A stretch of DNA of 45,110 bases from a virus (IMGVR_UViG_3300009151_000118:1-45110); one strand, 5' to 3'; shown: positions 1 through 45,110, numbered from the stretch's first letter. Translations and numbers: made by a program. The notes: generated by a model from the letters alone, not told the origin.

Positions 1-221
1 GTGCTGCCCAGAATCATAATCAGCGACCGGATTGCCGTGTCGATCACTGGGTTGCCGGTAAGAGATGTTGGAGTCGATGCTGGGGGGGGCTGACTGGTAA
101 AATCTGTTATGGGCAAAGCGTTGTTTTGCGCACTTGCGGCAAGAGCGCTAGGCTGAATAACCTGTGCAATATCTGCTTGGGCAGCGGCAGGATCATCACC
201 ACTTGCAATAGTCTGGTCCAT
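1..221 (-). CDS. Small protein of the lysis/tail end, cut by the window edge
   Basis: An ATG at 221 follows a GGAG ribosome site (GGAGTAAACGAA) and opens a frame that reaches position 1 without a stop, 73 codons. The product starts MDQTIASGDDPAAAQ, is rich in Ala, Pro and Gln, and ends in a short hydrophobic stretch (IRSLIMILG) at the edge. If the molecule is circular, six more codons from the right end (T-G-E-A-G-E) finish it at 79 residues, with its TGA overlapping the ATG at 45095. If not circular, the hydrophobic end could be the beginning of a holin-like membrane segment. It lies 13 bases downstream of the small membrane protein at 235-561. Function unknown; the gene itself is well supported, its end is not. 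Confidence 0.7.
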   Translation of the reverse strand, partial: MDQTIASGDDPAAAQADIAQVIQPSALAASAQNNALPITDFTSQPPPASTPTSLTGNPVIDTAIRSLIMILGS

Positions 222-234
222 TTCGTTTACTCCT

Positions 235-561
235 TCAATCAGGCCCATCCAGCGGGCTGCGCGACTGATTTACACCTTCTTCGTGCCGCATGGCATCAAG
301 AAGTTTGCGCGCCCGCTTTAACACATCAGCTTCCGGCGCGATCCTTTTAATTTCTTGCCAAAGCAATTCAATCACAGTTAATTGTTGATGATGACGAATT
401 CGGCCTTCATTTTCACGATCTTCGCATTTTTTAAGCGCCTGTTTTGTGCGTTTGTTGGTAAGTTCCACCCTGGCCCACAAAAATGAAATTGCTGTGCCAA
501 GTGCGCCAGCCACACCCACACCTGCACTGACGACGCTGCTAATTTCAGAAACTTCACTCAT
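235..561 (-). CDS. Small membrane protein with coiled coil, possible spanin or holin
   Basis: 108 residues. Residues about 8-30 form one hydrophobic segment (VVSAGVGVAGALGTAISFLW). A charged, heptad-like helix follows (33-90, rich in K, E, R), with a polar tail. One N-terminal membrane helix plus a coiled coil is the layout of inner-membrane spanins, and some small phage holins also fit. It follows the tailspike by 20 bases, and lysis genes sit at such operon ends in many podoviruses. The lysozyme, however, is far upstream at 36363-36797. The assignment rests on topology alone, with no family motif recognised. The start is ATG at 561, with AGAGGCG upstream. Confidence 0.65.
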   Translation of the reverse strand: MSEVSEISSVVSAGVGVAGALGTAISFLWARVELTNKRTKQALKKCEDRENEGRIRHHQQLTVIELLWQEIKRIAPEADVLKRARKLLDAMRHEEGVNQSRSPLDGPD

Positions 562-581
562 AGAACCACGCCTCTAAAAAA

Positions 582-3128
582 TTAAATGACACCGCTTTCA
601 ATCCGTATCCAAGCGCCAGCTATGGTAAACATGAAAATTGCTTGCTGGCCCGCAGCCAGAGTGGCAATAGCGCCAGCGCCACCAGATCCCGGCTTGACCA
701 GCACATTAAACGCCCCCGCATCAGCGCGGACCACTCTCACCAGATCACCAGGCAGGCGGTTGGCGTTGAGCAGCACCAGATCGCGCTGCGCCGTCAGATT
801 GGTGACATATACCACCTTGTCGGGCATCCCCGTAGGGTAGCTATAAGTCGCGTCGGCAGGGTCATAATAGCCGAGCGAGATAATGCCATCATGCGGCGTT
901 TGCGACTGGTAAACCCGGATGTTACCGATTTGAAAGGTGTCACGGACGCCAGCCGAAAAATCTAGCGGAGATGACTGCACAGCAATCGACAGATTGCCGG
1001 TCGTGGCTCTGAAATTGACGGGGACAGTCACCGTGCGCCATGTCGAACCAAGTTTGATCGGCCTGCGGTCGCCGGCTGCATATGAACTGTATCGGTCAAG
1101 GTCAAGTTGGACCAAAGACAGGGATCGGGATGTAGCGGCGCGGATTTCGATTTCGGCCCACAACGGAAAATTCGCGTCATAGCCCGAAACATTGCTGATA
1201 TAGACGTTATCATATTTGCTAGACCCAACGAACTGCCGCGCCGTCATCATGCCTCGGGCATCCACGACGGTTGTGGACGAGCCGCCGCTTATAGCGGCCC
1301 CGATGCCCGAAGATGCCGCGAGAAGTCGGTATCCGCAATCTTTGGCACCAAGCAGCACCGTGCGGGTATTGTCTTGTGCTTCGGCGGCAAAATCCAAAGG
1401 CGTGACAAAGGTGATAATGTTGCAGAATGGCAGACCGCCCCCGCTGTCGTTGTTGAACGCGGGCGACACAGGCTCAATATACGGCACAAAGGCATTGTTT
1501 GCGGAAAATAGGCCGGCAGTTTGCACCGCAGACCCATACTCCATGTAATAGGCCGGATAGGTGCCGGTGATAATGTTTGACGCAAAGAAATTGAATGCCA
1601 CGCTGGTAACGTAAGAGCGAATAATGCCCGCAGACTCACCCGACGACCCCGCGATTGTGTTGCCCGAAATGTTGACCCCCATAACGTAGCCATTGATGAG
1701 CGACGAAGAAGGCAATTGATCGACAGGATTTGTCGCACTGGTGTCTGGCAACGCAAAGAGAATGCGCGGCGTATTGCCCTCACCATGGGCGGCGCGTTGC
1801 TCGTTGCCAAACTTGTTTTGCTCAATGACGCCGCCATAGCCACTGTTGTCGGACCCAGTGCGCGCAACGATCCAGATCGCAGCAATCCGATTGGATGTGC
1901 CAGTCACATATGATCCGCTAAAGAAGCCGTTGCGCGACAGCCGGAAACTTCCGCTGACGCCGTTGACGCCGCCCAATTTCACATCAATTGCGTTTCCACC
2001 AAAAATGTTGTTTTGGCCGGTCACCTCATCGCAATATCCGCACCACGCGATGCCAAATGTTGCCCCGGTCCCACCTGCCCCCACGGTCCCAGTCGTCGGG
2101 GTGCCGTCGAAATTGCATTCCTCAACCTGTAAACCGGGGTGATCTGTAGAGTCTGAACCAATCGCAAACTTGGAATAGCCGACAAAATTGCACCGCTCAA
2201 AGATCGGTTTGGAGGCAGTCACAAGGCCGTTGGTGCTGTTCCAATAAATAAACGACCACCCGCCGATCACTTCTAGGTCGTGAACATAGGCGGATCGGGC
2301 GGCGTTGGCTGTAATGAAATGGCAAGCGCTTGTGATCGTCAGGCGTGTCTGGTCGCGCCCAATGCCGCAGACGTTGACCGGCGCGCTAGTGGTGCCGCCG
2401 TTGCTGTTGTCGTTCAGAAGCCCGGTGCCGGAATAAATGTAGCTACCCGCACCCAATTGCAGGTTCATAGATGGCAAGATAACGCCGCTTGGCCCATTGA
2501 TCGGCGCAAGCCATGCCGCACCAAGCCGGCAATACTGCCACATATTTTCAATGCCGGTAGTGCTGTTCGTCACGCCATCAGGGAATGCCCCAAACATATC
2601 GACAATCGGATCGACAACATTGATCGCCCATTTGTTGCCAGCGGCATCATAGAACCACCACTTGCCTTGCCCAATCGCGGGTAGCGCCGAAGGATTTGCA
2701 GACAGCGTGTATCGAGCGCTGCCAATGCCCTCAACCGAAAAGCCGGAAGTGATAACCGCAGTTGCGCCCGCAGGCATTGCGGTGCCGTTGAGACTTGTAA
2801 ACAGGCCAACAAACGCAGCCGGCGCGCTCTCATATGCGCCAAAGACAGGATCAGCAGCCCAAACCTCAACCGGCGGCAACACCCCTTCTGGCGGATAGGT
2901 TTGAACAACCTTGTACGACTTGCCGGAAACAAGGAAAATATCAGGAAACGTCCCCGAATCATCCGCGACAACGGGGTTCGAGTTTGTCACGGTAAGCGCC
3001 ACATCCGAATAGGTTGGCGCTCTCGTGCTGGTGCCGCTGACATAAAAATTCAGCAACGCGCCGGGAATGGGAGCGCCGCTGGGCGTGTAAGCATAGCCGT
3101 ATGGGTTTCCGTAGCGCGAGCCAGTCAC
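582..3128 (-). CDS. Tailspike / receptor-binding protein with beta-helix
   Basis: About 848 residues. The N-terminal 110 residues (GNPYGYAYTPSGAPIPGALL, then YSDVALTVTNSNPVVADDSG) match the domain that anchors tail fibres and spikes to the short tail in many phages. The middle, roughly 220-560, is rich in Asn, Gly and Ser with repeated short strands (GVNISGNTIAGSS, VEECNFDG), as in right-handed beta-helix depolymerases. The C-terminal 250 residues look like a carbohydrate-binding or trimerisation part. I chose GTG at 3128 because GGAG lies six bases upstream; TTG at 3140 would add four residues. It is the last large gene of the late unit, directly after the giant ejection protein. The glycan target cannot be read from sequence. 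Confidence 0.85.
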   Translation of the reverse strand: MTGSRYGNPYGYAYTPSGAPIPGALLNFYVSGTSTRAPTYSDVALTVTNSNPVVADDSGTFPDIFLVSGKSYKVVQTYPPEGVLPPVEVWAADPVFGAYESAPAAFVGLFTSLNGTAMPAGATAVITSGFSVEGIGSARYTLSANPSALPAIGQGKWWFYDAAGNKWAINVVDPIVDMFGAFPDGVTNSTTGIENMWQYCRLGAAWLAPINGPSGVILPSMNLQLGAGSYIYSGTGLLNDNSNGGTTSAPVNVCGIGRDQTRLTITSACHFITANAARSAYVHDLEVIGGWSFIYWNSTNGLVTASKPIFERCNFVGYSKFAIGSDSTDHPGLQVEECNFDGTPTTGTVGAGGTGATFGIAWCGYCDEVTGQNNIFGGNAIDVKLGGVNGVSGSFRLSRNGFFSGSYVTGTSNRIAAIWIVARTGSDNSGYGGVIEQNKFGNEQRAAHGEGNTPRILFALPDTSATNPVDQLPSSSLINGYVMGVNISGNTIAGSSGESAGIIRSYVTSVAFNFFASNIITGTYPAYYMEYGSAVQTAGLFSANNAFVPYIEPVSPAFNNDSGGGLPFCNIITFVTPLDFAAEAQDNTRTVLLGAKDCGYRLLAASSGIGAAISGGSSTTVVDARGMMTARQFVGSSKYDNVYISNVSGYDANFPLWAEIEIRAATSRSLSLVQLDLDRYSSYAAGDRRPIKLGSTWRTVTVPVNFRATTGNLSIAVQSSPLDFSAGVRDTFQIGNIRVYQSQTPHDGIISLGYYDPADATYSYPTGMPDKVVYVTNLTAQRDLVLLNANRLPGDLVRVVRADAGAFNVLVKPGSGGAGAIATLAAGQQAIFMFTIAGAWIRIESGVI

Positions 3129-3209
3129 GGCGTTCTCCAATCAATTTGGGGCGCGTGACTGGCGCTTTCAAACACTCTCTACCACAGCAAAACGGAAATG
3201 AGAACGGCC

Positions 3210-6200
3210 CTATTGCTGTGCTTTCCTTTTGGCCATCGCGGCTTGATCTGCCCGAAACTTCTCGACCTGTTCAGGTGTAGCAATCCGCATAAAATCTCGA
3301 ACTTGCTTTCCATTCATGCGGAACGACGGGTTTAGTGTCGTCCGAATAATGTAGGATTGCAAAGAAGGTGCGACTTTCAACTCGTTCATTTTTTGCCGCG
3401 CTCCAGCAACATCGCCTCGCTTTATCATTTTTCCAATTTCAGCTTTAGCCTCATCAAACCTAAACCGCTGCGATTCCTTGGCATTGTAAATGTCAGCCAT
3501 GCCGGGACCGCCGGGTGCGCCGGGACTAATTGTTATGCCAGCCAAAGGTAGCATCGCGGCAAGTGCTGCGCTTTTCTTGTCTCCGGTGCCGTGGAAATAG
3601 TCGTTGACCGCATCGTATTGGCTCATCGGCAACGTACCAATTATTACATCGTAACCAAGCCTGCCTATCACAGCCCCATAGCCATAAATCCCCTTGTCAT
3701 CTGGCCCGATAAGCTTGTGCCCAAACCCGCGATCATTAGCTGCAACCTCGTACATCAATTTACCCAAAAAGCTTAGTTTTCGCAGCATTATATCGCGTGG
3801 CTGCGTAACCCAGCCGATTTGATCCTCGTTCACTTTACCTGTTGGCAGCCGGCCATAGATCGCTGTGCCGTTTTCATCATAGCGAATGAGGAATCTTCCT
3901 TCTTTTCCTTTTTCATTGTCGCTTGGAGCTTGGTAAATTTGACCGGCCAGCCATGCAGCAAGATGGGCCGCAAGCACCAAACTCACTGTCGAAAATGCCG
4001 ATTCTATCAGGAGCATACTTGCCGCTTTAAGACGGGTACGCCCTTGCGCTTTGTCCAGCATCAGGGGGCCAGCATCACGCAAAATTTGTGCTTTCACATC
4101 CGACGGCAAACCGCCGATAACATCCTTTGCTGCGGCCATATTACCCAAAGTAAACGAACGCGAGAATAGCAGAAGGTTTGCTGTGGTCCGCGCCATTTGA
4201 GACATCGCCTCCATCGGCAATGCGCCCGCATAGCGGTTGGCAAAATGTGCCGCCTCTCGGCCAGCCGTTACCGGGTCGAGGCCAGCCTTAATTCCCTTCT
4301 CGCGCAAGTGAGCGTAAAGGCCTGCCTGCAAATCTGCAATACGATCCCACAAAAGCGTATTGTGCCAAACGTCGCCAAACTTGTCGATGGCGCGGCGCGT
4401 AGCCTCGCCAGCCGTGGGCGAAAACAAATCAACACCCTTGCCGAGAATTTGCGAGGTCCACGATTGACCGGCCTTTATCCCCTGCCCTTCCGCAGAAGCA
4501 ATACCGGCAATGTCCTGATTGAAATAGCGACCCCCAATAGGGTCCATGCCATCTTTAATCGCTTGGCTCATCTGCGCGGGGTCATTACGGACCTTGTTGC
4601 CGGCAAAATAGCGATAGAGCAACAGGACACCCAGTGGATCGGCTGGAATAGCTTTGCCCCAGATCACCGCGTTGTGCATCACCGGGTTATACATGATGAT
4701 GCTCATCTGCTTGGCTTTAATGTCCATGATGGCGCGAACAATTCCGCTGCTCGGCCCGGTCAGCACAGCCTTCAATGGCCCTTCAAACTCTTTGCTGATC
4801 CACAAAGGCATCATATCGCCATTCTGATCGAGCGCTGGAACAACCTTGCCCGTCTCCGCGTCCTCAACAAATTTCACACCCCATGTTTGCAGTGCTGGCT
4901 CATCGGGCATCGTAAAGAACGACTGCGGGTTGCTCGTGGAACCTTCTTCCACCAGCACATCGCCGGTGTCTTTGCTCATAGTTTTGATATTTTCAACAAG
5001 GGTACGCCCCGCAATGGCTTGGTCGAGGCGCTGCGTCGCAACACCAAGTGTCCTAATATCGCGCACAACCTCTACGCCATTCCCAAAGGCGGCGCGGGCT
5101 GCGGCCTCCGTCTCCTCTACCGTTTCATATTTGCGCTGGCGAAGCTGGCCGGTTGTGGTCGAAATTTTGCCACCGCGCCTTTCCTGTTTCGAAGTGGTTT
5201 TGGAAATCACCTTTGGCCCACTGGCAGTCATTTCAATAATCATGCGCGGGACATAGGATTCCAGACCTTCACCCGTTACCATGCCTAAATCTTGGGCAGC
5301 CTTAAAACTGGCATCAGCTCGGCGCTGGAGTTCAAGAACGGTATCACGCTCTTTATCCGTCAAACGGTTTAGCCCTTCATTCGGTCCCGGCTGATCGCCT
5401 CGGCGTAAAATTACGCCCTGCTCGTCCGCAGCTTCCCACATCCGGCGGCGGGATTCCGCATCAAAGTTTTTGACCAGCCATTCGTCAAGCTTACCCCACT
5501 GATATGCAGCTAAGCGCTTGGCATTGGCAAAATCTTTGGCCACACCTTGCGCCCGGTCGGAACCCTCCGCAATAGGGTCAAGCCCCATCCGCACTTCATG
5601 CAAAGCGGTTTGCACTGGATCAGGCAGCGCCTTGCGGGCTGCCTCGGCTAGCTTATGCCCCACATTATCCACGCCACGGCCAAGGATGTTGGTAATGATC
5701 CCGCCGGGACCGGTGCGAGGGGCTTCCTTGTCGTCGCGCTCCACGCGGCTCTGGCGGGCAAAACTGGCGTCCAAAGCCCCAGCCTCGGTCATGTCATTCA
5801 TACGCGAGGCAATCTCCCCGCTCGACATGGCGCGCATTACGTCCTTTGCGGTGCGGAAACCGTTGCCGCGCAGCGCATTGCCGATGGCCTCAAAGATAGC
5901 CTTGATCCGCTCCCACGCCTTTAGGAGTAGGCCGGCGGGCTGGCGCTCACCTGTTGCAAATCGAGCAAACAGATCGGACACCGCTTCCTCGACCTGATCT
6001 TCGCCAGACAATTCAAAATATCGCTTCTTGATGCTGGCCATCAACCGAGCATCTCCAGTCGCCACCCGCGACAGTGCGCGCCATTCCGCATCGGTGAAAG
6101 CACCCCGCATCGCATGGACAACTTCATGGTTCAAAGCGTGCATTGCGCTCGGCCCATCCATTGCAATGGTAATGACGTTGCGATGGAACTCGCCAGCCGG

Positions 6201-9200
6201 CCCGCCAAGGCTCTTTACGATCTTGAGCGCAACTTTGCCCTCCAAACCGACCTCGCGCAGCCGGTCGAGCATATCGGCATGAGAAGCAGAAAGTTGTTCG
6301 CTACCCGGTTCTGCAATGCTTTGCTTGGCATCACCTTCGGCCTGCGTCTCATCGCTTCGCTTCTCACCAGACAATTCGGTGATGACCTGTTGCAGCTGCT
6401 CGCGCTTGGCTGCCAATTCATCAGTTTTTGGCCAAGGCTTTGCGACTTCCGCTTGAAGCCCTTCCTGCTCTTGCGCTGCCGCCTCAACCTTTCGTTGCTC
6501 GTATGCTGCCGCCGACCGAAACCGGATTGGGTCCATTTGCTCACGAATTTTATTGATAAGCGCTCGTGCTGTGGACGGCGTAAAGGCATCTGTCAGCGTA
6601 TTGTATTGCGCCACCTCGCGCCCTTGAGCATCAAGAACCGAAATAGACGCACTGACTTTGCCGAAACTTTCACCCACATCAATCTCAGCGGGCATCCCAT
6701 CAATGCTAACGCCGCTGATCGTAAATTCTTTTTTGCCTTTCGACTCTACCGCCTTTGCCCCAATGGCTTTGGCCAGATCATTGGTGTCAATAAATTGCTG
6801 GTCGCCAAGCGAACCCTCAAAATCTGGCGTTCCCAGCTTGTTTCGGATTGCATTATCCACACCATCGACAGAAGTAATTTTCTCGCCATCAATGTCGATT
6901 GAAAACCGCGCTTTTGGATCATTGGCGCGAAACTTGGCTATAATAGCCTGCGCGGCATCAGTTGCGGCCCGAACATCGTTGTAGGGCTTGCCATCGACCA
7001 TAGCCATGCGCTGTGTGGAATTAGCTTGCACTCGCGCTTTTTGCGCCTCCAGCACATCCGCGAACTGGGCGTACATATCGGCGCGCTGCGGACCATTAGC
7101 CATTTGACGCACATTGCTGGCAATCTTGCTGCGCAGCGCGTTGATGCGATTATTGTAAGAGCGTTGTTGCAACTGCATTTTTTTAATGTCGCCATCCAAC
7201 TCGACGCGCTGAATCATTAGCGGATTGCCGGTCGCAAGTGCCGCCATTTCAGCCATGCCGACGCTTTCGGCATCATCAAATTCCATAGTGTCCGCACCGT
7301 CATATTTACGGATGCCATTGATTGCCTTTAACTTTTTGGCATTCAAGTCCCACATCTTTGCATCTATGCTGCGCTCTGTCACATAAGCGATCACATCGAC
7401 GGCAAATTTATCGTCGCCATATTTAGCCAGCAAAGAATTGCCTTGGCGAACAATACGTCCTTCGCGTTGCTCAATGTCAGATGGTTTCCAAGTCGTGTCG
7501 CCGTGGTGGAGCGCAACCAAGCGCTCTTGCACATTCGTACCAGCCCCCATGCGTTGCGTTGACCCAATAAGAACGCGCACTTCACCACGGTTTACTTTAC
7601 CAAACAGATCAGATTTTTGTTTATCGGTATTGGCCTCTTGCACATAAGCGACTTCGCTTTCGGGGATGCCCTGCGCCTTGAGTAGCTTTTTCAGTTCATC
7701 ATAAGCATTCCACCCGCCGGCCTGCGCAACCCGCATTGCTTCAATTTCGTTCGGGTTGAATTTTTCCAAACCATCAAGAGCTTTAGCTTTTGCGTCCTCG
7801 TCGCCCTTGCTGACCGCGTCCATGAGCTTGCCATAGGCCGCATCATAGGCCGCAATTATTTTGTCATCGCCTTTCGATTTAGGGACAGATCGGTCCAGAA
7901 AAATAATCTGGGTGCCTTTATCTGAGTTCCATTTCTTATATGTGGCTGCAACGCGGTCTGCAATTGTCGCCAGTTTGCTGCGCTCGTCCCCGACATCTAT
8001 GGTTGGATCAACAGCGCGAGGATCGAGCGAGACTTTGCGCGCACGGTCCATAAGCTTCAACCGAGCAATGTTTCGAGCTTTGGGGTCCTTTTCAAATGGC
8101 AGCTCTTCGAACCCACGCACGACCTCTTCCAGAATGCGTTGCGTGGTCGGAGAAGGTGGAACAACCGCAACTTCACGGTCACGGCCATTGGCGCGTTGCG
8201 AATTGGTATCAGGCAATGGATATTTTTTGCCGGGGTTATCTTCGGCATAAGCTGCTTTAATGTCGTCATTCGTAACGGCATCAGCCACCGAGTACCACAA
8301 ATCCATCAATGGGCGCATATTTGCCCAGTTGCGGCCAAGTCGATTGACCTCTTTGACGCCACCCGCCTCTGTTGGCTCCCACTCGGTTCCGGCGCTGACA
8401 AACATAGAGCGCCATGCGTCAAAATTCTCCAACCCCATTTCTTTCAATTCCTGCGGCACAAGGTTGCGCATAAGCAGGTACATTTCAGAAACAGAATTGC
8501 TAATTGGGGTGCCGGTCAGGAAAGCGATGGACGTATTGTGCCGTTCGCGGATTGCCCTCATTTTCAAGTGAAGGTCCATAGCCTTCTGCGAACCAGTCTT
8601 ATTGCCCATCCCGCGAATATCTTGCAGGCGTGAGGAATAGGCGAGGTTCTTAAATTCGTGCGCCTCGTCTATTGTGAGGTCGTCAATTCCCATTTGCTCA
8701 AACGATAGCAGGCGGTCGCGGTTGCCGCCACGTAAACGCGCCAACCGTTCCTCCAGCTTTTTAACCAGCCGTTCAGCCTCGGCCACACCGAAAGGTTTGC
8801 GAAAACCAGACTGGCCAGCTTCTGCCGCAGCTTTTTCTGCTTCTATGACAGCAGCATGTGCCGATTGCAGTTCATCTTGGATGTACCGTTCTTCGGTTGC
8901 CCGGTCGAGGTCAATAAAATTGAATGAGCTATGCCCAATAATCGCCATGTCAAAATCACTGGCTGCAATCCGGGCAAACAATCGCCGTCGGTTAGCGCGC
9001 TCAAAATCAGCTTTGCCCGCTGCCATAATCTTTGCGCCGGGGTAAAGCTTGATCGCGTCTTTTGCCCATTGCTCGACTAGATGATTTGGCACCACTACAA
9101 GCGGCTTATTCGACATGCCCATGCGCCGCCGCTCCATAATGCGCGCAATGGCTGTAAAGGTTTTGCCAGCTCCCACAACATGGTCATACAGCACGGCTGG

Positions 9201-12200
9201 ATCAGTAATCCCGCGCCAGATGCCGTTCATCTGGTGCCGGCGCATTTTGATTACGGCGTCAGGAACTTTGCCAAAAAGCTGCAGGTGTGAACCATCTCTC
9301 TGGCGCAGCAATCGGCTGTTGAATTTTTCATTGAATATATTGACCAACCGATCCCGGCGCTCGTCATTGTTGAATGCCCAATCCTGAAATTCGCTGGCCA
9401 GTTCCTCGCCTTTTTGCTCACTCTCGGCGGTGCCAACCTCATCGACATGCGTTTTCTTGTTTTCGTCTTTGAATGTTACCTTCAAACCCTTCGAGTTAAG
9501 AATTTTGTCAACAATGGCATCAGCATTGTGAGCATTGGCTGACGTTTCCCACTCAGCAGCAGGCTTGCCGTCGGTGTAAACGGTAAAAGCGTTGGTCAAT
9601 TCCGAATAGCTGACATGGGCGTTATGGTAGCCAAGGTGTTTTAGAAAATCAGCATAAACGTCTGGCGGAATCCAATTGCTGCCCAAAATCGGCGTAATTC
9701 GATCGGGCGTCAAATCTTCTGGAATAATGCTCTCAAGCGCTTTGGCATTGGCATCGAGGCCGGCGGCGCGGGCCATGTTGAGTTTGCGCTTGACCAAGCC
9801 AGACAGGTAAAGATCACGCGGCTCCCAGCGTTTTGTCTCTGGGTCATAAAATGCCCTCGGCGTCTCACCTTCGGACAAAGCACGCTCGGCCCCCGGAACA
9901 TCGGTCCCTAGCAGTTTGGCAATACGCTCAATGTCAATTCGACCAGACTCAGATAAGGCAATTGAAATCGCATCATTGGCATTTTCAGCATGTTCCGCAA
10001 ATTTTGGCGGCGTTGTCACGCGCCGGCTCATAATGTCCGACTTGACCCATTTTCCATCAACATATTTTTCAGTTGCCAAAGGCAGTCCACCATCTGGCAT
10101 TACATCGGCAAGGTTTGCTATTTTTCGGTCATTAAGCGCGCCATGTTTGGCTACAAAAGCATCATACTTAGCATTGAGCAAATTTCGACCAGCGGCAATT
10201 TGCGCATCAGTAGCACCGGATGATTCCAAAACAATTTGATTTTTGATGGCATCCCGCACCGGCAAAAGGTCACGCACAATCGCTACACGGTCTTTGCCCC
10301 AGCGATCTTTGGGCGGAATTTCGTTTTCATTTTGGTAAGTGACAAGTTCTTTTTGGTTTCGGTTAGTGACCTTTCCACCTTCCTTGACCACTTTAAGCGG
10401 TTTTCCATCCTCGCCCAAAGTGTTGGTTGCGCGCTGCCACTTGCCATCAATCGTGTAATTATAGTCGGCGGGGAATGGGGTGTTTTCGGTCAAGGGAATC
10501 TCGCGCATAAGCGCTTTGCCCATTTCACCTGCATCAAAATCGACCACCATGTTGAGCTTATTATCAAGGTCGATTGCAATTGCGCCGGGTTCAGCGCGCA
10601 TGGCTGAAAGGCGCATAGCGTCAGCCATGACCTGATAATGCCGCAAAGTTTTTTTGGCGATTCCATTAACGGGTGCAATTTCCGGCAATCTGGAAACCGC
10701 TTGGTCGAGCAAGCTTTCAAACTGCGAAGGGTCAGCCAGCGTCACATTCAGATCGGCGCGAGCGTTCATAGTGCCCGTCGCGTTAATGTCGCCCACAACC
10801 ATATAAGGGCGGCTTACAAAAAACGGGTTAGCATTGATTCGCTCACCAGAACCGGCGGGATCGTCAATGGTACTGGAAGGCACCCACTCGTTCATAGTTT
10901 GCAACGCTCGGTCAATTTCATAGGGCGCAGGCTGTCCATGACCCTTTGGGTATTCGCCGCCCTCCATAACTTTGATCGCAGCATCGGCTACGGCTTGTTC
11001 ATCTTCCGTCAGCTTTTTGAAAAATAGCATGTCGGTCACAACGGACGTTCGCGCATTTTCCTTGAATGCGGTGTCAGGCAGACGAATGCCACCGATAAAT
11101 CTACCGCGCCGCGCCATTTCTTTGCGGGCGCTTGGGTCGAGCGCATCCATGAGATTATGGCTTACCACCATTGCCATAGTCCCGCCCGGTGCCAGCGCAT
11201 CAAGCGACCCAAGGAAAAACTGATTGTGGATCGACTTGCCATTAAGCGCGCTGTTGTGCGGAAAATAAAGGCTTTCCCGGCCAAAGGGTGGGTTGCCAAT
11301 TGCAAGAGCAAATTGATTTTTGGGCAGCGGAAGCTGTTGGAAACCCGAATGAACAACATCGGCATTTGGGTAAAGCTTTTTGGCAATGCGGGCGGTCAGG
11401 CCATCATACTCGACTCCAAAGGTCCGGCTGCCACCGCGCAAATTTTCAGGCATCAAGCCAAGAAAATTGCCAGTTCCCATAGATGGCTCAAGGATCGCCC
11501 CTTCGCGGAAGCCAAGCTTTTGAGCAGCTTTCCACATGGCATCGACAACGGTTTTGCTGGTATAGTGCGCAGCGGTCGTAGAATTACGCGCAGCTTTCAA
11601 TTCGTCAGGCGTCAACAATTCCTCAATCTCAGAAACGCGCTTCTCCCAGCCTTTGGCAACACCTTCGCCCTCTTTGGCCCCAGCCACACGAAAAGCGTTT
11701 TTCAAGCCACCCCAGCCGACATAGCGCGCAAGCTGGCGCTGTTCCTCTGGGCTTGCCCGACGGTTTTCGGTTTCCAGCCGCTTGAGCGTCTTGATCGCGT
11801 CGAGATTGTCTTGAAATTTAACACCCTCGGTGCCTTCGCCCAGTTTCACATCATCGCTGATCGTAAAATCCGAAGCGGGCACATTGATTGGTGTCGAGTT
11901 CTCAATCACCTTGTTGGCAGCGATGACTTCTTCGCCGGGAGTTTCCGCGACAGGCTCACCTTTTACTCGCGGTTGATTCTTTCTTCCACCTCTGGCTCCG
12001 GTGGCAGGTTTATCAGTTGCGGAAGAACGAACTCCTCCGCGTCCTCCCTCGACAATCCCTGTCGCATCATTTGCGCTACTTGGTTCGCTGCTGTCCGGCT
12101 GGCCAATTGCGCCTGTCGGTTCAGTTCCCCCGTTTGCTTGAGGCTCTGGTACATTTTCGGACACCATTGTTTCCAATGGTCCAGTGCTTGGCGGGTATAT

Positions 12201-15200
12201 TGCATCCCCAGCATTGTCTGTCTCCTTAGGGACATTATGCGCTTGTTCGGCTTCTTGCGCAAAATCTTTTAACGCTGCCGCCATGACCTCCGGGCTATCC
12301 ATGTCGGCGGTTGGCAAACCACGATCAACCAACTCATGCCTTGCACCATCATACCAATGGCGAAGGAAGGGGCGCAGTTTTTCAAACGATTCCCCAAGAT
12401 CGCCAATCATCGCCCGCGCAAAATCTGCAAACTTACGAGCGCCAGCCTCAATATGGAAAGCCGCCAGCTCGGAACCCAGCAACAGCGTTTCAGGGTCGAT
12501 CCCCGCGTTAAGACGGTTCATGCGCTCCTTGAGCAACCGGCGCACCTCGGCAGCGCGATCAATGCTCACGCCCTTGTTTTGCGATCCCCATGTAGGTTTG
12601 CGCGCAGCGGCTTCCTCTGCCGTTAAAAATTGGTCGCTGCGTTTGGAAGTATCTACGCTGGCGACATAGCCTTGATCCCTTGTCGGGACTAAGCTAACCG
12701 TTTCTTCATGGCGAATGCCATTGCGGGAATAAGAGCGAACGCCATTAGCATCTTCAAAAACATCATGGCCCTCTAGGTTTTTGCCTATGGGTTTTGCTTT
12801 TGAGGTGGCCGCTGCTTCGGGTGTAGGTTTGGCGGCATCAGGCAATGGCTTGGCTAAGTTGGCTTGATCCCATCCACGATACCACGCCTCCCCAACAGCG
12901 GAACCCATATCATGCAAATAGCTGGGCAGCCGGCGTTCTTCACCACGCGCAAAAGCCTCAGCACCATCAGCCTTAGCTCGTTCTGGTCGATCAGCATTTT
13001 TTAAGAAAAGATAATTGCTGGCTCGAACGTCATCGGGAGAAATGCCTTCATGCGCAGCCATCTGTTCATCTGTGGCTTGACGCGGATTTATGCCTTCAAG
13101 GGCAATCCGGGCATAATCGAGCAATTCTTTTTTGACTGGGAAACCTTGGCCCAGATCATTGGCCAAATTCCATTTTGGCACTGGCCCCCGGCTGTTGTTC
13201 ACAAGGCGATCAAAACCATCGTTAATGCGCGCATCAATCCATTCACGTGCGCTCATCTCATTACCAGAACTGTCACGGACTCGCATATTTTCAGCAGTCG
13301 AAATTGCAAATTTGCGATTGCGTTCAGCAATTCCGCGTTCAATTTCTGCTTCATGGTCAGCCGCAGCTTTGGCCACTTCGTCTTTAGTAATCCCAGCCCA
13401 TTCACGCAAAACTTCACGTGTCGTAGCAAGGCCGCTAGGAAGCTTGATGCCAGTTGCCTCGGTAAAAATCAGCCGCGACTTTTTGTTGTCTGGACGCAGC
13501 ATATCACGCAGCGCCCAAAAATCTTTATTGCGAATGTAATCCACAAATTTATGATCGGAAGGCAAAACATCCCGGCCAAGCAATTCGGCGCGGCGGCGCG
13601 CAAGTGCATCATAATCAATGGCTGGTTGCGCAGCCTCGGCGGCACCGGCAGCCACAGGCGCAGCTTTTTCTTTTGCTGCCAAGTCCATCATACGCTCGAC
13701 ATCGGCGTCGTCATGCAACTGGCCGGTGGCGTTTATGTCCTTGAGCGCGGCAAGTTCGGCTTGCTCATGGGGCGCAAGAGCGGGCTGTTCGGTATGCGCA
13801 ACAACATCAGCCGCCCCCGCTGGGGGAGGTGTGGCCGGCTTGTTCAGTACATCACGGATTAAATCTTCATGCTTGGCCGAATACAGAAGCGCGCCGTCTT
13901 TGCCCGGTGATACCTTGGCATTGTCAGGTAGCGCGTCCTTGATCGCGGCAATCTGCTCTGGCGTTGCGCCAGTTAGGGTTACGCCTTTTCCGCTTGCTGT
14001 GCGCTCCAGCTTCGCCGCATTCAGTTCAGGTGATGCAGCCGCAGCAGCCTCTCGCGCTCCCGCACCACGACCTTCTGGATTCGCAACGCGTTCTCCAGCC
14101 GCATCTTGTGCGCCGGATCGAACGTCCCTTTCGTCAGATACCTTTCCAGCGCTGCTACCCTCGCTTTGCTTTCCTCCAGAGAGTACCTCAAGGTGGCCAT
14201 TGAGGGCGACGATGTCGTTGGGGGAGAGGAGTTGTTCAGCTTGGGCCTCATGTTCGTTGGTTGCAGCATGGCTTGGCGCTCCAGTATCGGCCTCTTGTTC
14301 GATCACATCGGCCAGTAGGGTGTCATGTGGCGCATCTGGGGCATGATCTACCCCAGCCTCCGCAGCGCGCACCTGCAGCGCCTCAGAGGCCACGGGGCGG
14401 TTGTCGTCGCGGTATTTCTCGATTGCATCCGTTGGCGGCATCTCAAACGGGGTTTTGGCCGGCTTACTCGGTTTTTTTGCCTGTTTCATGTTGGCAAAAT
14501 CAGGCTCACCGGCATTAGTTTCATTCAATGGATCTGGTTTGGCTGCACGTTTTCTGATTGCATCAGCCGCCATACTTGTAGCTTTTTTACCAAGGGCAAT
14601 GCCACCATGCAAAAGTTCGCCGCCGGCAGCCATAATTAGCGCCTGCTTACCAACATCATGAAAAAGTGGTCGATTAGGGTCATATTGCTGGGCGACCGCA
14701 TTATCACCTAAAGTCATAGCGCCACCGATAGCGGCGTTTCCACCTATGCGAGAGGCCGCATTCACGCCAACTCTAGCCAACCCTTTTTCAGCAATTTGCA
14801 TACCAGCCTTGCCAAGGCTTTTACCAATGATCCCGCCAACAATCTTTTCGCCCGGAATCAACATAGCCGCGCCGGAAACAACCGCACCTTCCGACGCTAT
14901 AATTTGAGCTTTTTCTATTTCTTTGGCACTTGGTTGCCTTTTGGGTGCTGCTTCTGCCACTTTGGTTGCGAATGCTAGAGCCGCCTCATCTGACATGCCT
15001 TGGTTTTTACCTTTGTGAAAAGTATCCCAATATGCCTGTTCGTTGGGGGCTTGCATTTGCGCCTGAATGGCAGCTTCATAATGAGCATCATAGCTATCAC
15101 CCGCTGCGACTTTTGCACCTATTATTGGATTTATGAGCAAAGGCACGGAGCCAATTGCGCCGTGCATAATTTCTTGCCCAAGGGTAGGGTTTTTTAATGC

Positions 15201-16133
15201 CGTCTCTTTTGCTTTGTTTTTCAAATTCTCCGCAAGAAGGGTGTAGCCTTCTGATAGGGCTGGTGTACCAGTTAGCGAATCTATAACCGTACCGACAACT
15301 TGAGACGCACCAGCGCCAGCTTGGTAAAGGGCCGACCCCAATTCAGTCCCATAATCGCCCAAAGTTCCCCACCAGCCCTTTGGCTTGGCCGGAGCGGCAG
15401 CGGCGGGCGCGAATTGCGCCCAAGGATCAGATGATGATTTGGGGGCATCTTTGGCGGGCGCGAATTGCGACCAGTCATCATCGACTTTCCCACCATGCGC
15501 AGCAGCCCAAGCATTTGCGGCTGCCATGCGCTTGCCTCGGGCTAGACCTTTCGAGCGCTCAAAATGCTGGTCAATTGCGACGGCAGCGGCGGCAGGTGTT
15601 GGCGCGTTCAAAATTGCAGCGCGTTTTGCCGCCGGCAAACGGTCGATCTCATATTTTGTAAACAACGCGACCTGCATCGGTGTGGCTTGCGACACATCAA
15701 TACCCATCATTTTTTGAAATTCAGCGGCGCGATCTGGGTGCCACTGGAACACACCACGCGCAGCACCGCCATCGCCTTTTGCATGTGGATCAAAACCGCT
15801 TTCCGCAAAGCCGTTACCCATCAGGCCAGCAATGACGTTACCCGAAAACCCGACATCCTGAAAAGCATTGGCATATTTGGGCGCAGCGGCGCTGTAGTCT
15901 ATCTTGCCTGCAAACGACGGGGCAAAGCCTTGTGCGCCACCCGAAGGCTGTTCTCCACGCCCCCAATCGCCTGTCGCGGCTTGGTAAAACGGGTTGTCTT
16001 TAGGATCGCCTTGCCCTTTGAGCGGGGTTCCAGTGCCAACGCCAGTCGGGATCGGCGGCGGGGTCCATTCCGTTGCGTCATCAATAGGAATATCCCCGCT
16101 ATCAGCGGATACGAATTGATCCCAATCGCTCAT
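3210..16133 (-). CDS. Giant polyvalent ejection protein: lysozyme, DarB-like methylase-helicase, protease
   Basis: 4307 residues in one uninterrupted frame. Residues 87-215 resemble the phage tail lysozyme domain, with a catalytic-type Glu at 111 (GNGFAESGFDP). About 1440-1720 is an N6-adenine methylase: YVGWGGL, then EPSMGTGNF near 1548 (SAM site) and NPPF near 1614 (catalytic). About 2290-2960 is an SNF2-type helicase: GAGKT near 2320, DEAH near 2489, FLTGTPIS near 2541, QREGRIVRQG near 2888. A zinc-protease motif HEVVH is near 3335. The rest resembles associated domains of polyvalent proteins, with a hydrophobic helix near 4040. Phage P1 DarB joins the same methylase and helicase, is packaged, and protects incoming DNA from type I restriction. 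The position after the ejection genes suggests this protein is injected too. Linkers are low complexity and carry two nested frames. TAATG overlaps the previous stop. Confidence 0.9.
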   Translation of the reverse strand: MSDWDQFVSADSGDIPIDDATEWTPPPIPTGVGTGTPLKGQGDPKDNPFYQAATGDWGRGEQPSGGAQGFAPSFAGKIDYSAAAPKYANAFQDVGFSGNVIAGLMGNGFAESGFDPHAKGDGGAARGVFQWHPDRAAEFQKMMGIDVSQATPMQVALFTKYEIDRLPAAKRAAILNAPTPAAAAVAIDQHFERSKGLARGKRMAAANAWAAAHGGKVDDDWSQFAPAKDAPKSSSDPWAQFAPAAAAPAKPKGWWGTLGDYGTELGSALYQAGAGASQVVGTVIDSLTGTPALSEGYTLLAENLKNKAKETALKNPTLGQEIMHGAIGSVPLLINPIIGAKVAAGDSYDAHYEAAIQAQMQAPNEQAYWDTFHKGKNQGMSDEAALAFATKVAEAAPKRQPSAKEIEKAQIIASEGAVVSGAAMLIPGEKIVGGIIGKSLGKAGMQIAEKGLARVGVNAASRIGGNAAIGGAMTLGDNAVAQQYDPNRPLFHDVGKQALIMAAGGELLHGGIALGKKATSMAADAIRKRAAKPDPLNETNAGEPDFANMKQAKKPSKPAKTPFEMPPTDAIEKYRDDNRPVASEALQVRAAEAGVDHAPDAPHDTLLADVIEQEADTGAPSHAATNEHEAQAEQLLSPNDIVALNGHLEVLSGGKQSEGSSAGKVSDERDVRSGAQDAAGERVANPEGRGAGAREAAAAASPELNAAKLERTASGKGVTLTGATPEQIAAIKDALPDNAKVSPGKDGALLYSAKHEDLIRDVLNKPATPPPAGAADVVAHTEQPALAPHEQAELAALKDINATGQLHDDADVERMMDLAAKEKAAPVAAGAAEAAQPAIDYDALARRRAELLGRDVLPSDHKFVDYIRNKDFWALRDMLRPDNKKSRLIFTEATGIKLPSGLATTREVLREWAGITKDEVAKAAADHEAEIERGIAERNRKFAISTAENMRVRDSSGNEMSAREWIDARINDGFDRLVNNSRGPVPKWNLANDLGQGFPVKKELLDYARIALEGINPRQATDEQMAAHEGISPDDVRASNYLFLKNADRPERAKADGAEAFARGEERRLPSYLHDMGSAVGEAWYRGWDQANLAKPLPDAAKPTPEAAATSKAKPIGKNLEGHDVFEDANGVRSYSRNGIRHEETVSLVPTRDQGYVASVDTSKRSDQFLTAEEAAARKPTWGSQNKGVSIDRAAEVRRLLKERMNRLNAGIDPETLLLGSELAAFHIEAGARKFADFARAMIGDLGESFEKLRPFLRHWYDGARHELVDRGLPTADMDSPEVMAAALKDFAQEAEQAHNVPKETDNAGDAIYPPSTGPLETMVSENVPEPQANGGTEPTGAIGQPDSSEPSSANDATGIVEGGRGGVRSSATDKPATGARGGRKNQPRVKGEPVAETPGEEVIAANKVIENSTPINVPASDFTISDDVKLGEGTEGVKFQDNLDAIKTLKRLETENRRASPEEQRQLARYVGWGGLKNAFRVAGAKEGEGVAKGWEKRVSEIEELLTPDELKAARNSTTAAHYTSKTVVDAMWKAAQKLGFREGAILEPSMGTGNFLGLMPENLRGGSRTFGVEYDGLTARIAKKLYPNADVVHSGFQQLPLPKNQFALAIGNPPFGRESLYFPHNSALNGKSIHNQFFLGSLDALAPGGTMAMVVSHNLMDALDPSARKEMARRGRFIGGIRLPDTAFKENARTSVVTDMLFFKKLTEDEQAVADAAIKVMEGGEYPKGHGQPAPYEIDRALQTMNEWVPSSTIDDPAGSGERINANPFFVSRPYMVVGDINATGTMNARADLNVTLADPSQFESLLDQAVSRLPEIAPVNGIAKKTLRHYQVMADAMRLSAMRAEPGAIAIDLDNKLNMVVDFDAGEMGKALMREIPLTENTPFPADYNYTIDGKWQRATNTLGEDGKPLKVVKEGGKVTNRNQKELVTYQNENEIPPKDRWGKDRVAIVRDLLPVRDAIKNQIVLESSGATDAQIAAGRNLLNAKYDAFVAKHGALNDRKIANLADVMPDGGLPLATEKYVDGKWVKSDIMSRRVTTPPKFAEHAENANDAISIALSESGRIDIERIAKLLGTDVPGAERALSEGETPRAFYDPETKRWEPRDLYLSGLVKRKLNMARAAGLDANAKALESIIPEDLTPDRITPILGSNWIPPDVYADFLKHLGYHNAHVSYSELTNAFTVYTDGKPAAEWETSANAHNADAIVDKILNSKGLKVTFKDENKKTHVDEVGTAESEQKGEELASEFQDWAFNNDERRDRLVNIFNEKFNSRLLRQRDGSHLQLFGKVPDAVIKMRRHQMNGIWRGITDPAVLYDHVVGAGKTFTAIARIMERRRMGMSNKPLVVVPNHLVEQWAKDAIKLYPGAKIMAAGKADFERANRRRLFARIAASDFDMAIIGHSSFNFIDLDRATEERYIQDELQSAHAAVIEAEKAAAEAGQSGFRKPFGVAEAERLVKKLEERLARLRGGNRDRLLSFEQMGIDDLTIDEAHEFKNLAYSSRLQDIRGMGNKTGSQKAMDLHLKMRAIRERHNTSIAFLTGTPISNSVSEMYLLMRNLVPQELKEMGLENFDAWRSMFVSAGTEWEPTEAGGVKEVNRLGRNWANMRPLMDLWYSVADAVTNDDIKAAYAEDNPGKKYPLPDTNSQRANGRDREVAVVPPSPTTQRILEEVVRGFEELPFEKDPKARNIARLKLMDRARKVSLDPRAVDPTIDVGDERSKLATIADRVAATYKKWNSDKGTQIIFLDRSVPKSKGDDKIIAAYDAAYGKLMDAVSKGDEDAKAKALDGLEKFNPNEIEAMRVAQAGGWNAYDELKKLLKAQGIPESEVAYVQEANTDKQKSDLFGKVNRGEVRVLIGSTQRMGAGTNVQERLVALHHGDTTWKPSDIEQREGRIVRQGNSLLAKYGDDKFAVDVIAYVTERSIDAKMWDLNAKKLKAINGIRKYDGADTMEFDDAESVGMAEMAALATGNPLMIQRVELDGDIKKMQLQQRSYNNRINALRSKIASNVRQMANGPQRADMYAQFADVLEAQKARVQANSTQRMAMVDGKPYNDVRAATDAAQAIIAKFRANDPKARFSIDIDGEKITSVDGVDNAIRNKLGTPDFEGSLGDQQFIDTNDLAKAIGAKAVESKGKKEFTISGVSIDGMPAEIDVGESFGKVSASISVLDAQGREVAQYNTLTDAFTPSTARALINKIREQMDPIRFRSAAAYEQRKVEAAAQEQEGLQAEVAKPWPKTDELAAKREQLQQVITELSGEKRSDETQAEGDAKQSIAEPGSEQLSASHADMLDRLREVGLEGKVALKIVKSLGGPAGEFHRNVITIAMDGPSAMHALNHEVVHAMRGAFTDAEWRALSRVATGDARLMASIKKRYFELSGEDQVEEAVSDLFARFATGERQPAGLLLKAWERIKAIFEAIGNALRGNGFRTAKDVMRAMSSGEIASRMNDMTEAGALDASFARQSRVERDDKEAPRTGPGGIITNILGRGVDNVGHKLAEAARKALPDPVQTALHEVRMGLDPIAEGSDRAQGVAKDFANAKRLAAYQWGKLDEWLVKNFDAESRRRMWEAADEQGVILRRGDQPGPNEGLNRLTDKERDTVLELQRRADASFKAAQDLGMVTGEGLESYVPRMIIEMTASGPKVISKTTSKQERRGGKISTTTGQLRQRKYETVEETEAAARAAFGNGVEVVRDIRTLGVATQRLDQAIAGRTLVENIKTMSKDTGDVLVEEGSTSNPQSFFTMPDEPALQTWGVKFVEDAETGKVVPALDQNGDMMPLWISKEFEGPLKAVLTGPSSGIVRAIMDIKAKQMSIIMYNPVMHNAVIWGKAIPADPLGVLLLYRYFAGNKVRNDPAQMSQAIKDGMDPIGGRYFNQDIAGIASAEGQGIKAGQSWTSQILGKGVDLFSPTAGEATRRAIDKFGDVWHNTLLWDRIADLQAGLYAHLREKGIKAGLDPVTAGREAAHFANRYAGALPMEAMSQMARTTANLLLFSRSFTLGNMAAAKDVIGGLPSDVKAQILRDAGPLMLDKAQGRTRLKAASMLLIESAFSTVSLVLAAHLAAWLAGQIYQAPSDNEKGKEGRFLIRYDENGTAIYGRLPTGKVNEDQIGWVTQPRDIMLRKLSFLGKLMYEVAANDRGFGHKLIGPDDKGIYGYGAVIGRLGYDVIIGTLPMSQYDAVNDYFHGTGDKKSAALAAMLPLAGITISPGAPGGPGMADIYNAKESQRFRFDEAKAEIGKMIKRGDVAGARQKMNELKVAPSLQSYIIRTTLNPSFRMNGKQVRDFMRIATPEQVEKFRADQAAMAKRKAQQ
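11963..12214 (-). CDS. Nested small gene inside the giant gene, +1 frame
   Basis: An 83-residue frame lies wholly inside the giant gene, one base downstream of its frame, over giant residues about 1307-1390. It begins at ATG 12214 with TAAGGAG exactly seven bases upstream, a stronger ribosome site than most genes here have. The product (MLGMQYTRQALDHWKQWCPK, later ANQVAQMMRQGLSREDAEEF, ending LINLPPEPEVEERINRE) has the balanced composition of a folded helical protein. The giant frame over the same bases is Gly/Ser/Thr/Pro-rich filler. From memory, small phage proteins with a similar 'ALxHWxxxxPKM... GxxxxxAxE... LPPE' pattern exist as separate genes; this needs a search. It stops just before the methylase module. 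Function unknown. Confidence 0.7.
   Translation of the reverse strand: MLGMQYTRQALDHWKQWCPKMYQSLKQTGELNRQAQLASRTAANQVAQMMRQGLSREDAEEFVLPQLINLPPEPEVEERINRE
14021..14200 (-). CDS. Second nested helical ORF inside the giant gene, +1 frame
   Basis: A 59-residue frame from ATG 14200, in the same +1 frame as the nested gene at 11963-12214, covering giant residues about 645-704. The product reads MATLRYSLEESKARVAALER, then YLTKGTFDPAHKMRLENALR and IQKVVVRERERLL. It is strongly helical and charged, like a real coiled-coil protein. The giant frame here is low complexity (Gly, Ser, Ala, Glu, Arg). There is no clear Shine-Dalgarno site before 14200; the frame extends upstream to ATG 14269, but that part looks non-coding. 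The evidence is composition and the parallel with the other nested gene, so it is weaker. It might be expressed by coupling, by frameshift, or not at all. Confidence 0.4.
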   Translation of the reverse strand: MATLRYSLEESKARVAALERYLTKGTFDPAHKMRLENALRIQKVVVRERERLLRLHHLN

Positions 16134-17797
16134 TAGTGACGAGCCTTGTTTTGCAGCTTCCTGCCATCAGGCGCAATAAACCATGAACCTTGAGGGAGGG
16201 AAAGTGCTTGCTGCACTGTGCTAACAATATAAGGTTTATCGGCAGACCCGAAAGGTGATTTTGATGCGGCATATTGAGCATAAGCTTGACGTTGTGCTTG
16301 AGTGTGGTTTCCGCCTTTATTAGATGGTGAACCGCCTTGATCTGGAGCGCCCGCATTTTGAATTGTGGCCAAGTTGCTCCGATACGCAGCCTCAATATCA
16401 AACGGCTGGCCGGGATTGTTTATGCTGGCGAGGTCTTGTTGATGGATAGCCATCCCCCGCGCCGCCACAACCTGCCGGTCAGGAGCCATTGGCTTGATGC
16501 CGACGGCAATATCATAGGCTTCCTTATCGTTGTAGCCGGCGGCTTTTGCGCCAGCTATTTTGGTTTCAAGCGTTATCGCGCCGGCACTTTGCTTACTAAC
16601 GGCTACACCGCTATCGGCGACCTCCCCAGTTTGACTATTAAGAAGGCCAAGATTTCCACTTGGGAGGTTACCAACTGGCGAATATGAATGCGTATACGGA
16701 GCGCGAGCTTTGGCCTCGTTTGCCGCTTTTTGGCCGCTATTATCCATATATTGCGAGACGGTTTGGGCTTGTACAGTCCATCCAATGATCTTCGACATAG
16801 TCATCTGGTCGATTGGTCGAGACAGTAAATCTTGGGCGACAAGCGGTGCCATCCACTTATGGTTGACGACGATGGCCAAAGATTCGCGCAAAGCTGCAAC
16901 AGCTTCTGGGGAATTAGCGCCATACTGCGCGATCTGCGTCAGGACGTTTTGCCCAAGCGATCCCATAGTGCTTTGCTGGGTCACAAGAGCGGTTTTTTGA
17001 GCATCACTAAGCGTGTTTTCTGCGGTTGCCAGTTTTTCATAAATGGTTGGCGCATAGCGCTTAAGGTAAACGGGATTGCCCGTTTTGTTATAAGCCATCA
17101 TCCCATCATTTGCGATAGCCTCAGCGGCTTCCTTGGGATAGCGAATGGCAAATTCGGTCATGGCAGGAATTGGCTTGCCGGTAACCGGCGACACATAAAC
17201 TTCCCGATCAGGGCTTGTCGTTTGGCCAAGCGCGGCAAGCGGCGAAACGGCAGCTGGGGCTTGCGCCAAGGGGCTGGGATTGTTTACAATCGACTGAACA
17301 CCATGCGATGCAGCGGCCTCGCGGTATTCCTTGGCCTTGTCGCCATGCCCAATAAACTGCGCTGCTTGCGGAACCTCTTTGGAAAGTTCCAGCATTTTCG
17401 CATCCCATACAGCCGCTTGCGCCGGGTCGCTGGGATCAACGGATCTCATTACCTCCTCGACGCGTGGATCAAGAAGCGTATTTTGACTGGTGGCCGGAGC
17501 AGTTGGTTGGTACGCAGATTCCGCAGCGGCCAATGGCGACGATTGCCCAGTTCGCTGCGCGACAATCTTATCCATCAGCGTATTGTGCATCAGCTTTTCA
17601 GTCAATGTCATCGCATTGTCTTGGTTGGTTTGCTGCGCGCCGATGGTCCGCTGCTTGCTATACTCAACATCAAACGGCGCAGTCGCCCGCGCCACCTGCG
17701 ACTGCGTTTGGGCAGTCGAGGCTTGCGCCGCCGCAAGTTGGCTCTCGGACGGCGTATTCACGTTCAAAGCCACGAACTGTCCGCCATAACCAGCCAT
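16133..17797 (-). CDS. Internal virion / ejection protein
   Basis: 554 residues, Ala/Gln-rich and largely helical, with no signal peptide or membrane segment. It starts MAGYGGQFVALNVNTPSESQ and has long stretches of small and polar residues (AAQASTAQTQSQVARATAPF). The C-terminal part ends with a short compact segment (SLPQGSWFIAPDGRKL) of the kind seen at the ends of phage structural proteins. It sits between the gp7-like ejection protein and the giant protein, and its TAA overlaps the giant gene's ATG. In P22 and related phages this position holds the second and third injected proteins. The role is inferred from position and composition; no catalytic motif is visible. Confidence 0.6.
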   Translation of the reverse strand: MAGYGGQFVALNVNTPSESQLAAAQASTAQTQSQVARATAPFDVEYSKQRTIGAQQTNQDNAMTLTEKLMHNTLMDKIVAQRTGQSSPLAAAESAYQPTAPATSQNTLLDPRVEEVMRSVDPSDPAQAAVWDAKMLELSKEVPQAAQFIGHGDKAKEYREAAASHGVQSIVNNPSPLAQAPAAVSPLAALGQTTSPDREVYVSPVTGKPIPAMTEFAIRYPKEAAEAIANDGMMAYNKTGNPVYLKRYAPTIYEKLATAENTLSDAQKTALVTQQSTMGSLGQNVLTQIAQYGANSPEAVAALRESLAIVVNHKWMAPLVAQDLLSRPIDQMTMSKIIGWTVQAQTVSQYMDNSGQKAANEAKARAPYTHSYSPVGNLPSGNLGLLNSQTGEVADSGVAVSKQSAGAITLETKIAGAKAAGYNDKEAYDIAVGIKPMAPDRQVVAARGMAIHQQDLASINNPGQPFDIEAAYRSNLATIQNAGAPDQGGSPSNKGGNHTQAQRQAYAQYAASKSPFGSADKPYIVSTVQQALSLPQGSWFIAPDGRKLQNKARH

Positions 17798-17801
17798 TGA
17801 C

Positions 17802-18035
17802 TTAGCCTCCCATCATGCCGCCGGGAGAAGGCATTCCGCCCGGTGCCGATGGCATACCCTGATCTGGAGCCGCAGGTTTAGTGCTACCCATGCTTGGATC
17901 ACTTGGCATCCCCATCGGCGGGAACGCCATTGGAGATTGTGGAAAAGCCGTTGCAGCCGCAGTCGAGCGTTTGAGCGATTTGATATGCCCGCCACCGCGC
18001 TTACCGCCAGATTTCATGCTTTTAATTTTTTTCAT
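17802..18035 (-). CDS. Small basic, Met/Pro/Gly-rich virion-associated protein
   Basis: 77 residues from ATG 18035, with AGGGAA about seven bases upstream. The first 25 residues are very basic (MKKIKSMKSGGKRGGGHIKS). The rest is a low-complexity Met-Pro-Gly-Ser tail (FPPMGMPSDPSMG, GMPSPGGMMGG). It lies between two ejection-protein genes. A basic head and a disordered tail would suit a small DNA-associated internal protein, but this is a guess. The longer frame upstream to 18155 is ruled out because it overlaps the previous gene and lacks a ribosome site. Confidence 0.6.
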   Translation of the reverse strand: MKKIKSMKSGGKRGGGHIKSLKRSTAAATAFPQSPMAFPPMGMPSDPSMGSTKPAAPDQGMPSAPGGMPSPGGMMGG

Positions 18036-18054
18036 GTTAAATTCCCTATAATCA

Positions 18055-18981
18055 TCAGAAAATAGATGGATTTGCCGCAATCGTTGAACCTGCACTGTTA
18101 TATAAACCATTAGTAGGCGTAACAATTCCACCGGAACCATAAAGCGGCGTTCCATAGCTGCTAAATTTATTGCTGAGTTGGCTCAATCCGCTGGTCAAAG
18201 CATTTGTTGAACCCACAATGCCCGCCGCTTGCGATTGGCCGGCTTGCAATTGAGATTGCGCCGCGTTCGCCGCCGCCGTCGCTCCCGCATTGCCCACGCC
18301 CGCCGCAGCGTTTTCGCCAAGCGAGGCTGCGGATTGAAGTGCTGACACATAGGGCTGCCAGCCCTGTTGCTGGGCATAACCTTGGCCGTAGGCTTGGGCA
18401 TCTTTAAGCTGCGCGCCGGACAGCGTGAGGCCACGCGATGCCGCGCTTCGGTCGAGAGCTTGAATGCCTTGGCCAAGCCCGAACTGATAACCCGGCATTT
18501 GAGTAAGCAGTTGGGTTGCCAATTGCGGGTTGGGCTGCCCGGTATTGTTGGCGTTTACCGTCGTCCCTTGCTGGGGTTGCGTACCACCAAGCGCAGAAAC
18601 TGGGACTTGGATTTGCCCAATGCCGGGAATGTCGATTGTCGTCATGGCATTGGGGTTCGATCCCGCCGCGCCAAGCTGGCTGGTCATGCCTGTTTGCTGG
18701 CCGCCACCGCCAAAGCCAAAAATGTTGGCGAGTTGCGAAAACGCATTATTGCCACCCGTCATAAACGGCGACAAATCATTGCGCGTTCGGTCATACATTT
18801 GCAGTTGCGTTTGCGTGGCATTGTTTGCTGCCTGCGTTTGCGCTGCCGCCGCATCGCCTGCCGCGTTACTACCTATAACTGAATTGGCAATTGTAGATCC
18901 AATTCCGACAACAGCCGCTGTAGTGCCAATTGCCGCTGCGCTGCCAAGCGCCCCAATGCCGATTGCCGCACCGATACCCAT
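18055..18981 (-). CDS. DNA transfer / ejection protein, P22 gp7-like class
   Basis: 308 residues. The N-terminus is glycine/alanine-rich and hydrophobic (IGIGALGSAAAIGTTAAVVG), able to enter a membrane. Then comes an Ala/Gln-rich helix, and the conserved pattern MPGYQFGLGQGIQALDRSAA-SRGLTLSGAQLKDAQAYGQG at about 165-205. That pattern (GYQF...QG...AL.RSAA..G...SG) is typical of podovirus proteins annotated as DNA transfer or injection proteins. Such proteins are packaged and leave the capsid with the DNA to help it cross the periplasm. It shares its first base with the stop of the sulfotransferase-GNAT gene and precedes the other ejection genes. Confidence 0.75.
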   Translation of the reverse strand: MGIGAAIGIGALGSAAAIGTTAAVVGIGSTIANSVIGSNAAGDAAAAQTQAANNATQTQLQMYDRTRNDLSPFMTGGNNAFSQLANIFGFGGGGQQTGMTSQLGAAGSNPNAMTTIDIPGIGQIQVPVSALGGTQPQQGTTVNANNTGQPNPQLATQLLTQMPGYQFGLGQGIQALDRSAASRGLTLSGAQLKDAQAYGQGYAQQQGWQPYVSALQSAASLGENAAAGVGNAGATAAANAAQSQLQAGQSQAAGIVGSTNALTSGLSQLSNKFSSYGTPLYGSGGIVTPTNGLYNSAGSTIAANPSIF

Positions 18982-20051
18982 TACTGGACCCCCGCCAAAT
19001 CAAGTCGGTAAAGATGCCCAAAATCTTGCGCGCCCATGCGGCGGTAAATGGCATTTATCCTACCACCATTTCCGCGCAATCCATCACGCATTTGGATTTC
19101 ACTGACACCACGCTCTTTGAGAACCCGCGCAGCTTGCCTTTGCAATTTCAAACCAAGGCCCGGAAAAAGAGGCGAAGCATAAAATGTGGTATGCTCGGAC
19201 GATACAATCCCAATTGCATCAAACTTTTCGCCAATAACCGTCATCAGATACCCAAACATTCGGCCATTGCACCGGGCGGTCGTGATCTGCATCGCGCCAT
19301 GCTCGTAAAGCCGGCGCATGTAGGGGATGTTGGTTTTTTCCCATTGGGCCGGGTTTTCACCAATCATCGCCATGTGGTCGCGGAACAAATGTTCGGCTCC
19401 CGCCACCCAATCGTCGAAGCTTTCGGTCTGGAGCGTCAAGCCTTCTGGGGCAACAGGTTCCCGCATAGCCATAGCCGCAAGTGTGTGATGCTTGGCAATT
19501 GCCGCCAAACGCTCCAGCGCGGGGGCGTAGGCAGCGGCATAGCGCATCATGGCCTTCATATTGCATTGCACATTCACCGCCGCCCAGCGCGCCCAGTGCA
19601 GGCGATCATGGGAATAAGGCAGGCAATGCTCAAAAACCGCCTTGCAAGTCGCCTCATCGATCAAATCAGCATAGCGTACTGATAGCACCCCCGGCACCCT
19701 TGCCTTGATCTGGTCAAGCTTGCGGTCAAGATATTGCATCCGGCTTGTGAGCATGGCACGGTCAAACGCCACACCGGGCAGCCGCATGAGGCTTTCCACC
19801 ACTTCCTCAACTGGCCGGCGCACAACTAGCACCTTGGCGTTCGGCGCAAACTGGTCGAGCAGCCGCCACCACGGCGCTGCGGATGTTTCTGCCGTTCCAA
19901 TATCCGGCTGCGCGAACCAAGCCTTAATATCGTCAACGCTACGCATGTGGCGCAATTGCTCATGGCCGCAAATCGCATCCCCATAAGTGAGGAATTGCGA
20001 TAGCCATGCGGTGCGCGACCGAGGCAAAGCAAAGATCACAAACGGCGGCAT
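18981..20051 (-). CDS. Sulfotransferase-like P-loop domain fused to phage GNAT acetyltransferase
   Basis: 356 residues. Residues 5-20 (VIFALPRSRTAWLSQF) form the phosphosulfate-binding loop typical of sulfotransferases. Residues 73-93 (KVLVVRRPVEEVVESLMRLP) match the second PAPS-contact strand-helix, with conserved Arg and Ser. Residues about 214-350 match the GNAT fold found in podovirus ejection clusters: EHLFRDHMAMIGENP, YMRRLYEHGAMQITTARCNG, then a strand and a PLFPGLGLKLQ acetyl-CoA loop. The start at ATG 20051 overlaps the upstream TGA. The substrate is unknown; it could modify a virion or ejected protein, or a host-surface molecule. The upstream extension of the frame to 20237 lies inside the previous gene and is rejected. 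The fusion of the two enzyme folds is unusual. Confidence 0.75.
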   Translation of the reverse strand: MPPFVIFALPRSRTAWLSQFLTYGDAICGHEQLRHMRSVDDIKAWFAQPDIGTAETSAAPWWRLLDQFAPNAKVLVVRRPVEEVVESLMRLPGVAFDRAMLTSRMQYLDRKLDQIKARVPGVLSVRYADLIDEATCKAVFEHCLPYSHDRLHWARWAAVNVQCNMKAMMRYAAAYAPALERLAAIAKHHTLAAMAMREPVAPEGLTLQTESFDDWVAGAEHLFRDHMAMIGENPAQWEKTNIPYMRRLYEHGAMQITTARCNGRMFGYLMTVIGEKFDAIGIVSSEHTTFYASPLFPGLGLKLQRQAARVLKERGVSEIQMRDGLRGNGGRINAIYRRMGAQDFGHLYRLDLAGVQ

Positions 20052-20383
20052 CAGCTCGTGACTGTGCCAGAGGCAAAAAGGTTGACCAAACCACCTGTAG
20101 CACCCTTGGCATAAATCTTGTCGCCGGGAGCAAGCGTCTGGCCGATCAGCGCAAAGATGTTGTACGGCACACCAGCCAAACAATTCTGTTCGACAATGAT
20201 GCTGGCTGCGCCCGTACCACCGCCAGACGGCACCCATTCAATCGTAACCAATTCCGCCGCATTTCCGCGTGGATTATAGAGCGTCATCGCATCGACGCGA
20301 GTATAGCCCGCCGCCGTAAAATAAGCGGTGAACGCATTGGCGATCTGTTGCGACTGGATAAGGGGTTGGATCGTGACAGACAT
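20051..20383 (-). CDS. Hypothetical virion protein
   Basis: 110 residues: MSVTIQPLIQSQQIANAFTA, with short beta-strand-like runs, a Gly-rich middle (VPSGGGTGAASIIVEQN) and a Ser/Thr-rich end. There are no membrane segments or catalytic motifs. AAGGAA lies about five bases before the ATG. It sits between a tail protein and the sulfotransferase-GNAT gene in the late unit, so a minor structural role is likely. I do not recognise a family. The 89 bases upstream (20384-20472) hold no gene I can support. Confidence 0.6.
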   Translation of the reverse strand: MSVTIQPLIQSQQIANAFTAYFTAAGYTRVDAMTLYNPRGNAAELVTIEWVPSGGGTGAASIIVEQNCLAGVPYNIFALIGQTLAPGDKIYAKGATGGLVNLFASGTVTS

Positions 20384-20472
20384 TTTGTTTCCTTTGGCCG
20401 GCTGGACCTTGGAAAGCGTGGTGTCTGCGCCCTCACATTCTCGCTATCACAAATAGGCTTGCAGGCAAAGCC

Positions 20473-21084
20473 CTAACCAATTCGCCACTGGCTTCCGCCC
20501 GATTCCCAATAAACAGGGACATGATTCGCACCGCCGCCCGCTGCAACCGTTCCAAAGTTTCCGGCGGCAACAACGGACCCATCGGTAATAAAGGCGCGCT
20601 GCCCATCATAGGCAGGAGGGGGCAAGTCTGCAAAAATCACCGCATAGCTAGGCTGGGGGGCACTTGCAGGTGTTCTGGCCAGCATTGCAACGGCCTCGAT
20701 CTCGCTGCGCGACATTTGGCCTGATATGGGCGCACTGGTTGGGGCAGAAGCCAAAATAGGTAACGATGGCAGCGAGGTCAAAGCAGGCGCAGCAGGCGCA
20801 GCAGGCGGCGCTACCGCAGGCGGGGTAAGCAAAGCAAGCGCTGCGGCCACATCGTTAATCAGCGCCAGTGCAATAGCTTGAATGCCGCCGGGGCTGGGGG
20901 AATTGGCTTCTGTCACATCGACTATGCCGCCAGTGCCATGAATTGAAGCCCATAGCTCTTGCAAAAATTGAATAGCCGGCGGGGTTAACGTCGTTGTGCC
21001 ATCTTGGTTTAGCGTAGCCCAAGGAAGCCCAAATACCGGGGGCGGTGAATTACCCGCAGATTGCGGAAACGAGGGATTGCTCAT
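20473..21084 (-). CDS. Tail-associated protein with Pro/Ala linker
   Basis: 203 residues in three parts. The N-terminal part (PVFGLPWATLNQDGTTTLTP, then FLQELWASIHGT) is a short module often seen at the start of phage fibre or tail accessory proteins. The middle (80-120) is an Ala/Pro linker. The C-terminal 50 residues (FADLPPPAYDGQRAFITDGS, ending PVYWESGGSQWRIG) form a small domain common at the ends of phage tail proteins. Its ATG overlaps the TGA of the gp10-like gene. The role is inferred from modules and position only. Confidence 0.6.
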   Translation of the reverse strand: MSNPSFPQSAGNSPPPVFGLPWATLNQDGTTTLTPPAIQFLQELWASIHGTGGIVDVTEANSPSPGGIQAIALALINDVAAALALLTPPAVAPPAAPAAPALTSLPSLPILASAPTSAPISGQMSRSEIEAVAMLARTPASAPQPSYAVIFADLPPPAYDGQRAFITDGSVVAAGNFGTVAAGGGANHVPVYWESGGSQWRIG

Positions 21085-22493
21085 CCCATGCCCGCCTTTA
21101 TATCGGCGTAGGCCGCAATGATAGTACGTCGCACTGGGTCAGTAACGACAAATTCCCACATCATTTGTCGCCCTTGGCCCTGCGCCATCCATCGCAAGCG
21201 CTTGAGATATTCACCCTCCATGCCCATAGATCGCCACAATTGCGTTTTTGACCATGTCATCCCGCCATCAATCGATCGACGCATCATAATTTGCGGGTCA
21301 GAGCCTTGCCCGGTTGTGAGGCCAACACCAGCCTGCACTTGCAATTCGAGGCGCGAGCAAAAAATGCGCCGCCGGTCAGCATGTTGGTTCATCGACCAAA
21401 TCAAGCCGATCATGGGATTGCCGATTTCGGTAAAAATATCCGAATCAACGATACCCATTTCACCGCTTAAACTGTCGCCTAAATATACCCCATCATAAGC
21501 AGCAACCGCTGTCGAAAAGCGCCACGCACCAAGGTCGATATAATCAGCATCGACCGAATTTCGCTCATGCCATTTGCCTGTTGATATATCGTAGCACAGA
21601 GTTTTGTTCAGGCTGGGGACGGTCATAAATACAAGCTTGTGACCTTCCCATGTGAACGTCATACAAAAAACATTGGTAATGTTGTCAGCTTTCGCCAACA
21701 AAGTTTCGATAGGGTGCGTCGAAACCCGAAGCGCGGCATTGGCCTGCAATCGGTAAAACACATGGTCAGCACCCAAAAAGAAAATTGCGCCATCTTGTTT
21801 GATGATTGAATAAGGTGAGATACACCCATAATTGATGATACCACCCGAATACCGCTGAAAAGGAAAATTTGCGGTGCCGGCGTCATACCAAATCTCAATG
21901 TGCGAGCTGCAAAAAATAAATTCCAATTGCAGATTTTGAACAGTCGCGGTGACAAATCCCGGCTGCCCTTCGGCAGAGGCAAAGTCCAAGCCGTTATAGG
22001 TCAGGCCATCATAAAGGTCTGATAGGAACCACTGGTTTGTTCCGACGCGGTCAAAAATGAAATAGCCGTCCGTGAATGAAACCGTGTTCGCTGGGTAAAA
22101 TGCCGCCGATGTGATCGACACCAGCCCCCCGGCCACGGTATAAATCCAGCCAGCCACACCGTTAACGATGCACAATTGTACGCCATTATCGCTCATCGAA
22201 ACGCGATTGGTGCCGCTGATCCCAATACCAACAAGGGTTCCCGCACCGTTCTTAGCTACGGACCACAACTCGCTGCCGGAAACGGTATAGATCACGCCAT
22301 TGAAATTCCAACTTCCCCGGTGCGGCCCAAGCCCGACACTTTTCAAAGACAATGTGCCAGGGCAACCAATCAGCGGCATTTTGCCCTCTGCTTCTTCCGG
22401 CTGCCGCTCGGTCATAAAATTGAGCAGCCGCGTGTTCACCAATTGCGGTGTGCGGCTGACTGCAAATTCAGAAGCGAGGACAATTTCAGGCAT
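21081..22493 (-). CDS. Tail completion / DNA-stabilisation protein, P22 gp10-like
   Basis: 470 residues rich in beta-strand and aromatic residues, with repeated SDNGVQLCIVNGVAGWIYTV-like and ADHVFYRL-like blades. The pattern SLYDGLTYNG...FASAEGQPGF, CSSHIEIWYDAG and GCISPYSIIKQDGAIFFLG resembles the P22 gp10 family, which forms the hub below the portal and gp4 and keeps packaged DNA inside. The order gp4-like then gp10-like, overlapping by eight bases (ATGCCTGA), matches P22-type tails. I see no reason to call it truncated. Confidence 0.75.
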   Translation of the reverse strand: MPEIVLASEFAVSRTPQLVNTRLLNFMTERQPEEAEGKMPLIGCPGTLSLKSVGLGPHRGSWNFNGVIYTVSGSELWSVAKNGAGTLVGIGISGTNRVSMSDNGVQLCIVNGVAGWIYTVAGGLVSITSAAFYPANTVSFTDGYFIFDRVGTNQWFLSDLYDGLTYNGLDFASAEGQPGFVTATVQNLQLEFIFCSSHIEIWYDAGTANFPFQRYSGGIINYGCISPYSIIKQDGAIFFLGADHVFYRLQANAALRVSTHPIETLLAKADNITNVFCMTFTWEGHKLVFMTVPSLNKTLCYDISTGKWHERNSVDADYIDLGAWRFSTAVAAYDGVYLGDSLSGEMGIVDSDIFTEIGNPMIGLIWSMNQHADRRRIFCSRLELQVQAGVGLTTGQGSDPQIMMRRSIDGGMTWSKTQLWRSMGMEGEYLKRLRWMAQGQGRQMMWEFVVTDPVRRTIIAAYADIKAGMG

Positions 22494-23451
22494 TGTTCAC
22501 CGCTTCCCAGCTCATGCCAAATTGGATAGGCTCGCTGTCGCGGTCATAATTGATTGCAAGGTCTGCGTACTGGTCCGCTTGCATTTTGATAAATTGCTGG
22601 CGCTCTGGCGGCACATCGTAAATGCCGATCAAGTCTTTAGCTAACGCCCACATCAGCGGCGCAATCCACTCCTGCGGAAAGTCGATAGTGTTAGCCGGCG
22701 AAAAGAAGTCTTGCAACGGGCGATACCATGTGAAGCGAACTGCCCACGCTGTCATCACTGGCGATGGCCAGATATAGAAAATGCCGCGATCTCGCTGGGG
22801 GGTGTAGAACCATTGCGTCGGTGTCCCCGGAGAAAACTTGTTCGGGGTGTCCATGTACTCTTGCCGCGACATGATCCCCATAGGCGTCTCGTTCAGCCCT
22901 TGCAGAGTCAGGAGCCGCGCTGCGGGCACTTTCAAGGGGCGAGATATGGCAGTCGTATATACCAACGCAAAATTGCCGTTTGACGCAGCAGAAGGCAAAT
23001 GTGCGGCTAGCGTGACCACATTGCCAGCCGGCGCTCCGTTTACGGTCGTCCAGAATGTTGCGCCATTGTCGAGGATGATGCCAATGTTTTGCCCGCTCGT
23101 CACCAAAAGCGCGGTATTAACTGTAATCGACCCCGCGCCAGTCGGCGCAGATGCCGTCAGCGTCAACTTTTGCCATTCGTTCGAATCAGAAGTGTTCGCA
23201 TTGGTTCCCGGGCCACCAATCTCATAGCGCACCTGACCGGGCTGAAGAAAGAGGATAGCCTCCTCTTGTGTCCACACGTGCATTCCTGTTGCCTGCACCG
23301 CCGCAACAATCGAGTTCAACTGGAAAATGCCGGTTTGATACATCGCGCCGGTCGGTGTTTCATCTTCGGCGATTACACCAAGCTGGCGCAAAGATTGAGC
23401 CACAATGTCTGTGACCGCCGGGTTCCAATTTGACTGGTTGCTGGTCGTCAT
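22486..23451 (-). CDS. Head-to-tail adaptor, P22 gp4-like
   Basis: 321 residues. The N-terminal helical part (NPAVTDIVAQSLRQLGVIAE, then TGIFQLNSIVAAVQATGMHV) and the C-terminal part (PQEWIAPLMWALAKDLIGIY-DVPPERQQFIKMQADQY) match head-to-tail adaptor proteins that bind the portal after packaging. An inserted Gly/Thr-rich beta section (residues 90-170) resembles the neighbouring protein at 23448-23903 (both have VGATHVYV/GAGSITVN and VGNKIGVMMNNG/SGQNIGIILDNG patterns). The two may therefore share a domain. Its start forms an ATGA overlap with the upstream stop. Confidence 0.7.
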   Translation of the reverse strand: MTTSNQSNWNPAVTDIVAQSLRQLGVIAEDETPTGAMYQTGIFQLNSIVAAVQATGMHVWTQEEAILFLQPGQVRYEIGGPGTNANTSDSNEWQKLTLTASAPTGAGSITVNTALLVTSGQNIGIILDNGATFWTTVNGAPAGNVVTLAAHLPSAASNGNFALVYTTAISRPLKVPAARLLTLQGLNETPMGIMSRQEYMDTPNKFSPGTPTQWFYTPQRDRGIFYIWPSPVMTAWAVRFTWYRPLQDFFSPANTIDFPQEWIAPLMWALAKDLIGIYDVPPERQQFIKMQADQYADLAINYDRDSEPIQFGMSWEAVNNA

Positions 23452-23903
23452 GCTGGTATCCCATAATCACAAACAAGGTTTCCGCTGGCAGCCATATAAG
23501 GCAACGGCGCGGCCAAAACGATAAATTCCCCGGAACCGTCTATCGACAAAAGTTTTGTCGGAAACTCGACCCCATTGTTCATCATCACGCCGATCTTGTT
23601 GCCGACGGTCAGGCCGGTCAGATATTGCACATAGACGTGGGTCGCTCCCACATTTGCCGATGCGCTCATCTGCACATAAACAGGGCCGATGAAATGGTTT
23701 GGAGCCAGCGGGCGGGCGTCAGGGACCGTTTGCAAATCCTTGACGCCGCGCACCAAATCTTGAGGCTGGCGAGGCTCCCAGCGCGCCTCATCGACAATCA
23801 AATTATTCCATTGTTTTCGAGTTACCTCGGATCGTTGCGGGAAACCCGTCCGATCATCAACGCGGTAGAAACTTCCAGCCTTGAAATGATAATGCCTGCC
23901 CAT
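23448..23903 (-). CDS. Virion protein sharing a beta domain with the adaptor
   Basis: 151 residues. The first half is polar (MGRHYHFKAGSFYRVDDRTG). The second half has VGATHVYVQYLTGLTVGNKI followed by GVMMNNGVEFPTKLLSID and PLPYMAASGNLVCDYGIPA. The same order (entry strand, 'G..IGI...NG' turn, 'AA.LP.AASNGN' end) is present inside the adjacent adaptor, so it is probably a small beta-sandwich used in head-tail assembly. No catalytic residues are visible. It is coupled to the adaptor gene by an ATGA overlap. Confidence 0.6.
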   Translation of the reverse strand: MGRHYHFKAGSFYRVDDRTGFPQRSEVTRKQWNNLIVDEARWEPRQPQDLVRGVKDLQTVPDARPLAPNHFIGPVYVQMSASANVGATHVYVQYLTGLTVGNKIGVMMNNGVEFPTKLLSIDGSGEFIVLAAPLPYMAASGNLVCDYGIPA

Positions 23904-23939
23904 AAGCCTAGCCTTTGGAAGCCACGCATGAGCGCGGCA

Positions 23940-25304
23940 TTAACGGTAGGAAATTGTAATATCTGGCGCGGCGGTTCCGGTCGTCACAACAGTCAGGCCA
24001 GTCGAAAAGGCCACATCATAGCGATAACTGGTTTGCCCTGCCAAAGTGTTGATAACGGCGATTACGGTGCCAGAAGCCGCTGTGTTGTCGTAAATCGTCG
24101 CAGTAGAAGCAACCGTACCCAAAGTGTTCACTGTCAAAGTATGTAGAAAACCAGCCCCGCTTTTACATGTGGTCGTGGTCGCGGTCGAAATGTGGCAGTA
24201 TGGCCGGCCAGATTCTTCGACAGCGGCAACACCAATACCTGTGTTGAGCGACGCTGCGGCACTGGCCGATTTTGCAAGGTCAGTCGTGCTACCATTGTAA
24301 AGCTGGTTCAAAGACGTGACGCCAAACCAGTTACCGGAAGTAGAGTTTGCCGTTGCGGCGACACTGCCAACAACGGTGGCACAGCCCGCCGATGATGTTC
24401 CAGAGCAAACCGCAGTAGTTAAACGACTGGCTAGTAGAGCAGTGGGAATGCGCTTTAGCGCGACTTTCACTGTTGACGCACCAGCTCCGACTTGAGTTAA
24501 TTTGAAATTCGTGCCCGTTGGGCATTCATAGACACCTGTTGCGTTTAATGTTGCCGTCTGAAAAATAATGGTCGCGGTATTCACTGGTCGGCATTGAACC
24601 GTATTGTAGTTGCTTCCGCTATCATAGGACGCGCTAGCCGTGATTGAGGTGGCGGTCAGCGCTGTGATATGCAGCTCGACCGCTGCAAAGCCAACCGTCG
24701 AAAATGGCGTGTTGGTCAGATCGACTGCCGATGCGGCACTTGCTGCAACCGTGACGCCATCCACCACACTATCAAGGTTGGCATTAAGCGCAGTCGCGCC
24801 GGCAATACCTTGCACTGTCAGGACATCAGTTGATGCGGTGCCAGCGATGCCAAGGGCAGGCTGTTTAGCCACAGTCGCCGCACCTGTTGGCAAAGGTAAA
24901 GATGCAGCCGAAACTGCAAAGGTGCCAGTACCAGCGTTGGCTGTGACCGTTGGCGTGGCGGCAAAAGCTGGTAGTGTTCCGGTAATGCCAATCGTGGAAT
25001 CTGTCGAGGTCGTAACCCGCTGAGTGCCAGTGCTAGATGCCCCCGTCCCGACATTGACGGTCGCACCATTGACCTGCTTTAGGTTGCTATCCTGTGTCCC
25101 TGATGGCGTCGAGGTGGATGCCCCGCAAAGCTTGCCAGTGGTATCCTGCGTAACCTGCCGATTTTGGCCAGCCGCATAGGTCGTTGGAGGCGTCCCACAC
25201 GAGGACACAACAATGGCGCTACTGGCTTGAGCATAGGCAGCATTGCAGCCTACCAAGCAAAACACCGGTAAAAAAGCGGCGACAAGCCAAATGGGAAATT
25301 TCAT
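23940..25304 (-). CDS. Exported or lipoprotein-like Ser/Thr/Ala-rich protein in the tail cluster
   Basis: 454 residues. The N-terminus (MKFPIWLVAAFLPVFCLVGC) is a classic signal peptide: one Lys, a hydrophobic core, then a lipobox LVGC with Cys at 20 and an alternative signal peptidase I site AYA at 23-25. The mature part is almost entirely Ser, Thr, Ala, Gly and Val, predicted beta-rich, with paired Cys residues (VVSSCG, KLCGAS, TVQCRP, VYECPT, AVCSGTSSAGCA, YCHIST, TTCKSG). These pairs fit disulphides formed outside the cytoplasm. It is coupled by ATGA to the upstream structural gene. It may be a surface-displayed or periplasmic factor, such as one blocking superinfection, or a beta-structured virion protein. 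The function is not known. Confidence 0.65.
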   Translation of the reverse strand: MKFPIWLVAAFLPVFCLVGCNAAYAQASSAIVVSSCGTPPTTYAAGQNRQVTQDTTGKLCGASTSTPSGTQDSNLKQVNGATVNVGTGASSTGTQRVTTSTDSTIGITGTLPAFAATPTVTANAGTGTFAVSAASLPLPTGAATVAKQPALGIAGTASTDVLTVQGIAGATALNANLDSVVDGVTVAASAASAVDLTNTPFSTVGFAAVELHITALTATSITASASYDSGSNYNTVQCRPVNTATIIFQTATLNATGVYECPTGTNFKLTQVGAGASTVKVALKRIPTALLASRLTTAVCSGTSSAGCATVVGSVAATANSTSGNWFGVTSLNQLYNGSTTDLAKSASAAASLNTGIGVAAVEESGRPYCHISTATTTTCKSGAGFLHTLTVNTLGTVASTATIYDNTAASGTVIAVINTLAGQTSYRYDVAFSTGLTVVTTGTAAPDITISYR

Positions 25305-25732
25305 GTCTGCGGAACCCTTTTGCGAAGATAGAGAATAACCGAATAAGTCGCCCCGACCAGTGGGTCTTGGCTAATCATTTTTATGGAGCCTGTTGCTCCA
25401 TCCAATCCTGTTGGCACCCGGATGCCGCCAAAACGATCCCACCGAAAATCCTCCGGCGCAGAGCCGAGCGCAAGAATGTCCTGATCGGTAGTCGCCTCCC
25501 AGCGCATCACCATCTTCATGTCTTGGACATCATAATCCAATCCAATGATCGAGGTATAAATGCCGGGGTAAACGATCTGCCCCCCCGGCGCGGTAACGCC
25601 GAAAGAGCCGGAACTGGTCGCGTTGTAGATCGTGACGCTTTCGTTTGGCGTCCCGTCGGAAACCTGCGTGGCCCTGATAACGACATTGCGATAGCCGTTT
25701 TCAAGGATTTGCAGCGTATTTGTGCTGGCCAT
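25301..25732 (-). CDS. Hypothetical virion protein
   Basis: 143 residues: NTLQILENGYRNVVIRATQV, a Gly/Ser-rich middle, and a C-terminal strand section (ATYSVILYLRKRVPQT). It is predicted mostly beta, with no signal peptide. It lies immediately after the 310-residue virion protein and overlaps the signal-peptide gene (ATGA). The make-up is that of a small head or tail structural protein, but I do not recognise the family. Confidence 0.6.
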   Translation of the reverse strand: MASTNTLQILENGYRNVVIRATQVSDGTPNESVTIYNATSSGSFGVTAPGGQIVYPGIYTSIIGLDYDVQDMKMVMRWEATTDQDILALGSAPEDFRWDRFGGIRVPTGLDGATGSIKMISQDPLVGATYSVILYLRKRVPQT

Positions 25733-25752
25733 TGGTCGATCCTTTTAGCCGT

Positions 25753-26685
25753 TTAGGCTTGAGTAACACCAAAGAGGCCGGTGGTTGGGTTGGTGGCCAG
25801 CAACGACAGGCTTGGGAATACAGCCATCATCAGGCGCTTAGTCCCGTCCGAGGCCGATTGCACTGCATAAGTGCCGCGAACATCACCCGTCACATTGGTC
25901 GCCGTAGTGGCGTCGGCGGCGACAAAACCGGTCGATGCGGTAATCAGCGTCGAGTTCCAGTTGATATGCGTATCACAAAAGTTTGGAGCGCGAATGCCAA
26001 GGCCAAAAATGTCAGCCGTCCCAACCGAATAATTGTGAGCATCGGTGAATTGCGGCACAATCGACGTGATCGCCTTGAACGCTTTTTTGCCGTTGGTCGT
26101 CGCCACACCCGCCGCCGCCGTGATTTTTTCAGTCATCGGATAGCCATAGATGTCATAGCCATAGACAATAAAATCACCCCCAGTCGTGCTAACGACACCG
26201 GTAATTGAGACTGCGCGGCCAACACAAGTTTGGCGGCTATAGAACCCTGTCGTGACGTTGCCGGCGGTGCCAAACAATTGCAACGAAGGCAATGCGTCAA
26301 TCACAACGCCGGCACTCAAAGTCACGCTGGCGGGCAAAAGAAATGCAGGAGCCGCCGCTGAAAGCACGGTAATGCCCGCACCAGTCGCAGCGCGCAATGT
26401 CATTGCCGTTCCACTCACCACATTGGCAAGCGCTGCAATGTTGGCCGTGGCAATCGCACTCGGCACATAATTGGCGACAACGGGTTGAGCGCCGCCATAC
26501 CAGCCAAGATAGGCCGGAAACGTAGCAGACGATCCACGCGCATTTGCTTGGAACCGATGATCTTGCAGGCCGGATGCGAGATAGTCGATATTGGGTGCCG
26601 CATTAAGCGGGATCGCGGTATTGCCATTGTTGTTTCGCGCAAGAACGCGGTGAACAGGTGCATAAAATGTGGTTGCAGCGCCCAT
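25753..26685 (-). CDS. Virion structural protein
   Basis: 310 residues, rich in Ala, Thr and Gly with many short beta strands (TAMTLRAATGAGITVLSAAA, FIVYGYDIYGYPMTEKITAA). There are no membrane segments or enzyme motifs. ATG 26685 has GGAG seven bases upstream (GGAGAATTATC). Because of its size and its place between the head genes and the tail-completion genes, it is likely an abundant tail or head-tail protein. The family is not identified. The 112 bases upstream (26686-26797) hold only a weak frame (TTG 26797, 64 codons), which I do not accept as a gene, and a small 5-bp hairpin at 26704-26719. Confidence 0.65.
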   Translation of the reverse strand: MGAATTFYAPVHRVLARNNNGNTAIPLNAAPNIDYLASGLQDHRFQANARGSSATFPAYLGWYGGAQPVVANYVPSAIATANIAALANVVSGTAMTLRAATGAGITVLSAAAPAFLLPASVTLSAGVVIDALPSLQLFGTAGNVTTGFYSRQTCVGRAVSITGVVSTTGGDFIVYGYDIYGYPMTEKITAAAGVATTNGKKAFKAITSIVPQFTDAHNYSVGTADIFGLGIRAPNFCDTHINWNSTLITASTGFVAADATTATNVTGDVRGTYAVQSASDGTKRLMMAVFPSLSLLATNPTTGLFGVTQA

Positions 26686-26797
26686 GATAATTCTCCGATG
26701 CTGGACCCGAACGTGGGTCTTTCAGTTTCATCGGGTTCAGTGCGGTGACTTCAACAGTACCCGCAATCCTTATCGCCTGAAATGGCCCCTTAGTCAA

Positions 26798-27079
26798 TCA
26801 CACCGTTGGCCGGCCTTTGTGCCGTTCCGCAGAAGCGTACCGCATCAGGTCAAGACGGCCAAGGCGGCTGTATTCCATAAGGTGCCAAATGCCATTGCGC
26901 AGCTCGGATTGAGCCGCTGCAATGGCGCTGTCCTCGCGCTCTGGCCGCAAGCCAATCTCGTACCGGCTGCCCTCAATAATTGCCGTTGCCTTGATGACCA
27001 CACCATCATCTTGAATGTTGACGGTAAAGCCATCAGGCATTGGCTCAAGAACAAGATCGGCAGGAACAACGCGGGTCAT
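26798..27079 (-). CDS. Hypothetical small protein of the head-tail region
   Basis: 93 residues from ATG 27079 (MTRVVPADLVLEPMPDGFTV). It is a compact alpha/beta composition with alternating strands (VNIQDDGVVIKATAIIEGSR) and a charged helix (EREDSAIAAAQSELRNGIWH). The start is coupled to the upstream TGA by an ATGA overlap. The longer frame to 27157 is unlikely because it would run inside the upstream gene. No family recognised. Confidence 0.55.
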   Translation of the reverse strand: MTRVVPADLVLEPMPDGFTVNIQDDGVVIKATAIIEGSRYEIGLRPEREDSAIAAAQSELRNGIWHLMEYSRLGRLDLMRYASAERHKGRPTV

Positions 27080-27243
27080 TTCTTCTTTCGCTTTTTGGCG
27101 TCGAGCGCTTTCTGTCCGGCTTTGTCCATTTTTTTGTCGGCGGGGGATTTCTCCCACGCCTTCATGGACATGCCGCTCTTTTTGGCTTCCCGCTTGTCAT
27201 TTGCCTTATCGGCGCGGCTGCCTTCATATTTGCCCTGCGCCAT
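27076..27243 (-). CDS. Very basic lysine-rich small protein
   Basis: A 55-residue gene too short for many callers. It starts at ATG 27243 with MAQGKYEGSRADKANDKREA and ends in a run of Lys and Arg (KALDAKKRKKK). About a third of residues are Lys or Arg, with almost no large hydrophobic ones, so it should be disordered and bind nucleic acid. It lies three bases after the upstream stop and overlaps the next start. A role in packaged-DNA condensation or as an internal protein is possible but unproven. Confidence 0.6.
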   Translation of the reverse strand: MAQGKYEGSRADKANDKREAKKSGMSMKAWEKSPADKKMDKAGQKALDAKKRKKK

Positions 27244-27246
27244 CGG

Positions 27247-27501
27247 TCAGCACTTTCCGCCGCGCTGGAAATGGTCAGCAACACCCTTGCCAATGCCATG
27301 ATCCGGTGCGCCTTGCATTCCGTTGTGCGCCGCAGAGCGGGCGCTGTCGGGCAAAACATCATGCTTCATGCCGCGATCAGGATGCGAAGCCGTGCGGCCC
27401 GGATAAGCACCAACGCCAAAATTCCCCTTGGAACCGGCCCCAGCCATATCCTTGTGGGCATTCATGCCGGTGGTTTCGAGTTTCTTGCTGCCATAAGCCA
27501 T
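27247..27501 (-). CDS. Gly/His/Asp-rich small protein
   Basis: 84 residues from ATG 27501 (MAYGSKKLETTGMNAHKDMA). It is rich in Gly, His, Asp and Lys with few hydrophobics, so probably disordered (GVGAYPGRTASHPDRGMKHD, GMQGAPDHGIGKGVADHF). It ends in a single Cys. I preferred this ATG to the one eight codons upstream because the natural protein pattern begins here. It precedes the lysine-rich small gene. Function unknown. Confidence 0.5.
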   Translation of the reverse strand: MAYGSKKLETTGMNAHKDMAGAGSKGNFGVGAYPGRTASHPDRGMKHDVLPDSARSAAHNGMQGAPDHGIGKGVADHFQRGGKC

Positions 27502-27549
27502 AAGAGTTCTCCAGATCAGGTTCAAATCAGTTGACGCCGGAAACTACCA

Positions 27550-27771
27550 TTAATCCGCCGGTAGGTCCATATCCCGCATACAGACCAATTCAAAAGGCTC
27601 CCCATCAAGGATACCTGTCCACCGCCAGTGCGCATGTGGGGCGCAAGGTGTATCACCAATGTCCCGCTGCGCATGAGGCTTGGTAAACATCATCTGCCCC
27701 AGCGCAAACAGCCCGAACCCATAAATGAACAGCAAAACAGCAATTCTAAGGGCTTCAATAATCCGTTGCAT
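27550..27771 (-). CDS. Small single-pass membrane protein
   Basis: 73 residues. Residues 8-27 (LRIAVLLFIYGFGLFALGQM) form one clear membrane helix. The C-terminal 40 residues are polar with two Cys (TPCAPHAHWRW, FELVCMRDMD), likely periplasmic and able to form a disulphide. It is the first gene after the terminator at 27803-27832. It could be a lysis accessory or a host-membrane modifier. No family recognised. Confidence 0.6.
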   Translation of the reverse strand: MQRIIEALRIAVLLFIYGFGLFALGQMMFTKPHAQRDIGDTPCAPHAHWRWTGILDGEPFELVCMRDMDLPAD

Positions 27772-27802
27772 GTCAAAACAATACCCCCGCCACGCGCAAA
27801 TG

Positions 27803-27832
27803 AAAAGGGCCGGGGTTGCCCCCAGCCCTTTT
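27803..27832 (-). terminator. Hairpin terminator downstream of the major capsid gene
   Basis: Two 13-base arms (27803-27815 and 27820-27832) pair along their whole length with one G-T wobble. They are separated by a 4-base loop that reads GCAA on the minus strand, a stable GNRA tetraloop. The GC core is flanked by A-rich and T-rich runs: TTTT then CATTT follow on the minus strand, and seven T on the plus strand. It lies 27 bases after the capsid stop. It probably attenuates rather than ends late transcription, raising capsid over downstream genes. The plus-strand reading would also be a strong terminator. Confidence 0.85.
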
Positions 27833-27858
27833 TTTAGATCAGCCGTTACTGATTGGCG

Positions 27859-28779
27859 TCAAATCCCCGGTGTTCCGAAATACGAGCGCCAGTCCGTGAC
27901 ACCACAAGAAAATCGCATATATTGTGCGGCTTTCGCGTTACGTGTGTCGAATTCGTTGTCTGTGTCAAAGATAGGCTTATCGCGCCACATGAAACGCGCT
28001 CCGTAAGGGGCGTTGGTTTTGATGAACCACGAGGTTGCCGAGGTGAGGTAGTGGTTGGTCAGAATGCCGTCGGGGAACATGCCCGAAGCCTTGATGACGT
28101 TCACCGCGTTGTTGGCCGTGTCGTTTTGCAGCACCGAATTGATGATGCGATTTGCGTCGAACCAGTTGGCTGGCGAGATGCCGAGCGCCTTGGGGATCAG
28201 GCTGATCTTGTTGCCACGATAGTCGGTGGCTTGCATGATCTGAATGCCCAAATCTTCAATAGCGGTTTCGGACAAGTCGGCGCTGGTGGCCAGCAAGTTC
28301 GATTGGTTGCCGGTTAGCGTTGGGTGGGTGGACGAAATGAACGCCTGACCATCGCCAATCGGATAGGCCGAATTGAACGCCTGATTGAACACGTTCGCAG
28401 CGACGATTTCCTCGGTCTGCCGGCCAGCAAAGGCAAGCATCGCCGCACGGCGCTTCGAAACGACTTCGTACAGGTTGTCGCGCAGCTCTTCGAAGGTGAC
28501 GATGTAGCCACCAGCATACGCAACGTGCGTGTACCGAGTGACTGCGCCCTGCACTTCTGCGTCATAGTTCAGAGCAGCGCCCTGATCCTTTTCACGCAGA
28601 ACGCCGAAGCCGCTGATTTCAACGTCCTCTTCATAGGCCTTGTCCGAAGATTCAACCTCGAACCATTCGGGATATTCCTGCGCGTGTTCGTCGTATTGAC
28701 GACCCCACCACGTTTGAATACCGGGCCAAAGGGCTTTGGGGTGTGCGCCAGTTGTAATGACGCCGCCAACAGTAGCCAT
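27859..28779 (-). CDS. Major capsid protein, Mu gpT-like class
   Basis: 306 residues. The pattern VTRYTHVAYAGGYIVTFEEL-RDNLYEVVSKRRAAMLAFAG-RQTEEIVAANVFNQAF (about 80-135) and AFISSTHPTLTGNQ are typical of HK97-fold capsid proteins of the Mu gpT-like group. The C-terminal part (IKTNAPYGARFMWRDKPIFD, then YMRFSCGVTDWRSYFGTPGI) is the usual end of that family. The length is that of a mature-type subunit without a scaffold domain; a separate scaffold gene lies upstream. The decoration protein precedes it and a terminator follows it, as expected for the most expressed virion gene. Confidence 0.85.
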   Translation of the reverse strand: MATVGGVITTGAHPKALWPGIQTWWGRQYDEHAQEYPEWFEVESSDKAYEEDVEISGFGVLREKDQGAALNYDAEVQGAVTRYTHVAYAGGYIVTFEELRDNLYEVVSKRRAAMLAFAGRQTEEIVAANVFNQAFNSAYPIGDGQAFISSTHPTLTGNQSNLLATSADLSETAIEDLGIQIMQATDYRGNKISLIPKALGISPANWFDANRIINSVLQNDTANNAVNVIKASGMFPDGILTNHYLTSATSWFIKTNAPYGARFMWRDKPIFDTDNEFDTRNAKAAQYMRFSCGVTDWRSYFGTPGI

Positions 28780-28809
28780 AATGTGTACTCCTTCAAAATT
28801 GTTGGCGGA

Positions 28810-29412
28810 TCAAACGCCCGAAGTGGACCAGAGCGACGGCAAGTTGATGCGGACCACCCAATCGGCATTGGTGCCGATGGCGTTGTCAGGACCGCGCAAC
28901 AGGCCGACGATGCGAACCTGATAGGTCGCATTGGCCGATGCCGAAACGGACGAGCTTTGCAATTGCCAGCCAGAAAACCCGGTTACGGTCGAACCCGTAC
29001 CAGCGACGAGGTTACCGTTGGCGAAGCCACCAGTTGCAGCCGCGATGGCACCGCCTACGCTATCTTCCTGCACAGCATAGAGCTGGTTGGGATCGTCGCA
29101 AATAAAGCCATAGTTCAGGATGGAAGCCTGCCGGTAAACCGGAAGGTCGCGGGTCAGCGTCGATTGCGAACCTTGCGGCCCATTGCAGACGCCGATAAAG
29201 CCGCCAAGGACGTTGTTGCCAGCGCCGGCGGTAGCGATGCCCACAAGGGGGACACCAAAAGCATCAGTGCCGCCAAGCGGAACCAATGGATCGCCAAGAA
29301 AAATGTTGGTGGCCTGTGAGGCCGGAAAACAAACCATACGGCCCTGACCGGACCAAGGTGTGCCATTGTCATTGATTGGGCGAATGCCCTGCGGGAAATT
29401 GCTGTTTGCCAT
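28810..29412 (-). CDS. Capsid decoration / cement protein
   Basis: 200 residues: GIRPINDNGTPWSGQGRMVC near the start, then FLGDPLVPLGGTDAFGVPLV. It is nearly all beta and Gly/Ala/Ser-rich. The phrase GDPLVPLG...VG...GVCNG and the C-terminal QVRIVGLLRGPDNAIGTNAD (a 'position in the capsid' motif followed by N-A-.-G) resemble phage proteins placed directly before the capsid gene and described as structural cement. AAGGA lies nine bases before ATG 29412. The 91 bases upstream (29413-29503) contain two small 5-bp hairpins and no gene. Confidence 0.65.
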   Translation of the reverse strand: MANSNFPQGIRPINDNGTPWSGQGRMVCFPASQATNIFLGDPLVPLGGTDAFGVPLVGIATAGAGNNVLGGFIGVCNGPQGSQSTLTRDLPVYRQASILNYGFICDDPNQLYAVQEDSVGGAIAAATGGFANGNLVAGTGSTVTGFSGWQLQSSSVSASANATYQVRIVGLLRGPDNAIGTNADWVVRINLPSLWSTSGV

Positions 29413-29503
29413 AGCGGCGAATCCTTAAGAAAGGGTTGCACGGGGTTTTGGCGATAGTCGCCTGCCTGTGATCTTGCCTAAGAACTCGCCGCCAGTGGCG
29501 GGA

Positions 29504-30217
29504 TTAGTTGCGCTCGACCTGCAGCGGACCTGCCTGCGCGTCGGTCGGATCGTAAAACTTGCCCTTATCGGCAGGTTTAGCCTGACCCGGCTTGGACGAG
29601 AAGGGGGACGATTTCAGGGCGTCAACCTTGTCCGATGCAGCTTCGTGCCTTGCTGCCATATCCTCCAGCCAAAAGACTTCGGGAATTTCCATCGCATAAG
29701 CGTAGAGCGCGCCCTTGTCTCGGCCAGTGCCTACGCAGCGAGCGATTGGTTTGCCGTCAGTGCCTTTGACATGCGCCCAACCGTTATTGATTGCTTCACC
29801 GACCCGTCCTGCGGTGTCGTTAAACCAGTGCCGATGATAACCTGTTCGCGCCGGAAGTGCAAGCTTCTGTGAATAAGCTCCGATTGGTTTGCGAAAAGAG
29901 CGGATGCGCGCAATTTCAGCCGCCAAATCATCGGGATTTTGATTGGCTTCTTCTGCCATGTGTTCGATGATTTCACGGTCGACCGAGCCGCCTTGTTCAG
30001 TTGGCAAAGAACCATGCCGAACAGTCTTGGCAAATTGCGTCTGAAACCCGGCGCGCTTTTCCGGTTCTGCCGCCGGTTCATCAGCAGGCGAGTAAAAGCC
30101 GCCGGTCGCACCTTCCATTGGAGCAGTTGCGGCTGCCGACTTGGGCGCTGGCGCACCAGCGGCGCGGGATTTGTTGAGAGGGGATTGCGGATTTTTGCGT
30201 GGGGGAGCCATGTTCAT
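29504..30217 (-). CDS. Conserved phage head-region protein
   Basis: 237 residues. The first 80 are disordered (Ala, Pro, Glu). The core, roughly 115-180, reads RIRSFRKPIGAYSQKLALPA-RTGYHRHWFNDTAGRVGEAI-NNGWAHVKGTDGK and then VGTGRDKGALYAYAMEIPEV. The 'R.G.HR.W.ND..GR...A...GW..V' pattern is a conserved module next to capsid genes in many phages, but its function is unknown to me. It ends in Lys/Pro-rich disorder. ATG 30217 overlaps the scaffold stop; ATG 30211 has the better-spaced AAGG and may be the true start. Confidence 0.65.
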   Translation of the reverse strand: MNMAPPRKNPQSPLNKSRAAGAPAPKSAAATAPMEGATGGFYSPADEPAAEPEKRAGFQTQFAKTVRHGSLPTEQGGSVDREIIEHMAEEANQNPDDLAAEIARIRSFRKPIGAYSQKLALPARTGYHRHWFNDTAGRVGEAINNGWAHVKGTDGKPIARCVGTGRDKGALYAYAMEIPEVFWLEDMAARHEAASDKVDALKSSPFSSKPGQAKPADKGKFYDPTDAQAGPLQVERN

Positions 30218-31197
30218 GCCTTTCCGCGACGAGCGCGCAGCGCCAGAACGTCGGTCTTGGGGTTGAGGTAAAGGGTCACGTATTCTTCAGCGGTTGTGTT
30301 GGGGTCGTATTTGACCACACTTGCAAACGCAGCCTTGGCATCAGAGCGTTCGCGCTCATCGGTGATGCGCAAAAAAGGATCGCCGCCGCGCCGATGTTGG
30401 ATTGTCGGGCTGCTTGGTGCCAGCGGCGCAACGCGCAGCCGGGGTCGGGGGCGTGGGCGGGGTTCATCCTCAAATTCTTCTTCGCCGCCGGCCAAATTGC
30501 TTTGGGTTGGGAAGTATTGCGGGAATGCCTCAACCACTTCGGCTTTGGCTTGCTCGTACTGGTCTGTCAGTGCTTTGCCAGATACAGAGCCTTCGCGCTG
30601 GATAATAGCCAAGTGAGCGTCAATCATGGCTTGTTTCAAAATCGGCTTTTGATGAAACCATGGGTTCGCCGCCATAAAATCATCAGTTTCTTGATCGACC
30701 AATGGCGCGGATAAAGCAGGCTGCTTGGCTGGTACGGTGACGTTAAATTCGGTTGAGGATGTGGCGCGCTCGGCTTCCGCTGCGTCGATCTGCTCCTGAA
30801 CTTGCTCAAACGCTTCCGTATCGCCAATTGCCACAGCTTCAGCCCGCTTGGCTTTCAATTCATCCATAGCGCGCTTGTAGCCGCCGGAATCAGCACGGCG
30901 CGCAAGGTCCATTGCCGCCTTTACCGCTGCGGCCTGCTCTGAGACAGTATTGCGTAAATCGGCCATGTCACGCTCTTGCCGCGCCAGCTTCTCGCTCATT
31001 CGGCGAGATTGGTCGCGCAAGATTGGCAATTCAGCTTCACCGCGATCAATGAACGTCTGAGCATCCGACCAACGCCGGGGATCTCCGCCGTATTCTTCTT
31101 GCGGCTTCCAGCCCATAGCGCGGGCGCGGTCCTCGACCGAAACGGGGGAAAGGGCGTCATCTTCACCCTCATCGAAATCTTGTTCAAAGTCGGTCAT
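30214..31197 (-). CDS. Capsid scaffolding protein
   Basis: 327 residues from ATG 31197, with GGAG eight bases upstream; TTG 31203 is less likely. The start is very acidic (DFEQDFDEGEDDALSPVSVE). Next is the module ARAMGWKPQEEYGGDPRRWS-DAQTFIDRGEAELPILRDQS, which marks podovirus scaffold proteins. A long coiled coil follows (residues 60-150), then a Pro/Arg-rich linker (PRPRPRPRLR). Scaffolds guide procapsid assembly from the inside and leave before packaging. Position between portal and capsid genes agrees. Confidence 0.75.
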   Translation of the reverse strand: MTDFEQDFDEGEDDALSPVSVEDRARAMGWKPQEEYGGDPRRWSDAQTFIDRGEAELPILRDQSRRMSEKLARQERDMADLRNTVSEQAAAVKAAMDLARRADSGGYKRAMDELKAKRAEAVAIGDTEAFEQVQEQIDAAEAERATSSTEFNVTVPAKQPALSAPLVDQETDDFMAANPWFHQKPILKQAMIDAHLAIIQREGSVSGKALTDQYEQAKAEVVEAFPQYFPTQSNLAGGEEEFEDEPRPRPRPRLRVAPLAPSSPTIQHRRGGDPFLRITDERERSDAKAAFASVVKYDPNTTAEEYVTLYLNPKTDVLALRARRGKA

Positions 31198-31199
31198 GT

Positions 31200-31679
31200 T
31201 CAAAGCTCCGCAACCACGAGGTCATCTGCAATCCGGCAGGCGACGCATTTTTCATCCACAACTCGATAGAGCGCGCCATCCTTGCCACGGCATTTGATGC
31301 CGGAGTATTTGTCAATGTAGATGCGTTCACCGACTTTGGGCTTATCGGCCATGTGCTGAAAGGCATCCAGACCAATGGCAAAGACACAGCCTGTCACTGC
31401 AGCTTCGTCCATGCGCTCGGTATGTGCATCAAGGTGAATAATTCCACCGGCTGTTTCGCGGGCGCAAGTATCCATTTTAACAAGGATGTTCGGGCCGAAC
31501 GGTTCAAGGCCAGATGAATTGCCAACCGCCGGGTCATATTCCGCCGTGTCGTATTCGGTCTGGTCCATCCCTTTCCAGCCCATGCCGCGATCTGGCAGCG
31601 GGTCAAGCTTGGGCGGTTCTTTCTTGTAATCGGGCAATTCTGCCTCACTGACAATTTCCTGATTTCTCGGTATCAACAT
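31200..31679 (-). CDS. GroES-like co-chaperonin domain protein
   Basis: 159 residues from ATG 31679, with AGGAGTGAACCT upstream. After a polar N-terminal 60 residues, the segment FGPNILVKMDTCARETAGGI, then GCVFAIGLDAFQHMADKPKV, GERIYIDKYSGIKCRGKDGA and LYRVVDEKCVACRI follows the order of a Cpn10/GroES fold: first strand, mobile loop, 'V.AIG...' strand, 'VG..V.....G.....' and closing strands. Cys residues are unusually many. Phage GroES-like proteins such as T4 gp31 and RB49 CocO help GroEL fold the capsid protein. The position just upstream of scaffold and capsid fits that role. Confidence 0.7.
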   Translation of the reverse strand: MLIPRNQEIVSEAELPDYKKEPPKLDPLPDRGMGWKGMDQTEYDTAEYDPAVGNSSGLEPFGPNILVKMDTCARETAGGIIHLDAHTERMDEAAVTGCVFAIGLDAFQHMADKPKVGERIYIDKYSGIKCRGKDGALYRVVDEKCVACRIADDLVVAEL

Positions 31680-31683
31680 AGGT

Positions 31684-32019
31684 TCACTCCTGTTTTTCTT
31701 TCGGCATCTCTTGGCCGTAGAAACTTTGAATTGTCTGTATCTCGATGCCATGCAGGTGGCGCAGCGTGATAATCTGGCCGCGCAGGCAGTCGGGATTTTT
31801 GTCTTGATGAACATCGCCCTGATTGAACTGGCCTGCCTCCAGAAGATCAGCAGCCGCTTCGCGCAAAAAGGCAACGCTGTCCTCCATGTATTGCAGGAAA
31901 CCAGCGGTAATCGGGTTATGCCGCCATTGGTTGAACTCTTGACTGGTAATCCCCGTCATGGTGTCGCGCTTGCTCTGAGCGACAGCGGCGGGGAGATATG
32001 CGGGATCGGTAATAGCCAT
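31684..32019 (-). CDS. Hypothetical small head-region protein
   Basis: 111 residues, mostly helical: TSQEFNQWRHNPITAGFLQY then MEDSVAFLREAAADLLEAGQ, ending with charged residues (QEMPKEKQE). Its ATG shares a base with the portal stop (TAATG). The Cys in NPDCLRGQIITLRHL is the only one. Similar short helical proteins occur just after portal genes in other podoviruses; the role is unknown. Confidence 0.6.
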   Translation of the reverse strand: MAITDPAYLPAAVAQSKRDTMTGITSQEFNQWRHNPITAGFLQYMEDSVAFLREAAADLLEAGQFNQGDVHQDKNPDCLRGQIITLRHLHGIEIQTIQSFYGQEMPKEKQE

Positions 32020-34457
32020 TATTCAGGCGCTCCAATGGGAAATGCAGCGGGGGCTTCTGGTCCGAGCGGCGAAGGTTCCGGCATTTGCGCCGGGGAAGGA
32101 GCGCTTGGCGCGACAGGAAAATTACCAGTTGGGCCGGGGGATGGCAGCCCTTGTGATGTGGGGCTGGATTGCTGGGCCAATCGCTCCTGTTGCGCGAGTT
32201 GCCGACCGTGTTGCGCATCTTGTGCGGCGCGGTCAGCGGTTGCGGCTGTGTGGCGCATTCCGGTGTCATGGTATCGGTGATCGACCGCCGCAGCCTTGAC
32301 CGTCGAATTGACCGCCTCAATTTGCAGTCGCAGGAATTGAAGTTGCGCGTCGATAAACGCTTGTTGCTGGCCGTCCGCATTCTTGCGCGAAAGCGCCATG
32401 TTGAGAAATGCTTGCGTCTGGTCTTTCAATTCTCTGGCGCGGGTTGCGCCTAGTTCGGCTTGCGCCGTCTCAAGGGCCAATTGCTGCATGGTCTTGGCCA
32501 TCTGTGCGGCATTCGGGTCAGGCTTAAGGAATAAGTCATCAATCCGGTCAATGTTTGCGGACTCGATAAATCGCCGCAGCACCGCCAGCCGGTCGATCCC
32601 CGGCTCATCTTTGACCGTCATTAGCACTTGAGCGCGGCCAAGCTTCTGCATGTCGGTTGTCATGGTGGGATCAGCCACCGGCTCAACACCGCCGCCATGC
32701 ACATAATCGGACGGCTTGATAATGCAGCCCTGATCGCCAATCTTGAACTCAACGTCCTCTTTGACGTATTTCTTGTTCAGCGCGTAAAGCTTATCCAGCT
32801 CGGCCTTTTCGGCTCGGAACACCCGCTTCACAATGGCGGTGTAAAACTTCATGCCCTGCTCAATCAGCGCCAGAACCGTAGTCGGCGGAGCGTTGGCAAT
32901 ACTGGCGTCGCCAGTCAGGATGTTTGCAAGCCCCGCCAATTTCTCCCCAGCCTGCATCAGCGCGCCAAGGATTTGGAACAGGACCACATTTGGGCCAGCA
33001 AAAGGCAGCGGGAACACCGCGTCCCTAATCGACGCACCCTTGGTCGTTACCCGGTGGAACTTGCCAGTCCCAAGCAGCGTTTGGCCAGATGGCATTCCCA
33101 ATTGGTCAGATATAAATCCGCCGCCGGTGTTAGCCAGCGTCCCAGCGTCGAATAGCTGGTTCAGGGTCGTATTAATCCCCTCGTTCAAGGGACGCAGCAA
33201 TTGACCGAACCCCATTGGGTACGAGCCGCCGTCAATGGATGGCAGAAACGGATAGAGCGTGTAAATGTCGTCAGCATCAATCTTGTAGATCATGTCGCCT
33301 TTGGGCGAAGCCTTGATACTTTCCTCGCAATAGCGCGCAACAATCCGCACCACTTTGCCAGAACGCAGGTGAACCGTGACGATATAAGGCTCTGGGTAAC
33401 CGTCGCCGTCGAGGTCAAGCCGACGGTGCTGCTCAATATACAGGTGCGGCGCGTCGTTATCCGAATTGTCGCCACTATAAATCGGTTGCCCATTGAACGT
33501 TTCGCCAGCGCCACCGCCCGATGGGCCGTAATTGAGCGGCAAGAACATGCCGCCAATGTCTTCATCTCCTTCATCGCAAGTCCGCTCAAGGTCGATAATC
33601 TGGTTTGGGTAGAGCAAAATCTTTTCAGTATGGCGCGGCGCGGCTTCAAAGCTGGGCGCGTGATAGTTCCACACCAGATTGAGCAGGCTGACAAACAGCG
33701 ACTTGCTTCTGCTCTCCACATGGTCGCGAAATGTTTTGCGCACCGCACCGCCAATCACCGGCATTTGGTGCAGCATCTGGTCCGTCTGTGGCTCCCATTC
33801 CGGCATTTCATCCAAAAGTTGCCACGACATATGTTCCCCGATGCGGTCGGCGCGCTGGCGCTTTTCACCGGGCTTTACCAGCCACAAAGGCTGCGGTTGA
33901 CCGTCTGGTCCTTGGACTATCTTTGGCTGGCCATCCGGCTTCCCATCGACCGTTACTGGCGTTCCATCATCATCACCCCAGACAACGCCCTTAACCACGT
34001 TGCGGCCCTGAACAATCGCGGGATAGGTGCGCGCAGCAAAGTCGGTCGCAGCCTGCGTAATCAGCGGGTAGATGAAATTGGAAGCCCCCGGCCAAGGGAA
34101 TTGTTTTGGCTCGGTGTCTTGCGTGGCAAATTTCATGGCCTTTTCGGCCTTTGTCACCCAGTCATTGCGGCTTGTCTCGTCAATCCGGTACTCATCAACC
34201 ACCAACATACCGATGCGGTCAAGCTCATCATCCGGCATATACCGAGCAAGGTTGATGTCGTCGATCTGGTCAATCAGGTTTTGAAACAGGCTTCCGGCGG
34301 CGGGCTTATCCGCTACCTTGCGCTCTTCAACTTCCTCATCATGCTCATCCCCGTCAAGAGGATTGCCGATTTCATCAAACTCATTGCCGTCGAGGACACT
34401 CCCTTGAGCCTTTGATGTGGCACTCAACGGGCTGATGGTGGACTCGATCAACGACAT
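32019..34457 (-). CDS. Portal protein, P22-like
   Basis: 812 residues from ATG 34457 (MSLIESTISPLSATSKAQGS), with GGAG eight bases upstream. The core has RMGEHMSWQLL-like helices, PYIVTVHLRSGKVVRIVARY, IDGGSYPMGFGQLLRPLNEG and INTTLNQLFDAGTLANTGGG. These are the wing and crown regions of P22 gp1-type portals (about 725 residues in P22). The C-terminal 150 residues form a long Gln/Ala-rich helix (QAFLNMALSRKNADGQQQAF) and then a Pro-rich tail. This resembles the barrel that extends into the capsid. Portals form the dodecameric DNA channel. Confidence 0.85.
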   Translation of the reverse strand: MSLIESTISPLSATSKAQGSVLDGNEFDEIGNPLDGDEHDEEVEERKVADKPAAGSLFQNLIDQIDDINLARYMPDDELDRIGMLVVDEYRIDETSRNDWVTKAEKAMKFATQDTEPKQFPWPGASNFIYPLITQAATDFAARTYPAIVQGRNVVKGVVWGDDDGTPVTVDGKPDGQPKIVQGPDGQPQPLWLVKPGEKRQRADRIGEHMSWQLLDEMPEWEPQTDQMLHQMPVIGGAVRKTFRDHVESRSKSLFVSLLNLVWNYHAPSFEAAPRHTEKILLYPNQIIDLERTCDEGDEDIGGMFLPLNYGPSGGGAGETFNGQPIYSGDNSDNDAPHLYIEQHRRLDLDGDGYPEPYIVTVHLRSGKVVRIVARYCEESIKASPKGDMIYKIDADDIYTLYPFLPSIDGGSYPMGFGQLLRPLNEGINTTLNQLFDAGTLANTGGGFISDQLGMPSGQTLLGTGKFHRVTTKGASIRDAVFPLPFAGPNVVLFQILGALMQAGEKLAGLANILTGDASIANAPPTTVLALIEQGMKFYTAIVKRVFRAEKAELDKLYALNKKYVKEDVEFKIGDQGCIIKPSDYVHGGGVEPVADPTMTTDMQKLGRAQVLMTVKDEPGIDRLAVLRRFIESANIDRIDDLFLKPDPNAAQMAKTMQQLALETAQAELGATRARELKDQTQAFLNMALSRKNADGQQQAFIDAQLQFLRLQIEAVNSTVKAAAVDHRYHDTGMRHTAATADRAAQDAQHGRQLAQQERLAQQSSPTSQGLPSPGPTGNFPVAPSAPSPAQMPEPSPLGPEAPAAFPIGAPE

Positions 34458-34487
34458 GCGGTTGCTCCAGAATGATAGGGGCAAGCA

Positions 34488-34706
34488 TCACAGCTTTACC
34501 CCCTTATACTTTCCGGCAACATGGCGGTTAAATTGATTTCCGAACGATGCAGCACCCATCAGCGTTTCCCCAATGTTGTGCGGCACCCCTCCATAGCGGA
34601 AAGTTTGCCCATTGTGAAATGTCACGTAGAGCGCTTTTTCCGCAGGTCTGTAATCAGCATGGGAGGCCATCGTTGATTTGATCTTAGGCAGGACGATCTT
34701 AGCCAT
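34488..34706 (-). CDS. KTSC-domain protein
   Basis: 72 residues. The pattern MASHADYRPAEKALYVTFHN-GQTFRYGGVPHNIGETLMGA-ASFGNQFNRHVAGKY matches the KTSC domain: 'S..I.Y......L.V.F..G..Y.Y..VP......L..A.S.G..FN..I...Y'. This small domain is widespread in phages and their hosts; its job is unknown. ATG 34706 overlaps the previous stop by eight bases (ATGGCTAA). It lies between the terminase and portal genes. Confidence 0.8.
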   Translation of the reverse strand: MAKIVLPKIKSTMASHADYRPAEKALYVTFHNGQTFRYGGVPHNIGETLMGAASFGNQFNRHVAGKYKGVKL

Positions 34707-34923
34707 CAGTCCCCTCCGTCAGTTGGTGAATGGCGCGGGTCAAATGCCAGAGCGCTTCGCGGCTTCCATGCGATGATCGCACTTGCAATTCACCGTCTGG
34801 CGTCCATCCGACAATGACAACTTCCCCAAACTCACCTTTGGCCATGTCAAGGATTTTGTCAGGGTCGAGCGCAATGCCGTCGCTGATCTGTCCGCTGCCG
34901 CCAATTGGAATGATTTCAGCCAT
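34699..34923 (-). CDS. Hypothetical small protein near terminase
   Basis: 74 residues from ATG 34923, with AGGA eight bases upstream. It starts MAEIIPIGGSGQISDGIALD and has alternating strands (GEFGEVVIVGWTPDGELQVR) and a helix (SREALWHLTRAIHQLTEG). It is a compact alpha/beta protein commonly found in a similar place beside large terminases, but without a known function that I can state. It is coupled to both neighbours by overlaps. Confidence 0.55.
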   Translation of the reverse strand: MAEIIPIGGSGQISDGIALDPDKILDMAKGEFGEVVIVGWTPDGELQVRSSHGSREALWHLTRAIHQLTEGTDG

Positions 34924-34925
34924 GC

Positions 34926-36359
34926 TCAATATCCTGTATAAGCGTTGCGGTTGCCGTCGCTGCCATAGTCGTCGTTATCACCCTCTGGCCAATCGTCATA
35001 TCCGCCGGTCGATGAGGTAAGCGCAGGCGCGAAATACTGAACCATGCCATATTCCAGCGCTTCAAAGATATGCGATAGGCTGTTCTTCTCGGCCTTGTCT
35101 GCATATTTCTCGCCGCTCGTTTTCAACCGGCGGTAGTGATACCCACCCATTAACGCCTTGCGCAGGTTCTTGCAGCGCGGGTTCAGAATGAATTGCGGCT
35201 CACCTGCCACCAATGTCCGCAGTGGTTTGCGCACAGACTCATGCCGAAGCTGCGGGTTTTGCTCCGAGCCTCGAATATCAATACCCTTGGCCTGCATGAT
35301 TTCAAAGCAGGTCCGTTTGTCAGTCTGGGCGCGCTGTTCGCCAGCCGGGTCGCCCCAGTCCTCAAACTGGACATTGCCTTTGAAGGCGCGGGCGCAATGC
35401 TCAAGCACATCGTCGCTAAACTCGTCAATGCTCATGTTGTCGCTGACCATCTCGTCAAACACCAGCCACCGACCATCTGGCAAAAGCTGGCTGAATGCGC
35501 AGGCGGGCGTTAAGCCAAAGTCCCAGCTCCGAATGATCGCAACACCCGGCACCGGTTCGACTGCCTTGCAATGGATGGTGTCGCTATATTCAGGCGTAAC
35601 CGGCTTGCCGTCGATGACAAAGCCATACTCACCATCGACATAGACCTTGATCCATTCCGCAGCCTTACCCTGCGCGAGGTTAGTGTAATAGCGTTGGCCA
35701 CCGGGCAGGTTTGGCAGGTTCTCCGCATTTGCTGCGCGGCCAGACGGCTGCTTGAATATGCGGGCGAACCCCGGTTCAAACTTGGTTTCCTCAAAAAACT
35801 TATACCATTTGCTATCATTATCCGGCGGGTTGGTGTCCATCCAAATGCCAAACCAAGTCGCGCCGCCATCGCGCATTGCTGGGTAACGTCCTACGCGCCC
35901 TTGCAGCGCCTCGATTACTGACCAAGGCACCTCGCGGGCTTCATTCACCCATGCGCCGGTCAGTTCCAACGACAAAAGCTTCTTGATGTCGTCTGGCCGG
36001 TCGAGCGCAAGGAATATCAGTTCGATCACAGCACCGGGCAGCGCAGTTATCGTGTACGTGTGCTTATGCTCGATGTACCGCCCAAAATAATGCTCTGGCA
36101 GCCATTGCATCACCGTCTTGATCGTCGTGTCGCGCAATTCGCCATAGGTGTTACGGATCACGGCAAACCGGCTACGCTTGACGCCATCGGGGCCGGGGTT
36201 CTGTTTCATGCCCCTTGCAACCAGTTCTGCTACGCAAGCAGATGATTTCCCGGAGCCAAAGGGGCCGGAAACGCCACGCACAAAGCTATCATCGTTGGCA
36301 AAGTCCTCAAGCGTCGGAACCCCGTTATAGCTGTATTTGATATAAACGGGGTCCGCCAT
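34926..36359 (-). CDS. terL: Terminase large subunit
   Basis: 477 residues. GPFGSGKS at 32-39 is the Walker A of the packaging ATPase. AWVNEARE near 136-143 carries the Walker B/catalytic acid segment. IIRSWDFG near 275 opens the RNase H-like headful nuclease, with further acidic strands (RWLVFDEMVSDN, QFEDWGDPAGEQR). Size and order are normal for a terminase motor. It lies between the lysozyme and the portal side, while the small subunit is 3.3 kb upstream, separated by small regulators. Confidence 0.9.
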   Translation of the reverse strand: MADPVYIKYSYNGVPTLEDFANDDSFVRGVSGPFGSGKSSACVAELVARGMKQNPGPDGVKRSRFAVIRNTYGELRDTTIKTVMQWLPEHYFGRYIEHKHTYTITALPGAVIELIFLALDRPDDIKKLLSLELTGAWVNEAREVPWSVIEALQGRVGRYPAMRDGGATWFGIWMDTNPPDNDSKWYKFFEETKFEPGFARIFKQPSGRAANAENLPNLPGGQRYYTNLAQGKAAEWIKVYVDGEYGFVIDGKPVTPEYSDTIHCKAVEPVPGVAIIRSWDFGLTPACAFSQLLPDGRWLVFDEMVSDNMSIDEFSDDVLEHCARAFKGNVQFEDWGDPAGEQRAQTDKRTCFEIMQAKGIDIRGSEQNPQLRHESVRKPLRTLVAGEPQFILNPRCKNLRKALMGGYHYRRLKTSGEKYADKAEKNSLSHIFEALEYGMVQYFAPALTSSTGGYDDWPEGDNDDYGSDGNRNAYTGY

Positions 36360-36362
36360 CGG

Positions 36363-36797
36363 TCAGGATTTGCTGTAAAGCGCAGCCTCGGCGGCGCGGC
36401 GCTTGACCAGACCGCTCATCACCTTACCATCTGCAAAAGTCCATTTGCCAAACTCTTTCGCGGCTTCGACATAATCGGCGGCATTGTGTTTGGCCAGAAG
36501 TGTCGAGCCACGCAGCTTTCCCAACCCCTCATTAAAGGCGAACGACACCAGCGCGCTGAACTGGTTGTCGTTGGAGAAGGGCGTGAGGTGCGTCACCCCG
36601 TCCTCAAACCGAGCAAGATCAGCGGCAAGTAGCGCGTCGGCTCGATCTATTGTGATGACCTGCCCCAGTTTCACCTCTGGTCCGGTATGACCATACCCAA
36701 TCGTCGGCACCTTGGCGGGACAAAGGTATGCCTGCAATTTGCAGCCCTCGTTCTCCTTGATAATTGCCAGCCCCACAGCATTGATCTGGCGTGTCAT
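36363..36797 (-). CDS. Endolysin, GH24 lysozyme
   Basis: 144 residues. The catalytic triad follows the T4/P22 lysozyme rule E-8-(D/C)-5-T exactly: Glu17, Cys26 and Thr32 in NEGCKLQAYLCPAKVPTIGY. The Cys form is the P1 Lyz-like variant. There is no N-terminal signal, SAR or membrane segment, so export should need a holin. Helices at 45-75 and 110-140 are typical. Its placement right next to the large terminase, far from the putative holin or spanin at the other end of the operon, is unusual. Confidence 0.85.
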   Translation of the reverse strand: MTRQINAVGLAIIKENEGCKLQAYLCPAKVPTIGYGHTGPEVKLGQVITIDRADALLAADLARFEDGVTHLTPFSNDNQFSALVSFAFNEGLGKLRGSTLLAKHNAADYVEAAKEFGKWTFADGKVMSGLVKRRAAEAALYSKS

Positions 36798-37066
36798 TGC
36801 GTCATCTCCTCCGGTTGCTCGATGAAACGGTGCAGTGCGCAGCCTTGGCGCGACCGTGGCAGGCGTGGCGACATCAGTTCAACCTCAAAGGCCGGCCCTT
36901 GCGCCGTCTGTTGCGCGCGGACAATACAGGGCGTCGGCGGGACGCCATTGCACATGATCAGCGATAGGTCAGGCGTGGCCGAATGGAAATGGCAGTTGCC
37001 GCAGGTCGCGCGTGGCCTGGGGATAATTAGGCCGGACAATGTGGGTAGGGGTTTGATAGGCTTCAT
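36794..37066 (-). CDS. Small Cys-rich (zinc-ribbon-like) protein
   Basis: 90 residues. Cysteines at 22, 25, 39 and 47 with His at 26 and 28 (TCGNCHFHS then IMCNGVPPTPC) suggest a small metal-binding knuckle of the type 'C..C.F....C.G.PP'. The rest is basic and Pro-rich. It is coupled by ATGA to the lysozyme. The family is seen in phage genomes, but I cannot assign a function. Confidence 0.6.
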   Translation of the reverse strand: MKPIKPLPTLSGLIIPRPRATCGNCHFHSATPDLSLIMCNGVPPTPCIVRAQQTAQGPAFEVELMSPRLPRSRQGCALHRFIEQPEEMTQ

Positions 37067-37569
37067 TTGCCGCCTCCCTGTGCTGCGATGATCTTATCGA
37101 CCACGCGCTTCTCGGTGCGGCGAATTGCGCCAATTGCCTTGCCAGTGCTTTTGGCAATAGAGGCGAGGCTTTCACCAGCGCGGCGGCGGTCAAGTATGCG
37201 GGCCTCCCACTCGCTGCATCCAACCAGTTTGGCGTGAGCTGCTACCGTGTCGATAGCGCCGATCTGGCGCAAGCGGTCCATCTGCTTGGATTGGCCGGTG
37301 TTCGATGGGCGGTAGGTAGGCTTAGTGCTGCCGTCATAGATGCCGCGCCACGACGATTTATCCAGCCCAATCGTTTCATACTCGACCTGCTTGAGCCTGC
37401 TGTGGTCAATGCTGGCAATTGCTGCTCGATACCGGCGCTTGGCGTAATGATCTTCCGCGAAAACTCGACACACCAACCAAAGCGCCCAGATAGCAAGACT
37501 CATCAAGGAAACTGCTACCGCCCAAGGCAGGATGCTCAAAGTAATAGCCCAAATTTCATTTGCCGTCAT
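37063..37569 (-). CDS. Membrane-anchored protein with a C-terminal HTH-like segment
   Basis: 168 residues. Residues 8-37 (AITLSILPWAVAVSLMSLAI then WALWLVCRVF) form one membrane helix. The basic stretch HYAKRRYRAA sets the bulk inside the cell. Residues 124-160 (ARILDRRRAGESLASIAKST then GKAIGAIRRTEKRVVDKI) look like a helix-turn-helix of sigma region 4 type, with 'SLA.IA...G....A.R...KR...K'. It would be a DNA-binding module attached to the membrane. Its start overlaps the upstream TGA. The role is unknown, and the HTH call rests on pattern only. Confidence 0.55.
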   Translation of the reverse strand: MTANEIWAITLSILPWAVAVSLMSLAIWALWLVCRVFAEDHYAKRRYRAAIASIDHSRLKQVEYETIGLDKSSWRGIYDGSTKPTYRPSNTGQSKQMDRLRQIGAIDTVAAHAKLVGCSEWEARILDRRRAGESLASIAKSTGKAIGAIRRTEKRVVDKIIAAQGGGK

Positions 37570-37931
37570 GTCTCTTTCCTCGTTGTCGGGTGGTCAGTCC
37601 CGTAGTGCCTCTTGACCCAGCCATGCACCACTTCTGGCAGCACCATGGCAATCACACGGATGAGGCCCCGCTCATCCCTCGCTCTATTGAGCAATGCCTT
37701 ATACCGGATCGCCGATGCGTTCAACGGTAGGTTACTTAATGCCTGTCGAGATGTGGCAGGCAGCCGGTCAAACTCCCGCATTTCGTCGTACATCGCATCC
37801 GGCACCCTGAATAGACCAACAATCTCCGCATGGCTCACCTTGCGCCGGTCGCGCTCGATCTGCTCATAGTTTGCCACATGCCTGCCACGCAGCGCCGCAA
37901 TTCGGGCGATGTCGTCGGCAAGGTCGGTCAT
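37566..37931 (-). CDS. Hypothetical helical protein
   Basis: 121 residues from ATG 37931, whose A is the last base of the upstream TGA. It has ADDIARIAALRGRHVANYEQ and IERDRRKVSHAEIVGLFRVP near the N-terminus, then LPATSRQALSNLPLNASAIR and YKALLNRARDERGLIRVIAM. It is mostly alpha-helical and basic, without Cys motifs. It may bind nucleic acid, but nothing specific is seen. Confidence 0.5.
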   Translation of the reverse strand: MTDLADDIARIAALRGRHVANYEQIERDRRKVSHAEIVGLFRVPDAMYDEMREFDRLPATSRQALSNLPLNASAIRYKALLNRARDERGLIRVIAMVLPEVVHGWVKRHYGTDHPTTRKET

Positions 37932-38161
37932 CAGTTCACACCCCTCTTGCCTTGCTCGTATTCCTCGCGCCGATCCGCCGAGGCGTGAACCCAATAAAAC
38001 CCGTCCTCACTGGATGGACCGCACCAGCAATCTTCGCTGTTCTCATGCGCCTTAGTGTCGTTGACCGGCGAGACATGGGTTTCAATCAGTTCGTCCTCCC
38101 AATAAACATCAATGACAGCCCAGCCGGTGTGATGTTGCGCGAGGTCTATATGGTCGTTCAT
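37931..38161 (-). CDS. Small acidic hypothetical protein
   Basis: 76 residues from ATG 38161 (MNDHIDLAQHHTGWAVIDVY), which overlaps the HNH gene's TGA. It is rich in His, Asp, Glu and Trp, with two Cys (SEDCWCGPSSED). The longer frame up to 38281 lies in the HNH gene and lacks a ribosome site. Function unknown. Confidence 0.5.
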   Translation of the reverse strand: MNDHIDLAQHHTGWAVIDVYWEDELIETHVSPVNDTKAHENSEDCWCGPSSEDGFYWVHASADRREEYEQGKRGVN

Positions 38162-38511
38162 CTCACTCCCGCCTCTTCCAGTTCGCGGATAAAGTCCTTG
38201 GCATCCATATCTGCCTTTAGCGAATTGCACACATGGCAGGCCAGAACCCAGTTTGAGAAGTGATCTGGCCCACCTTTGCAAGTCGGCACCACATGATCGA
38301 CCGTCGCATACCGGTAACCGTTGGCCAAGTGATCATTGCCCTTACCCGGCAAGATGGTCGGCCCCTTGCAATAATGGCAGGTCCGCTTGCGCCTCCACTC
38401 ACGCCGGATCCACACCTTGCGCTTGGTCGATTTGTCATAGGAGTAATCTGCCACCTGCTCTGGCGTGAACTCAACGAGCGCCGCCGGGTCAAGAGTAAAC
38501 GTCTTGGCCAT
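38158..38511 (-). CDS. HNH endonuclease
   Basis: 117 residues. CHYC at 45-48 and CHVC at 92-95 are two zinc pairs. Between them VDHVVPTCKGGPDHFSNWVL (71-90) holds the catalytic His73 and Asn87. This is the classic CxxC-DH..P...GG.D...N...C..CN fold. Packaging-type phages often carry an HNH nuclease near terminase genes, where it can help cut DNA for packaging. The nick between the two terminase genes here is occupied by it. The ATG at 38511 overlaps the upstream stop. Confidence 0.85.
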   Translation of the reverse strand: MAKTFTLDPAALVEFTPEQVADYSYDKSTKRKVWIRREWRRKRTCHYCKGPTILPGKGNDHLANGYRYATVDHVVPTCKGGPDHFSNWVLACHVCNSLKADMDAKDFIRELEEAGVR

Positions 38512-38819
38512 CAATCTGCTTCCTTGGGGTCAAAGACTGAATGCTGAACCGGCGGTGCGTCAATGAAACTGATTCGCCGGCGCAACAGGATCAGCCCACC
38601 ACGCATCACCAGCCGCATCCTTGCGTCAAAGCCAATGTTGTTTGGCCAGAACATCGTAAAGCCGCGAAGGTCGCTCTTGCGCTCCACTGTCAAACCAATT
38701 GAGCCTGCCGATCTGCGCAGATACCAGCGCCAGCCATCATTGCCCGGTTCTGGCTGGTGGCGGTGCCGCTCCACCTTGGCGGTCAGGGCTGGGGCAAATG
38801 GCCCGCGATCCTCGCTCAT
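38511..38819 (-). CDS. Hypothetical basic protein
   Basis: 102 residues: a polar N-terminus (MSEDRGPFAPALTAKVERHR), WYLRRSAGSIGLTVERKSDL and a hydrophobic-basic C-terminal half (FDARMRLVMRGGLILLRRRI). It has no Cys or catalytic signature. It overlaps the HNH start and the HTH gene's end. Function unknown. Confidence 0.45.
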   Translation of the reverse strand: MSEDRGPFAPALTAKVERHRHQPEPGNDGWRWYLRRSAGSIGLTVERKSDLRGFTMFWPNNIGFDARMRLVMRGGLILLRRRISFIDAPPVQHSVFDPKEAD

Positions 38820-39025
38820 GCAGGCTTCCTAAAATAGCGGTTGGGAAACTCCCCCTTGTCGATCATCTCGGCAATCATACCAATAGCGCGGGGGATGCTT
38901 GATGCACCAGTCCTCCAGCGCGTCACTGTTCGAGGCGTGAACCCGACCAACTCGGCCAGAATGTCGCGGTCGAGCGCGTTGCGGTCCATGATCTTGACCA
39001 ATTCTGACGCTCTTATGCTGACCAC
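38816..39025 (-). CDS. Small Cro/XRE-type HTH regulator
   Basis: 69 residues. Residues about 10-60 (ELVKIMDRNALDRDILAELV then GFTPRTVTRWRTGASSIPRA) fit the second and third helices of an XRE-type domain: 'LA..VG.....VSRW..G...P'. GTG at 39025 gives the complete domain; ATG 38989 would cut it. An extended -10-like TG-T-GATAAT (39086-39091) lies upstream in the 142-base gap, so it may be separately transcribed. It is likely a repressor or modulator of the operon. Confidence 0.6.
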   Translation of the reverse strand: MVSIRASELVKIMDRNALDRDILAELVGFTPRTVTRWRTGASSIPRAIGMIAEMIDKGEFPNRYFRKPA

Positions 39026-39085
39026 GCGATACCTGCCTTCTTGTCATTGTCCACCCGAACTGCGCTTTTCTGCCATTTTCAGGCC

Positions 39086-39091
39086 ATTATC
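39086..39091 (-). promoter_or_regulatory. Candidate extended -10 promoter upstream of the HTH gene
   Basis: On the minus strand the bases read TTGTGATAATGG: GATAAT (5 of 6 to TATAAT) preceded by TG one base earlier, the extended -10 form. No matching -35 is visible at the usual distance. It lies in one of the few real gaps of the leftward unit (39026-39167), about 60 bases before the GTG of the small regulator. It could start an internal transcript for HNH, lysozyme and terminase genes. Confidence 0.35.
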
Positions 39092-39167
39092 ACAAGCCCA
39101 AACGGCCTCTCTCGTTGCCTTCGTTCCTGATAATCGGGGGATAGGACCACGAAGGACGCCAAACCCG

Positions 39168-39650
39168 CTATTGAATATGCGCCCAGACCTTCACGCTGGG
39201 GGCAAAGTGGATCATGGGCAGTCTGCCACGACTATCCGCCACAATGGGCTGGGGATAGGCAGTGTCGAGCTTGGCGCTGTGAAATGGCTGCGCGACCTCC
39301 ATGCTACCTTGAACCCGAAAGATCACACGGTCGAACGGCTCCAGCGACTTGGCCTCACCCTCGACCACGCCAATCAAATCACTCAAACTGTATGATTGCT
39401 CGGTAGGCTTGGCTAATGCTGGCGAGGGCTTGCTCTTGGGCGTTGATCTTGGCCGCTCTGGCTTTTCCGGCTCAACAGCCTTCACGGTGGCTGGTTCCCG
39501 CTCCAGCAAAAACAGCACTTCCGCGAATGCCTTGGCCTTGCCTCGGTAATATCGCCCGTCTCCGCTGCGTTCCTCGGCATCAACAGCCTGCGCCTCCATG
39601 CCAACCCGCAGCTTCTCCACATTCTCGCGGAGCCAAGGTGTCGCAGTCAT
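39168..39650 (-). CDS. Hypothetical protein with disordered linker
   Basis: 160 residues. A helical N-terminal part (TATPWLRENVEKLRVGMEAQ, then YYRGKAKAFAEVLFLLEREP) is joined by a Pro/Lys/Ser linker (about 58-84) to a C-terminal alpha/beta part (SLSDLIGVVEGEAKSLEPFD then PMIHFAPSVKVWAHIQ). It directly follows the small terminase gene with an ATGA overlap. No family recognised. A two-domain adaptor is one possibility. Confidence 0.5.
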   Translation of the reverse strand: MTATPWLRENVEKLRVGMEAQAVDAEERSGDGRYYRGKAKAFAEVLFLLEREPATVKAVEPEKPERPRSTPKSKPSPALAKPTEQSYSLSDLIGVVEGEAKSLEPFDRVIFRVQGSMEVAQPFHSAKLDTAYPQPIVADSRGRLPMIHFAPSVKVWAHIQ

Positions 39651-40174
39651 TTGCCCTTTGACCTCTCTGTGCGCTCAATGATGAAAGTGACGGGCACGTT
39701 CAGGTCCGCGCCGTCCTTGAACATGCCTTGCAGCTTGCCCAGCTCGACCAAAGCCTGCCTCTTGTCCGACAGTTTCAGCTTCACCCGGCGCGTGGGCGTG
39801 GCGTCGTCGCCCTTGCCTGAAACAGTCGTCTCGACCAGCAACTCCGAAATGGCCGCAGATTCCTCACTCGTCACATCATCTAGGCTGCCGCTCTCCATGA
39901 GTTTGGAGTAATCCTTGAGCCTCGCAAAGCCGAGTAGAGCCAGTTCTCGCGTGATCCGATCATTGGTGACAGCGTATTTGTCGTGGATGGGTTTCCCCAA
40001 TTCAGCTATGCGTTTTTTTACGCCATCATTCTCCATCAGCCTATGCGCGTTTGCTTCCAATGATCTTTGGGCGCATTCATAGCCAGCGAGGCGATAGGCT
40101 TCCACCTGCGATTTACCGCTTATGATCTCTCTACAGAAGCGCTCGTGGCGTATGTTGGCGAGGGGGCCAGCCAT
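39647..40174 (-). CDS. terS: Terminase small subunit
   Basis: 175 residues. The N-terminal region ERFCREIISGKSQVEAYRLA-GYECAQRSLEANAHRLMEND-GVKKRIAEL is the DNA-binding HTH of the Terminase_2 type: 'F...Y..G.....A...AGY.......A..LL.N..V...I'. The C-terminal half is helical and charged, for ring assembly and large-subunit contact. ATG 40174 overlaps the upstream TAA. It recognises the packaging start; the large subunit is at 34926-36359. Confidence 0.8.
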   Translation of the reverse strand: MAGPLANIRHERFCREIISGKSQVEAYRLAGYECAQRSLEANAHRLMENDGVKKRIAELGKPIHDKYAVTNDRITRELALLGFARLKDYSKLMESGSLDDVTSEESAAISELLVETTVSGKGDDATPTRRVKLKLSDKRQALVELGKLQGMFKDGADLNVPVTFIIERTERSKGK

Positions 40175-40413
40175 TACCCTGCCTCTCCAATAATCCTTGT
40201 GTGGTCGCCCATGATCCGACCAGGCTTACCATCCTTGGCACCGGGGCCGATGCGAAGGGATGATCTTGCGCCTACCTTGTAGCAGCGGCGCTTGACCTGT
40301 TGAGGATCAACACCGAGGCGGTCTGCGATCTGACAGCATGATAGACCTGCGCGCTTCATGCCGGCGGCGGTCGCGGTCATCTCATCGGTCCATGTGAGGG
40401 TGAAGCGGGTCAT
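40174..40413 (-). CDS. GcrA-like HTH protein
   Basis: 79 residues. Residues 8-46 (WTDEMTATAAGMKRAGLSCC then QIADRLGVDPQQVKRRCYKV) align in order with the N-terminal DNA-binding part of GcrA: WT.E....L..L...GLS..QIA..LG......V....... G. GcrA is a cell-cycle transcription factor of alphaproteobacteria that works with sigma-70 and adenine-methylated GANTC sites. Only this part is present. The rest is a short basic tail. The phage copy may redirect host promoters or act in packaging next to terminase. Confidence 0.6.
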   Translation of the reverse strand: MTRFTLTWTDEMTATAAGMKRAGLSCCQIADRLGVDPQQVKRRCYKVGARSSLRIGPGAKDGKPGRIMGDHTRIIGEAG

Positions 40414-41246
40414 TTCATTTCACCATTCAGATATGGGTCATCGGGGTGATTCATGCTCCCCATTAAATCATGGGATAATGCGAGCCTGTACTCGCGAGAT
40501 TGCGCGGCGCGTTCGGCTGCTAATTGGGTTGCATCCTTTTCCAGCCATAGCCTCGGCGGGAGGGGAAATGGTGGCTGATATATGGGCAAAGGATCACCAG
40601 CCGCATTCACCTTTACCCATGCTGCATCTCGCTCTTCTTTTTCCCTAATGTGTTTGGGCTTCCAGTCTCTCTTGGGGATTGGCTTGGGTAGTTCAACGCC
40701 CATCGCATCGCGTGATGCCCTGTCGAAATTCACGGATGCAGCCTTCATCTTGCGCAAAGCCTTGTAATGTATTTGCCGAATACGCTCTCGGGAGCAACCA
40801 TCGGGATCGGCATCTTCATAAATGCCACCTTCCATCATGTGTTCGGTGATAGCCCGCTCTCTTGGCGTCAAAGTGGCCAGCAATCTCTGGACTTCAATTT
40901 TCGCCCAAGCCGACTCCTCCATGTCATCGCCAGCCATCAAAGATATGACGGAAGCCTCATCCATATAGGTTTCCATAGAATTGGCCGGTAGCGCCATTGT
41001 CTTTTGCGCATCGGTGAACAAATCTTCTGGGTCACACCTCAACGCAGCGGCGATATTTTCCACGCCGTGGGACCATTGCCCATTGGTTCTCTCTGGTGCG
41101 CGCCGCAACGCCACAATACTATTCAGTGTGGTGGCGCTGACACCAGCTTTGGCCGCAAGCTCTACCTGCGATTTGATTCCAAGCTCTCTCATCCGGCGAA
41201 GGATGCGGCCATTGCGAATTGTCACCTTGACTGCATAATCGCTCAT
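40410..41246 (-). CDS. XRE HTH fused to sigma-70 region 4, putative phage transcription regulator
   Basis: 278 residues from ATG 41246 (MSDYAVKVTIRNGRILRRMR). Residues about 13-78 form an XRE-like HTH (SQVELAAKAGVSATTLNSIV). After a spacer, residues 118-170 match sigma region 4: VQRLLATLTPRERAITEHMM then GCSRERIRQIHYKALRKMKA. The SRERIRQI-x-x-KALRK motif is the -35-contact helix of housekeeping-type sigma factors. No region 2 or 3 is visible, so it is not a complete sigma factor. It lies second in the leftward unit, next to the divergent promoter it may control. The C-terminal 100 residues are polar and unassigned. Confidence 0.75.
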   Translation of the reverse strand: MSDYAVKVTIRNGRILRRMRELGIKSQVELAAKAGVSATTLNSIVALRRAPERTNGQWSHGVENIAAALRCDPEDLFTDAQKTMALPANSMETYMDEASVISLMAGDDMEESAWAKIEVQRLLATLTPRERAITEHMMEGGIYEDADPDGCSRERIRQIHYKALRKMKAASVNFDRASRDAMGVELPKPIPKRDWKPKHIREKEERDAAWVKVNAAGDPLPIYQPPFPLPPRLWLEKDATQLAAERAAQSREYRLALSHDLMGSMNHPDDPYLNGEMK

Positions 41247-41554
41247 TGCTTGCGGCTCACTTCGATCAGAGTAAGCAACGGCTGCATTGCCAGCGAATAG
41301 GTGCCATCGCCGTTGTCGCGCTCCGTCCAAGGTGGGCTGCGCAATGCGTCGTCCCAGCTTCCCGCTTCGCTCTCGTCATCAATGGCGGGCGGGATCAGCG
41401 GCTTTACACCTGCCGCCATGTCAGCGACACTCGTGCGTTCCAATGTGATGGGCGGTTCGATCGGTGGATCAGCCTTGGCAATGGCATAGACCACGGCCAG
41501 AAAAATGCCTGCGCTGAAAACATCCGCGATGTGTGTAAGGGTGGTAGTGTCCAT
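41243..41554 (-). CDS. Small membrane protein, first gene of the leftward unit
   Basis: 103 residues. Residues 9-26 (IADVFSAGIFLAVVYAIAKA) make one membrane helix near the N-terminus. The rest is Pro-rich and acidic (DPPIEPPITLERTSVADMAA), with WDDALRSPPWTERDNGDGTY. The ATG at 41554 is preceded by AGGAACGAGC. It begins about 33 bases after the predicted start of the leftward promoter and overlaps the regulator by ATGA. It might be a holin or host-takeover factor, but nothing specific supports either. Confidence 0.6.
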   Translation of the reverse strand: MDTTTLTHIADVFSAGIFLAVVYAIAKADPPIEPPITLERTSVADMAAGVKPLIPPAIDDESEAGSWDDALRSPPWTERDNGDGTYSLAMQPLLTLIEVSRKQ

Positions 41555-41593
41555 GCTCTGCTCGTTCCTATGCAGCCTTGTCTATACCATGCG

Positions 41594-41622
41594 ATGATAG
41601 CGAGTAAAATAGGGTATTGCAA
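41594..41622 (-). promoter_or_regulatory. Leftward promoter of the main unit
   Basis: On the minus strand TTGCAA (41622-41617, 4 of 6 to TTGACA) is followed after exactly 17 bases by TATCAT (41599-41594, 5 of 6 to TATAAT). This places the start near 41587, about 33 bases before ATG 41554. It is the best sigma-70-like match in the 140-base divergent gap. It would drive the whole leftward run of genes. The palindromic TTGCAA could also be read from the other strand. Confidence 0.6.
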
Positions 41623-41627
41623 GCCCA

Positions 41628-41633
41628 TATAGT
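41628..41633 (+). promoter_or_regulatory. Candidate rightward -10 element
   Basis: TATAGT (5 of 6 to TATAAT) lies about 60 bases before the ATG at 41695. The -35 at 17 bases is poor (taaaat), so it would need an activator, perhaps the XRE/sigma-4 protein encoded next door. It lies back to back with the leftward promoter, only six bases from its TTGCAA. This would make the two directions mutually exclusive. Confidence 0.4.
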
Positions 41634-41694
41634 TTCGTGTACTGCGTAAGTCGTCAGCGGAATAATCCCGCGATAAACCGCCAAGGAGTTCGTT

Positions 41695-42012
41695 ATGCCT
41701 ATCACCCTTGCACAATTTGAAGCAATCGACGGCTTGCGCAGCCGTTTGATCGCCGATCCGTTTGAGACTTGCACCGATCCTCGCGCTTGGATCAAGGCCA
41801 GCAACCGCCTTCTTGATTATTGCATTGATGCGATGGGCGCTGCTTATGTCGATGCTTTCCCAAGCGCCGAATATGCGGCTTCAGCCATTATCACCGAAAG
41901 CCTTTTGAGCGCCGATTTTGTCATCGACGAAACCGAGTGCATGGACGGCGACGAATATTTGGTCTGGGCGACGGCATCAGATGCCGCTCGCGCCTCTGGT
42001 TGGGAGGTTTAA
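41695..42012 (+). CDS. Hypothetical acidic protein, first gene of the rightward operon
   Basis: 105 residues, acidic and helical: MPITLAQFEAIDGLRSRLIA, then AWIKASNRLLDYCIDAMGAA and a final acidic part (FVIDETECMDGDEYLVWATA). AAGGAG lies seven bases before the ATG. It is the first gene transcribed rightward, as early genes often are. No motif recognised. An acidic early protein could inhibit a host enzyme, but this is a guess. Confidence 0.65.
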   Translation: MPITLAQFEAIDGLRSRLIADPFETCTDPRAWIKASNRLLDYCIDAMGAAYVDAFPSAEYAASAIITESLLSADFVIDETECMDGDEYLVWATASDAARASGWEV

Positions 42013-42015
42013 GCC

Positions 42016-42213
42016 ATGAGCGATGCAGCATTTCCGACAGGGGCTTTCCCCAGCATGACGACCAAGGCGCTGTCCCTTGCGATCATGGAAGGGCGCAGCC
42101 TTGATCTGCAATTGAAAATGGAAGCCGAATTGTGGCGCAGGACGCAAGTGGAGGCTGGTGTAGTATCCGCCATGACACCGGGTGAGCGCCTCCGGTTCAA
42201 TAGGAAAGGATAA
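42016..42213 (+). CDS. Small hypothetical protein
   Basis: 65 residues, four bases after the previous stop, with GGGAGG upstream. It reads MSDAAFPTGAFPSMTTKALS, then LAIMEGRSLDLQLKMEAELW, helical and ending basic (TPGERLRFNRKG). No motif recognised. The second gene of the rightward operon. Confidence 0.55.
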   Translation: MSDAAFPTGAFPSMTTKALSLAIMEGRSLDLQLKMEAELWRRTQVEAGVVSAMTPGERLRFNRKG

Positions 42214-42220
42214 CAGGAAG

Positions 42221-42367
42221 ATGAACAATCGCGAATATTTGCAAATATGCAAGCGTCAGCCGCTTGAATGGCTTGAAATTGCGGCAAGCGATCCCGGCCC
42301 ATATATGCGACCAATACATGTCATTCTTGCTAAAATAGCGATTCGACAGAAGCGGGCCAGTTTCTAG
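42221..42367 (+). CDS. Small hypothetical protein
   Basis: 48 residues from ATG 42221, with AAAGGA about nine bases upstream. It reads MNNREYLQICKRQPLEWLEI, then AASDPGPYMRPIHVILAKIA. It is helical and slightly basic. The frame starts further upstream, but no better start is seen. Function unknown. Confidence 0.5.
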   Translation: MNNREYLQICKRQPLEWLEIAASDPGPYMRPIHVILAKIAIRQKRASF

Positions 42368-42394
42368 GGCGCATTGGCAAACGAAAGGATCAAA

Positions 42395-42832
42395 ATGATG
42401 ACCACCACACCTTACAGCGACCTTATCAAGATCGTGCGACCCTTTGTTGGGGCGAAGCTGAACCCCACGCTCGACAAGGATGGTCGTATCATGCCGCGCA
42501 ATGTGGCAATCGACATCCTTTGCGAATGGGGGCAGCGCATGGACGCTGATGTACGCGAGGTTTCAGAGTCGGGTATCACCTCGTTTTTCTACAGTGGGTG
42601 CGATGTGTTTTTCTGGCACCAGATTGAGGCAATCACCATACGCTCGGTTGATGATCTGGGCGACACCGTCGCGGCTCGGTCCTATTACTCCAGCAACTTG
42701 CGCGTCAACGCCACGGTCGCGCCGGTCGATGGGCCAGAGTTCGACCTTGCAGCCAGTCATCTTGCCAAAATGTCGCGCAAAAGCCGAGCTGCTATCGAAA
42801 TCTGGTGGCAGGATTTATCGGAAAGAAATTGA
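42395..42832 (+). CDS. Hypothetical protein
   Basis: 145 residues from ATG 42395 (AAAGGATCAAA upstream); ATG 42398 is equally possible. There is alpha/beta structure: SDLIKIVRPFVGAKLNPTLD, NVAIDILCEWGQRMDADVRE, FFYSGCDVFFWHQIEAITIR, and a C-terminal helix SHLAKMSRKSRAAIEIWWQD. It is the largest gene of the rightward operon. No known domain recognised. Confidence 0.6.
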   Translation: MMTTTPYSDLIKIVRPFVGAKLNPTLDKDGRIMPRNVAIDILCEWGQRMDADVREVSESGITSFFYSGCDVFFWHQIEAITIRSVDDLGDTVAARSYYSSNLRVNATVAPVDGPEFDLAASHLAKMSRKSRAAIEIWWQDLSERN

Positions 42833-42834
42833 CC

Positions 42835-42921
42835 ATGCCATTTGAAATGTTTTTCCTCATCTACCTCGCAATCGCCGGCATCATTGTGTGCTGGCCTGAT
42901 AAGGATGGAAAGCTGCCATAA
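42835..42921 (+). CDS. 28-residue single-pass membrane peptide
   Basis: An ATG at 42835, two bases after the previous stop, encodes MPFEMFFLIYLAIAGIIVCW followed by PDKDGKLP. It is one membrane helix with a short charged tail. GGAAAG lies upstream. Small hydrophobic peptides in phage early operons can act on the host membrane or as antiholins. Length alone makes the call uncertain. Confidence 0.45.
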   Translation: MPFEMFFLIYLAIAGIIVCWPDKDGKLP

Positions 42922-43046
42922 GCAACATAAACCCAGACCCGTCTTATGTACATTATGTGCGTGAACGGTTTGGCATAAACGGAGGGGCGGCATATGCTGC
43001 CCCTTCTCGTTGGCCCTACCACGATCATCAAACAATGGAGGCCATA

Positions 43047-43220
43047 ATGGCGCAGGAGGCCACCGCAGCAGCTCGGCGCGCAAGGGCTGATGTAATCCGT
43101 GAACGGCGTCGCGCTGCGATCCTAAGGACCGTCGGCCTATGCAAGATATGCAAAGGCAAGTCGCCCCAATGGAAGGTCGGATCCTGTCCAAACTGCAACA
43201 ACACCGGCAAGGTGGATTAA
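43047..43220 (+). CDS. Small zinc-ribbon protein
   Basis: 57 residues from ATG 43047 with GGAGG five bases upstream. After a basic helix (TAAARRARADVIRERRRAAI), cysteines in CKICKGKSPQWKVGSCPNCN make two C-x-x-C pairs, a zinc ribbon. The frame stays open and protein-like upstream (GTG 42957 and before), so a longer form is possible. In another frame a 17-residue ORF (42994-43047) with GGAGG in front ends in a TAATG overlap on this start and could couple its translation. Probably nucleic-acid binding. Confidence 0.6.
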   Translation: MAQEATAAARRARADVIRERRRAAILRTVGLCKICKGKSPQWKVGSCPNCNNTGKVD

Positions 43221-43230
43221 GGACTAGATC

Positions 43231-43608
43231 GTGATGAAACCCGGCAAGCCATTGCAGCGCAAGACACCGTTGCGCGCCAAGTCGCCCATAAAGCGCAGCG
43301 CGCCGATCAAAGCCAAGCGCAAACCACCTAAACCCAAGGACGAGGCGGCGCACATGGCGCGGCTGGGCGCTATGGGGTGCCTAATCTGCGGCGAGCGGCC
43401 CGTCCAGCTTCATCATGCGACCAGCGCAGGATTTGGCAGGCTTGCGCGCACAGATCGCCGTGTTACGCCTCTCTGCCCATTTCACCATCTTGCCGATCAC
43501 GGACCACACGACAGCATTCACGGCTTAGGGCCAGTCAAATTCAATGAGAAGCATGGGATCGACCTATTGGCAGAGGCCGAGCGGCTTTGGGATGAAAGCC
43601 AAGCTTAA
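43231..43608 (+). CDS. Ref-like HNH nuclease protein
   Basis: 125 residues from GTG 43231, or ATG 43234 (AAGGA upstream). The N-terminal 36 residues are very basic (Lys, Arg, Pro) and probably disordered. Next are GCLICGERPVQLHHATSAGF, RVTPLCPFHHLADHGPHDSI and HGLGPVKFNEKHGIDL. The HH at 61-62, C50-C53 and C82-H86 are zinc and catalytic positions of the P1 Ref / DUF968-type HNH fold, which cuts RecA-bound DNA in P1. It is the last gene of the rightward operon. It may cut host DNA or phage joint molecules. The family assignment is by pattern. Confidence 0.65.
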   Translation: MMKPGKPLQRKTPLRAKSPIKRSAPIKAKRKPPKPKDEAAHMARLGAMGCLICGERPVQLHHATSAGFGRLARTDRRVTPLCPFHHLADHGPHDSIHGLGPVKFNEKHGIDLLAEAERLWDESQA

Positions 43609-43616
43609 TCGACGCT

Positions 43617-43702
43617 GGGCAGGGTGATGTGGTTAGGTCGGGTGGCGGCTGCTTTCGCGTCAGGTAATTCCGGCTTGCCCGAACCACCACCCTATTCTGC
43701 CC
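43617..43702. other. Long interrupted hairpin just after the rightward operon
   Basis: Nine bases after the Ref-like stop, four successive arms pair with four arms in reverse order: GGGCAG/CTGCCC, GGTG/CACC, GTGGTT/AACCAC and CGGG/CCCG. This gives 20 base pairs, with small bulges and a loop of about 35 bases. Such order is unlikely by chance and points to a folded RNA. No T-run follows, so a simple intrinsic terminator is not shown. It may be a bidirectional terminator, RNA-processing or regulatory element in the convergent gap 43609-43988, where I see no gene. Confidence 0.55.
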
Positions 43703-43825
43703 GGTTGCAACGTCCCACCGGATAAGCCAGCAGGCGGGCGGAAACAAAGAACCACAACGTACTTGCGCAGCGGTTGCAGTCATATTGAGCATGTTTTACC
43801 ACAACGCGCATATCAGCGCAATGGT

Positions 43826-43942
43826 TTTACCCCGGCAGCAAATGGCTGGAATCCGCATTCGTGCCTGTGGTTATGGCCACCGGGGTAAACTGGTGAATAG
43901 TGCCGGGGTGTATAACGCCGCCTGCGTCAACAGGCCCCCGGC
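43826..43942. other. Repeated complementary elements able to form alternative hairpins
   Basis: TTTACCCCGG (43826-43835) is the exact reverse complement of CCGGGGTAAA (43880-43889). ACCCCGGC (43829-43836) also matches GCCGGGGT (43902-43909) over eight bases, and GCCGGGG (43902-43908) can instead pair with CCCCGGC (43936-43942). Inside the last pair, GCCTG/CAGGC (43920-43935) stacks directly on it. The pairings are mutually exclusive, as in attenuators and switches. A further TCCATGCG/CGCATGGA dyad is at 43952-43982. This intergenic stretch holds no gene I can support. It could be a regulatory RNA, packaging or replication-origin site. Confidence 0.45.
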
Positions 43943-43988
43943 TGGCGATCATCCATGCGCGGAAGTGCCGAAGCCGCATGGAGAGGGG

Positions 43989-44243
43989 TTAGACTGGTTT
44001 CAGGGCGCGGATGGCTTTAACCGTGGCGGCAGTCGAAAGATCGCGATTGCTTGTTACCTTAACCACCTTAGCCGCCATTTCCAGCCCCTCGCGATGGCCT
44101 AGCAGGCGGTGGCAGGCGATGATCTGCATACCAGTTAACTTGTCATATTTCCCGTCCCTGACTGCTTGGGCGATGCCTTGTGGCATATTGTTGAATGCTA
44201 AATAGGCTTCCCGGTCCGCATCGGTAATGGTTACGTTATCCAC
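43989..44243 (-). CDS. Hypothetical small protein, last of the leftward right-end group
   Basis: 84 residues from GTG 44243, with AAGGA eight bases upstream; ATG 44252 and ATG 44279 are alternatives with worse ribosome sites. It reads VDNVTITDADREAYLAFNNM, then PQGIAQAVRDGKYDKLTGMQ and HRLLGHREGLEMAAKVVKVT. It is helical, with no catalytic motif. It overlaps the upstream gene by eight bases. Function unknown. Confidence 0.55.
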   Translation of the reverse strand: MDNVTITDADREAYLAFNNMPQGIAQAVRDGKYDKLTGMQIIACHRLLGHREGLEMAAKVVKVTSNRDLSTAATVKAIRALKPV

Positions 44244-44505
44244 CAGCCACATCCTTCCATGCTTTGATTGCGTCGTCATGGCCGCAGTTGCATTCACCGG
44301 CATCATGCCAAGAGCATGTCAGCAAGTGTTCGCTATGAGCGAATAGTTGATTGCCAGCTTGTTTCAGCCGCTCGATCTCGGCTTGCATGGTGGTGATGAG
44401 GGCCACTGTGTCGTCAAACAAAGTCGCGTCAGCATCCTTGACCGCATCGTTCCAAAGGGGAGCATTATCCCATCGGGCGAGAAGTTCCTTGGCTTCGTCA
44501 GTCAT
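44236..44505 (-). CDS. Small protein with His/Cys cluster
   Basis: 89 residues from ATG 44505 with GGAGG upstream, overlapping the previous stop by eight bases. It has MTDEAKELLARWDNAPLWND, a coiled segment (ITTMQAEIERLKQAGNQLFA) and then HSEHLLTCSWHDAGECNCGH with three Cys and several His, which could bind zinc. The longer reading to 44583 would overlap the upstream gene by 86 bases and is rejected. Function unknown. Confidence 0.55.
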   Translation of the reverse strand: MTDEAKELLARWDNAPLWNDAVKDADATLFDDTVALITTMQAEIERLKQAGNQLFAHSEHLLTCSWHDAGECNCGHDDAIKAWKDVAGG

Positions 44506-44755
44506 GGCTTTTCCCTCCATGCGCCGGGTCATTTTCAGTTCCTTTCGTTGCTGCGCGGTAGGCGGTGAGCGCTTTGTACTCATTTTCTGTTAACCACCAG
44601 TTTGGAATATCCACTTTTTCCAGAACATCCGCCATCTTGTCAGCAAGTTCGAGGGCTGCGATGGCGGCTTGAAAAGCGTCATGCTCTTCGGCCATACCAC
44701 TATCGGGCGGTAAGCCATCACGCGCTGCCTTGATCCGTTCAATCAGTGTGGTCAT
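44498..44755 (-). CDS. Hypothetical helical protein
   Basis: 85 residues from ATG 44755 with AAGGA upstream; TTG 44761 is less likely. It reads MTTLIERIKAARDGLPPDSG, then EEHDAFQAAIAALELADKMA and DVLEKVDIPNWWLTENEYKA. Two helices with a Trp pair suggest a small soluble protein. No domain recognised. Confidence 0.55.
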   Translation of the reverse strand: MTTLIERIKAARDGLPPDSGMAEEHDAFQAAIAALELADKMADVLEKVDIPNWWLTENEYKALTAYRAATKGTENDPAHGGKSHD

Positions 44756-44757
44756 GT

Positions 44758-44907
44758 TCAATCCTTCAAATGCTGGTGCGCGAGGATGACGCGGCGAATT
44801 ATAGGAATTGCGTCAAGCTGTTGCCTTGGTGTGATAGCCTTTGCAGCTTCGCGGGCTACCCACGCTTCCAGATCGGCGCGGCGGGTGAATTTTGGGTCAG
44901 AGTTCAT
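44758..44907 (-). CDS. Very small hypothetical protein between two coupled genes
   Basis: 49 residues, too short for many gene callers. ATG 44907 overlaps the previous gene's TGA (ATGA), and its own TGA lies three bases before the next ATG. It reads MNSDPKFTRRADLEAWVARE, then AAKAITPRQQLDAIPIIRRV. It is basic and helical, with AGGCAGCT just upstream. Coupling on both sides is the main support. Confidence 0.55.
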   Translation of the reverse strand: MNSDPKFTRRADLEAWVAREAAKAITPRQQLDAIPIIRRVILAHQHLKD

Positions 44908-45095
44908 AGCTGCCTAGCCTTGGCTCGCTTCGTCCAAATTTCTAATGTTTTTATGTGATTTTCCCGCTCCCTTTCCAACATCTGGCCAACATCCTGCAAT
45001 GCCGCGATCAGTTCGATACGGCTCATCTCTGAAACAGGACGACCCCGGTAATAGGTGATCGTGTCATATTCCCGTGGGGCTGGTTTCTCGCTCAT
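44904..45095 (-). CDS. Small hypothetical protein at the right edge
   Basis: 63 residues from ATG 45095, preceded by GGGGAGG with normal spacing. It reads MSEKPAPREYDTITYYRGRP, then VSEMSRIELIAALQDVGQML and ERERENHIKTLEIWTKRAKA. The ending is a basic coiled-coil-like helix. Its ATG is the place where the left-edge gene would stop if the molecule is circular. Function unknown. Confidence 0.55.
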   Translation of the reverse strand: MSEKPAPREYDTITYYRGRPVSEMSRIELIAALQDVGQMLERERENHIKTLEIWTKRAKARQL

Positions 45096-45110
45096 TCCCC
45101 CGCCTCCCCA

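Follow-up and report, generated by a model that had tools for sequence, protein, structure and literature searches.

The giant DarB-like proteins rank with the largest gene products of phages, and their presumed role is to be injected and shield the DNA. In the methylase-helicase section of their main paper, Iyer et al. (2017) described a dyad with the order LPD36-MTase-SNF2, and P1 DarB as a virion-packaged protein that shields injected DNA against type I restriction (PMC5512222). The giant protein of Burkholderia phage JC1 was detected as a virion protein (PMC9144972). P1 Ulx and DdrB are listed as aids to DarB localization or capsid addition, with Ulx entered as 'Aids DarB localization' (PMC9024508). 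Neither that methylase-helicase section nor word searches of the main paper revealed mention of a nested gene (PMC5512222). We also found no report of one in the literature on overlapping genes and DarB-like proteins, but an earlier report is not excluded, since most subscription journals were outside the search.

We analyzed a stretch of 45,110 nucleotides from a virus (IMGVR_UViG_3300009151_000118), referred to here as the window. It encodes a single giant chain that combines a lysozyme, an N6-MTase and a SNF2 helicase, and thereby satisfies the criterion for a DarB-like polyvalent protein. Within the giant gene, in another frame of the same strand, lies a 252-bp reading frame. The relevant features are the following:

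3210..16133, minus strand: giant DarB-like polyvalent ORF of 4307 amino acids, overlapping the nested gene (ORF; Pfam lysozyme and SNF2/helicase domains)
15501..15881, minus strand: Phage_lysozyme2 domain near the N terminus of the giant protein (Pfam, E 7e-19)
12222..12228, minus strand: Shine-Dalgarno sequence TAAGGAG, 7 nt 5' of the nested ATG (sequence and start-site comparison)
11963..12214, minus strand: nested gene for an 83-residue, five-helix protein, MLGMQYTRQALDHWKQWCPKMYQSLKQ...INLPPEPEVEERINRE (ORF, homologs, AlphaFold)
11873..12239, minus strand: disordered linker of the giant protein, wholly containing the nested gene (segment residues 68-189, pLDDT below 50)
11154..11843, minus strand: N-terminal helical region (LPD36 position) and N6-adenine methylase module, directly 3' of the nested gene (alignment, NPPF motif)
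8646..9176, minus strand: SNF2-related helicase domain of the giant protein (Pfam, E 2e-9)

Five independent tests, namely homologs, survey, start and Shine-Dalgarno sequence, substitutions and fold, identify the 252-bp frame as a genuine nested gene; there are no expression data. It belongs to the coding block of the DarB-like methylase-helicase proteins, just 5' of the methylase module.

The nested frame starts with the ATG at 12214 and ends with a stop codon at 11963-11965. Its ATG begins at the second base of a giant codon, (16133-12214) mod 3 being 1, which places it in the +1 frame relative to the giant gene. Both the ORF and the frame calculation agree with the original prediction, which had been made from the sequence alone and proposed an 83-residue +1-frame product with its ribosome site seven bases upstream. 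Its placement of the end of the gene just before the methylase module was likewise borne out, the next domain in the giant frame being that module, from about 11870. AlphaFold predicts five helices for the nested protein with a mean pLDDT of 92.2. For the giant chain the pLDDT is below 50 (about 30) at segment residues 68-189, the overlap covering about residues 76-159. This is in agreement with the description of a well-folded-looking small protein inside a linker.

The ribosome site was compared with a background of 6,152 other ATG and GTG codons located in the same frame within giant ORFs, of which just 0.2% had a Shine-Dalgarno match of at least 7 nt. A match of at least 4 nt was found at 51 of 53 nested starts compared to 23% of the background, and one of at least 5 nt at 39 of 53 (74%) compared to 5.4% (p 4e-38 if the loci were independent). 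The starts were picked near the conserved start of the domain, and in two loci the Shine-Dalgarno sequence itself guided the choice. Because of this, and because the loci are related, the p-values are only illustrative.

The length of the nested ORF is no evidence for a gene, because at 6215-6589 the giant gene also has an out-of-frame ORF of 124 aa; length as proof was therefore dropped. The long out-of-frame ORFs noted within the giant gene, all on the minus strand, are at window positions 6215-6589, 14021-14269 and 15281-15514. Such ORFs of similar length, and a frame combination that is naturally stop-poor, are what a chance ORF would rest on, that is, a second frame open merely through the codon bias of a GC-rich gene. 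Homology across divergent phages, the conserved start and Shine-Dalgarno sequence and substitutions at the wobble position of the small frame contradict this explanation, and we give it practically no credence. The length alone could be due to chance, and it is the ribosome site that is unusual; what decides the matter is conservation.

In tblastn searches the window protein gave weak matches only, all inside the DarB-like genes of the phages Ochrobactrum POI1126, Sinorhizobium PBC5 and Vibrio VvAW1. When the POI1126 and VvAW1 proteins served as queries, 21 phage records were matched, among them Agrobacterium Atu_ph08, Pseudomonas Itty13, Klebsiella SopranoGao and LASTA, Erwinia Pavtok, PEp14 and Stean, and Microcystis Mwe-JY07. 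The offset to the giant frame was the same in all phage records inspected and in all IMG/VR contigs found. On the strand in question, the giant CDS was the sole annotation at the nested site in each inspected record, apart from Itty13, which had none there. The window protein alone had no match in the genomes of close relatives, and in a broad sample of 399 Pseudomonadota genomes the sole match was the centre genome itself. Plasmids searched with the POI1126 protein gave no match, and sequence searches of PDB and NCBIfam gave no meaningful relative. The small proteins also match phrog_938 (length 2185), because PBC5 gp22 ends in the small frame; the 'endolysin' label is an annotation carry-over that says nothing on lysis, and was rejected.

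In PBC5 the giant gene is split around L003:7700-8276 (L003/L018/L144; L numbers denote loci). The upstream half, an N-terminal part of 2185 aa, is in frame with the small domain, and the methylase half is offset in the usual way. Whether this represents an indel or a real frameshift cannot be told apart. Together with several loci in which the small frame stays open for 30-79 codons upstream, the PBC5 arrangement would fit programmed ribosomal frameshifting, by which the domain would be appended to the C terminus of a truncated giant protein without internal initiation. However, in 12 of 47 nested loci a stop is located within 10 codons before the start (just 2 codons in five of them), and internal initiation is therefore favored. 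The Shine-Dalgarno sequence and the start are also kept even in PBC5, and we consider frameshifting improbable.

We compared substitutions in the overlap between 11 pairs of relatives. The numbers at giant codon positions 1/2/3 were 231/96/86 in the overlap and 279/214/1028 in the downstream flank (chi-square 314, p 5e-69). Thus, 56% of the changes in the overlap fell at the wobble position of the small frame and 21% at that of the giant frame, whereas downstream 68% fell at that of the giant frame. Amino-acid identity within the overlap was higher for the small frame than for the giant frame in all 18 pairs compared. No giant-frame stop was seen in 48 overlaps, where about 62 (~1.3 per overlap) were expected from re-drawing synonymous codons by the genes' own usage; the third frame had a mean of 5.8 stops. 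The giant frame in the overlap is kept open and is not free of constraint. Taken together, the comparisons establish that amino-acid selection acts on the small frame, the giant frame being just kept stop-free as a disordered linker.

A strong, well-spaced Shine-Dalgarno sequence midway through a long ORF could also mean that the overlap is mainly regulatory, with an internal ribosome site tuning translation of the giant mRNA and the protein being secondary. The amino-acid constraint on the small frame and the conserved helical fold argue that the protein itself is selected, and this explanation appears even less probable to us than frameshifting. The original prediction would have been refuted by a lack of homologs, by the absence of a conserved start or ribosome site in relatives, or by normal synonymous divergence of the giant frame. 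The opposite was found on all three points: homologs exist and keep the frame relation, ribosome sites recur at their starts, and changes concentrate at the small frame's wobble position.

So that the small gene itself did not determine the choice of loci, we surveyed the best 80 of 422 viral contigs ranked by likeness of the methylase to that of the window. In 77 of the 80 loci, the methylase was immediately preceded by a nested member of the family in the same frame; 70 distinct small sequences were represented. Since the 80 loci are those nearest to the window, the nested fraction may drop farther out. In the remaining three (L138, L152 and L154), that slot and frame were occupied by a small ORF of another kind, with a shared 'IANRWM.GW' motif. 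This second nested family (IANRWM.GWP..VK...) was located at L138:3702-3986, L152:3693-3968, L154:3642-3935 and L160:3651-3920, and is also carried by Pseudomonas phage 8P. It is possible that it is a very distant relative of the first family, but the sequence comparison is suggestive only (hhalign probability 7.6%, E 0.005).

Further possible occupants of the slot, recognized by position only, are found in Burkholderia JC1 and relatives, in Pseudoalteromonas Y7 and in plasmids of Campylobacter, Salmonella and Pseudomonas. In the plasmid methylase-helicase genes, small ORFs matching in slot and frame were seen at L155:3477-3953 (Campylobacter), L156:3660-3962 (Pseudomonas MPC6) and L157:3678-3983 (Salmonella). 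The one on the MPC6 plasmid is annotated, and the start of the methylase CDS was there placed 3' of it despite an open frame upstream. In lessieviruses (Bcep22-like; L159 and L167-L169, about 3633-3968), an AAGGAG-type site precedes a nested ORF by about 10 nt. The ORF is 94-99% conserved across three phages; the codon-position test had too few changes and did not clearly favor the nested frame, and these ORFs were therefore counted as positional only.

If unrelated or very divergent small proteins do fill the same slot and frame, this would imply a required, previously unseen antirestriction component. A tentative generalization would be that a concealed nested subunit, encoded in cis, is a general feature of the DarB-like methylase-helicases in phages and conjugative plasmids; we think this somewhat more likely to fail than to hold. 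A nested copy was looked for and not seen in P1 DarB or in examples from Rhodococcus, Roseibium, Acinetobacter and Streptococcus, several plasmid methylase-helicases included, so the module can work without one.

A scan of bacterial genomes gave 22 loci, 17 of which were nested in the same way. The other five (L042, L048, L049, L055 and L058) had no giant frame reaching a methylase, and part of the bacterial copies sit away from any DarB-like gene. The original prediction mentioned similar small proteins as separate phage genes. This was not confirmed: the phage copies were all nested and unannotated, and non-nested ones were found in bacterial genomes. Copies in L055, L058 and L059 are near type I restriction-modification genes (HsdM-like, by eye), L055 also having a McrC-like gene; these neighbors may be just defence islands.

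The only recurrent profile match was Pfam TnpV (PF14198), with 9 of 24 members at E<0.01 and a best E of 6e-6. The window protein scored 19.1 bits, under the Pfam cut-off of 27 bits, whereas the nested Fibrobacter relative L059 was above it with 38.8 and 35.5 bits. Judged from these profile scores, the nested protein appears to be distantly related to TnpV. Fibrobacterota ORFs starting with a QLNLFGD motif (L059:5916-9344 and L172:1441-1756) were found to contain, close to their start, a nested gene of the TnpV type, followed in L059 by an ADP-ribosyltransferase-like stretch (by eye).

The nested gene could accordingly encode an independent effector riding in the same transcript, for example one against restriction, or a factor like TnpV that acts in recombination or regulation. 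The distant TnpV relation, the bacterial copies without a giant gene and the location of L055 and L058 beside type I restriction-modification or McrC-like genes would fit this, TnpV itself being merely postulated to act in excision (PMC3158075). An unrelated passenger would not need to be kept directly 5' of the methylase as tightly as the survey found. We regard an independent effector as rather unlikely, but as the most serious of the alternatives.

A fold search of PDB gave no significant match to the nested protein. The best Foldseek match by TM-score was 2apl, a DUF1896 protein (TM 0.62 over 66 columns, E 4.7, not significant). DUF1896 (PF08989) genes lie directly 5' of a homologous methylase in five of five Bacteroidota loci (L069, L070, L071, L072 and L073), which suggests that this unassigned family is functionally linked to the DarB-type methylase. 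The nested gene shares this position directly upstream of the methylase. The window protein had no Pfam match to DUF1896, and hhalign gave a probability of 0.1%; homology is thus unsupported by sequence, and the parallel is an analogy of position only.

The explanation that we prefer combines the nested gene with a fusion history and an accessory role. As a whole we hold it to be right by a modest margin over its being wrong, and its functional part rests on position only. A small helical gene would once have been located upstream of a methylase-helicase gene, like the DUF1896 genes now in Bacteroidota. Upstream modules such as the lysozyme would then have fused to the methylase, with the other frame of the small gene being read through to become the linker; the small protein would be old and the linker new. 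This history is inferred, because the linker is disordered and poorly conserved, because non-nested relatives exist and because of the DUF1896 arrangement. The earlier suggestion that the gene was trapped when neighboring ORFs fused is therefore plausible, but has not been demonstrated.

The nested protein may be a dedicated accessory, translated in cis from the same mRNA beside the nascent giant chain. It could act on the methylase-helicase part by aiding its folding, holding it inactive or loading it into the head before injection. That the protein is a partner of the DarB-like enzyme, as originally proposed, remains inference, strengthened by the position directly 5' of the methylase and by the DUF1896 parallel. 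If the partner is required, reconstitution of DarB-like enzymes without it would miss a component. A conserved second gene inside giant DarB-like genes was in any case absent from every phage annotation checked.

Compared to known systems, the host gene of the nested ORF resembles P1 DarB and the methylase-helicase dyad in having an NPPF methylase and a SNF2 helicase along with the lysozyme domain, whereas P1 DarB begins at the methylase and has no nested copy. Ulx provides a precedent for a separate DarB accessory; Ulx and DdrB are likewise proteins separate from DarB, but have their own non-overlapping genes. DUF1896 genes are also small and directly 5' of a homologous methylase, but stand alone rather than nested, have no detectable sequence relation to the window protein and give a weak structural match. 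TnpV is similarly a small mobile-element protein, but the one full gene inspected (L170) was on its own next to a relaxase-like gene, and the 3.3 kb seen contained no methylase. With known overprinted phage genes the locus shares a same-strand gene within another gene. It differs in that almost every close relative of a widespread giant gene has the arrangement, and in that, of the two frames, the nested one seems to be older and constrained. It therefore offers a clear case in which a small nested frame looks ancestral and the disordered linker of its host looks like the by-product of the overlap, the reverse of usual overprinting.
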